Shown: positions 1 to 31,272 of the stretch, in pieces | Numbering within the stretch: the first letter of the stretch is position 1 | Layout: every line of letters starts with the position of its first letter | Source of the DNA: a virus | Strand: one strand, 5' to 3' | DNA: 31,272 bases | IMG/VR virus record: IMGVR_UViG_3300017738_000020 | Location: 1 to 31,272 of that record | Translations under genes and position numbers: made by a program | The notes under the pieces: model-generated | Seen by the model: the letters and a program-made list of their open reading frames with translations, nothing else | Database searches by the model: none | What the model was told of the DNA's origin: nothing

Positions 1-1
1 C

Positions 2-217
2 TCTAAGGGGTTGGAAGAAAGAAAAAAAGGTGAGCGAGAAGGAAGAGATAGAATATTGGTCAAAGAAGTAGACCCAATGGTATCTAATGCTTTGCGTTGG
101 AATGATCTTACAGATGCACAACGCGCAGCGTGGACGCAATATAGAACAGATTTGCTTAATGTTCCACAGCAATCTGGCTTTCCAGACAATGTGACTTGGC
201 CCACTAAACCGGAGTAA
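2..217 (+). CDS. Tail assembly chaperone-like protein, C-terminal part (5'-partial)
   Basis: The frame is open to the left edge, so the gene start is outside the window; a TTG at 11 is the only internal start candidate and has no clear ribosome site. The visible 71 residues are a charged helix (ERKKGEREGRDRIL) followed by a segment rich in W, Y and P that ends in GFP...WPTKPE. That ending is typical of the short phage tail-assembly-chaperone-like domain (Phage_tail_APC type) often fused to, or beside, tail fibre genes. It ends three bases before the repeat-fibre gene. If the window is circular, this is the C-terminus of the gene starting at 30953. The family call is from residue pattern only. 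Confidence 0.55.
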   Translation, partial: SKGLEERKKGEREGRDRILVKEVDPMVSNALRWNDLTDAQRAAWTQYRTDLLNVPQQSGFPDNVTWPTKPE

Positions 218-220
218 TAG

Positions 221-2008
221 ATGTTAGGCTTTTCTCCATTAGCTTCTACTGCTCTTGCGGATAGTGGGGGAGTTGCATCTGTTGCATATAACTTAACGGC
301 AGATGCTGGGAGCTTTACGCTCACAGGGCAGACTTCTAATCTAAACGTAGGTCGTAATCTTGCTGCTGCTGTTGGGTCTTTCACTCTTACAGGGCAGACT
401 GCTGGCTTTGTTAAAGCGTTAAAAGTTGCAGGCGCGGCGGGCAGCTTTACGCTTACGGGTCAAACTGTTGGGCTTAATAAGGCTTTAAATTTAGCGGGTG
501 ATGCGGGGTCTTTTACTGCAACAGGGCAAACCGCTGACTTCGCTAAGGCTTTGAATGTAAGCGGTGGAACAGGCAGCTTTACGCTTACTGGGCAAGATGC
601 GGCCTTTGGAAATGCTTTTGTTTTTTCAGGCGGCACAGGGTCGTTTACATTAACAGGCCAAACAGCGGGTATGGTAAAAGCCCTTAATGTTTCTGGAGGC
701 ACAGGTTCATTCACCCTCACGGGACAAGCTGTAGATTTAGACAAGGCTGTGAATATTTCTGGTGGCACAGGTTCGTTTGCGCTTACGGGCCAGACTGCCA
801 ACTTTGAAAATGCTTACTTGTTTGCAGCGGCAACTGGATCGTTTGCCCTTACTGGTAGCGCGGTAGACTTTGGAATTGGAGAGGCATTTGGAACGGGGAG
901 CTTTGCGCTCACTGGTCAAGGCATTAATTTAAATAAGGCTGTCCGTATCTCAGCAGATGCTGGCAGCTTTACCTTGTCTGGACAAGCTGCTGTGCTTGAT
1001 CCAAACTTTGGCAACAAACTTATTGCTCAAGTTGGAAGCTTTGCGGTTACTGGGCAAGCTGCACAGATAACAAAAACAATGTCTGTTGATTTGGGCGCAG
1101 GGTCTTTTGCGCTGACAGGTCAAGCGGCAAGTATTGCAGCGGGTAAGCAGCTTACAGCAAGCACGGGATCGTTTAGTTTATCTGGGCAATCGGTAGATTT
1201 TAACAAACAGCTTAATGTAAGTGGCGGCACAGGATCGTTTACGCTCACTGGTCAGAATGCAAGCTTGGCTGCTGGTGCGTTGATTGCTGCTGGTGCTGGT
1301 ACGTTTACAACAAGCGGTCAAGATGTAAGCATTGCTGTTACTAGATTGCTTGAGGCTGGCGCGGGATCGTTTGGATTAACAGGCCAAGCTGTTACGATAA
1401 ATCGCACAATAAAAATGACTGCTGATGTCGGGGCGTTTACCCTGACGGGCCAAGATGCTGGCGTATTTATTGGAGAGATCTTTGAGACAGGCGCGTTTAG
1501 CCTGTCGGGGCAAACTGTTGGTTTAAACAAAGCTGTAAAACTATTGGCTGGCACTGGTTCGTTTACCTTGTCAGGGCAAGATGTTATATTTGATGCGGGC
1601 GCAAAGCTTATTGCTGACGTTGGTTCGTTTGCGTCAAACGGCCAAAACGTATCTCTTAAAAAATCTATTACTGAAAGCTTTGGCGCGGGGTCGTTTACCT
1701 TAACTAGTCAAGATGCTGGCTTAGCTCAAGCTAGAAACTATAACTTTACAGCAGATCATGGTTCGTTTGCCCTGACTGGGCAAAACGTTGTCTTTATAAA
1801 CGGCAAGTCCATTGTTGCGGATGTCGGAAACTTTGCCTTAACAGGACAGGGTTCTTCTCTAGTTTATATTAAGGCTATTGTTGCGGATCCCGATAGAGAT
1901 TTCCCTGCTGAAGCAATAATAGATGGCTCTATCTCTGACGCTTTAATTGATACAGAGTTCAATGAAGTTATAATTCACGATGATATAGTATTTGCAAATG
2001 TTGCTTAA
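221..2008 (+). CDS. Repeat-rich tail fibre/appendage-like protein (24 x ~22 aa)
   Basis: 595 residues starting at an ATG shortly after the previous stop. After a short N-terminal stretch (about residues 1-29) almost the whole protein consists of 24 imperfect tandem repeats with consensus GSFTLTGQxxxLxxAxxxxxgx, 20-25 residues each, most often 22. The regular alternation of small/hydroxyl and hydrophobic residues suggests a beta-solenoid or stacked beta-hairpin shaft. The last 50 residues (after about 545) are non-repetitive and acidic and could form a tip. Position after a tail chaperone-like gene and before a baseplate-like gene supports a virion appendage, possibly host-contacting. Repeats are conserved in protein more than in DNA. 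No catalytic motif is visible. An adhesive surface protein is the alternative reading. Confidence 0.65.
   Translation: MLGFSPLASTALADSGGVASVAYNLTADAGSFTLTGQTSNLNVGRNLAAAVGSFTLTGQTAGFVKALKVAGAAGSFTLTGQTVGLNKALNLAGDAGSFTATGQTADFAKALNVSGGTGSFTLTGQDAAFGNAFVFSGGTGSFTLTGQTAGMVKALNVSGGTGSFTLTGQAVDLDKAVNISGGTGSFALTGQTANFENAYLFAAATGSFALTGSAVDFGIGEAFGTGSFALTGQGINLNKAVRISADAGSFTLSGQAAVLDPNFGNKLIAQVGSFAVTGQAAQITKTMSVDLGAGSFALTGQAASIAAGKQLTASTGSFSLSGQSVDFNKQLNVSGGTGSFTLTGQNASLAAGALIAAGAGTFTTSGQDVSIAVTRLLEAGAGSFGLTGQAVTINRTIKMTADVGAFTLTGQDAGVFIGEIFETGAFSLSGQTVGLNKAVKLLAGTGSFTLSGQDVIFDAGAKLIADVGSFASNGQNVSLKKSITESFGAGSFTLTSQDAGLAQARNYNFTADHGSFALTGQNVVFINGKSIVADVGNFALTGQGSSLVYIKAIVADPDRDFPAEAIIDGSISDALIDTEFNEVIIHDDIVFANVA
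308..1890 (+). repeat. 24 tandem coding repeats, ~66 bp period
   Basis: In-frame repeats inside the fibre-like gene. Each begins with Gly-Ser/Ala-Phe and contains T/A-L-T/S-G-Q. Units 9 and 18 are shorter (20 aa); units 11, 22 and 24 are longer (24-25 aa). Synonymous positions differ widely between units (ggg agc ttt, ggg tct ttc, gga tcg ttt), so the array is old or selected against DNA-level recombination. No CCAGG/CCTGG site occurs between 221 and 2040, unlike much of the rest of the window. Confidence 0.85.
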
Positions 2009-2040
2009 ACTATTGTATTCAAGAAAAAAGGAATGAGGTT

Positions 2041-2364
2041 ATGACATTTTACATAAAGCAAAATGATACCAGGCCCATCTTATCAGCCACTCTAGTTAAT
2101 AGTGATGGCAGCGCCCCAGACTTAACTGGCTCTACTGTTGTGTTTAAGATGAGAAAGTATGGTGAATCTTCAACTAAAGTAGACGCATCCGCTACTGTAA
2201 CTGGAGCAACAACCGGGGCTGTTCAATATACCTGGTCTGCACCTAATACTGATACCGTTGGAAGCTATGAAGCTGAGTTCCAAGTAACCTTTTCTGGTGG
2301 TGGCATACAAACATATCCCAATAATAGATATATAGACGTTGAAATTGTGGACGATATAGCATGA
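2041..2364 (+). CDS. BppU N-terminal-like baseplate/tail protein
   Basis: 107 residues with AAAGGAATGAGGTT just before the ATG. The pattern IKQNDTRP, DLTGSTVVFKMR, GAVQYTWS, TDTVGSYEAEFQVTF and a closing YPNN motif is that of the small beta-sandwich domain known from the N-terminus of phage upper baseplate protein (BppU_N family). Here it stands alone, as in many marine and proteobacterial phages. The expected role is virion-associated, anchoring a fibre or receptor-binding component. It overlaps the next gene by four bases (ATGA). Alternative: a head fibre or decoration protein with the same fold. Confidence 0.6.
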   Translation: MTFYIKQNDTRPILSATLVNSDGSAPDLTGSTVVFKMRKYGESSTKVDASATVTGATTGAVQYTWSAPNTDTVGSYEAEFQVTFSGGGIQTYPNNRYIDVEIVDDIA

Positions 2365-2552
2365 CAAAACAAACTGTTGCCTCTGCACATAATAGAATTG
2401 ATGCTGTTGAGAAACAGTTAATAGCTATGAAGACTGAGATGGATATCCAATTCAAAGATTTGTTTAATCGTGTAAAGCGGCTTGAGGCTATTATGATTGC
2501 AACAAGTGCATTCATTATTGCTTTGCTTTTGCGAATGAACATGATGAGCTAA
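2361..2552 (+). CDS. Small coiled-coil protein with C-terminal membrane segment (XhlA/holin-like)
   Basis: 63 residues. Residues about 8-43 form an amphipathic heptad-like helix (HNRIDAVEKQLIAMKTEMD...LFNRVKRLEA). This is followed by one hydrophobic segment, IMIATSAFIIALLLRM, at about 44-59. The design (coiled coil plus tail anchor) is that of XhlA-type holin accessory proteins and some phage spanin-like proteins. It is first in a chain of membrane proteins leading to the amidase, joined by ATGA overlap to the gene before. The precise role (holin, antiholin or spanin) cannot be fixed from sequence. Confidence 0.5.
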   Translation: MTKQTVASAHNRIDAVEKQLIAMKTEMDIQFKDLFNRVKRLEAIMIATSAFIIALLLRMNMMS

Positions 2553-2555
2553 GTC

Positions 2556-3017
2556 ATGTTAGCTGAGTTAGCCGCAGCTAATGCAGCTTATTCTACAATC
2601 AAAAAGTTTGTGTCTAATGGCAAGGAGGTTAGTGATTTTCTCTCACCTCTTAAAAATCTTGTTGGCGCAGAAGAAGATCTAAGGGCAAGAGGCAATCGTA
2701 AGAAAGACGGTTTGTTTTCTAAGGTTATGGGCAAGTCTGCTGATGACTTTGATGAGTTCATTGCTTTGCAGCAGATACAAGAGCAACGAAAAGAATTAGA
2801 ATCTATCTGCCGTTTGTATGGCAAGCCCGGCACTTGGGATTCTTTCTTAGCTTTCGAGGCGAAGATGCGCGTTCAGCGAAAGAAGGAAGCTGAGCAAAGG
2901 CAGAAGCAAATAGCTGCTACAATTAAATATATTTCTTGGGGTGTAATTGCTTCATTAAGTATTGGCGGTTTTGCTGTTTTGTATTTCTTAACTGAATTTT
3001 TGAAGGGAATGAAATGA
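2556..3017 (+). CDS. Membrane-anchored hypothetical protein of the lysis region
   Basis: 153 residues starting MLAELAAANAAYSTIKKFV. The N-terminus is weakly hydrophobic and Ala-rich. A charged central helix region holds RKELESICRLYGKPGTWDSF, then a Lys/Glu/Gln-rich helix and a C-terminal transmembrane segment at about 127-147 (YISWGVIASLSIGGFAVLYF). Proteins with this arrangement (AANAAY... start, GKPGTWD motif) recur near lysis genes of marine podoviruses and myoviruses, but I know no proven function. The single C-terminal membrane anchor and its place between two other membrane proteins suggest a lysis or membrane-associated role. It overlaps the next gene by four bases. Confidence 0.5.
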   Translation: MLAELAAANAAYSTIKKFVSNGKEVSDFLSPLKNLVGAEEDLRARGNRKKDGLFSKVMGKSADDFDEFIALQQIQEQRKELESICRLYGKPGTWDSFLAFEAKMRVQRKKEAEQRQKQIAATIKYISWGVIASLSIGGFAVLYFLTEFLKGMK

Positions 3018-3220
3018 CAAAAGCTATGGATAAGATATTGGCATGGAAGATAATGCCGCGTGTTATGATGCTAGTAATGACGGTTATGTATATTCGTGTC
3101 ATAGAATGGTTTATGTCGCTGCCCCAGGATGTGGTCAGCACACAGGCTACCGCGCTCACAGCAACGGTCACAGGCGCTCTAACAGGTGCTTTTGCAGTAT
3201 GGGTTGGATCTGAGAAATGA
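3014..3220 (+). CDS. Small two-helix membrane protein, holin candidate
   Basis: 68 residues with two hydrophobic stretches: about 14-36 (MPRVMMLVMTVMYIRVIEWFMSL) and about 46-64 (TALTATVTGALTGAFAVWV). A short loop separates them, and the protein has a basic N-terminus and a charged C-terminal tip. Size, charge layout and location, ATGA-overlapped on both sides within the lysis cassette, fit a class II-type holin. The following gene is also holin-like, so the two may act as a holin/antiholin pair. Function is inferred from layout only. Confidence 0.45.
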   Translation: MTKAMDKILAWKIMPRVMMLVMTVMYIRVIEWFMSLPQDVVSTQATALTATVTGALTGAFAVWVGSEK

Positions 3221-3612
3221 TTGATAAGTTAATAGCTCCAGTAACTGGTCTTTTAGACAAGTTTATTCCAGATGCTGACGAGAAAGCAAAGCTCGCGCAC
3301 GAAATTGCCACGATGTCGGAACGACACGCGCAAGATTTGGCCCTCGCTCAGATACAAGTCAACGCAGCGGAGGCTGCAAGTGGAAGCACTTTTAAGGGTG
3401 GCTGGCGTCCTTTCATTGGTTGGGTCTGTGGGGTTGCTTTTGGTTGGCATTTTGTTGGTCAGCCTGTTACCCTTTTTGTCGTTGCACTAACAGGCACAGA
3501 CATCCCGGCGCTGCCTGAGTTTGATATGGGAACACTGCTCACGGTGCTTGGCGGCATGTTGGGAATTGGTGGTCTGAGGACATATGAAAAACAAAAGGGG
3601 CTAACGAAATGA
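3217..3612 (+). CDS. Holin of the 3TM / GTA_holin type
   Basis: 131 residues. The N-terminal amphipathic half (DKFIPDADEKAKLAHEIATM, then QDLALAQIQVNAAEAAS) precedes the hallmark GGWRPFIGWVCGVAF and a second hydrophobic stretch, PVTLFVVALTG. It then ends with TVLGGMLGIGGLRTYEKQKG. This combination (EA..GS.F..GWRP..GW.......LGG.LG..G.RT.EK) is the signature of the 3TM holin family first seen in gene transfer agents and many alphaproteobacterial phages. The expected role is a timed inner-membrane lesion that lets the amidase reach the cell wall. It overlaps the amidase start by four bases. Confidence 0.8.
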   Translation: MIDKLIAPVTGLLDKFIPDADEKAKLAHEIATMSERHAQDLALAQIQVNAAEAASGSTFKGGWRPFIGWVCGVAFGWHFVGQPVTLFVVALTGTDIPALPEFDMGTLLTVLGGMLGIGGLRTYEKQKGLTK

Positions 3613-4043
3613 GAGAGATCACAGAGATCATTATTCACTGCACTGCGACTAACTCCAAGTGGATGGCAAACAATCCTGTTGAGGATGTCGTTAAAGAGAT
3701 TACGCGCTGGCACGTTGAAGAACGGGGCTGGTCGGACTGTGGATACCATGCCGTTTGTCACCGCAATGGTGAGATAGGATACGCGCGGCCAATCAACAGA
3801 ACTGGCGCACATTGCCGAGGTAAAAATAAAGGCACGATTGGTGTAAGCCTGGTCGGTGGGCGTGGTTCTACAGCGGATGATGCGTTCTCAGATAACTTTA
3901 CGTCAGAACAAGCTGACGCCTTGCGCAATCTCATTGCAAAATACAAAAAAGAATTTCCTGGTATTGTTAAGGTTACTGGCCACAATGATTATGCAAGCAA
4001 GGCTTGCCCAGGGTTTAATGTAAAGGACCAGGGTTTAATGTAA
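3609..4043 (+). CDS. N-acetylmuramoyl-L-alanine amidase (T7 lysozyme type), altered C-terminus
   Basis: 144 residues, Amidase_2 fold. Zinc ligands are visible as His10 (IIIHCTAT), His125 (TGHNDY) and Cys133 (KACPGF). Catalytic Tyr46 (DCGYHAV) and Lys131 match T7 lysozyme Tyr46 and Lys128. It cleaves the muramoyl-alanine bond of peptidoglycan at lysis; T7 lysozyme also inhibits T7 RNA polymerase, but no such polymerase is visible here. The end is unusual: a perfect 20-bp tandem duplication (4008-4047) shifts the frame after FNVK, giving the tail DQGLM and a stop at 4041. Without one copy the protein would end NVKEWLDE with a stop at 4061-4063, which resembles the usual family ending. All catalytic residues lie before the change, so activity may persist. 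Confidence 0.88.
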   Translation: MREITEIIIHCTATNSKWMANNPVEDVVKEITRWHVEERGWSDCGYHAVCHRNGEIGYARPINRTGAHCRGKNKGTIGVSLVGGRGSTADDAFSDNFTSEQADALRNLIAKYKKEFPGIVKVTGHNDYASKACPGFNVKDQGLM

Positions 4044-4047
4044 AGGA
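4008..4047 (+). repeat. Perfect 20-bp tandem duplication in amidase 3' end
   Basis: Two adjacent identical copies of CCAGGGTTTAATGTAAAGGA at 4008-4027 and 4028-4047. Twenty is not a multiple of three, so the duplication causes the frameshift described for the amidase. It is either a recent slippage or duplication event, or an assembly artefact such as an unresolved short overlap. Confidence 0.95.
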
Positions 4048-4055
4048 GTGGCTCG

Positions 4056-4205
4056 ATGAGTAAAAAACGTGGATTGTGGGATAATATTCATGCTAAACGC
4101 CGAAGAATAAAAGAAGGTTCTAAAGAAAAAATGCGCAAGCCTGGTCAACCTGGTGCGCCTACTGCAAAAGCATTGCGTGATAGTGCTAAGAAAAAAATGA
4201 GGTGA
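4056..4205 (+). CDS. Small basic phage protein (49 aa)
   Basis: A 49-residue frame starting ATGAGTAAAAAACG, with AAAGGAGTGGCTCG upstream as ribosome site. The product starts MSKKRGLWDNIHAKRRRIK, continues EKMRKPGQPGAPTAKAL and is about one third Lys/Arg. Proteins with a GLW.NIH.KR.RIK...E.MRKPG..GAPT pattern are frequent short orphans in marine phages, usually near structural or lysis genes. This supports a real gene despite its length. Function is unknown; nucleic acid binding or a minor virion role is possible from charge alone. In the unduplicated amidase version, the amidase stop would overlap this start. Confidence 0.7.
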   Translation: MSKKRGLWDNIHAKRRRIKEGSKEKMRKPGQPGAPTAKALRDSAKKKMR

Positions 4206-4209
4206 TATA

Positions 4210-4329
4210 ATGCCATACGGAAAAGGTACATACGGGTCAAAGGTCGGTCGGCCATCGAAGGCAGACAAGAAAGATCCAAAATTAAAAAAGGCAGCAATGA
4301 AAAAAATGAAGGCAAAGAAGAAAGCTTAA
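4210..4329 (+). CDS. Small basic phage protein MPYGKGTYG-type (39 aa)
   Basis: A 39-residue frame with GAGGTGATATA before the ATG, following the previous gene by four bases. The product begins MPYGKGTYGSKVGRPSKAD and ends in a Lys-rich tail (KKMKAKKKA). The MPYGKGTYGSK.GRP start is a recurring short phage orphan, often paired with the preceding protein. It has an AT-hook-like GRP core with basic flanks, so DNA binding is conceivable but unproven. It is the last rightward gene before the convergent gap. Confidence 0.65.
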   Translation: MPYGKGTYGSKVGRPSKADKKDPKLKKAAMKKMKAKKKA

Positions 4330-4402
4330 CCGCTTGCAGCCTCTTTGCTCTTCTGGTTTATTGTTTCTGGGGTCAGTCTTTAAACATCTTCTCCAGAGGT
4401 TC

Positions 4403-4452
4403 ACGAACTGTGGTTGTTCGTTAAGTTAGGCTGGCCTCACGATCCAGGCTAA
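4403..4452. terminator. Possible weak bidirectional terminator in convergent gap
   Basis: The 119-base gap between the converging transcripts holds two imperfect hairpins. ACGAAC (4403-4408) pairs with GTTCGT (4416-4421) around a 7-nt loop. TTAGGCTGG (4426-4434) pairs with CCAGGCTAA (4444-4452) with one mismatch and overlaps the stop of the leftward gene. Neither is followed by a clear T-run, so intrinsic termination would be weak. I see no other feature in 4330-4448. Confidence 0.3.
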
Positions 4453-4841
4453 GTTATTTCCACCCAGTTTTTGCTGGCCCCACGACCAAACGCTGGCCTT
4501 ACTCGACCATCAACAAAATTTAAATCGTAAGCCTTTTGGGCCTTAGTAATCATATTAAAAGAAACACCTAGTTCGTTAGCCGCTTCACTTTTAGTGTAGC
4601 CGTTTTCTGCAAGGTGTTCGTAATGCTCTTTGCCATAACCCTTCGGGCCACCCAGCCAGTTCTTTGCTTTGGGCCAATCCACTCCATGCTTTTTAATAAG
4701 AAAGGTCAGCTGTGACGCGCTTGTGCCAAGTTTCCGCGCTCCCTCAGATCTTGAAAAACCTTTTTTCGCATGGCGTGTTAGGAATGCTTTACGTTCCTGG
4801 AATTGTTTAGCTAACAGATCTTGCCACTCTTTATCTAACAT
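4449..4841 (-). CDS. Two-repeat helix-turn-helix protein, unknown function
   Basis: 130 residues from the ATG at 4841, which lies inside the end of the previous gene (stop at 4833-4831) and has AAGGAAG nine bases upstream. A GTG three codons earlier is too close to that site. Two similar helix-turn-helix segments are visible: GFSRSEGARKLGTSASQLTFLIKKHGVDW (about 27-55) and YTKSEAANELGVSFNMITKAQKAYDLNF (about 81-108). They resemble homeodomain-like DNA-binding units found in phage and homing-endonuclease proteins. Last gene of the leftward operon. A transcription regulator or DNA-recognition factor is plausible; no catalytic motif is seen. Confidence 0.55.
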   Translation of the reverse strand: MLDKEWQDLLAKQFQERKAFLTRHAKKGFSRSEGARKLGTSASQLTFLIKKHGVDWPKAKNWLGGPKGYGKEHYEHLAENGYTKSEAANELGVSFNMITKAQKAYDLNFVDGRVRPAFGRGASKNWVEIT

Positions 4842-5601
4842 CTTTGCCACCTTCCTTTGCTTCGCGGTCTAGTAACTCAACACTCTTTTGATATGCCTTC
4901 GTGATTTCCTTAAAGTTTTTTTCTGACAATCTGTCAGTGTTTACTTTGTTCGCCTCGAGTAAACTATCCAGGCGTTCTTTGCGTTCTGCCGGGGTTGCCA
5001 GGGAACCATTCTGTTTTACGGTTGGCTTTTGATATTTGGCTATCAGCTGACAGAACAGAGTTTTAAACTCATCTTGCCCAGGCACAGGATCTTTGAACGG
5101 TGATTTATTGTGCAGCATGGTTTGCCAGGGAAGCGATTGCTCAAGGCTTTCCGCCGGCATCTCGGGCTCGGGCTCGGGTTCCAGGGGCGCAACGCTCATA
5201 TTAATGCTCGGCGGCTTAGCTTCCTTAAATGCATCGGCCTCTTCCTCAGAATAAACATCACCATGCAAGCCCACTAGCTTCAGAATGACGCGATCTTTTG
5301 CGCGTTTCTCAGCCATCGCAAACGGGTAGCTGTTCTTATTATTGTATGGCGCGGCCTCACCGATTGACCATTCTGTTTTATCGCCCAGGCGTCCAACCAC
5401 CATGATCGATGCAAGCTTCTTTTCCATGTCGCATTGGATTATTTCGGGCGGATCGAAAGTAATTCCCTGGTGCGCTGCAACTTTCTCCAGGGCTTTATGC
5501 AAAAGAACATAAGTTCCGTGGCAATCCCAGCCAGCTTGCCGGGATGTCATGCCAATATCTTTCAGAACCTTGCCTACATTTTCGGGTACGTTGTGTTTCA
5601 T
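4831..5601 (-). CDS. Putative single-strand annealing protein (Rad52/ERF-like)
   Basis: 256 residues. A compact N-terminal domain (about 1-125) has the pattern of phage recombinases: YVLLHKALEKVAAHQGI, a central beta region (EKKLASIMVVGRLGDKTEWSIGEA), then YPFAMAEKRAKDRVILKLVG and VYSEEEADAF. The A..KRA.DR.IL.L.G helix after a small beta sheet is shared by Rad52/ERF/Sak-type annealing proteins. The linker (about 130-160) is Pro/Glu-rich, followed by a helical C-terminus. Context agrees: Gp157 homologue upstream, RusA and an SSB-like protein elsewhere in the genome. The role would be annealing of complementary strands in recombination-dependent replication or concatemer formation. The start overlaps the upstream stop (ATGA). 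The family is inferred, not proven. Confidence 0.45.
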   Translation of the reverse strand: MKHNVPENVGKVLKDIGMTSRQAGWDCHGTYVLLHKALEKVAAHQGITFDPPEIIQCDMEKKLASIMVVGRLGDKTEWSIGEAAPYNNKNSYPFAMAEKRAKDRVILKLVGLHGDVYSEEEADAFKEAKPPSINMSVAPLEPEPEPEMPAESLEQSLPWQTMLHNKSPFKDPVPGQDEFKTLFCQLIAKYQKPTVKQNGSLATPAERKERLDSLLEANKVNTDRLSEKNFKEITKAYQKSVELLDREAKEGGKDVR

Positions 5602-5774
5602 TGATTACCTTCCTTTGGTCTAATCGGTGGTTTGATATTCGGGATTGGGGTTTCATCGTATTGAATGACGCATTGCATTGGCCCCAAAAGGTTAGCCTGA
5701 TATTTTTCTATAAAATCTGCGCATTCATCTGGTGAGGTAAATGCCAGCAAAACCAGCCAGGTTTTTTGTATCAT
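5598..5774 (-). CDS. Small hypothetical early protein (58 aa)
   Basis: A 58-residue frame that exactly fills the space between the Gp157 homologue and the annealing protein, with ATGA overlaps at both ends (start 5774, stop 5600-5598). This strongly supports it as a gene. The product is MIQKTWLVLLAFTSPDECAD... with a Pro-rich end (ETPIPNIKPPIRPKEG). The N-terminus is mildly hydrophobic, but the segment is too short and mixed for a confident membrane helix; a beta strand is as likely. Function unknown. Confidence 0.6.
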   Translation of the reverse strand: MIQKTWLVLLAFTSPDECADFIEKYQANLLGPMQCVIQYDETPIPNIKPPIRPKEGNQ

Positions 5775-6256
5775 TTTACCCTCATTGTTACGCCAGGGTT
5801 TCCGGGTACAACCTCAACGCCAGGAACAAACTCACCCTGATCGAGTTGCTTTTTAATTGTTGCCAGGTCTGGCTTGACCAGTGTTGTAACCAGCTGCTTA
5901 GGAACTGCGGCCTCATCTACAATCTTCACAGACCATCGAGGTTTCGTGCGGCTGATCGTTGCCAGGGGATGCTGCAACTTTTTTGTGCCTATAGCGTCCA
6001 GGAGATGACCCATGACTTGCGTTACTGCATCTTCCTTAGCTGCCATGCGTCGAGCGCGTTCAGTGTACTGTGCAGCCATTTCTTTAGAAGCCTGTTGAAA
6101 AGCTTTTGCATACATACGCTGTTGGATTAACTTGCTCATAATATCCATAGCATCGGTTTCACCGTCGAGAGTATCCAGGTATGTATCTTCATCATCCCCG
6201 CAGATCTCGCGGATGGTGTCGGCCATGCGGCGGATTTCTTCATAGTTGATTTGCAA
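5771..6256 (-). CDS. Siphovirus Gp157-like protein
   Basis: 161 residues. Start is a TTG at 6256 with GGAAGGAAAG upstream; the first in-frame ATG is ten codons later. An acidic N-terminus (LDTLDGETDAMDIMSKLI) is followed by a long helical region, AKAFQQASKEMAAQYTERARRM, and then TISRTKPRWSVKIVDEAAVP. It closes with IKKQLDQGEFVPGVEV...GVTMRVK. This succession is characteristic of the Gp157 family (PF05565), found beside ERF-type recombinases and SSBs in many phages. The molecular role is not settled; an association with DNA recombination or phage resistance has been proposed. It overlaps its upstream neighbour by 17 bases. Confidence 0.8.
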   Translation of the reverse strand: MQINYEEIRRMADTIREICGDDEDTYLDTLDGETDAMDIMSKLIQQRMYAKAFQQASKEMAAQYTERARRMAAKEDAVTQVMGHLLDAIGTKKLQHPLATISRTKPRWSVKIVDEAAVPKQLVTTLVKPDLATIKKQLDQGEFVPGVEVVPGNPGVTMRVK

Positions 6257-6587
6257 TTTTCTTTCCTTCCTCTGTAAGTGACCAAACGATTTCTAAGTTT
6301 CCGAATCTGTTTTTCCTTCTGATTTGTGTATCCTCAATCAAAAGCATTTCTTGCAATTCAGTCAACCTGGGCCTAATACTTAACACACTAAGCCCGGCAC
6401 GATGGCTAATTTCCTCACCATTTGCTGGTTTCTGAAGCCAGTAAAGAGATTGTAACGCCTGTTTTCTCCTGCCGGAAATTTTCCGGGCAACCTTGTGCGC
6501 TGCCGCTCGCTCAGTATCTGGGCCATTGCGGTGGTGCATTTTTTTTATGTTAATTTTAGCCAACATATTTCTAATGCTTCCGAGCAT
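6240..6587 (-). CDS. Winged-helix DNA-binding protein
   Basis: 115 residues with AGGAGGAAAAAA directly before the ATG. The C-terminal two thirds form a winged helix: ALQSLYWLQKPANGEEISHRAG (helices 1-2), LSVLSIRPRLTELQEMLLIED (recognition helix), and RRKNRFGNLEIVWSLTEEG (the wing). The SIRPRLTEL motif followed by a GN/GR...VW.LT wing recurs in short phage early proteins. The role is probably transcriptional control or DNA structural binding; effector and target are unknown. The N-terminal 40 residues are very basic with several His. Confidence 0.6.
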   Translation of the reverse strand: MLGSIRNMLAKINIKKMHHRNGPDTERAAAHKVARKISGRRKQALQSLYWLQKPANGEEISHRAGLSVLSIRPRLTELQEMLLIEDTQIRRKNRFGNLEIVWSLTEEGKKIANQL

Positions 6588-6750
6588 TTTTTTCCTCCTC
6601 CTCTAAGATTACAACTGCTTTGTAACCAGTGCCGTTGCAGTGCAAGCAATCGTCGCTGGTTGTGATGCCAGTGCGCGGATCTTTATCGTTGAAATATCCC
6701 TTGCCTTTGCACGATCTGCAAAAATCGTTGGCATCGTAAATGTATTTCAT
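6571..6750 (-). CDS. DnaJ-type zinc-knuckle mini-protein (59 aa)
   Basis: A 59-residue frame between two genes: its start overlaps the upstream stop (ATGA at 6750-6747) and its end overlaps the next start. Two CxxCxGxG knuckles, CRSCKGKGYF (about 11-20) and CLHCNGTGYK (about 35-44), form one expected four-Cys zinc site like half of the DnaJ cysteine-rich domain. The C-terminus is acidic then basic. Such minis are common in phage early operons; they may bind zinc and protein or nucleic acid partners, but the target is unknown. The overlap structure and paired motifs make it convincing. Confidence 0.7.
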   Translation of the reverse strand: MKYIYDANDFCRSCKGKGYFNDKDPRTGITTSDDCLHCNGTGYKAVVILEEEEKNARKH

Positions 6751-6884
6751 TGGTAAACACCGGCGAAAAACAAACCGACAACCAGAATGCCAAACAAAGA
6801 CAGGGCTCCCAGGATATCACCCCAGACGCCCAAGCTATCTTCCATGTCGCGCAGCATGGCGCGAAGTTTATCCAGGCTATTCAT
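6747..6884 (-). CDS. Small single-span membrane protein (45 aa)
   Basis: A 45-residue frame with ATG at 6884 inside the end of the upstream gene and TGA overlapping the next start. The product has a charged N-terminal helix (MNSLDKLRAMLRDMEDSLG) and a C-terminal hydrophobic span at about 24-43 (ILGALSLFGILVVGLFFAGV). Topology is probably N-in with a tail anchor. In an early operon it might alter the host membrane or exclude other phages, but this is speculation. The exact fit between two overlapping neighbours is the main evidence. Confidence 0.55.
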   Translation of the reverse strand: MNSLDKLRAMLRDMEDSLGVWGDILGALSLFGILVVGLFFAGVYQ

Positions 6885-7056
6885 TTGCTGACACCGCAAC
6901 CGGAAAAGTTTCTCCGATCTCCATCATGCAATCAATAGCAGCAACCTTTGCGTCTGCGATTGTTTCAAAGCTTTTTTTGCAAAGGCTTTCGTGAACGCGG
7001 CCAACAAAGATAAACCGCCCGGATGGTGCTTTGATGATTGTAGAACCTTTAAACAT
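6877..7056 (-). CDS. Small hypothetical early protein (59 aa)
   Basis: 59 residues starting at ATG 7056 (MFKGSTIIKAPSGRFIFVG), which lies in the last codons of the upstream gene with GGAAGG about eleven bases before it. An ATG nine bases earlier is an alternative. The pattern (PSGRFIFVGRVHESL..., SFETIADAKVAAIDCM) suggests a small alpha/beta protein in which a short antiparallel sheet precedes a helix. Similar GR..FVG.VP..L....ETIADA/AAI.AM proteins occur as unnamed short phage genes. Function unknown. Confidence 0.55.
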   Translation of the reverse strand: MFKGSTIIKAPSGRFIFVGRVHESLCKKSFETIADAKVAAIDCMMEIGETFPVAVSANE

Positions 7057-7264
7057 TTTTATCATTTCCTTCCTTGTATGGTGCTTGCCATAAAAAGTTA
7101 TGCACGAGAGATCCGATAAACCAATCGGCAACCTCTCCGTTTTCATTTATTGCAGCCTTTGGAAACCAGGCCTGGCTGCAATTACCTTTGACCAGGATAG
7201 CCTTGGCAGTTTCCCGAACAACCTTAACATTCGTTTCGCCACCTGACCGACAATAAAGTTTCAT
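7049..7264 (-). CDS. Small hypothetical early protein (71 aa)
   Basis: 71 residues from ATG 7264, chosen because GGGAGATCTA precedes it; the longer frame upstream runs through a hairpin and has no ribosome site. The product, MKLYCRSGGETNVKVVRETAKAILVKG, then QAWFPKAAINENGEVADWF, alternates short beta strands with few charged turns and resembles a small SH3-like or OB-like barrel. Residue pattern KAIL(V/L)...AWFPK is common to short phage proteins of unknown role. Its stop overlaps the next start. Confidence 0.5.
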   Translation of the reverse strand: MKLYCRSGGETNVKVVRETAKAILVKGNCSQAWFPKAAINENGEVADWFIGSLVHNFLWQAPYKEGNDKNV

Positions 7265-7292
7265 TAGATCTCCCTTCTGTTGAACCAGCAAT

Positions 7293-7308
7293 GCGCCCCG
7301 TAGGGCGC
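7293..7308 (-). terminator. Perfect GC hairpin in early operon
   Basis: GCGCCC and GGGCGC pair perfectly (6 bp) around a 4-nt loop in the 53-base gap between two leftward genes. No T-run follows, so it is more likely an attenuator, an RNA-processing site or an mRNA-stability element than a full terminator. Confidence 0.35.
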
Positions 7309-7317
7309 TGAACAAGA

Positions 7318-7596
7318 TCAACTGTGCCAGCTAATGCTAACGAACTTAACCTGGGGAATGTGATCGCTCATGTTGCTGTACTCATAGATATCTTCCATGC
7401 CGTTGAAGTGGCCGTATTGGTAGGGCATACAGATCTCTTTGATCCGCTCGGCCTGGGGCATGTCAGCCTCTTTGCAGTAAACCCGAACACCGTTACACAT
7501 AGAAGCCTCGAAGCTGCTAACCTTGGCCTTGAAGCCCGCCTCTTTCATCTTCGCCCGGATCTGTGCCGCTGCTTGTGCTTGAATTGATTTAGCCAT
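7318..7596 (-). CDS. LPD29-like early protein
   Basis: 92 residues from ATG 7596, with AGGAGAAAATAAC upstream; the longer frame lacks a ribosome site. The sequence pattern AAAQIRAKMKEAGFKAKVSS, then NGVRVYCKEADMPQAERI, then a YQYGHFNGMEDIYEYSN segment matches the layout of LPD29, a small domain first described as a large polyvalent protein-associated domain and also found alone in phages and plasmids. The biochemical role is unknown; the domain family is linked to inter-element conflict proteins. The large internal virion protein at 24248 is also of polyvalent type, which makes this link more interesting. Confidence 0.5.
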   Translation of the reverse strand: MAKSIQAQAAAQIRAKMKEAGFKAKVSSFEASMCNGVRVYCKEADMPQAERIKEICMPYQYGHFNGMEDIYEYSNMSDHIPQVKFVSISWHS

Positions 7597-7607
7597 GTTA
7601 TTTTCTC

Positions 7608-7817
7608 CTATAAAAATTCTGCAAATTCTTGTTTGGCTGCGGCCATCAAGCACCGCATCTCTTCACCGCCCATGTCGTGCAACTGCCAGGCAAAAGAACT
7701 ATCGTAATCGTTTTTCTCTAACCATTTGCCCAACCGCTCCATGTCGGCCTCGCTTGCCATCGACAAGGCAGTCGCGTCCTCGTTAAAGAAATGTTTTTTT
7801 GCTTCTTCTAATTGCAT
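7608..7817 (-). CDS. Small acidic hypothetical early protein (69 aa)
   Basis: 69 residues with GGAGGAAACTA before the ATG, whose A is shared with the previous stop (TAATG). The product is all-helical in appearance: MQLEEAKKHFFNEDATALSM, MERLGKWLEKND, then MRCLMAAAKQEFAEFL. It is acidic and lacks recognisable motifs. Acidic small helical early proteins are often host-takeover factors or DNA mimics, but nothing here proves that. Confidence 0.55.
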   Translation of the reverse strand: MQLEEAKKHFFNEDATALSMASEADMERLGKWLEKNDYDSSFAWQLHDMGGEEMRCLMAAAKQEFAEFL

Positions 7818-8314
7818 TAGTTTCCTCCTTGATTATCAAACAAAGGTAAGCCGAAAGTCTGTGCCTCGGCGATGTCGAAGGCCTCAGCAACCTCCGCTGC
7901 AATGATCCGCATCACAGGTTTGCTGATCCGCTTCCGCTTGCCCCAGTGATCGGCAATGTCTTTGATGCCGCCCTGGTCTAAAACTTGATTGCCCCGGATC
8001 AACTGAACGTGCCCGGTAGTAGTAACCATGTAAACATGATTGGGGTTGGCAAAGTTTTTAATGAACCGCTGCATGGTCATGCCCTCGGTTAATCCGTTGG
8101 GCAAAACCAAGAACTCAACACCGATTGCATTCATAACCTTTTTCCGCTCCATGTAGTGAGTACCACCAGACCACCGCCGCTTCCGTTTAACCCGATTGCA
8201 GTGCTTCCGAAACAAATTGAAGCATTCTTCTAAGCTCTTGCCAGCAGCAACCGCAACGGCTTGAACGCCGCAGTGGCCACCCCGAAACGCGTCTTTAGGC
8301 AATGCAAATTCCAT
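7817..8314 (-). CDS. Papain/C39-like cysteine peptidase-fold protein, first early gene
   Basis: 165 residues. Start placed at ATG 8314, preceded by AGGAGGAAGATTG; the upstream extension would read through that site. The order Cys15 (GGHCGVQAVAVAAG), His102 (TTTGHVQLIRG), Asp113 (QVLDQGG) matches the Cys-His-Asp arrangement of papain-fold peptidases such as C39. The family of short phage proteins with a DC..RA.A...G start and GH......D end has this order. It is the first gene after the leftward promoter, so probably made early and strongly. It may process or modify a host or phage protein, or be an inactive fold; the substrate is unknown. The C-terminal 40 residues (after about 125) are helical. 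Confidence 0.5.
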   Translation of the reverse strand: MEFALPKDAFRGGHCGVQAVAVAAGKSLEECFNLFRKHCNRVKRKRRWSGGTHYMERKKVMNAIGVEFLVLPNGLTEGMTMQRFIKNFANPNHVYMVTTTGHVQLIRGNQVLDQGGIKDIADHWGKRKRISKPVMRIIAAEVAEAFDIAEAQTFGLPLFDNQGGN

Positions 8315-8350
8315 CAATCTTCCTCCTGTAAAAAACAAATCACAACTTGT

Positions 8351-8378
8351 AATATAGAGATATCGTTATTACGGTCAA
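8351..8378 (-). promoter_or_regulatory. Leftward early sigma70-like promoter
   Basis: On the - strand, TTGACC (complement of 8373-8378) is separated by 16 bases from TATATT (complement of 8351-8356); each box matches 5 of 6 consensus bases. Predicted start near 8344 gives an untranslated leader of about 30 bases with AGGAGG before the ATG at 8314. Confidence 0.65.
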
Positions 8379-8387
8379 GAGATATCT
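8356..8387. promoter_or_regulatory. Probable operator: two AGAGATATC repeats 22 bp apart
   Basis: Direct repeats at 8356-8364 and 8378-8386, spaced two helical turns apart. On the - strand each reads GATATCTC and lies immediately before the -35 and the -10 box of the leftward promoter. The right copy extends to the palindrome AGATATCT (8380-8387). The adjacent ribbon-helix-helix protein is the obvious candidate ligand; such dimers bind paired short sites. Confidence 0.5.
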
Positions 8388-8417
8388 GTAAAAAAATGTG
8401 CATAAAAAGGAAAAAAG

Positions 8418-8657
8418 ATGCCAAAAAAACGCCAAGTACATGAAAACCTAGTGAAATTTCATTGCCGTTTACCGGCCGAAACTAAGCAACGGCTGCAAGA
8501 TTATGCTGATAACCGGGATGAAACAGCAGCGAGGGTCTTAGCCGATCTTATAAATCTGCACATTCCAGACATCAATTCTAAGATTATTTTGCAGGTGCTA
8601 GATCGTGAACCTGGGGGCCAGGTAAACCTGGAAGAATGGCTAAGAAACCATGAGTAA
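8418..8657 (+). CDS. Ribbon-helix-helix (Arc/CopG-like) regulator
   Basis: 79 residues with AAAAAGGAAAAAAG before the ATG. The start MPKKRQVHENLVKFHCRLPA gives the basic arm and the DNA-contacting beta strand. KQRLQDYADNRDETAARVLADLIN (about 24-47) then gives the two helices of a ribbon-helix-helix dimer, with the usual small residue turn replaced by RDETA. The C-terminal 30 residues are extra and acidic. It sits beside a divergent promoter with paired repeats, so repression of the leftward early promoter, and perhaps of itself, is likely. It overlaps the RusA gene by eight bases. Confidence 0.7.
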   Translation: MPKKRQVHENLVKFHCRLPAETKQRLQDYADNRDETAARVLADLINLHIPDINSKIILQVLDREPGGQVNLEEWLRNHE

Positions 8658-9060
8658 GATCTCAGTCTATCTAAACGGCCAGCCGATCGGCAAAGGACGC
8701 CCCAGGTTTACCAGGACAGGACACACCTACACCCCGGAAAAAACCAGGCGCTACGAGCACAAGCTTGCAGCACAAGCATCCAACTGGATGATGCTCCGAT
8801 CTATGGATCCAATCACCCAACCTTGCCGGGTCGCTATCCTGGCACAGTTCCAGATACCTAAATCATGGTCTAAGAAGCGCAAAGCGGCTGCTACAGCAGG
8901 GGAAGTCTATCCTGGGCTACCTGATATCGATAACGTGGCAAAGATCGCTCTGGACGCCTTAAATGGCGTTTGCTTTGAAGATGATAAACAGGTGTACGAG
9001 CTAAAGGTTTCCAAGCGGTATGGCGAACCCATGATTTTAATAGAAGTGGATTGGGATTAA
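8650..9060 (+). CDS. rusA: RusA-family Holliday junction resolvase
   Basis: 136 residues. Hallmarks are the start ISVYLNGQPIGKGRPRFTRT, the central PDIDNVAKIALDALNGVCFEDD and the C-terminal YELKVSKRYGEP. Acidic residues Asp92, Asp94, Asp111 and Asp112 correspond to the metal-binding set of RusA (E. coli Asp70, Asp72, Asp91 region). The enzyme cuts four-way junctions symmetrically as a dimer; in a phage it resolves branched replication or recombination intermediates before packaging. Length is slightly above the usual about 120. It is translationally coupled to its neighbours: the start overlaps the repressor gene, and its stop shares a base with the initiator start (TAATG). Confidence 0.92.
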   Translation: MSKISVYLNGQPIGKGRPRFTRTGHTYTPEKTRRYEHKLAAQASNWMMLRSMDPITQPCRVAILAQFQIPKSWSKKRKAAATAGEVYPGLPDIDNVAKIALDALNGVCFEDDKQVYELKVSKRYGEPMILIEVDWD

Positions 9061-9908
9061 TGCGGCCACCCACCATCCGAAGCAAAGACCTGAGAAAGTT
9101 TAGCATCATTCCCTTCAAGGCAGTGATGGATAAAGAGCTACACGGAACCAGCGCGTTCACAGTCCTGGCGCTGCTCTGCTCTTACTGCGATGAAATAGGC
9201 AGAACATTCGTCAGCAATGCCAGGCTCGCCAAAGATCTCGGCGTATCAAGACCAGCCATCAACAGACAGCTGAAGAGACTCAAAGAGATGGGATACATCA
9301 CCTACGGCAGACCTCAATACAAAGGACAAACCACACGCACCTGGAAAGTAATCTACGATGACGTTACAGACGAAGATCAAGCCAGAGCAAACCTAAACGC
9401 AGCTGAGCAAATCTCACTCGCAGAACGGGAAAGAGAACTAGAACTTACAACCTCAAAGACTGAAAATAACACCGAACAGGATCAGAAAGGTGTAACACCT
9501 GGAGGTTACACATCTAAGGACGAACATGTAACACCTGGAGGTTACACCACATGTAACGCCCAGAGGTTACACATACCAGACCATATAACAGATAGTAATA
9601 GTAGTATAATAGAAGAAGCTAGAAATAATTGTGTTATGTTTTTAAGAGTAGCTGAAGCTTACGGTACTCCGAGAGTTATCAATGATCGAGACAATGAAAC
9701 TATGATTAAATGGATCAAGGACGGGCTGAAGCAGGAGGAATGGGGCAAGATACTGAAGCAGCACGTTGAGTATTGCCGATCAAAACACCGTGATATGGCC
9801 AGGGGAATCGGCTACTTTCAGATCCCGGTGAGCAAAAGCCTGGGCAAATCTGGCAATGAACAGGTCAACAATACAATCATAGGTATAGCAAAAAGGTTAA
9901 GGCGTTGA
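9060..9908 (+). CDS. Winged-helix replication initiator (lambda O-like organisation)
   Basis: 282 residues from ATG 9060 (TAATG with the RusA stop). The N-terminal domain (about 10-105) has KFSIIPFKAVMDKEL...FTVLALLCSYCDEIGRTFVS, then NARLAKDLGVSRPAINRQLK, LKEMGYITY and RTWKVIYDD, a winged helix typical of phage replisome organisers and plasmid initiators. A polar linker (about 105-195) carries the peptide repeat VTPGGYT and encodes three DNA iterons. The C-terminal domain (about 195-282; MIKWIKDGLKQEEWGKILKQ) is helical and may recruit a host helicase or loader. No helicase or polymerase gene is visible in this window, so this protein probably opens the origin for the host replisome. Confidence 0.7.
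   Translation: MRPPTIRSKDLRKFSIIPFKAVMDKELHGTSAFTVLALLCSYCDEIGRTFVSNARLAKDLGVSRPAINRQLKRLKEMGYITYGRPQYKGQTTRTWKVIYDDVTDEDQARANLNAAEQISLAERERELELTTSKTENNTEQDQKGVTPGGYTSKDEHVTPGGYTTCNAQRLHIPDHITDSNSSIIEEARNNCVMFLRVAEAYGTPRVINDRDNETMIKWIKDGLKQEEWGKILKQHVEYCRSKHRDMARGIGYFQIPVSKSLGKSGNEQVNNTIIGIAKRLRR
9490..9650 (+). other. Probable replication origin: three 22-bp iterons plus AT-rich segment
   Basis: Imperfect palindromes lie at 9490-9511, 9526-9547 and 9551-9572. All fit RTGTAACRCCYRGAGGTTACAC, with inverted arms GTGTAAC/GTTACAC; copies 1 and 2 differ at one base and copy 3 has three internal changes. They are followed by strongly AT-rich DNA (about 9573-9650). Iterons then an AT-rich unwinding element inside the initiator's linker is the plan of the lambda origin within gene O. 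Confidence 0.75.
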
Positions 9909-9933
9909 TAACGCTCAATAATAAATTTAACAT
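9905..9933 (+). promoter_or_regulatory. Possible rightward promoter at end of initiator gene
   Basis: TTGATA (9905-9910), 17-base spacer, TAACAT (9928-9933), in AT-rich DNA. It overlaps a small inverted repeat GCGTT/AACGC at 9902-9914. It would drive the terminase and structural genes; the -10 match is only moderate (4 of 6). Confidence 0.35.
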
Positions 9934-10011
9934 AATATACATTATGCGATGTAAACGTTTTAGATTGCAGTTTACCCGCATCATCCGCAAAATCGATCGC
10001 GCCAGCAGCCA

Positions 10012-10031
10012 CCCCTTCCCCCCCGCCCCCC
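10012..10031 (-). other. C-rich tract / potential G-quadruplex on - strand
   Basis: On the + strand: C4, TT, C7, G, C6, followed by alternating CG. The - strand therefore has G6-C-G7-AA-G4, enough for a stable four-tract quadruplex. It lies in the 217-base untranslated gap 9909-10125, shortly before the terminase genes. The rest of that gap holds the possible promoter above and the palindrome below; I see no convincing gene in it. Confidence 0.5.
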
Positions 10032-10083
10032 GCGCGTATCTGTGCATACCCCCACATAAATATTTTCTGGTTTTTTTCGCAAC

Positions 10084-10096
10084 GGTATGCGATACC
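10084..10096. promoter_or_regulatory. GGTATGCGATACC inverted repeat
   Basis: Perfect 5-bp arms with a 3-base centre, 30 bases before the first late-region ATG and followed by TTTATT. Either an operator in a late promoter or a short RNA hairpin; the stem is weak for termination. Confidence 0.35.
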
Positions 10097-10125
10097 TTTA
10101 TTACTCAAATAGGAAGGATTGAGAT

Positions 10126-10389
10126 ATGAAAAAGATGTATAGTGTTGTCCAGGGTCGTAAGCGCAAGGATCAGCCTGACAAGACCTATTGGCAGCGTCAT
10201 GGTGTTGCGTTCAGTAGCAGCAAGGGGATCAGTGTTAAGCTAGAGAGTTTGCCATTACCTAATTCTGATGGTGAGGTTTGGTTAAGTTTGTTTGAGGACG
10301 ATGGTAAGAAGGGCGGTAGCTCTGGCGGTTCTCAAGAGTTATCGCGGAATAGTTTTAACCAGGGGCCAGATGATGAGATACCATTTTAA
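10126..10389 (+). CDS. Mini SSB-like protein with canonical acidic tip
   Basis: 87 residues with AGGAAGGATTGAGAT before the ATG. The N-terminal 60 residues look like a short beta-rich domain (MYSVVQGRKRKD, YWQRHGVAFSS, ISVKLESLPLP, GEVWLSLFEDD). They are followed by a Gly/Ser linker and the C-terminal tip DDEIPF. That tip is almost identical to the DDDIPF end of bacterial SSB, which docks PriA, exonuclease I, RecO, DNA polymerase chi and others. A full OB-fold SSB is about 110 residues longer, so this is either a reduced SSB or a tip-mimic that recruits host repair and replication enzymes. It ends where the terminase small subunit begins (TAATG). Confidence 0.55.
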   Translation: MKKMYSVVQGRKRKDQPDKTYWQRHGVAFSSSKGISVKLESLPLPNSDGEVWLSLFEDDGKKGGSSGGSQELSRNSFNQGPDDEIPF

Positions 10390-10802
10390 TGGCTAGAACC
10401 CGGCAAACTCCGATAGGTCGTTTTGGTGGTGTTCGTTTAGCCCAGCGGCGGATACGCACCAGCGAGACTTTGGAGCAGCACAAGGAGGCGGTTGCCCAGG
10501 AGTTAATAGCTCTGGGCACTACCTCGATCACAGAGATTATGAATTTGGATGGTACGTTGAAGGCGGAGAAGGATATTCCTGATTACGCTTTACGGGCGAT
10601 TAAGAAGATCACGCCTATGCCTGATGGCCGTGTTGCGATTGAGATGCACGACAAGGTTTCTGTGTTGCGGATTTTAGCTAAGGCTGCGGGTTTCTTGGAG
10701 AGTGCTGAGAAGGAAAGTGATAAGCCTTCGATTGTTGGGATTAACATGAAGGGGCCGACTATTGAGGCGGAGGTAGTTGATGCACAGGATAGCAAGACTT
10801 GA
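10389..10802 (+). CDS. Terminase small subunit-like protein
   Basis: 137 residues starting at the TAATG junction with the previous gene. A basic N-terminus (MARTRQTPIGRFGG...RIRTSETLEQHKEAV) leads into helices and IKKITPMPDGRVAIEMHDKVSVLRILAKAAGF. The DG.V.IE.HDK..AL..LAK..G motif is seen in the oligomerisation part of terminase small subunits in proteobacterial phages. Direct position before the large subunit supports it. It would recognise the packaging site and regulate the motor. A classical N-terminal helix-turn-helix is not obvious, so DNA recognition may rest on the basic N-terminus. Confidence 0.6.
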   Translation: MARTRQTPIGRFGGVRLAQRRIRTSETLEQHKEAVAQELIALGTTSITEIMNLDGTLKAEKDIPDYALRAIKKITPMPDGRVAIEMHDKVSVLRILAKAAGFLESAEKESDKPSIVGINMKGPTIEAEVVDAQDSKT

Positions 10803-10956
10803 GGTTTCCATTTCTCAGCTAGAAGATCGGATTAAAGATCTCGAGGATTCTGGTAATGGCGAAACTATAAATGCTTCATTGTTTCGCAAATATGCGGATG
10901 CCTATTACAAAAAAAACAAAGGCAATTTAGAAGATGAGCGAGATACCAAGTCTTGA
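10780..10956 (+). CDS. Small coiled-coil protein between terminase subunits (58 aa)
   Basis: A 58-residue frame with GGAGGTAGTTG before its ATG, overlapping the end of the small subunit gene and the start of the large subunit gene. It fills an otherwise gene-free 131-base gap. The product MHRIARLEVSISQLEDRIKD is heptad-like and then becomes Lys/Asn-rich. Similar short coiled-coil genes occur near terminase genes in other phages without known role. Function unknown; a terminase accessory or simple coupling frame are both possible. Confidence 0.55.
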   Translation: MHRIARLEVSISQLEDRIKDLEDSGNGETINASLFRKYADAYYKKNKGNLEDERDTKS

Positions 10957-12454
10957 TTTAAATTTTGAGAACAGCCCTACTGTTTGGAAGTTTTTGCACG
11001 ATGATAGTTTTGTTCGTGGATTAATGGGGCCGGTGGGTTCTGGGAAATCTTACGGTTGCGCGGCTGAGATCATGTTACGGGCTGTGAGGCAGCGGCCTAG
11101 CCCGAGGGATGGGATTAGATATTCCCGGTTTGTGATTGTTAGGAACACTTACCCGGAGCTAAGAACAACAACGATTAAGACCTGGCAAGAATTGTTTCCA
11201 GAAGATGTTTGGGGTGGGATGCGCTGGCAACCGCCTATATCGCATCATATTAAAATCCCGACCAGGGAAGATATACCTGGCATTGATTGTGAAGTTATCT
11301 TCATGGCCCTTTCTTCACCCCAGGATGTAAGGAAGTTATTATCTCTTGAGTTGACCGGGGCGTGGGTAAACGAGGCGCGTGAGTTGCCTAAAGCGGTGAT
11401 TGATGGGCTGACGCACCGGGTGGGCCGTTATCCTACTAAGGCGGATGGTTCTCCGACTTGGTACGGCATTTGGATGGATACTAACCCGCCCGATAACGAT
11501 CACTGGTGGCATGACCTTGCTGAGAAAAACTCGATAGGCGGCAAGTTTCCCTGGACGTTTATGCGCCAGCCTGGCGGCGTTCTCCAGGCAAAAACTGGTG
11601 AGATCCCAGAAAACCCCGAGGCCCAGGGGTTTATTTTCTCTGGTGGTAAGTGGTGGAAGGTTAATGAAGATGCAGAGAACAGCAATAATTTGCCGCCTGG
11701 TTACTATCAGCAGCTGCTTGGCGGTAAGAATGCGGATTGGATTAGGTGCTATGCGCAGGGGATGTACACGTTTGTCCAGGAAGGCAGACCTGTTTGGCCC
11801 GAGTATGACGATGAGTTGATGAGTGGTGATGTTGAGGTTGATCCATATTACCCGGTTCAGATCGGGGTGGACTTTGGTTTGACCCCGGCGGCTATTTTTG
11901 GGCAGAGAACGCAGGGGGGTTCCTGGCGTATTTTTGATGAGCTAGTTACGTTTGATATGGGCCTAGAGAGATTTGGCCAGGAAATGATTGGCCGCATTGC
12001 AGAGCGATATTCTAAGCATGAAATCCTAATCTGGGGGGATCCAGCTGGTAATAAGCGGGATGAAATCTATGAGGTTACAGCCTTCGATCACCTTCGATCG
12101 CTTGGGTTCAAGGCGCAGCCGACAGAAAGCAATGCCTTCCAGGTGCGTCGAGAGGCTGGGGCTAGTCCTATGTCCAGGTTGGTTAGTGGTAAACCTGGCC
12201 TGATGGTTGATAAGAAATGCTTGCGATTGCGCAAATCTCTTAGCGGTGGGTATTTTTTCAAGCGTCAATCCCTGGGCGCTGGGCAAGAAAGATTTAAGGA
12301 TAGCCCGGTAAAGAACGATCACTCGCACTGTGGGGATGCGTTTGGGTATCTTATGCTTGGCGGCGGCGAGCAAAGAAGGTTGCGCCGGGGATCCTATGGC
12401 CAATCATTCGCAGCACAAAGTTATTCAGCTGAAACAGAATTTAATGTGTTCTGA
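10934..12454 (+). CDS. terL: Terminase large subunit (packaging ATPase and nuclease)
   Basis: 506 residues. Walker A is GPVGSGKS at 32-39; the Walker B/catalytic carboxylate region is LTGAWVNEAREL at about 138-149. The C-terminal RNase H-like nuclease shows three acidic positions: Asp313 (IGVDFGLTP), Asp369 (WGDPAGN) and Asp468 (HCGDAFGYL). The enzyme cuts concatemeric DNA and pumps it into the prohead through the portal. Length is normal for the family. The stop shares one base with the next start (TGATG). Confidence 0.93.
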   Translation: MSEIPSLDLNFENSPTVWKFLHDDSFVRGLMGPVGSGKSYGCAAEIMLRAVRQRPSPRDGIRYSRFVIVRNTYPELRTTTIKTWQELFPEDVWGGMRWQPPISHHIKIPTREDIPGIDCEVIFMALSSPQDVRKLLSLELTGAWVNEARELPKAVIDGLTHRVGRYPTKADGSPTWYGIWMDTNPPDNDHWWHDLAEKNSIGGKFPWTFMRQPGGVLQAKTGEIPENPEAQGFIFSGGKWWKVNEDAENSNNLPPGYYQQLLGGKNADWIRCYAQGMYTFVQEGRPVWPEYDDELMSGDVEVDPYYPVQIGVDFGLTPAAIFGQRTQGGSWRIFDELVTFDMGLERFGQEMIGRIAERYSKHEILIWGDPAGNKRDEIYEVTAFDHLRSLGFKAQPTESNAFQVRREAGASPMSRLVSGKPGLMVDKKCLRLRKSLSGGYFFKRQSLGAGQERFKDSPVKNDHSHCGDAFGYLMLGGGEQRRLRRGSYGQSFAAQSYSAETEFNVF

Positions 12455-12936
12455 TGGGCTTAATACAGCTTCCAAACTTTCAAATCCGCACCGATGAACA
12501 GATTGTTCCGCTTACGATTAATCATGTCTTCAGCATAAAGTTTGGGCCGCATGAAAAGGAATATGCAAAGCACATTCCTGATTATAGGGATTATGTTTGG
12601 GATTATTCTGTTATGGGCTGGTCGTGGGCTGCTATCGGTCGTGGCAAAGTTATTGCAATCTTTGGAGTAAGGGATGTTTGGCCCGGCGTGGTTGAGGCTT
12701 GGTTTGTTCCAGGTGAAGGATTAGAAAAGCATGTTAGATCAACTTTGATAGGTGCGAGGGCTCTTTTGCGCGATGTGATGTCTGATAAAGATATCAGACG
12801 TATGCAAATTTTCGTAAAAGTGGATAATGACCGCGCATTTAGGTTTGCTAAGGCATTACAGTTTGAGGTAGAGTGCAAATTAAGAAAGTTTGGCCCAGAG
12901 GGGGCTGACTATTATTCAATGGCGAGGTTTGATTGA
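12454..12936 (+). CDS. T7 gp13-like / GNAT-fold protein
   Basis: 160 residues. The pattern KFGPHEKEYAKHIPDYRDYV, WAAIGRGKVIAIFGVRDVWPGVVEAWFVPG and MQIFVKVDNDRAFRFAKALQFEVE resembles the small acetyltransferase-like (GNAT-fold) protein of T7-like phages, gp13 (DUF2833), required for proper virion assembly. The central V..A....V.G..V strands and the final A.R.....L.F..E segment fit the GNAT core, but a functional acetyl-CoA loop is not evident. Position between terminase and portal differs from T7. One-base overlaps on both sides. Confidence 0.65.
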   Translation: MGLIQLPNFQIRTDEQIVPLTINHVFSIKFGPHEKEYAKHIPDYRDYVWDYSVMGWSWAAIGRGKVIAIFGVRDVWPGVVEAWFVPGEGLEKHVRSTLIGARALLRDVMSDKDIRRMQIFVKVDNDRAFRFAKALQFEVECKLRKFGPEGADYYSMARFD

Positions 12937-13181
12937 TGGGTGGAATATTTTCGGGGCCAAGCAGAAGTCCAACGCCGCAACAAACAGAATCACAATTAAA
13001 GGCGGAAGAGGCTCAAGAAAGGGCTGATGAACGCGCAACCAGCCAAGAGCGTACAGAAATGCAAGGTGCGCAAAACAGAAGGCGGTTGCTTCGTCGCGGC
13101 GGAATGAGATTATTGTTTTCTCCCGTTAGGCAAGAAGGCCCAGGCACTCCAAAGACTAGAAAGTTAGGTGGAGGATCTTAA
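12936..13181 (+). CDS. Small Gln/Arg-rich hypothetical protein (81 aa)
   Basis: 81 residues from ATG 12936 (TGATG with the previous stop); the TTG one codon earlier is unnecessary. The start MGGIFSGPSRSPTPQQTESQ, a charged helix (EEAQERADERATSQERTE), and a C-terminal RRRLLRRGGMRLLFSP recall a short, poorly named phage family found between terminase and portal genes that starts MGG.FS.P..P.P and ends in R(R)xLL. It may be a minor virion or portal-associated protein. Function unknown. Confidence 0.55.
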   Translation: MGGIFSGPSRSPTPQQTESQLKAEEAQERADERATSQERTEMQGAQNRRRLLRRGGMRLLFSPVRQEGPGTPKTRKLGGGS

Positions 13182-13182
13182 C

Positions 13183-13530
13183 GTGGTGAAAAGTTTTTAT
13201 GATCGTGGATCATCAAAGCCAAAAAAATCAGGACTTGAACAGTTTGGATCTGATATCCGTATGGGTTTAGGGCTAGAGAAGCAAACTCCCAGCTATAAAG
13301 CTCGCACTGCAATCACCATGAAGAAAAATAAAGAAAGTGAAAAAAATAAAAGAGAAAGTAAAGATGATAGAAGGCCATCAGGCCCATCTGCACAAACTCT
13401 TTTTGAACAAAAAAAGGCTGCAAAATTAGCAAAAGAACGGGCCGAAGGACAAAAAAAACGTAAGGCGTTTGAAAAGAAAATGGGTGAAAAATATGCTCGC
13501 CGCCGCCGTTTGTTGTTTAATACTGGATAG
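13183..13530 (+). CDS. Highly basic hypothetical protein (~115 aa)
   Basis: Start set at GTG 13183 (or the adjacent GTG 13186), eight bases after GGAGG; the GTG at 13168 lies before the ribosome site and inside the previous gene. The product is very Lys/Arg-rich: MKKNKESEKNKRESKDDRR, FEQKKAAKLAKERAEGQKK, ending ARRRRLLFNTG. The middle is probably a disordered or single-helix region. Its end RRRLLF echoes the preceding protein's RRRLL and LLFSP, hinting at a shared short motif. It may bind DNA or the capsid interior. No family recognised. Confidence 0.5.
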   Translation: MVKSFYDRGSSKPKKSGLEQFGSDIRMGLGLEKQTPSYKARTAITMKKNKESEKNKRESKDDRRPSGPSAQTLFEQKKAAKLAKERAEGQKKRKAFEKKMGEKYARRRRLLFNTG

Positions 13531-13538
13531 GAAGTGCC

Positions 13539-13823
13539 GTGGTAAAAAAAGTGCATCAAAATCCTAAAGGTGGACTGAACGCTGCCGGTCGCGCTTACTT
13601 TAAGCGCAAGACAGGAGCTAATTTAAAGCGCCCTGTTCGATCTGGCGATAACCCCCGCAGGGCGTCCTTCCTCGCTCGAATGGCGGGGAACCCTGGGCCG
13701 GATCGTGATAGCAAAGGGCGTCCAACGCGCAAGTTATTATCGCTTCGCGCCTGGGGTGCTTCATCTACCGCTGACGCTAAAAAGAAAGCGGCGTCTATAA
13801 GCAAAAGGAATAAAAATGCCTAA
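13539..13823 (+). CDS. Basic small phage protein (DUF6321-like)
   Basis: 94 residues from GTG 13539 with AGGAAG upstream. The pattern NPKGGLNAAGRAYFKRKTGAN, then RPVRSGDNPRRASFLARMAG and LSLRAWGASST is that of a short, strongly basic phage family (GGL...GR..Y.R.TG.NLK.PV...P....SF.ARM.G) reported in many marine phages; I believe it corresponds to DUF6321. About a quarter of residues are Lys/Arg. The role is unknown, with virion or DNA binding the likely choices. Its end overlaps the portal gene by eight bases. Confidence 0.65.
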   Translation: MVKKVHQNPKGGLNAAGRAYFKRKTGANLKRPVRSGDNPRRASFLARMAGNPGPDRDSKGRPTRKLLSLRAWGASSTADAKKKAASISKRNKNA

Positions 13824-15372
13824 GCTATCAACTAAAGAAGTTATCGAGCGCGAAGCAAAAGCCCAGGCTCGAAAAGACGAATGGCGTACAATCTATGAAG
13901 ATTGTTATGAATTTGCTCTGCCGCAAAGAAATTTATACAATGGATATTATGAAGGCAAAACGCCAGGTAAGGGAAAAATGCAGCGTGTGTTTGATAGCAC
14001 CGCCATGTCTTCCACTAAGCGTTTCGCTAACCGTCTTCAATCTGGATTGTTTCCCGCAAATAGGAACTGGTGTAGGCTAGAGCCCGGCTCTGCTGTACCC
14101 GAACAAGACCAGGCAAGAGCCCAACAAATACTAGATGCTTATGTAGATATTATGTTTGACCAGCTACGCCAGACAAGTTTCGATCTGGCAATGGGCGAGT
14201 TTTTACTGGATCTATGTGTAGGCACAGCCGTTATGATGGTAACGCCTGGTGATGAAGTAACCCCGATCCGTTTCCTTGCGATACCGCAATACTTAGTGGC
14301 TATCGAAGAGGGCGCATATGGTATGGTTGATAACGTATATCGTAAACTGCGCATTAAAGCGGAATCAATTAAAAGAGAATTTCCAGACGCACAGATAACG
14401 GTTGAACTGCAAGAGGCGATAGATCGCCGTGGTTCTGAAGATCTCGATTTATTTGATGCTGTTATATTCGATCAAGAAACTGGTCGTTATAATTATCATG
14501 TTATTTGGCCAACTAAAGGCCAGGAGATTGTTCACCGTGAAATGTCATCTAGCCCTTTCATTGTTGCTAGGTTTAGCAAAACAGCTGGGGAAATATACGG
14601 TCGTGGGCCCCTGGTCGATGCAATCGCAGATATTAAAACTTTAAATAAAACCTTAGAACTTGTTTTAAAAAATGCGAGTTTGTCTATTTCGGGGGTTTAT
14701 CTTGCAGCTGACGATGGCGTTCTTAATCCGCAAAGCATTAAAATACAGCCTGGAGCTATTATTCCTGTTGCTAGAAATGGTGGGCCGCAAGGCGCGTCTT
14801 TAGCGCCCCTACCTAAAGCCGGGGATTTCAACACAAGCCAAATTGTTATCCAGGATTTAAGAGTAAACATTAAAAAAATCTTAATGGATGATACGCTCCC
14901 GCCTGATACTATGTCTGCTCGATCAGCTACAGAAATAGCCCAGCGCCAGCGTGAGCTTGCTTCTAATCTTGGTTCAGCGTTTGGGCGCTTAATGACTGAG
15001 ATTATGACACCTCTAGTTTCTCGAGTTCTGTTTGTATTAGACCGCCAGGGCTTGATTAATATGCCGCTCAAGGTAAACGGCGTTGAAGTTAAAGTTACGT
15101 CTGTATCGCCTTTGGCAGAGGCTCCTAAGATGGAAGAGGTTAATCAACTTCTTAATTTTATGCAGATCGCTAATTCTATGGGGCCAATGGGGCAAACAAT
15201 TATCAATGTGCAAGAAAGCATTTCGTTTATCGCGCGTAAAATGGGTATTGATGAACGCCTATTGAACACGCCAGAAGAGCAACAAATGATGATGCAGCAA
15301 ATGCAGCAAGCTATGATGGAACAGCAGCAGCCTATGCCAACTGATGAAACAGTAGCAGAGGCATTGCAATGA
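13816..15372 (+). CDS. Portal / head-tail connector (T7 gp8-like)
   Basis: 518 residues, close to T7 gp8 (536). Recognisable features are the N-terminal RKDEWRTIYEDCYEFALPQR and a RVFDSTAMSSTKRFANRLQSGLFP segment. WCRLEPG, IYGRGPLVDAIADIKTLNKT and PPDTMSARSATEIAQRQREL also follow the podovirus head-to-tail connector family. The C-terminus is Met/Gln-rich (QQMMMQQMQQAMMEQQQ), probably disordered inside the capsid. It forms the dodecameric ring at one vertex, seats the terminase during packaging and later the tail tubular proteins. Confidence 0.92.
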   Translation: MPKLSTKEVIEREAKAQARKDEWRTIYEDCYEFALPQRNLYNGYYEGKTPGKGKMQRVFDSTAMSSTKRFANRLQSGLFPANRNWCRLEPGSAVPEQDQARAQQILDAYVDIMFDQLRQTSFDLAMGEFLLDLCVGTAVMMVTPGDEVTPIRFLAIPQYLVAIEEGAYGMVDNVYRKLRIKAESIKREFPDAQITVELQEAIDRRGSEDLDLFDAVIFDQETGRYNYHVIWPTKGQEIVHREMSSSPFIVARFSKTAGEIYGRGPLVDAIADIKTLNKTLELVLKNASLSISGVYLAADDGVLNPQSIKIQPGAIIPVARNGGPQGASLAPLPKAGDFNTSQIVIQDLRVNIKKILMDDTLPPDTMSARSATEIAQRQRELASNLGSAFGRLMTEIMTPLVSRVLFVLDRQGLINMPLKVNGVEVKVTSVSPLAEAPKMEEVNQLLNFMQIANSMGPMGQTIINVQESISFIARKMGIDERLLNTPEEQQMMMQQMQQAMMEQQQPMPTDETVAEALQ

Positions 15373-15626
15373 GTTCGCCAGACGGTTGGGAAGGAATAAG
15401 TCAAGCGTTTGTCGAGCCGCCAAAGGCGGATGACCTGGATATTCTTTATGGCCGGGTCTTTAAATCTGAGGAAGGTCAAAAGGTGTTACATCACCTGAGA
15501 CAGATAACCATTGAGCAACCATCCTGGTATCCAGGAGAAGATCCAAGTCATGGGTTTGTGCGCACAGGCATGACCGAGTTGGTTCGTCTTATCGAGCGCC
15601 GGGTGGGAAGGAGTAATAATGTCTGA
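15369..15626 (+). CDS. Bbp19-like small phage protein
   Basis: 85 residues, four-base overlap with the portal stop. The pattern LDILYGRVFKSEEGQKVLHHLRQITIEQPS, then HGFVRTGMTELVRLIERRV fits the short Bbp19-type family often encoded between portal and scaffold genes of podoviruses. It is mostly helical. It may be a minor structural or assembly factor; no activity is known to me. It overlaps the scaffold start by eight bases. Confidence 0.65.
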   Translation: MSSPDGWEGISQAFVEPPKADDLDILYGRVFKSEEGQKVLHHLRQITIEQPSWYPGEDPSHGFVRTGMTELVRLIERRVGRSNNV

Positions 15627-16386
15627 ACAAGCTGAAACAATCGAAACGTCTGAAGAAACACCCCTGGTAAGCTTTGCTGCTCCAGAAGAGCAAACCGAAA
15701 CGCAAGAGCAACCCTTTCAAATACGCCCAGAAGAGAACGCAGAAAATGAAACTGAAAGCGATGAACCTTTGGAGCGTCCTGATTTTTACCCAGAAAAGTT
15801 TTGGGATGATGATGGCCCTGATGTTGAAAACTTGGCAAAGAGTTATGCGGAACTTGAAAAAGCCTTTAAAGCGGGTAAACACAAAGCGCCAAAAGATGGC
15901 TATGAAACTTCGGATCTTGTTGATAAAGGTCTCGACCTGGAAGATCCTAGCGTTGCTGCGTTTCAAGATTGGTCTCAAAAATATGGGATTTCGCAACAGG
16001 CTTTTGAAGAGCTTGCGGGGCAAGTCTTGGAGTTTTCGCAGACCGGGCAAGAAGCTGTAGAGTATGATCGCCAACAAGAAATGAATAAACTTGGTGAGCG
16101 TGGAAAAGAAAAGATTGCGTATCTTGAACGTCATATTACTAAAGCGTCTTTAACAAATAATGAGCGAGAGGCTTTGGCCTACAGCCTTAGCAGTGCTGAT
16201 GCGATTAATGCTATGACAAAATTTATCCAGGGATACACCAATGAGGGGATACCAACATCTCCTGTTGTTGCTACTCCTGAGATGAGCGAAGCAGATCTTG
16301 CCCAGGCTATTGCAGATCCTCGTTGGCAAACAGATGACGTATGGCGCACAAAAATTGAAAAACAATGGATTGCGGCGAACAGCTAG
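15619..16386 (+). CDS. Capsid scaffold protein (T7 gp9-like)
   Basis: 255 residues, very acidic and Gln/Glu-rich in the first 60, then RPDFYPEKFWDDDGPDVENLAKSYAELEKAF. The PE.FW......D.E.LAKSY.ELE motif is typical of podovirus capsid assembly (scaffolding) proteins. Long helices follow, and the C-terminal DPRWQTDDVWRTKIEKQW resembles the capsid-binding end. It guides procapsid assembly and exits before DNA packaging. Placed between portal and major capsid exactly as in T7. Confidence 0.85.
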   Translation: MSEQAETIETSEETPLVSFAAPEEQTETQEQPFQIRPEENAENETESDEPLERPDFYPEKFWDDDGPDVENLAKSYAELEKAFKAGKHKAPKDGYETSDLVDKGLDLEDPSVAAFQDWSQKYGISQQAFEELAGQVLEFSQTGQEAVEYDRQQEMNKLGERGKEKIAYLERHITKASLTNNEREALAYSLSSADAINAMTKFIQGYTNEGIPTSPVVATPEMSEADLAQAIADPRWQTDDVWRTKIEKQWIAANS

Positions 16387-16392
16387 ATATTG

Positions 16393-16538
16393 TTGCAATA
16401 AAAGTTACTTGCGTGTATATGTGCTTTAAGGGCTAACCGCTGCGCGGCCCCTTGATGTGGTAAACCACTGGTGGCGCGGCCATTACCGTGCAAGTAACCG
16501 CCCGAACACATCGGCTAACGGTAAGCGTTTTATTGTAA
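16393..16538 (+). ncRNA. Structured RNA leader before the capsid gene
   Basis: The 173-base gap between scaffold and capsid genes can fold extensively. P1 pairs 16393-16403 with 16528-16538 (11 bp with one G-U). P2 is directly stacked: 16404-16412 (GTTACTTGC) with 16490-16498 (GCAAGTAAC), 9 perfect pairs. Inside P2: AAGGG/CCCTT enclosing CCGC-TGC-GCGG, and GTGG-TAAA-CCAC, with alternative pairings CCAC/GTGG and GGTAA/TTACC. After P2, CCGA-ACACA-TCGG forms a third arm. GCGCGGCC and GGCTAAC each occur twice. A strong AGGAGG follows at 16546. It is probably a cis-acting leader or processing/stability element for capsid mRNA; I do not match it to a named RNA family. Confidence 0.55.
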
Positions 16539-16559
16539 ACTCAATAGGAGGCTTCTGCT

Positions 16560-17393
16560 ATGGCGCAGAACATCACCGCAGCCTTTGTAACACTCTTCGA
16601 TCAAGAGGTTAAACAGGCATATCAAGGCGAAGCAATTCTTCGCGGAACAATGCGCACCCGTACTGGTGTGCAAGGGAATACTGTAAAGTTTCCAAAAATC
16701 GGCAAAGGTGTTGCAACGGTTCGCGTACCGCAAACTGACGTAACTCCATTAAACGTAACCTATAGCCAGGTTACTGCCACGATGTCAGATTTTATCGCAG
16801 CTGAATACAGCGATATTTTCCATCAATCGCACGTTAATTTCAATGAGCGCACTGAATTAGTGCAAGTTGTTTCAAAGGCGATTGCTCGCCGTATGGATCA
16901 GCTTTGCATTGATGCACTTGATGCTGCCGCTGCCCCATCAACTGTTGCTACATCAGTAGGCGGTGCTGGCACGAACATGAATATTGAAAAGCTTCGTGCG
17001 GCTGCTAAGGCATTAAACCAAAAGAACGTGCCATCTGAAGGGCGGCATCTGTTGATGCACTCCTCACAGCTTGATGCGTTGCTTGGCGAAACATCTGTTA
17101 CGTCGAGTGATTTCGCAACGGTCAAGGCTCTTGTTCGTGGTGAAGTATCGTCATTCATGGGATTCAATATTCTCACAATGGGTGATCGTGATGAAGGCGG
17201 CGTTCCTAAGCCATCTACTCGCACTTGCTTTGCCTGGCACAAAGATAGCATGGGTTATGCTGAAAGTATGTCTCAGAAATCAGAGGTAAACTATATTCCA
17301 GAGAAAACATCGTTCCTCGTTTCTTCGATGTTCTCAGCTGGATCAGTTGCCATTGACGATGATGGCATCGTTAAAATTAGCTGTACCGAATAA
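16560..17393 (+). CDS. Major capsid protein
   Basis: 277 residues, shorter than T7 gp10A (345). AATAGGAGGCTTCTGCT precedes the ATG. The N-terminal arm ITAAFVTLFDQEVKQAYQGE leads to LRGTMRTRTGVQGNTVKFPK. The core contains AEYSDIFHQSHVNFNERTELVQVVSKAIARRMDQL and a C-terminal SFLVSSMFSAGSVAIDDDGI, the usual capsid beta-strand ending with VA..DD.G. These match HK97-fold capsid proteins of marine podoviruses. It should be the most abundant virion protein; the strong ribosome site and the structured leader agree. It follows the scaffold gene, as in T7. Confidence 0.9.
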   Translation: MAQNITAAFVTLFDQEVKQAYQGEAILRGTMRTRTGVQGNTVKFPKIGKGVATVRVPQTDVTPLNVTYSQVTATMSDFIAAEYSDIFHQSHVNFNERTELVQVVSKAIARRMDQLCIDALDAAAAPSTVATSVGGAGTNMNIEKLRAAAKALNQKNVPSEGRHLLMHSSQLDALLGETSVTSSDFATVKALVRGEVSSFMGFNILTMGDRDEGGVPKPSTRTCFAWHKDSMGYAESMSQKSEVNYIPEKTSFLVSSMFSAGSVAIDDDGIVKISCTE

Positions 17394-17405
17394 GGAGATT
17401 AGATA

Positions 17406-17645
17406 ATGGCATTCGCATCAGCAAACTGGGCAACCGTTGGCGCTTCTAAGAGCGGCAATGCTCCTGCAATTTATAGCTATAAGTCTTCTGGAGACACTAA
17501 AGCGACGATCGCAGGATCTGGTTATTTCAACGCAGTTGAAGCTCTTATCACTACTGGTGATTGGATCTACACATACGGAAGCAATGGCGGTCAAACGCTT
17601 GTAGCAACCAATACGTCAGGCGTTATCACAACGGCTGTAATCTAA
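17406..17645 (+). CDS. Small capsid-associated / decoration-like protein
   Basis: 79 residues, AAGGAGATTAGATA before the ATG, 12 bases after the capsid stop. A beta-rich, Gly/Ser/Thr-rich chain: FASANWATVGASKSGNAPAI, YSYKSSGDTKATIAGSGYFN and TTGDWIYTYGSNGGQTLVAT. Short proteins with YKS.DT.A.I...GYF......L..GD.I matching this order lie beside capsid genes in many phages. It is likely a head decoration or fibre component. The conserved pairing with the capsid gene and the terminator right after it suggest high-level co-expression. Confidence 0.6.
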   Translation: MAFASANWATVGASKSGNAPAIYSYKSSGDTKATIAGSGYFNAVEALITTGDWIYTYGSNGGQTLVATNTSGVITTAVI

Positions 17646-17651
17646 AGAAAG

Positions 17652-17675
17652 AGGGGGCTGCTTAGGTGGCCCCTT
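17652..17675 (+). terminator. Hairpin terminator after the capsid genes
   Basis: AGGGGGC (17652-17658) pairs with GCCCCTT (17669-17675), seven pairs including one G-U, around a 10-nt loop. It is followed by ACATTT rather than a T-run, so partial termination is expected. Location after the capsid genes is that of Tphi in T7, which lowers expression of downstream tail genes. Confidence 0.5.
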
Positions 17676-17696
17676 ACATTTCCCTGGAGGATTATA

Positions 17697-18314
17697 ATGG
17701 CAACTGGTGATAGTGACGTTTCAATATGTTCAGCAGCATTAATATCTTTAGGGGCTTCTAAAATTACATCCCTTAAAGACACAGATGATGTTTCTGTTGC
17801 TTGTAACAGTCTTTATCCATCTCTCAGGGATAGCATGTTAAGTTGTTATCATTGGTCATGGAGTATCAAAAAACGGCAGCTAACAAAAACTAATATTGCT
17901 CCTATTAATGAATGGAAAAACTCTTACCGACTTCCTAGCGATATGTTGTCTGGGGTTCTTGCTGTTTTTAACTCTTCTTCATCAAGTCAATCACCCGTCC
18001 GATATGGTTGGGAAGTGTATGGGGATGATTTATTTACAAACTTAGAAACAGTTTATATTGATTATCAAGCGTCTGTTCCTGAGTACAAAATGCCCTCATA
18101 TTTTGTAAAGCTATTACAATTAGCAACGGCTGCTGAGTTGGCAATCCCAATAACCGATCAAGGATCTAAAGCGGATTATTTTAGAGCCCAAGCGTTTGGA
18201 TCTCCTGGTGAGAACGGTCGGGGCGGCGAAATGCGTAAGGCAATGAACATTGATGGCCGAGGTCAAGCCACTAAAATAATCGAGGACTTTTCTTTAATTC
18301 AAGTGAGGTATTGA
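17697..18314 (+). CDS. Tail tubular protein A (T7 gp11-like adaptor)
   Basis: 205 residues; CTGGAGGATTATA before the ATG. SDVSICSAALISLGASKITS, then CNSLYPSLRDSMLSCYHWSWSIKKRQL and NSYRLPSDML are diagnostic of the podovirus tail tubular protein A/gp4-like adaptor. The later YIDYQASVPEYKMPSYFVKLLQLATAAELA agrees. It forms the ring that joins portal to nozzle. The stop shares a base with the tail tubular B start (TGATG). Confidence 0.92.
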   Translation: MATGDSDVSICSAALISLGASKITSLKDTDDVSVACNSLYPSLRDSMLSCYHWSWSIKKRQLTKTNIAPINEWKNSYRLPSDMLSGVLAVFNSSSSSQSPVRYGWEVYGDDLFTNLETVYIDYQASVPEYKMPSYFVKLLQLATAAELAIPITDQGSKADYFRAQAFGSPGENGRGGEMRKAMNIDGRGQATKIIEDFSLIQVRY

Positions 18315-21184
18315 TGCGGATTACTCAGTATCAATCAAACTTTTCTGTAGGTGAAATTGATCCTCTTTTGCGAGGTCGCACTGATCTTCAGCAATATCAA
18401 AATAGTTTGCAAGAAGCTACAAATGTCGTTGTGCAACCGCAGGGCGGGATTAGCCGCCGGGATGGGTTAGAATTTCTTTTTGATTTTGGCACAACCTTTA
18501 CTGATTTTAAACTTATTCCCTTCGAGTTCAGCGTCAATGATAGTTATCTATTGGTTTTTGTTGTCGGTCGTATTTATGTTTTTAAGAATAATGTGCGTCA
18601 ATACATCGGCACTATTGGATATATTACTGCGTCTGACATTACGGCAGCAATGATAGATGCGCTTGAATATACGCAAGCTGTAGACACCTTAATTCTTTGC
18701 CATGAGGATTTACAAACAAAACGCCTTGTGCGCAATTCTGACACATCTTGGACGCTCGAAAACCTACCTATTACAAACGCCCCTAAATATGCTTATGCGT
18801 TAGATGAGCATTCACCTAATTTTACAATCACCCCCAGCGCAACAAGTGGCAATATAACTATTACTGCGTCAAGCGTAACAACTGATAACGGAACGGCTCA
18901 AGCGGGTGGTGCAAGTACAATTACTTTAAAATCTAGTTCATCTTATACATCTGATGATGATCCGAATGGCATGTGGGTAACGCTGACATCTGGAACGGGC
19001 TCGGGCCAGGAAAGATATATTGCAGATTATGTTGCATCAACAAAGGTCGCAACGGTGTATCCTGCCTGGACAACACAGCCAGATAGCTCAACTGGTTATA
19101 AAGTTGCAGCGTTTGCAGCGTCTGCTGTTGATAACTTTGCTCAAGTTGAAAACACTTTTGGCCGTGTAAAGTATATTGAATATGTAAGCGATACTGTAAT
19201 GAATGCCGTTGTCGAGGTTCCGTTCTTTGATACAAGCGGCGTTGTTGCTGGTAATTGGATTGCTGAATTTGGTTATGAGGATGTTTGGTCGAATACTAGG
19301 GGTTGGCCCAGATCCGCTACTTTCCATGAAGGACGTTTATATTTCGGTGGCTCTAAGTCCAGGCCAAACACGGTCTGGGGTTCGCGTGTAATTGATTACT
19401 TTAATTTTGATTCTCATACCGGGCTTGATGATGAAGCTGTCGAAACAACAATTAACACAAACCAATTAAATGCTATTGTAAATATTGTGTCTGGTGCGGA
19501 TATGCGCATCTTTTCAACTGGCGGTGAATTTATTGTTGTTCAATCTGATGACAATCCAATTACACCAAATAACTTTTTAGTGCGGCCACAAACCCGGTTG
19601 GGATCAAAGGCTGGCCTTCCGATCGAAGATTTAAATGGCGCAACTATCTTTGTGCAACGGCAAGGCAAAGCCATTAATGCTTTTCAGTTCGGTAGTGAAA
19701 CTCGTTCTTATCAAGTGCAAAACATTTCTTTGCTATCATCTCACTTGTTAAATACTCCAGTTGATATTGCTGTAAGAAGATCATCATCAACAGATGAGGC
19801 TGATCGTTTGTTTGTTGTTAATGGCGGCGATGGATCTATGGCGGTGTATTCTATCCTTACTGGACAGAATGTTATTGCGCCTAGTAAATTCACAACTGAT
19901 GGCGAATTTATAGCTGTAGCGGTAGAATTAACAGATGTTTATGCAATCGTTAAGCGAACAGTAAATTCAACAAATGTTTATTACTTAGAACTGTTTAACT
20001 CTAGTTTAACATTAGATAGTGGCGTAAGCGGCGGAGCAATAACAAATGTTCAACTGCCTCATTTGCGAGGTGAAGCGGTAAACGTAATTAGAGATAATAT
20101 TTCCCAAAGCACACAAACCGTTAGTTTCGGCGTAGAGCAAATAGTTTTTCAAGTTGAAAATGACAGCGTATCAGGAACAGGGTTTCCATCTGCATTAAAT
20201 TTAAGGGCAACCTTTACTGGAACTAATTCGGCTGATGCTGCTTTAGTTGAGATAGTTAATTTTAACGATACAAATACAACCTCCTGGACTACAGGCGGAA
20301 GCTTTAAAACTGTTAGTTCAATAGCAATAAGCAATACAAGTGGAGCGCCCACAGCGGTAACTGGCTTTACTATAAACATTGGCATATCTGGCGATAATGA
20401 TGCGATATTTGTAAATACGATAAATGTGGCCATTGGCGCGACTGTTGATTTAAATGGGATTGCTGTGCAAGACGGTGTTGCTGCTTTCGGAAGTGTAACC
20501 TTAGACCCACCAGCAACATCAAGTCATCAGGTTGGATTAAACTATTCTGTTCAAGCCAAAACAATGCCAGCCGAGCCGACACTGCAATCGGGTTCCCTTC
20601 ATGGCATGAAAAAAAGAATTGTCCAGGTTGATGCTCTTGTGAACAAAACTAAAAATATGAACATTAACGGCAAGTCGATTGCTTTTAATACTGAAGCTAG
20701 AACTCCTGGAACTGTTAATTATACAGTTACCGTTGTAAGTGATAGCGGCAACAAATATGCAATAGCTGGCATTTCTGGATCTGCCCCTGCTTTAAGTTTT
20801 TCTCGTGGAAACACTTATGTTTTTGATCTTTCGGATTCATCAAACTCTGGTCATCCGTTGGCATTTAGAACCAGCGCAGATGCATCTTATACAACTGGTG
20901 TAACCACAACAGGAACAGCTGGGCAAGCTGGAGCTAAGGTTACTATAGTGGTGGCAAGTGATGCGCCAGATAGTCTAAAATATTACTGCACAGTTCATGG
21001 CAATTCGATGGGCAACACAATTTCAGTTATTACTGAAAGCGACCCGGTTGCCGAATATACGGGATTAAAAACCGCGCATGGTTTGCTGGGATATGCTAAC
21101 ACTGGACAAATAACATTAACACAGACAGATCCTTTACCCATGACGGTTTTAGGTTTGGAATATAAATTAAGCTCGGGGTCTTAA
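18314..21184 (+). CDS. Tail tubular protein B (T7 gp12-like nozzle) with cupredoxin-like domain
   Basis: 956 residues from ATG 18314 (TGATG). The N-terminal QSNFSVGEIDPLLRGRTDLQQY and GGISRRDGLEF, and the middle EGRLYFGGS...VWGS and AVYSILTGQNVIAPSKFTTD, are standard nozzle-protein signatures. The protein is longer than T7 gp12 (794). An added module at about 800-912 has YVFDLSDSSNSGHPLAFRTS, then KYYCTVHGNSMG, giving His847, Cys892, His895 and Met899, the ligand order of type-1 copper cupredoxins. The module interrupts the nozzle body: the C-terminal TLTQTDPLPMTVLGLEYKL returns to the typical nozzle ending. It may be a fold-only insertion, a metal site or a host-contact loop. Confidence 0.9.
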   Translation: MRITQYQSNFSVGEIDPLLRGRTDLQQYQNSLQEATNVVVQPQGGISRRDGLEFLFDFGTTFTDFKLIPFEFSVNDSYLLVFVVGRIYVFKNNVRQYIGTIGYITASDITAAMIDALEYTQAVDTLILCHEDLQTKRLVRNSDTSWTLENLPITNAPKYAYALDEHSPNFTITPSATSGNITITASSVTTDNGTAQAGGASTITLKSSSSYTSDDDPNGMWVTLTSGTGSGQERYIADYVASTKVATVYPAWTTQPDSSTGYKVAAFAASAVDNFAQVENTFGRVKYIEYVSDTVMNAVVEVPFFDTSGVVAGNWIAEFGYEDVWSNTRGWPRSATFHEGRLYFGGSKSRPNTVWGSRVIDYFNFDSHTGLDDEAVETTINTNQLNAIVNIVSGADMRIFSTGGEFIVVQSDDNPITPNNFLVRPQTRLGSKAGLPIEDLNGATIFVQRQGKAINAFQFGSETRSYQVQNISLLSSHLLNTPVDIAVRRSSSTDEADRLFVVNGGDGSMAVYSILTGQNVIAPSKFTTDGEFIAVAVELTDVYAIVKRTVNSTNVYYLELFNSSLTLDSGVSGGAITNVQLPHLRGEAVNVIRDNISQSTQTVSFGVEQIVFQVENDSVSGTGFPSALNLRATFTGTNSADAALVEIVNFNDTNTTSWTTGGSFKTVSSIAISNTSGAPTAVTGFTINIGISGDNDAIFVNTINVAIGATVDLNGIAVQDGVAAFGSVTLDPPATSSHQVGLNYSVQAKTMPAEPTLQSGSLHGMKKRIVQVDALVNKTKNMNINGKSIAFNTEARTPGTVNYTVTVVSDSGNKYAIAGISGSAPALSFSRGNTYVFDLSDSSNSGHPLAFRTSADASYTTGVTTTGTAGQAGAKVTIVVASDAPDSLKYYCTVHGNSMGNTISVITESDPVAEYTGLKTAHGLLGYANTGQITLTQTDPLPMTVLGLEYKLSSGS

Positions 21185-21185
21185 T

Positions 21186-21629
21186 ATGGCGCAATTCGCA
21201 GCACCTTTAATGATAGCAGCATCAGCGTTAAGTGCTTATGGACAAATAAAAACTGGTGAAGCTAAACAGAAAATGTATAACGCGCAAGCTGCTCAAGCTG
21301 AGATGAAGGGCCGCTCGGAAGCTATTGCGTATAAACAGCAGGGCGCTGATGTTCTTCGTAACCTCAATGAAAATTTATCTGCAATCATTGCAAGATCTGC
21401 TGTTGGTGGTGATCCTACATCTGGGTCTGCTGCTGTTATTCAACAGTTTGCCATGTCTGAGGGTATTCGTGAAAAGAATATAGCGGCTGATAATGCGCTG
21501 CTTGCAGAAGGCCAGGCAGCAACGCAATCTCATCAATATAGACTTGCTGGTGATAATGCTCGCCGCTCGTCAATATATAGTGCAATCGGCACGCTTGGCA
21601 CGGCGGCTTATGGATATGGACAATTGTAA
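21186..21629 (+). CDS. Internal virion protein (T7 gp14 position)
   Basis: 147 residues. A hydrophobic N-terminus (MAQFAAPLMIAASALSAYGQIKTG) is followed by an Ala/Gln-rich helix (KMYNAQAAQAEMKGRSEAIAYKQQG) and the segment SAVGGDPTSGSAAVIQQFA. The C-terminus is Ala/Gly-rich (IGTLGTAAYGYGQL). The pattern (GGDP.SGSA) is common to small internal core or ejection proteins of marine podoviruses. In T7 the equivalent forms the outer-membrane part of the ejection channel. The next ATG follows its stop directly. Confidence 0.75.
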   Translation: MAQFAAPLMIAASALSAYGQIKTGEAKQKMYNAQAAQAEMKGRSEAIAYKQQGADVLRNLNENLSAIIARSAVGGDPTSGSAAVIQQFAMSEGIREKNIAADNALLAEGQAATQSHQYRLAGDNARRSSIYSAIGTLGTAAYGYGQL

Positions 21630-24251
21630 ATGGCTAGGATCCCAAGATATCAAAGATTAGGTGTTAGAACTAGGCAACCTCAAAACATAGACTTTGCTGG
21701 CTTTAGGGAAGAAGCTAATGCGGCTCAAAGTCTTTCCAGGTCTTTTGACCAAATGTCAGGTTTTTTATCAAAGACAGCTGCCAAAGAGGCCGAGCGGAGC
21801 GGGATCGAGCGCGTGCGAACTGAAGGTGCGCAGCCAATTCTTGAAGCTATAAGAGATCAAGGTGGCCCAAGAGGCATAGAGGAAACGGCTGCTTATGAAG
21901 CGGCCAATCAAATTGCTATTGCAGAAGTTCAAAGCGAGGCACAGCTAGAGATTACTAAAATCCTAGATAATGCTCAAATAAACAAAACGTCTTTTTCGGC
22001 GGTTCAAAGCCAGCTAAAAGATGTTAGCGATGGTTTCCCGGCGGCGTTATCGGATATTGATCCAGTGTCTGCTGGTGTATTGCGAGCCCGGTTAGAAGAA
22101 ACTGCTGGCAAAGCAGAGATGCGTTACTCAAAGTTTTACGCAGATGAGCAATTAAAAAATCGTAAGATTAAACAAAATTTAGTAAGCGCAAATTCAGCTG
22201 AGTCTATTATAGGAAACGCCATTATTCCGGATTACACGATTAATGAGATAAATAAGGACATTGACGAAGCGGTAGAAACCTTGCGGGGTTTGGGAACAAA
22301 GCCAGAGCTTATAGAAACCTGGGTTAAGAATACCAGAAACAAAGCTATAAAACAAAAAATTATTTTTAATTTTCATCAAGCGCCTCTTCACGAACAAGCT
22401 GGATATATTGATAGCCTTCTTGAAGGTAAAGAAACTTTGCCTGGTATGGACTTTGAGTCGACTATTAGAATGGTAAATGGTTCATTGCGGCCAGAGTACA
22501 ATAGAAACCTGGCTGTTGTAGAAGCGCAATCTGATTTAGTTGTTGATAAATCTGAAGACCAAATAGATATTCTGGAAAACGGTGGCAGCTTATCTGAAGA
22601 GGTTTTAGCAAGCATGTCATCTAGTGCTTCAGAGGTTGCTCGCTTTGATGGCGGTGCAGCAAAAAAAGCAGTTAATAATTTAGTACAGACAGATCAGTTT
22701 TATTCTACACTGCGCAATTTACCATTAAGCGGTGTAGAACAGCGGGTGCTTGAATTACAGTCTGGCATTGAAGGTGTTGGGAGCAAAGGCAGGGATACGG
22801 CGGCAGAGCAGTTAAATTACGAAAGAGCAACAAAATTCCTCGATAATATGAAAAAGGGTATAGAAGAGGATCCTATGGGATATGCCGAGCGCGTGGGGTT
22901 GATTACACGCAGTCCTATACTGACCATAGATGAAAACAAACGTGTGGAAATAGATGAACAAGCTTTAGAAACAAGAGTTCTCGATGCTAAAAGAGTAGCT
23001 AGTGAATACGGACTGCCAGTGCCTAGCTTGCTATTTGCCAATGAAGCGCGAGAAGTTGCTTTGATGCTAGACGTTGTTGATGGAAACGCAAAGCTTGATA
23101 TCCTGGGGGCGCTCTCAAGTTTTGATGCAGCGGCTGGCCAGGTGCTTACACAAGTTGCTGAGTACAGCCCAGAACTAGCAATGATTGGCGCTTTGGTTAA
23201 TCAGGGATCAACCGAGGCAGCGCGTATAGCTGTAGCTGGTTTAGATAGATTAAAAACTGGTGAAAAGATTGTTGAGTTTACACCAACCAATACTGAGCCT
23301 GTTGTTCAAAGTTTATTTAAAAGAGCCATAACATCATCACCTAAAATGTCGCAAGCCATTCAAGGTGTTGCTAAGGCAATCTATGCGGAAACTTCTGTCG
23401 CTAGTGGCAAACCTGGTTTTCAAGAAGATCTTTATACAGAGGCGCTGCAAATGGCAGCTGGGCAAACAACCAAAAAAGGCGTGGTGCGCGGTGGTATCCA
23501 GGAAATTAGAGGTGTTCAGACGTTTATTGATCCAGCACTTACTGCCGATCAAACTGAAAAAATGCTTAATGAATTAACCCCGGCTCTTGTTGCGAGCGTT
23601 ACCGGGCAAACTATGACTGATGCCTTAGTTGAGCAAATAAAAGAAAATGATGAATATCATCTGCGCAATGTGGGAGGTGATAAGTATGCAATTTTCTATG
23701 GTACGACAGGTGAGGTTTCTATTGCCGATAAAGAAGGAACTCCAATTGTTCTAAGCATGAAAGCGTTTAGAGATGCTGTTGCTGTAGGTTTGCCAAAGCC
23801 TAAAATCTATATGGGTGCGCGAAACTCGACTACCGGCCCAGGAATATATGGAATGTATAGAAGCTCGCGGATTGATAGAGACGCCCCATTTGACCCGGCG
23901 TCGTATGGAATACCATCAGATAGCCCCTTTACTCCTGAGGCCGATCTCCCACCAGTTGAGCTAGGCAAAGATCAACAATTCTTAACTGACCGAATGCAGA
24001 CTTCCGGCGGCGTTGCGCTTGAGAAATTCAGCAGAATGGAATTAAGAGAAAACATGCAGCAAATCGCTAAAGAAGCCGGTGCGAGCAGAAAGAGCAAAAG
24101 AGATAATGCATTAATTACTAAGTATATTAATCAAATCTTAGTGCCTGATGTGAATGATGCTGAACTTGCTGTAATCGGAGACTACATTCAATATTTAAAC
24201 AATCCTTCAAATAAGATAATTAAATATGCGGATTGGAAGAAAACCCAATGA
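21630..24251 (+). CDS. Internal virion protein (T7 gp15 position)
   Basis: 873 residues beginning MARIPRYQRLGVRTRQPQNIDF, a start seen in many podovirus internal proteins, then a long helical region rich in Ala, Glu and Gln (ANAAQSLSRSFDQMSGFLSK...). No enzymatic motif is visible. Size and helical content fit the ejection-core component (T7 gp15, 747 residues) that forms the periplasmic tube with the gp16 equivalent. Encoded between the small core protein and the large cargo-carrying protein, with an ATGA overlap to the latter. Assigned from position and composition. Confidence 0.7.
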   Translation: MARIPRYQRLGVRTRQPQNIDFAGFREEANAAQSLSRSFDQMSGFLSKTAAKEAERSGIERVRTEGAQPILEAIRDQGGPRGIEETAAYEAANQIAIAEVQSEAQLEITKILDNAQINKTSFSAVQSQLKDVSDGFPAALSDIDPVSAGVLRARLEETAGKAEMRYSKFYADEQLKNRKIKQNLVSANSAESIIGNAIIPDYTINEINKDIDEAVETLRGLGTKPELIETWVKNTRNKAIKQKIIFNFHQAPLHEQAGYIDSLLEGKETLPGMDFESTIRMVNGSLRPEYNRNLAVVEAQSDLVVDKSEDQIDILENGGSLSEEVLASMSSSASEVARFDGGAAKKAVNNLVQTDQFYSTLRNLPLSGVEQRVLELQSGIEGVGSKGRDTAAEQLNYERATKFLDNMKKGIEEDPMGYAERVGLITRSPILTIDENKRVEIDEQALETRVLDAKRVASEYGLPVPSLLFANEAREVALMLDVVDGNAKLDILGALSSFDAAAGQVLTQVAEYSPELAMIGALVNQGSTEAARIAVAGLDRLKTGEKIVEFTPTNTEPVVQSLFKRAITSSPKMSQAIQGVAKAIYAETSVASGKPGFQEDLYTEALQMAAGQTTKKGVVRGGIQEIRGVQTFIDPALTADQTEKMLNELTPALVASVTGQTMTDALVEQIKENDEYHLRNVGGDKYAIFYGTTGEVSIADKEGTPIVLSMKAFRDAVAVGLPKPKIYMGARNSTTGPGIYGMYRSSRIDRDAPFDPASYGIPSDSPFTPEADLPPVELGKDQQFLTDRMQTSGGVALEKFSRMELRENMQQIAKEAGASRKSKRDNALITKYINQILVPDVNDAELAVIGDYIQYLNNPSNKIIKYADWKKTQ

Positions 24252-27200
24252 TCCAATTTGATCGATCAGATGCTTATGACTTTCCCGGAGTAAGATTTAT
24301 ATCTGAGCCAGTTACTGGCTATGCAGAAAACTTTTTTGCAGCCAGGGAAAACTTGCGTCTTAACGATCAATCTCAAAGCAGACAAAAGATCCTGGGCGAT
24401 TTATGGACGCCAATTTATGAGGATATGGTTGAGCTATTTCCGGGCGAGGGTTTTGCCGGGAATGATTTTAAAAATCCAGGAGATTATCTTAGCGTAGGGT
24501 TAGGGATGTATAGCGCATCTGGAACCCCGGAAGACCGTTATAATTTTGAAGCAAACCTTATGCTTGAATTTATGCGCAAAAACCAGGAAAGCTTGCCCGA
24601 TCACCTTAAAGGTATAACGCTCGAAAGCCTGGAGCAAACCGCAAGAGAACGCGCCCAGGCGGCTAGAAAGACAGCTGAAGAGATAGGTTCCCGGTCAGAA
24701 ACTTTTAGCGGCACGTTGGGATCTTTTACGGGCGGTGTAGTTGGTCTTTCGGATGATCCAGTAAATGCCATTGCCGGGCTTGGGTTCTTATCTAAAGCTA
24801 AAACTTTATGGCGCTTGGCTTTTACTGAGGCAGTTATTGGCGCTGGCGCGGGAGCCGTTGCAGAGGCTGGCGTTAAAGAATGGTATGATGAGCTCGGTTA
24901 TGACTACGGTTATCAGGACTTTATTCGTAACGTATCTTTTAACGCAGCTGGTAGTGCAGCTTTTGGCGTTGGTATTAAGCTAACAGCTGATGGCGTTAGA
25001 GCCGGGTGGAACGCTCTAAGCAAATCCGGGCAAGCAAACAAGAACAGTCAGAACCTGGCGGATGCTGCACAAGCGGCGGAAGATCTCGAGGCAGATAACC
25101 CGCTATCAGATGCAGATATGCCCCCCGCTCAGGCAGAGCATGGTAACAGGGCAATCGAGGGCGAGGCAGGGGTAGAGAACAACAAAGCTCCAGCTATGTC
25201 TGAGCGCCCATTTATTGAGCCAAGTCCTGAGATAGTGCGAGCGGCTGCTGACAATCTTAATGGCGTAATGTTTTCTGTAAACGCTCGAGATATAAACATC
25301 GACGCCAAACGCTTTCAGTTTAAAGAAGGCGGGGATGAATACGGCGTTACTGAACGGCTCCAGGGAATAACTGAATGGGATCCTATTAAAGCTGGCACAG
25401 TTATTTTCTGGGAAGATAGTGCTGGTAAAATGTTTGTTGCGGATGGCCATCAGCGTGTTGGCCTGGCGCGGCGGATCCAGGCGCAAAAGCCTGACCAGGA
25501 TATTGAGATTATTGGCTACAAGTTGCGCGAGACAGATGGCGTAAGCGCAGAGAAGGCGCGTGTAATAGCCGCAATGGCAAATATTGCCCAGGGTACGGGA
25601 ACGGTGATTGACGCAGCCAAGGTGCTTCGATTGGAGCCTGGGCGCATATCTGAACTTCCCCCCCAGTCTGTCCTGGTAAGACAAGCCAGGGAACTGGTTA
25701 ATTTAAGCAACCAGGCATTCGGTGCTATCGTAAATGAGGTTATCCCGGCAAACTATGGGGCTATTGTCGGGCGGCTGATCGATGATCCTGGTCTGCAAGA
25801 CGCAGCGATTGCTGTGTTAGCAAAGTCAGACCCATCAAATATATTCCAGGCGGAAGCTATTGTTCGCCAGGTTAAAGAAATGGATGTTGTCCAGGAAGAG
25901 CAAGTTTCTTTATTCGGCGAAGAAATGATAACTCAAAGCTTGTTTACTGAGCGAGCTAAGGTTTTAGATCGTGCGACTAAAATATTGCGCGGTGATAAAA
26001 AAGCGTTTGAAAATTTAAATAAAAACGCTGAACGTATAGAAGCAGAAGGCAATAAGCTTGCCTCAGAACAAAACCAGAGAAGGGCAGACCAAGATGGCCA
26101 AGCGATCGCGCTCGTCCAGGCGCTTGCGAACAGAAAAGGCGTCCTCAGTGATGACCTCTCAGCGTCAGCAAGAACAGCCAGGGAAACAGGAAACTATGCA
26201 GACGCAGCCAGAGGGTTCGCCGATGCTGTCAGAAGAGGAATTGAACGAGGCGATTTTGATGGGGCGGGAATTGGCGATGTTGGACGCTCTGTCTATGCTG
26301 CGCCGCAAAGCCGCTCTGATGCGATCGAAACCGAGCCAACCCTAGACGGATTCGATCAGCCTACCGGGCCAGCTGCCGAAGCCCAAACCAATCAAATGGT
26401 TTTGGATACTTACAGAGAGCTAGACGAAGCAGAGCCCAAAATACCACAAGTTCTTAAACCTGGTGACATCGAACCCGATTGGAGCCCTTACATGTCGCTC
26501 CAGGAAGGTGACACACTTATTCCTGTTAATAAGATTAGGCCGGTAAAAGTACGCCCGGAAGGTGTTAAGAACGCTGTGCCGTTTATGCAGCAAGCTGCTC
26601 GGGGCGAAATTGATAAGCGCCCGGCGATCTTAGTTAAAGAAAATGAAGATGGTTCATATTCTGTGCGTGATGGCAATTCAACATATGCGATTGCAGCACA
26701 AGCTGGTTGGCCAGAGATGCCGGTTAAAATTGTAAATGACCAGGAATATGCAACTGAGCAAGCTCGTAAAGCTGTTGATCGTATTTTTAAACAAGACACT
26801 CTTGGAAAAAACAAACGGCGGTTTGTCGTTGCAAAAGATTTAGAAGGGCGAGAACTTAAAGTTATTGAAAATCGTCTTCGCGATCGGCAACCTCGAGATG
26901 TAGATGCATATATGGCGATGGCTACTAAAAACCATGATGATTTAAATGCGACAGCTGAGGCTGCTGCTAAAGAATTGGGAATGGATTTTAAACGAGCGCC
27001 GGTTAAACTGCTTGAAAAAATTAATAAGAAACTTGCGGGAAAAGGCCGAGCCGGTCAGATCCATACTATCGGCGATGCGGCACGGACAGGGATTACCGCT
27101 CGCACGATCGAGGAAAGTGATGCGTTTGTTGCCGCTCTTGCAAAGAAGTTTCACATTATAGATGAGGGTTGGATCATTACCCCAGCCGGGTATTTCGATA

Positions 27201-27976
27201 GAAAATTAATTGTTGTGTTTGATGATGGTGGCCTGGGGGAAATTCAAATTTGGCCCTTTGGTATGTTGGATGTAAAACAAAACCCAACAAAATTTGATAA
27301 ATCTGGACATGATTATTACGATATTGCCAATGACCCTAAATCATCCCTGGATGTAGTGGCAGATGCAAACTCAAAAATGGTCGAGCTTTATGGACTAGTT
27401 CAATCTGAACTAGATCCTTCTTTTGCTCGAAAGCTTGGCTTTAATGCGCCTAGTGTTGAAAGCATTGGATCAACAGCATCTGTTGAAAGCTCAATGGTTC
27501 GCTCGTTAGAGAGCGTTGCTCTTGCTAGATCCGCGGATCCCGTCCAGCCTAGATCTGGCCCTGACCAGGTTACAGCCTTAGATCCTTCTATGGCTACAAT
27601 ATCACCGTCTGCATCTCTGAAAAATCGCAATGTTCCCTCCTATGAATTAACAGAAGCCGGGGATCAACTATTAATCCCTGGTGTTGAACCTATCACAACA
27701 CAGCAACTTATGCGAGCCGCAAGTGATGAACCTATGCGCGGCGGCGAAGCTGCAATGCCAGAAGGTGGGCTATTTGATGATGATGCCCTCTCACAAATAG
27801 ATATAAGCGATATCACAGCTGGGATCAAGCCCGAGGACTTTGATATGGAAATCCCGGTGGATATGCGCGTAGAGGGTGATGTTGTTGTTGCTGAAGTAAA
27901 AACATTGCGTGACATCAAAGACGTTATCGAAGCCGAGGATGCAATGATTAATCGCCTGGGGGTATGTGGATTATGA
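24248..27976 (+). CDS. Polyvalent ejection protein: two ParB/DdrB-like domains and a RelA/SpoT-like domain
   Basis: 1242 residues from ATG 24248 (ATGA overlap; GGAAG upstream). The N-terminal third has a Gly/Ala-rich, membrane-prone segment (about 155-250: GTLGSFTGGVVGL, AVIGAGAGAVAEA), as in gp16-type ejection proteins. About 330-480 is a DdrB-like ParB domain with the motif D399-GHQR. It is followed by the QVSLFGEEMITQSLFTERA and EAEGNKLASEQN spacer seen in polyvalent proteins. About 748-830 is a second ParB-like unit (IPVNKIRPVKVRPE, SVRDGNSTYAIAAQ). About 880-1020 resembles RelA/SpoT: Asp943 (TIGDAARTGI), Tyr982 (PAGYFDRK), Glu998 (GEIQIWP). The protein likely enters the cell with the DNA and acts there. 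The domain calls are by motif, not search. Confidence 0.7.
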   Translation: MIQFDRSDAYDFPGVRFISEPVTGYAENFFAARENLRLNDQSQSRQKILGDLWTPIYEDMVELFPGEGFAGNDFKNPGDYLSVGLGMYSASGTPEDRYNFEANLMLEFMRKNQESLPDHLKGITLESLEQTARERAQAARKTAEEIGSRSETFSGTLGSFTGGVVGLSDDPVNAIAGLGFLSKAKTLWRLAFTEAVIGAGAGAVAEAGVKEWYDELGYDYGYQDFIRNVSFNAAGSAAFGVGIKLTADGVRAGWNALSKSGQANKNSQNLADAAQAAEDLEADNPLSDADMPPAQAEHGNRAIEGEAGVENNKAPAMSERPFIEPSPEIVRAAADNLNGVMFSVNARDINIDAKRFQFKEGGDEYGVTERLQGITEWDPIKAGTVIFWEDSAGKMFVADGHQRVGLARRIQAQKPDQDIEIIGYKLRETDGVSAEKARVIAAMANIAQGTGTVIDAAKVLRLEPGRISELPPQSVLVRQARELVNLSNQAFGAIVNEVIPANYGAIVGRLIDDPGLQDAAIAVLAKSDPSNIFQAEAIVRQVKEMDVVQEEQVSLFGEEMITQSLFTERAKVLDRATKILRGDKKAFENLNKNAERIEAEGNKLASEQNQRRADQDGQAIALVQALANRKGVLSDDLSASARTARETGNYADAARGFADAVRRGIERGDFDGAGIGDVGRSVYAAPQSRSDAIETEPTLDGFDQPTGPAAEAQTNQMVLDTYRELDEAEPKIPQVLKPGDIEPDWSPYMSLQEGDTLIPVNKIRPVKVRPEGVKNAVPFMQQAARGEIDKRPAILVKENEDGSYSVRDGNSTYAIAAQAGWPEMPVKIVNDQEYATEQARKAVDRIFKQDTLGKNKRRFVVAKDLEGRELKVIENRLRDRQPRDVDAYMAMATKNHDDLNATAEAAAKELGMDFKRAPVKLLEKINKKLAGKGRAGQIHTIGDAARTGITARTIEESDAFVAALAKKFHIIDEGWIITPAGYFDRKLIVVFDDGGLGEIQIWPFGMLDVKQNPTKFDKSGHDYYDIANDPKSSLDVVADANSKMVELYGLVQSELDPSFARKLGFNAPSVESIGSTASVESSMVRSLESVALARSADPVQPRSGPDQVTALDPSMATISPSASLKNRNVPSYELTEAGDQLLIPGVEPITTQQLMRAASDEPMRGGEAAMPEGGLFDDDALSQIDISDITAGIKPEDFDMEIPVDMRVEGDVVVAEVKTLRDIKDVIEAEDAMINRLGVCGL

Positions 27977-30438
27977 GTTTTAGAAAATGTGTCGAGGATG
28001 GTGTTGCTGCTAAAGAAATTAAACAAGAACAGGCAGACGAATATCTGAACCTATTCGATGATCTGGTGGAGCAATACAACAAGCAGTTAGGCCCAGGCCC
28101 GGCGCAAACAAAGGCGGGTATTGATGCAGCCGAGGCGGTGCGCAAGAAAGCAATCGAGCGCAAACGCCGCACTATGCTCCAGGCAATGACATGGAAAAAG
28201 ATTTCCCTGGATATGGAAAACTACAAAACCATAACCGGCCAGAAAGATCCTGGCCGCGCAGCCCTGGCATTCTTCGAGCAAGACGCAACCTCTAAGCATC
28301 TTAGCATTGTGCAGTTACAAGCAGCGATCGAGCGCAGCGCAACGAGAAAGATGGATAAGTTCTTAGCAACCTTTCGCCGGGATGTATTGGGCAGAACCAG
28401 AAACAAAGCTCAAATGAATAATCTTCTCAGGGAAATATTTGATGAAGATACCGGGGATGCTGCCGCTCGAGAGCTTTCCCAGGGTTGGAAAGAAGCATCA
28501 GAATATTTGCGTAAAAGATTTAATTCAGCTGGTGGCGCTATTCCTAATCGTAAAGATTGGGGCTTACCTCAAACGCATAGCACTTTAAAAGTTAGGGAAG
28601 CTTCTGAGCGGGAATGGATTGATTTCATAGCACCCAGGTTAAACCTGGATAAAATGGTGGATCAACAAACGGGTCTTAAATTCTCTGCTGAAAAATTAGA
28701 ATTTGCTTTAAAAGACGTTTACGAAACTATTCGTACCGATGGAATGAGTAAAGTTAAGCCAAGCGGTCGTGGATCTAGCAAAGCCCTGGCAAATCAAAAC
28801 ACAGATCATCGTTTTTTAGTATTTAAAAATGCTAATGCCTGGATGGAATACCAGGATAAATTTGGCGGCGATAATCCGTTTGATATTATGATGGGCCACA
28901 TTAGCAATATGTCCAGGGATATTGCGTTTATGGAGCGCCTGGGGCCAAACCCTATGGCCACAAAAGAGTTTATAAAGCAAACAATCCGCAAGCAAGCTGC
29001 TGGGGATTCTAAGGCTGAGGATCGTGTTGCTCGGCAATCCGAAAAAATAGATGAGCTATATAATATTTTAAACGGCACAAGTAACCAGCCAATTGATAGA
29101 AAGTGGGCAGCAACTTTTGCTGGAACCAGGCAGCTATTGCAATCGGCGCAGCTTGGTGCGGCTGCAATCTCGGCTCTTACAGATGTAAACTTTAACCGCA
29201 TTGCCCGGCAAATGAATGGCTTGCCGCAAACCAAAACCTTAATGCAGTATCTCAAGCTTGTGAGCCCTCTCGGCGCAGAAGAAAAGGGGCGGCTGGCTGT
29301 GCGCCTGGGCCTAACAGCTGAAGGTTGGTCAACCCTGGCGGCTGCGCAAATGCGCTACACCGGGGATATATCTGGCCCGGAAGTTACCAGGCGGATTGCT
29401 GACTTTGTAATGAGGGCTTCACTTCTTTCCCCCTGGACGCAAGCCGGGCGCTGGGCTTTTGGCATGGAGTTCCTGGGCAAGCTTGCAGATGATGCGGGTA
29501 AATCCTTTAAAGAGCTAGATCCTGTTTTCCGCAAGGCGCTTGATCGCTATAACCTGGGCGGTGAGTATTGGGATATAATCAGGCAAACAGAGCTATACGA
29601 TTATAAAGGTGCTAAGTTTCTTAGGGCAGAAGATATTGAGTTCCGCACTGATATAGATCCGCGCTTGGCAAGAGATCTTGCAACCAGGGTTATGGCAATG
29701 GTTGAGACAGAAACAAACTTTGCGGTTCCCTCAACGTCTATTCGTGGCCGCTCTGCGCTAACTGGTGATGTAAAGCCTGGCACACTCGTCGGTGAACTTG
29801 CTCGATCGTTTGCTATGTATAAGAATTTCGGCGTTACCCTGGTCAACACGCACATTATGCGGGGCGCTGCTACGCCAGGCGTTAAAGGTAAGGGGCGTTA
29901 CTTTGCGGATCTACTCATAAGCACTACGATTATGGGGGCGCTGGCGATACAATTAAAAGAAATGTCAAAGGGGCGTGACCCTCGCTCGATGGAAGATCCT
30001 GAGTTCTGGGGTGCGGCGTTTCTCCAGGGCGGTGGTTTAGGGATCTATGGCGATTTCTTATTCTCGGACGTTAATCGCTTCGATCGAGGCTTGGCGGAAA
30101 CGATTGCTGGCCCGGTTGTTGGCTTTGCGGGGGATCTTAAAAATTTAACGATCGGTAATATAAGTGAAGCTGTTCGGGGTGAAGATACAAAGGCTGCAAG
30201 TGAAATGATTAACTTTGCTGCACGTTATGCACCTGGTGCATCGTTGTGGTATATGCGCCTGGGCCTCGAGCGCATGGTATTTGACCAGGCAAAATTATGG
30301 GCAGATCCAAAGGCAAACAGCAAGATGCGACGCAATGTGCGCAAGTATCAAAGGGAATACGGTCAGGATTACTGGTGGAGCCCAGGACAAACGCAACCAT
30401 CAAGGAGCCCAGACTTTGACAATCTGTTTGGGAATTAA
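27973..30438 (+). CDS. Large internal/ejection protein (T7 gp16-position, C-terminal unit)
   Basis: 821 residues; ATG 27973 overlaps the previous stop (ATGA), preferred over ATG 27964. Starts MSFRKCVEDGVAAKEIKQEQ, followed by long helices. Later segments such as LGRTRNKAQMNNLLREIFDE, WGLPQTHSTLKVREAS, RFLVFKNANAWMEYQDKFG and MMGHISNMSRDIAFMERLGP are recurring in C-terminal parts of giant phage internal proteins. Hydrophobic patches near 600-720 (FADLLISTTIMGALAIQL) could insert in a membrane. No lytic transglycosylase motif is seen. It probably forms the ejection channel together with the preceding protein; in related phages the two are sometimes one chain. Confidence 0.65.
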   Translation: MSFRKCVEDGVAAKEIKQEQADEYLNLFDDLVEQYNKQLGPGPAQTKAGIDAAEAVRKKAIERKRRTMLQAMTWKKISLDMENYKTITGQKDPGRAALAFFEQDATSKHLSIVQLQAAIERSATRKMDKFLATFRRDVLGRTRNKAQMNNLLREIFDEDTGDAAARELSQGWKEASEYLRKRFNSAGGAIPNRKDWGLPQTHSTLKVREASEREWIDFIAPRLNLDKMVDQQTGLKFSAEKLEFALKDVYETIRTDGMSKVKPSGRGSSKALANQNTDHRFLVFKNANAWMEYQDKFGGDNPFDIMMGHISNMSRDIAFMERLGPNPMATKEFIKQTIRKQAAGDSKAEDRVARQSEKIDELYNILNGTSNQPIDRKWAATFAGTRQLLQSAQLGAAAISALTDVNFNRIARQMNGLPQTKTLMQYLKLVSPLGAEEKGRLAVRLGLTAEGWSTLAAAQMRYTGDISGPEVTRRIADFVMRASLLSPWTQAGRWAFGMEFLGKLADDAGKSFKELDPVFRKALDRYNLGGEYWDIIRQTELYDYKGAKFLRAEDIEFRTDIDPRLARDLATRVMAMVETETNFAVPSTSIRGRSALTGDVKPGTLVGELARSFAMYKNFGVTLVNTHIMRGAATPGVKGKGRYFADLLISTTIMGALAIQLKEMSKGRDPRSMEDPEFWGAAFLQGGGLGIYGDFLFSDVNRFDRGLAETIAGPVVGFAGDLKNLTIGNISEAVRGEDTKAASEMINFAARYAPGASLWYMRLGLERMVFDQAKLWADPKANSKMRRNVRKYQREYGQDYWWSPGQTQPSRSPDFDNLFGN

Positions 30439-30503
30439 GGCAGTAAAGTTTGAAATTAATTAGTAACTATGGTAACGAAAGCTAAGCCAGATAGGAGATA
30501 GAT

Positions 30504-30941
30504 ATGGCATCCTTTGTTAAAATAAACGACTTCGTTGCAAATGCAGTGGAAAATATGGATTTGGAAAGTGATCAACTTATAATTGCTTTGTCTAATACAG
30601 CGCCGGGTTCTGAAAGTTCTAACCCAACTGCTGATGGCAATGGTATTCTAGGCAATGTAACTCAGGTTAGTTACAGCAACTTGTCTTCAAGGAATTTAAC
30701 AACAAGTTCATCTGGACAATCAGGTGGTGTTTACAAACTTGTTCTTGCTGATCTTACGCTTACTGCATCAGGCGGTAGTGTTGCTGCCTTCCGGTACATT
30801 TACATTTATAATGACACTGTAACATCGCCAGCAGATCCGCTTGTTGGATACTATGACTATGGCTCAAGCTTGACGCTAAACGATGGTGATACGTTTACTA
30901 TCGACTTTAGCCCATCAAACGGTGTTGTTCAGCTAACCTAA
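30504..30941 (+). CDS. Small beta-rich virion protein
   Basis: 145 residues, GATAGGAGATAGAT before the ATG. Starts MASFVKINDFVANAVENMDL, then LIIALSNTAPGSES, a variable Ser/Thr-rich middle, and VGYYDYGSSLTLNDGDTFTID. The order (L.IALSNTAP...... F.Y...YND.......L.G..DYG...TL..GDTF) is common to short structural proteins in tailed phages, probably tail or head fibre accessory. A weak promoter-like TTGAAA-N17 element lies 50 bases upstream. Function unproven. Confidence 0.6.
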   Translation: MASFVKINDFVANAVENMDLESDQLIIALSNTAPGSESSNPTADGNGILGNVTQVSYSNLSSRNLTTSSSGQSGGVYKLVLADLTLTASGGSVAAFRYIYIYNDTVTSPADPLVGYYDYGSSLTLNDGDTFTIDFSPSNGVVQLT

Positions 30942-30952
30942 AAGGAATAGTT

Positions 30953-31272
30953 ATGCCTATTCTTAAAAATAGGGCAAAGATGTCCACCAGTACCACGGGT
31001 ACTGGCACGATTACGCTGGGATCTGCGAAGGATGGTTATCAAAGTTTCGCAGATGCTGGCGTAGCAAATGGCAATGTTGTTCGTTATGTAATTGAAGATG
31101 GTAATAATTTTGAGATAGGCACCGGCACCTATAGCGATAGCTCTGGCACTACGCTGTCACGCACTGTAAGCGAAAGCAGTAATTCAAATAACGCTATTAA
31201 TCTTAGCGGCTCTGCTATTGTATTTATTGGAGCAACGGCAGAAGATATTCAATCTATTGATCCAATCGACAC
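30953..31272 (+). CDS. Tail fibre-like protein, N-terminal part (3'-partial)
   Basis: 106 codons visible, AAAGGAATAGTT before the ATG; runs off the right edge. MPILKNRAKMSTSTTGTGTI, then TLGSAKDGYQSFADAGV, VVRYVIEDGNNFEIGTGTYS and GTTLSRTVSESSNSNNAINL form a well known phage tail-fibre-associated beta domain. The next residues (GSAIVFIGATAEDIQSIDPI) complete it. The open frame ends with two bases of a codon and would continue in frame into the gene at the left edge if the ends join, giving a protein of about 178 residues with a chaperone-like C-terminus. Confidence 0.65.
   Translation, partial: MPILKNRAKMSTSTTGTGTITLGSAKDGYQSFADAGVANGNVVRYVIEDGNNFEIGTGTYSDSSGTTLSRTVSESSNSNNAINLSGSAIVFIGATAEDIQSIDPID

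Follow-up and report, generated by a model that had tools for sequence, protein, structure and literature searches.

A conserved four-hairpin RNA in the capsid gene leader of small tailed aquatic phages

The 31,272-base virus record analyzed here over its whole length (hereafter, the window) carries a T7-type scaffold gene, the end of which adjoins the 5' side of a leader (16386-16559) that extends to the major capsid protein gene (Table 1). Downstream of the capsid gene lie a 79-aa ORF without a Pfam match and a GC-rich hairpin, which is possibly a leaky terminator or a 3' stabilizer. A counterpart of this hairpin is found at the equivalent place in nearly all of the relatives listed; in several of them, its loop is UUCG or of the GNRA type. 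Because the capsid gene is followed by a small ORF and, in nearly all of these relatives, a closing hairpin, we infer a capsid unit with the order promoter, RNA, capsid gene, small ORF, and hairpin.

Table 1 Features at the capsid locus of the window
Feature	Position	Strand	Basis or detail
Scaffold (capsid assembly protein) gene, T7-type	15619-16386	+	Pfam PF05396 Phage_T7_Capsid, E = 5.7e-17
Predicted sigma70-type promoter	16393-16421	+	-35 TTGCAA 16393-16398, 17-nt spacer, -10 TATATG 16416-16421
Conserved structured RNA, ~100 nt, four hairpins	16428-16527	+	R1 93 bits; R2 37.7 bits, E = 5e-9 (rough); covariation
Hairpin P1	16428-16453	+	Pairs 16428-16432/16449-16453 and 16437-16439/16445-16447
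Hairpin P2	16457-16468	+	GTGG 16457-16460/CCAC 16465-16468
Putative pseudoknot	16469-16482	+	TGG 16469-16471/CCA 16480-16482 in the P3 loop
Hairpin P3, then conserved AAG(C)	16474-16491	+	
Hairpin P4	16494-16526	+	Pairs 16494-16495/16525-16526, 16498-16500/16519-16521, and 16502-16503/16513-16514
Ribosome binding site AGGAGG	16547-16552	+	Read in the sequence; kept among relatives
Major capsid protein gene	16560-17393	+	phrog_3437 major head protein, E = 2.5e-54
79-aa ORF, inside the capsid transcription unit	17406-17645	+	Position matches MEP301 gp30
GC-rich hairpin with a weak U tract, closing the capsid unit	17653-17674	+	

Two groups of relatives were compared: clade A, comprising 80 IMG/VR loci that are close capsid relatives of the window, and clade B, comprising capsid loci akin to that of MEP301, a phage cultured on methylotrophs of the Methylophilales (OM43). 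Capsid identity to the window is 62% for MEP301 and 28% for HTVC010P. The gap between the scaffold and capsid genes measures 166–185 nt in the clade-A loci that hold it completely, and it aligns well.

Within 16428-16527, RNAalifold predicts 24 base pairs, 14 of them with compensatory changes. In the trimmed clade-A alignment (A2), 92.7% of cells are paired and double changes occur in 14 of 25 pairs, with a covariation of 0.313 compared to 0.146 in shuffles, which retain shared ancestry, and at most 0.087 in slid controls. The clade-B alignment (A4; 63 distinct rows) has 96% of cells paired, double changes in 19 of 24 pairs, and a covariation of 0.407, compared to 0.159 for shuffles that again retain shared ancestry and at most 0.075 for slid controls. 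Because A4 was aligned to fit the model, these counts tend to favor the structure; cross-detection between the clades is independent of this fitting. The model built from clade A (R1) matches 78 of the 80 clade-A loci, with L060 and L069 starting inside the capsid gene, and gives weak matches in clade B (best E = 4.6e-9, a rough value). The model built from clade B only (R2) matches all 72 clade-B loci tested, and its rough E-values are 1.5e-27 for MEP301 and 5e-9 for the window. In the MEP301 record (MW452941), the base of P1 lies on the minus strand near 23744. Each model thus detects the RNA of the other clade, and clade B carries a diverged form. Taken from sequence comparison, these results give good support to a real, conserved structured RNA of four hairpins in the leader. 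An earlier note, made from the window sequence, had proposed a structured leader ahead of the major capsid gene, and an RNA is present there, but the two stems it proposed were wrong (see below).

Compensatory changes are distributed over the hairpins, with double changes in 3 of 5 pairs of P1 (helix 1 of A2, clade A), in all four pairs of P2 in clade A and clade B alike, and in 5 of 6 (clade A) and 4 of 5 (clade B) pairs of P3. The putative pseudoknot appears in clade A only, where 94.4% of cells are paired and one pair is compensated, in two sequences. P1 contains an internal loop of CTAA (16433-16436) opposite C (16448), and P4 has C (16501) opposite CTAA (16515-16518). Both are copies of a shared asymmetric loop, 5'-GG[NNNA]Y-3' opposite 5'-R[C]CC-3', in which the lone unpaired base is usually C; in the window, the copies occupy 16431-16437 with 16447-16450 and 16500-16503 with 16513-16519. 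The long side lies on the 5' strand in P1 and on the 3' strand in P4, so the two copies are inverted relative to each other. In clade A, CTAA and ATAA predominate as the four loop bases of either copy; in clade B, CATA, CTCA, and CTAA do. The last loop A is invariant in both copies and both clades, as are the GG and CC, and the P1 and P4 loop sequences vary partly independently of each other. The duplicated GGCTAAC described earlier (at 16431 and 16513) is explained by these two loop copies and is kept in relatives in the looser form GG-NNNA-Y. A second duplication, of GCGCGGCC (at 16442 and 16474), exists in the window but is unduplicated in many relatives.

The RNA core is no more stable than shuffled sequences (mean MFE z of -0.35 and -0.10). 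Since the core is not unusually stable and the unpaired loop residues are invariant, a partner would recognize the shape of the RNA, which would not act as a stable roadblock; selection seems to favor shape rather than stability. By eye, a short hairpin rich in A and T was also noted in part of the loci, located between P4 and the Shine-Dalgarno sequence (16524-16545 in the window), with GTTT..AAAC in clade A and GATAA..TTATC or ATTAA..TTAAT in the clade-B counterparts.

A promoter-like element makes up the 5' third of the leader, and its spacing to P1 is fixed in relatives. TTGNNN and TATNNN-like hexamers separated by 17 nt occur in most clade-A loci at a constant distance from P1. When all offsets were scanned, the best -10 position was 9 nt before the GG of P1 in clade A (summed score of 7.3; mean 4.2, sd 0.7) and 8 nt before it in clade B (6.4; mean 4.1, sd 0.7), i.e., 3 to 4.5 standard deviations over other offsets. 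Single promoter matches are mostly not significant alone and the case rests on the alignment, in which the fixed distance of the hexamers from P1 points to a sigma70-type promoter with a predicted +1 near 16428. Sequence comparison shows that the capsid gene has a promoter-like site of its own. Many clade-B leaders contain an intrinsic terminator between the scaffold gene and the promoter. No RNA polymerase gene is reported for MEP301 (PMC8024684), consistent with the use of host sigma70 promoters.

The fold proposed in the earlier note, in which an 11-bp outer stem stacks on one of 9 bp and encloses the leader, is hardly credible in light of these data. The complementarity exists in the window: the perfect 9-bp match (16404-16412 with 16490-16498) is present, and 16393-16403 is complementary to 16528-16538, although at 91% and not perfectly. 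However, the stems are not kept in 21 related leaders, which were searched for compensatory changes: 60.2% of positions are paired compared to 58.8% in shuffles, and covariation is 0.108 compared to 0.098. By the criterion that the note itself had set, a lack of compensatory changes, these stems are refuted. The 5' arms would moreover fall within the promoter, ahead of the predicted start of transcription. Nothing pointed to 5' processing near 16390, a possibility raised in the note. Nor is the complementarity of the leader beyond chance, as had been claimed, given that its MFE z is -1.36 and 17 of 200 shuffles of this one sequence are equally stable.

The RNA is tightly linked to the capsid gene. 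It precedes this gene in 78 of 78 clade-A loci with upstream DNA and in 72 of 72 clade-B loci tested. A DNA pattern search for P3-P4, blind to protein, recovered at least 80 loci. The 80 pattern loci listed all score with R2, and wherever the downstream DNA is long enough (78 loci), the capsid gene comes next, a median of 38 nt away. Among 15 matching records, including the window, each genome has a single copy, with the exception of a 10.6-bit match at chance level. At a contig end in locus L408 (25-100, minus strand), a second, truncated copy in inverted orientation contains the scaffold end, terminator, promoter, and RNA, and is probably an assembly product. In a pattern scan of bacterial genomes, the best R1 score among the matches listed was 21 bits, covering the 3' half only. 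HTVC010P and Vibrio relatives have short gaps ahead of the capsid gene and gave no match to the RNA, and R2 has no match in the Dunaliella virus SI2 clade. The capsid loci of this third clade, which resemble that of Dunaliella viridis virus SI2 (L527-L577), have a terminator and promoter together with another conserved leader, CAAGATGCAGACCC...CGGCACCC...AAGGCCCTCG, roughly 100 nt ahead of the capsid gene, for which RNAalifold predicts a different, nested fold (4 of 13 pairs compensated). Two more distant capsid leaders (L584 and L585) contain several hairpins of the form GG-CTTAA-CCGC..GCGG-CC that resemble the P1 loop motif and differ in copy number.

Comparisons with known RNAs agree with the earlier statement that no nameable family fits. 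Rfam 15 gave no gathering-level match in the window, the best weak match in a permissive scan of the leader (E = 6.5) was on the other strand, and no match covered the RNA in 16 relatives. SorX and toxic-sRNA Rfam matches in relatives were rejected, as they stop before the RNA, around the terminator; a tRNA-like identity was also rejected, ARAGORN returning no hit. A search of mainly open-access literature found nothing relevant on such a capsid leader. We conclude that the capsid-leader RNA of these small tailed aquatic phages is undescribed so far.

Preservation of the folded shape by matched mutations suggests that capsid-protein production is controlled through this RNA, and its predicted position at the first nucleotides of the capsid transcript also points to control of capsid output. 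The phage probably uses the RNA to control the making of its most abundant protein, and the role in capsid production suggested earlier for the leader is plausible. In our preferred reading, to which we assign a probability of about 0.45, the RNA is a 5' module, read by a protein, of an mRNA that would contain the capsid gene, the small ORF, and the closing hairpin, and it sets capsid output. The paired inverted loops would be read by one putative partner, most likely a phage or host RNA-binding protein that touches both loop copies, and binding would set the amount of capsid protein through mRNA lifetime and translation, for example, as feedback when free capsid or scaffold protein builds up. 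As P1 starts at the predicted first nucleotides of the mRNA, it would in addition protect this end against decay. Predicted folds do not show the Shine-Dalgarno sequence as either regularly buried or regularly exposed (mean unpaired values of 0.30 and 0.36), and no conserved switch involving it was detected; there is thus no visible sign of direct translational repression. Capsid genes with their own promoter ahead and a terminator-like hairpin behind are known from T7 (phi10, gene 10, T-phi), which resembles the unit described here; however, the T7 promoter serves the phage's own polymerase, whereas the promoter in the window is of host type and is followed by a conserved folded RNA of 100 nt. 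The MS2 coat hairpin, a translational operator, is likewise a phage mRNA hairpin with conserved unpaired residues tied to the production of a structural protein, but it is a single hairpin over the start codon, whereas the capsid-leader RNA carries two inverted internal loops among four hairpins at the 5' end, and binding to it is hypothetical.

Three other readings were weighed. It is unlikely, but the best of these, that the RNA acts like put RNA of phage HK022, folding as it leaves RNA polymerase and binding the elongating host enzyme, which would then continue past pauses, Rho sites, and the leaky hairpin to reach the tail genes. HK022 put RNA is a structured phage RNA that works in cis without a dedicated protein factor, and putL sits just past the sigma70 promoter PL (PMC9378689). 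The capsid-leader RNA likewise lies directly behind a host-type promoter, a conserved hairpin terminates the capsid unit, a specific shape is conserved, and MEP301 is reported without its own RNA polymerase (PMC8024684). However, R2 has no match in HK022 at E ≤ 10, size and fold differ (about 70 nt and two stem-loops at early promoters vs. about 100 nt and four hairpins), and intrinsic terminators downstream are not in excess (16 found vs. 18.4 expected).

A riboswitch, in which the two identical loops would be putative small-molecule pockets and a host metabolite reporting infection or nutrient state would tune capsid expression, appears improbable. The invariant unpaired residues in two equivalent loops, the possible pseudoknot, and the compact multi-hairpin architecture in a 5' UTR would fit, but neither an anti-Shine-Dalgarno nor a terminator switch was found as an expression platform, no terminator follows the RNA, and the RNA is found only ahead of one phage gene and not of metabolic genes. 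A switch between P1 and the Shine-Dalgarno sequence was rejected, because P1 covaries (its 3' arm is CCCTT, CCGTT, CCTTC, or CCAAC) while AGGAGG stays constant. There is equally little to recommend a plain 5' stabilizer or spacer, which would slow decay of the capsid mRNA by its structure and have no specific partner. Capsid mRNA must be abundant, P1 starts at the predicted first nucleotides, and a GC-rich hairpin ends the unit, but the core is not unusually stable and the invariant bulged residues exceed what a stabilizer needs. A broader proposal, which we put forward tentatively, is that the RNA represents a new phage RNA class that has a pair of equivalent recognition pockets and is universal in two small-podovirus lineages. 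By acting on host RNA polymerase or sensing a factor, it would let the capsid gene be expressed at a level of its own in the absence of a phage polymerase.

The RNA adds a well-supported structured RNA family that is missing from Rfam 15. Standing ahead of the capsid gene at all loci of the two clades where this could be assessed, it is a directly testable element, and MEP301 on OM43 is a cultured phage in which it can be tested. Metagenomes supply most of what is known about the small aquatic podoviruses akin to HTVC010P and MEP301, and the RNA and its own promoter bear on the way in which these phages make one protein in excess of the others.

What the first reader, a model, noticed from the sequence alone, without database searches (positions are those of the whole stretch)
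24248..27976. Ejection-position protein is a polyvalent protein with two ParB/DdrB-like and one RelA/SpoT-like domain
The N-terminal third looks like an ejection protein, but the rest carries a D-GHQR ParB/DdrB-like domain, a second ParB-like unit with RDGNSTYAIAAQ, and a segment with the Asp...Gly-Tyr...Glu-Ile-Gln-Ile spacing of RelA/SpoT nucleotidyltransferases. Polyvalent proteins are thought to be injected with DNA to counter host defence. An alarmone-synthetase-like domain delivered by the virion could alter nucleotide pools or signalling at the moment of infection.
Basis: partly seen in the sequence, partly recalled or inferred. Interest (0 to 1): 0.85.

Follow-up and report, generated by a model that had tools for sequence, protein, structure and literature searches.

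The report
Phage ejection protein with swappable enzyme
A short-tailed marine phage encodes, in the set of proteins it probably pushes into its host with its DNA, a large protein carrying an alarmone-making enzyme domain, and in near-identical relatives that same slot holds a different such enzyme, a zeta-toxin-type kinase, or nothing.

Summary
Residues 872-1066 of the 1242-aa protein (24248-27976) are a RelA/SpoT-type synthetase domain. A 29-sequence profile finds Tas1/Apk1 in the PDB at E=1.4e-21, with three other alarmone synthetases next. The AlphaFold model has pLDDT 94, and every Foldseek hit below 1e-3 is an alarmone synthetase. Both ParB domains are supported: the first is a full ParB/Noc-type domain plus helix-turn-helix, the second a ParB N-domain.

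The domain sits in an exchangeable slot between a conserved scaffold and a conserved C-terminal tail. Of 46 non-redundant relatives, 18 carry this synthetase alone, 3 the second ParB plus synthetase, 5 a second, RelP-like synthetase and 17 a zeta-toxin kinase; 2 are empty and one is truncated. Near-identical scaffolds carry different cargo.

Best reading: an ejection-position polyvalent protein delivering one of several nucleotide-consuming effectors. RelA/SpoT domains in polyvalent and MuF phage proteins were already known, so this is a new variant. Injection, activity and acceptor nucleotide are untested.

The parts
24248..27976 (+). Whole ORF, 1242 aa, between an upstream ejection-block ORF (21630-24251) and a downstream virion protein (27964-30438); overlaps both
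24248..25234 (+). Residues 1-329: N-terminal scaffold region, conserved across relatives (down to about 26-30% identity); ejection function inferred from gene order only
25256..25885 (+). Residues 337-546: ParB/Noc-type N-domain plus helix-turn-helix domain (ParB-1), contains DGHQR
25886..26362 (+). Residues 547-705: helical rest of the conserved scaffold
26363..27799 (+). Exchangeable cargo slot (about residues 706-1184); here it holds ParB-2, the synthetase domain and linker
26450..26842 (+). Residues 735-865: second ParB N-domain (ParB-2), contains RDGNSTY
26861..27445 (+). Residues 872-1066: RelA/SpoT-type (Tas1/EAS-like) pyrophosphokinase domain
27005..27031 (+). Lys920 and Lys928, counterparts of the conserved synthetase lysines (Apk1 chain K284 and K292 as printed)
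27074..27085 (+). Asp943-Ala-Ala-Arg946, counterpart of SaEAS D121/R124 and Apk1 D327/R330 (catalytic DxxR)
27191..27205 (+). Tyr982-Phe-Asp984-Arg-Lys986: acceptor-base motif, D-x-K instead of RSH S-x-H or Apk G-x-N
27239..27247 (+). Glu998-Ile-Gln1000, counterpart of the ExQ metal/ATP motif (SaEAS E182/Q184, Apk1 E382)
27800..27973 (+). Residues 1185-1242: conserved C-terminal tail shared by proteins with different cargo
21186..21629 (+). Upstream internal virion protein (phrog_418), marks the ejection-protein block
27964..30438 (+). Downstream virion structural protein (phrog_684); its start overlaps the stop by 13 bases, leaving no room for an immunity gene

Best explanation
The protein is an ejection-position polyvalent protein of a short-tailed phage. 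A constant scaffold (N-terminal region, ParB/Noc-like DNA-binding region, C-terminal tail) carries an exchangeable effector. In this phage the effector is a ParB N-domain plus a 195-residue pyrophosphokinase of the exported alarmone-synthetase type. Proposed mechanism: the protein is packaged with the other internal virion proteins (inferred). It enters the cell with the DNA, perhaps held to it by the ParB-type domains (inferred). In the cytoplasm the synthetase moves pyrophosphate from ATP to the 3'-OH of a purine nucleotide (inferred from fold and active-site residues). This produces an alarmone and drains nucleotide within the first minutes, changing host transcription and metabolism in favour of the infecting phage or against rivals (inferred). 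Related phages achieve something comparable with a zeta-type kinase or a second, RelP-like synthetase in the same slot. Shown by computation: fold, active-site residues, purifying selection, slot exchange, gene order. Not shown: virion location, injection, activity, product, benefit.
For: Profile hits to Tas1 (1.4e-21), SaEAS, and two GTP pyrophosphokinases. Model pLDDT 94.2; all 40 Foldseek hits below 1e-3 are alarmone synthetases, Tas1 first; VIA Z 15.1 RelP, 14.6 Tas1 (168 aligned, 3.2 A), 14.3 SaEAS. Lys920, Asp943, Arg946 in 50/50 and Asp972, Glu998, Lys1010 in 49/49 of about 50 distinct sequences. dN/dS 0.05-0.25 in the domain. Slot exchange: window and L002 share 92-97% DNA in most of the slot but only 41-71% in the scaffold; flanking genes 68-70%. 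In near-identical relatives the aligned DNA breaks at the slot. At least 31 cargo changes on the scaffold tree of 84 rows. Zeta_toxin Pfam 2e-19. Gene order with internal virion proteins.
Against: No experiment shows the protein in virions or in cells. The acceptor motif D-x-K is neither the RSH nor the Apk type, so the product cannot be named. No immunity gene follows in any NT1 locus tested, whereas the MuF-Apk2 toxins have two. An enzyme as fast as Apk1 would also drain nucleotides the phage needs. No cultured phage in the collection carries the domain. The N-terminal third has only a weak family match.
Confidence: 0.62

Rival explanations
1. The synthetase fold is kept but acts on tRNA 3'-CCA ends, like toxSAS enzymes FaRel2 and CapRel, and blocks translation rather than making an alarmone.
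For: VIA also matches CapRel at Z 12.2 and FaRel2 weakly. The acceptor motif D-x-K differs from both nucleotide-making classes.
Against: Profile and Foldseek place Tas1/EAS first, toxSAS tRNA enzymes far lower (FaRel 4e-3, Z 6.7).
Confidence: 0.15
2. The cargo acts in the producing cell, made late in infection, as a superinfection or competitor-exclusion factor; its place in the ejection protein is only a way to express it.
For: No direct test of injection exists. A review (PMC8118318) links prophage-encoded SAS toxins to superinfection exclusion.
Against: Fusion into a virion-block protein between conserved scaffold and conserved tail would be an odd way to express a late cytoplasmic toxin, and no immunity gene is present.
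Confidence: 0.15
3. The domain is an inactive NTase kept as a structural or nucleotide-sensing element of the ejection protein.
For: Empty-slot relatives exist, so the cargo is not needed for assembly; many polyvalent proteins hold uncharacterised domains.
Against: Metal and ATP-site residues are invariant in about 50 distinct sequences. A purely structural role does not explain replacement by unrelated zeta kinases.
Confidence: 0.06
4. Assembly chimera or frameshift artefact.
For: All records carrying the domain are metagenomic contigs.
Against: The same architecture occurs in dozens of independent contigs with open frames and low dN/dS.
Confidence: 0.01

Closest known systems
Tas1/Apk1 (type VI effector, (p)ppApp synthetase, PDB 6ox6)
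   Same: Closest solved relative by sequence (1.4e-21) and by Foldseek; same K...K, DxxR, GY, ExQ layout, AK and GH-x-x-Y motifs
   Different: Delivered by a PAAR domain through type VI secretion, with an immunity gene; acceptor motif G-x-N, here D-x-K
Exported alarmone synthetases (SaEAS, VpEAS; mBio 2025, PMC12691689)
   Same: Same domain type; published active-site residues D121, R124, E182, Q184 have counterparts here. Secreted EAS-like bacterial proteins show D-x-N/K at the acceptor motif
   Different: Listed export routes are Sec, WXG/LXG, XopAD, MuF, DUF4157 and Rhs/PAAR; a podovirus ejection protein is not among them. The phage domains form their own clade (98% SH-aLRT)
Apk2 MuF polymorphic toxins of temperate phages (PMC12226406)
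   Same: Phage virion-associated protein with a synthetase as variable effector
   Different: MuF head protein instead of an ejection-position protein; cargo at the very C-terminus; two immunity genes follow (iapK, aph1), none here
Polyvalent proteins with RelA/SpoT, ParB or zeta-toxin domains (Iyer 2017, PMC5512222)
   Same: Multidomain phage proteins predicted to be injected; [quoted passage not shown] zeta kinases reported in MuF fusions
   Different: Here in the ejection slot of marine short-tailed phages, with two diverged synthetase families and zeta kinases exchanged in one defined slot of near-identical phages
Noc/ParB-type DNA-binding proteins
   Same: ParB-1 matches N-domain plus helix-turn-helix of Noc; ParB-2 matches the Noc N-domain
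   Different: No ParA partner or parS-like function known; the conserved box reads DGHQR or RDGNST

Membership tests
RelA/SpoT-type synthetase (SYNTH) domain | Pol-beta NTase fold of alarmone synthetases | tested here: met
RelA/SpoT-type synthetase (SYNTH) domain | Metal-binding Asp and Glu, acceptor-stacking Tyr, conserved lysines | tested here: met
   D943, E998, Y982, K920, K928 conserved in about 50 distinct sequences, aligned to Tas1 and 2be3 motifs
RelA/SpoT-type synthetase (SYNTH) domain | Pfam RelA_SpoT (PF04607) above gathering score | tested here: not met
   Best member 0.058, window none. The family lies below that model's reach, so it is filed by fold and profile, not by Pfam
RelA/SpoT-type synthetase (SYNTH) domain | Pyrophosphate transfer from ATP to a 3'-OH | not testable with these tools
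   needs enzyme assay
Apk/EAS exported alarmone synthetases | Sequence similarity over the whole domain and DxxR...ExQ active site | tested here: met
Apk/EAS exported alarmone synthetases | G-x-N acceptor motif of (p)ppApp-making Apk enzymes | tested here: not met
   D984-x-K986 instead, D984 in 49/49 sequences; so not filed as a (p)ppApp synthetase
Apk/EAS exported alarmone synthetases | Known export-recognition domain | tested here: inconclusive
   No Pfam match to any such domain in the window protein, but Pfam is blind to most of this protein; delivery would be by ejection
Polyvalent protein | Several unrelated effector-type domains in one late-gene phage protein | tested here: met
   ParB-1, ParB-2 and synthetase in the virion gene block
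Polyvalent protein | Carried into the host with the DNA | not testable with these tools
   needs virion proteomics and translocation assay
DdrB-like ParB domain | Match to a DdrB-ParB family model | tested here: inconclusive
   No such Pfam match in 21 members; fold matches ParB/Noc
ParB N-domain (ParB-2) | Sequence match to ParB_N | tested here: met
   Noc 1.4e-4 in PDB; ParB_N in 3 of 7 homologues, best 1.4e-4, though the window copy alone has no such match
Polymorphic toxin | Constant delivery part with interchangeable toxin domains | tested here: met
Polymorphic toxin | Linked immunity gene | tested here: not met
   A long ORF follows, overlapping by 1-13 bases in 50 of 52 loci; the other two are one contig seen twice
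Ejection (internal virion) protein | Position between internal virion protein genes | tested here: met
Ejection (internal virion) protein | Present in the virion and released into the cell | not testable with these tools
   no virion data

The most novel reading that the evidence does not exclude
Ejection proteins of marine short-tailed phages are a virion-borne polymorphic effector system. One slot in an otherwise constant protein is swapped between alarmone synthetases of two families, zeta-type kinases, or nothing, so phages that are near-identical elsewhere deliver different nucleotide-consuming enzymes at entry. The D-x-K acceptor motif marks a synthetase subfamily of unknown, possibly new, product.
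Probability: 0.5. Interest if true: 0.82.

Novelty: new variant of a known kind. Interest (0 to 1): 0.62.

Why it matters
If the cargo is injected and active, phages would set the host's alarmone or nucleotide state from the first moments of infection rather than after gene expression, and could change that payload by a single in-frame recombination. Natural pairs that differ mainly in cargo, and empty-slot relatives, make it directly testable what a virion-delivered effector is worth to a phage. It would also add a delivery route to the exported alarmone synthetases and link them to zeta kinases as exchangeable payloads.

Tried and rejected
Pfam, NCBIfam and single-sequence PDB searches of the window protein: nothing useful; the GARS_A hit is below cut-off and covers a non-catalytic piece. 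tblastn of the synthetase domains against cultured phages: no match; against plasmids: one weak Photobacterium hit. ParB-1 by sequence profile: no ParB hit in Pfam or PDB, so it rests on the fold. A GNAT-like stretch before ParB-2 in L036, L037 and L041 was suspected by eye, but Pfam gave no GNAT hit for the L036 piece, so it is not claimed. The idea that the product is (p)ppApp because Tas1 is nearest was dropped: the G-x-N signature is absent, and VpEAS, which makes only (p)ppGpp, belongs to the same broad family. The idea that the phage is plainly lytic and T7-like was dropped: the virion block is T7-like, but the replication gene is O-like and no RNA polymerase was found in the window, so lifestyle is open. 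PHROG naming of the ParB-1 region as portal protein (phrog_21) is probably a fusion effect: the match is to the last 300 or so positions of a 1362-position profile.
Full report
WHAT IS THERE. The window is a 31,272-base virus record. Its virion genes run in the order seen in the cultured Methylophilales phage MEP301: head-tail connector, T7-type capsid assembly protein, capsid, tail tubular A and B, internal virion protein, then large ejection-block ORFs. The capsid is 62% identical to that of MEP301. The protein in question (24248-27976, 1242 aa) lies between an upstream ORF that matches the start of the corresponding MEP301 ORF and a virion structural protein (phrog_684, 2.6e-180). It overlaps both.

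SYNTHETASE DOMAIN. Single-sequence searches are blind to it. One relative, L004, has Tas1 as its only PDB hit, at 0.29. A profile of three sequences reaches Tas1 at 6.7e-7, and 29 sequences reach 1.4e-21, followed by SaEAS (3.7e-4) and two GTP pyrophosphokinases. The AlphaFold model of residues 872-1066 has mean pLDDT 94.2. All 40 Foldseek matches below 1e-3 are alarmone synthetases, Tas1 first. VIA-align gives Z 15.1 for RelP, 14.6 for Tas1, 14.3 for SaEAS, and 12.2 for the tRNA enzyme CapRel, well above unrelated polymerases at 7.5.

ACTIVE SITE. The HMM alignment to Tas1 pairs Asp943, Arg946, Glu998 and Gln1000 with D306, R309, E361 and Q363 of the chain as printed. A constant offset of 21 turns R309 into the published R330 and E361 into E382 (PMC12691689). 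SaEAS D121, whose mutation inactivates that enzyme, and R124 have the same D-x-x-R spacing. Across about 50 distinct phage domains Lys920, Asp943 and Arg946 are present in 50/50, Asp972, Glu998 and Lys1010 in 49/49, and Tyr982 in 48/49. dN/dS between pairs is 0.05-0.25, similar to the scaffold (0.06-0.19).

PRODUCT. The motif that reads the acceptor base is S-x-H in guanosine enzymes and G-x-N in Apk adenosine enzymes (PMC12226406). Here it is D-x-K throughout. The closest bacterial relatives found are an Apk1-type PAAR protein and short secreted EAS-like proteins with D-x-N or D-x-K. VpEAS makes only (p)ppGpp while Apk1 makes (p)ppApp. I therefore name the domain an alarmone-type pyrophosphokinase and leave the acceptor open.

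PARB UNITS. Residues 337-546 model as a ParB N-domain plus helix-turn-helix; pLDDT of the whole construct is only 72.7, but most of this part is above 75. Foldseek ranks Noc first (8e-5) and then ParB; VIA gives Z 10.5 with Noc over 191 residues. Residues 735-865 match Noc by sequence profile at 1.4e-4, and Pfam ParB_N in 3 of 7 relatives.

THE SLOT. The synthetase is not a fixed part of the protein. I collected 80 loci by the ParB-1 scaffold alone and reduced them to 46 representatives. Eighteen carry this synthetase alone, 3 carry ParB-2 plus synthetase, 5 carry a different domain called NT2, 17 carry a P-loop kinase, 2 have no cargo and 1 is truncated. The kinase is Pfam Zeta_toxin at 2e-19. 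NT2 is also a RelA/SpoT-type domain: its three best PDB hits are RelP-type synthetases (0.012-0.041), profile-profile comparison with this family gives 95.8% probability (E 7.7e-9), and the two HMMs cross-detect in the same segment. NT2 keeps Asp and Glu at the two metal positions but has GW for GY.

EXCHANGE. On a tree of the ParB-1 scaffold (84 rows) cargo type changes at least 31 times. This row set includes loci found by cargo, so the count shows exchange, not frequency. L011 (synthetase) and L122 (zeta) have identical ParB-1 scaffolds at the protein level. L139 (zeta) and L140 (NT2) are 96-99.5% identical in DNA over about 10 kb except in the slot. The window and L002 are 92-97% identical in DNA over most of the slot, but 41-71% in the scaffold and about 68-70% in flanking genes; synonymous divergence is 0.17 in the domain against 1.65 in the scaffold. 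L163 looks like L021 with the synthetase deleted in frame. The last 58 residues are conserved whatever the cargo.

NO IMMUNITY GENE. In 50 of 52 loci the next long ORF starts 1 to 13 bases before the end of the stop codon; the other two are one contig seen twice. MuF-Apk2 prophage toxins, by contrast, are followed by two immunity genes. This argues against a classical interbacterial toxin and fits an effector released into a cell that is being taken over, but it is not proof.

MECHANISM. All three cargo types are ATP-using phosphotransferases; the zeta substrate is known from the literature to be a cell-wall sugar nucleotide (and general knowledge). These substrates are cytoplasmic, so the cargo should need to reach the cytoplasm. 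Apk1 turns over 180,000 per minute. If the phage enzyme were similar, a few injected copies could convert roughly 10^5 to 10^6 nucleotides per minute, comparable with the ATP pool of a small marine cell; copy number and rate are assumptions. That would be a strong early signal, and also a cost to the phage. I cannot resolve this conflict.

COMPARISON. Iyer and colleagues (PMC5512222) already reported RelA/SpoT domains in polyvalent proteins and MuF fusions, and zeta kinases in MuF fusions. The 2025 survey of exported synthetases lists Sec, WXG/LXG, XopAD, MuF, DUF4157 and Rhs/PAAR routes, not ejection proteins. Predicted structures of uncultured tailed-phage proteins include annotated RelA/SpoT, DdrB-like and ART-PolyVal proteins with this fold. 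The domain kind is therefore known. The ejection-position slot, its exchange between phages that are otherwise near-identical, and the D-x-K synthetase clade are what I did not find described; literature coverage here is limited to open-licence papers.

LIMITS. Everything is sequence and predicted structure. The N-terminal third has only a weak PHROG match (phrog_8824, 2.3e-5). Phage lifestyle is open: the replication gene is O-like and no RNA polymerase or integrase was identified among the ORFs scanned.

Noticed in passing
L122, L126, L139, L141, L147, L156, L158, L168, L174, L181 (slot of the same gene): A zeta-toxin-type P-loop kinase (Pfam PF06414, up to 2e-19) occupies the cargo slot in 17 of 46 representatives.
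   Followed up: yes
L042-L062, L065-L113: Second cargo family NT2: RelP-like RelA/SpoT-fold domain with GW in place of GY and VEWYLP in place of EIQIW; also found in giant (2,000-3,000 aa) phage proteins.
   Followed up: partly
L163 versus L021: Natural in-frame loss of the synthetase: scaffolds near-identical, with a stub LKARQPVETVDD left before the C-terminal tail.
   Followed up: partly
L019, L026, L128, L134: About 150 extra residues of no known family between scaffold and synthetase.
   Followed up: no
L063 / L198 (uncultured Pseudovibrio contig): Giant protein (about 2,257 aa) with two tandem copies of the synthetase domain.
   Followed up: no
KT820175 (Ruegeria phage 45A6), OM416763 (Prochlorococcus phage P-SCSP1a), HQ332136 (SI2): Cultured phages carrying the ParB-1 scaffold in giant proteins (about 3,912 and 2,571 aa) or, in SI2, in a 792-aa version; none of the cargo profiles matched in the parts read.
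   Followed up: partly
window 9051-9908 and 8650-9060: O-like replication initiation protein and RusA next to a T7-like virion block; no RNA polymerase or integrase found among the ORFs scanned.
   Followed up: partly
L002 downstream of 9714: The next ejection ORF starts 289 bases after the stop instead of overlapping it, possibly a frameshift in that contig.
   Followed up: no
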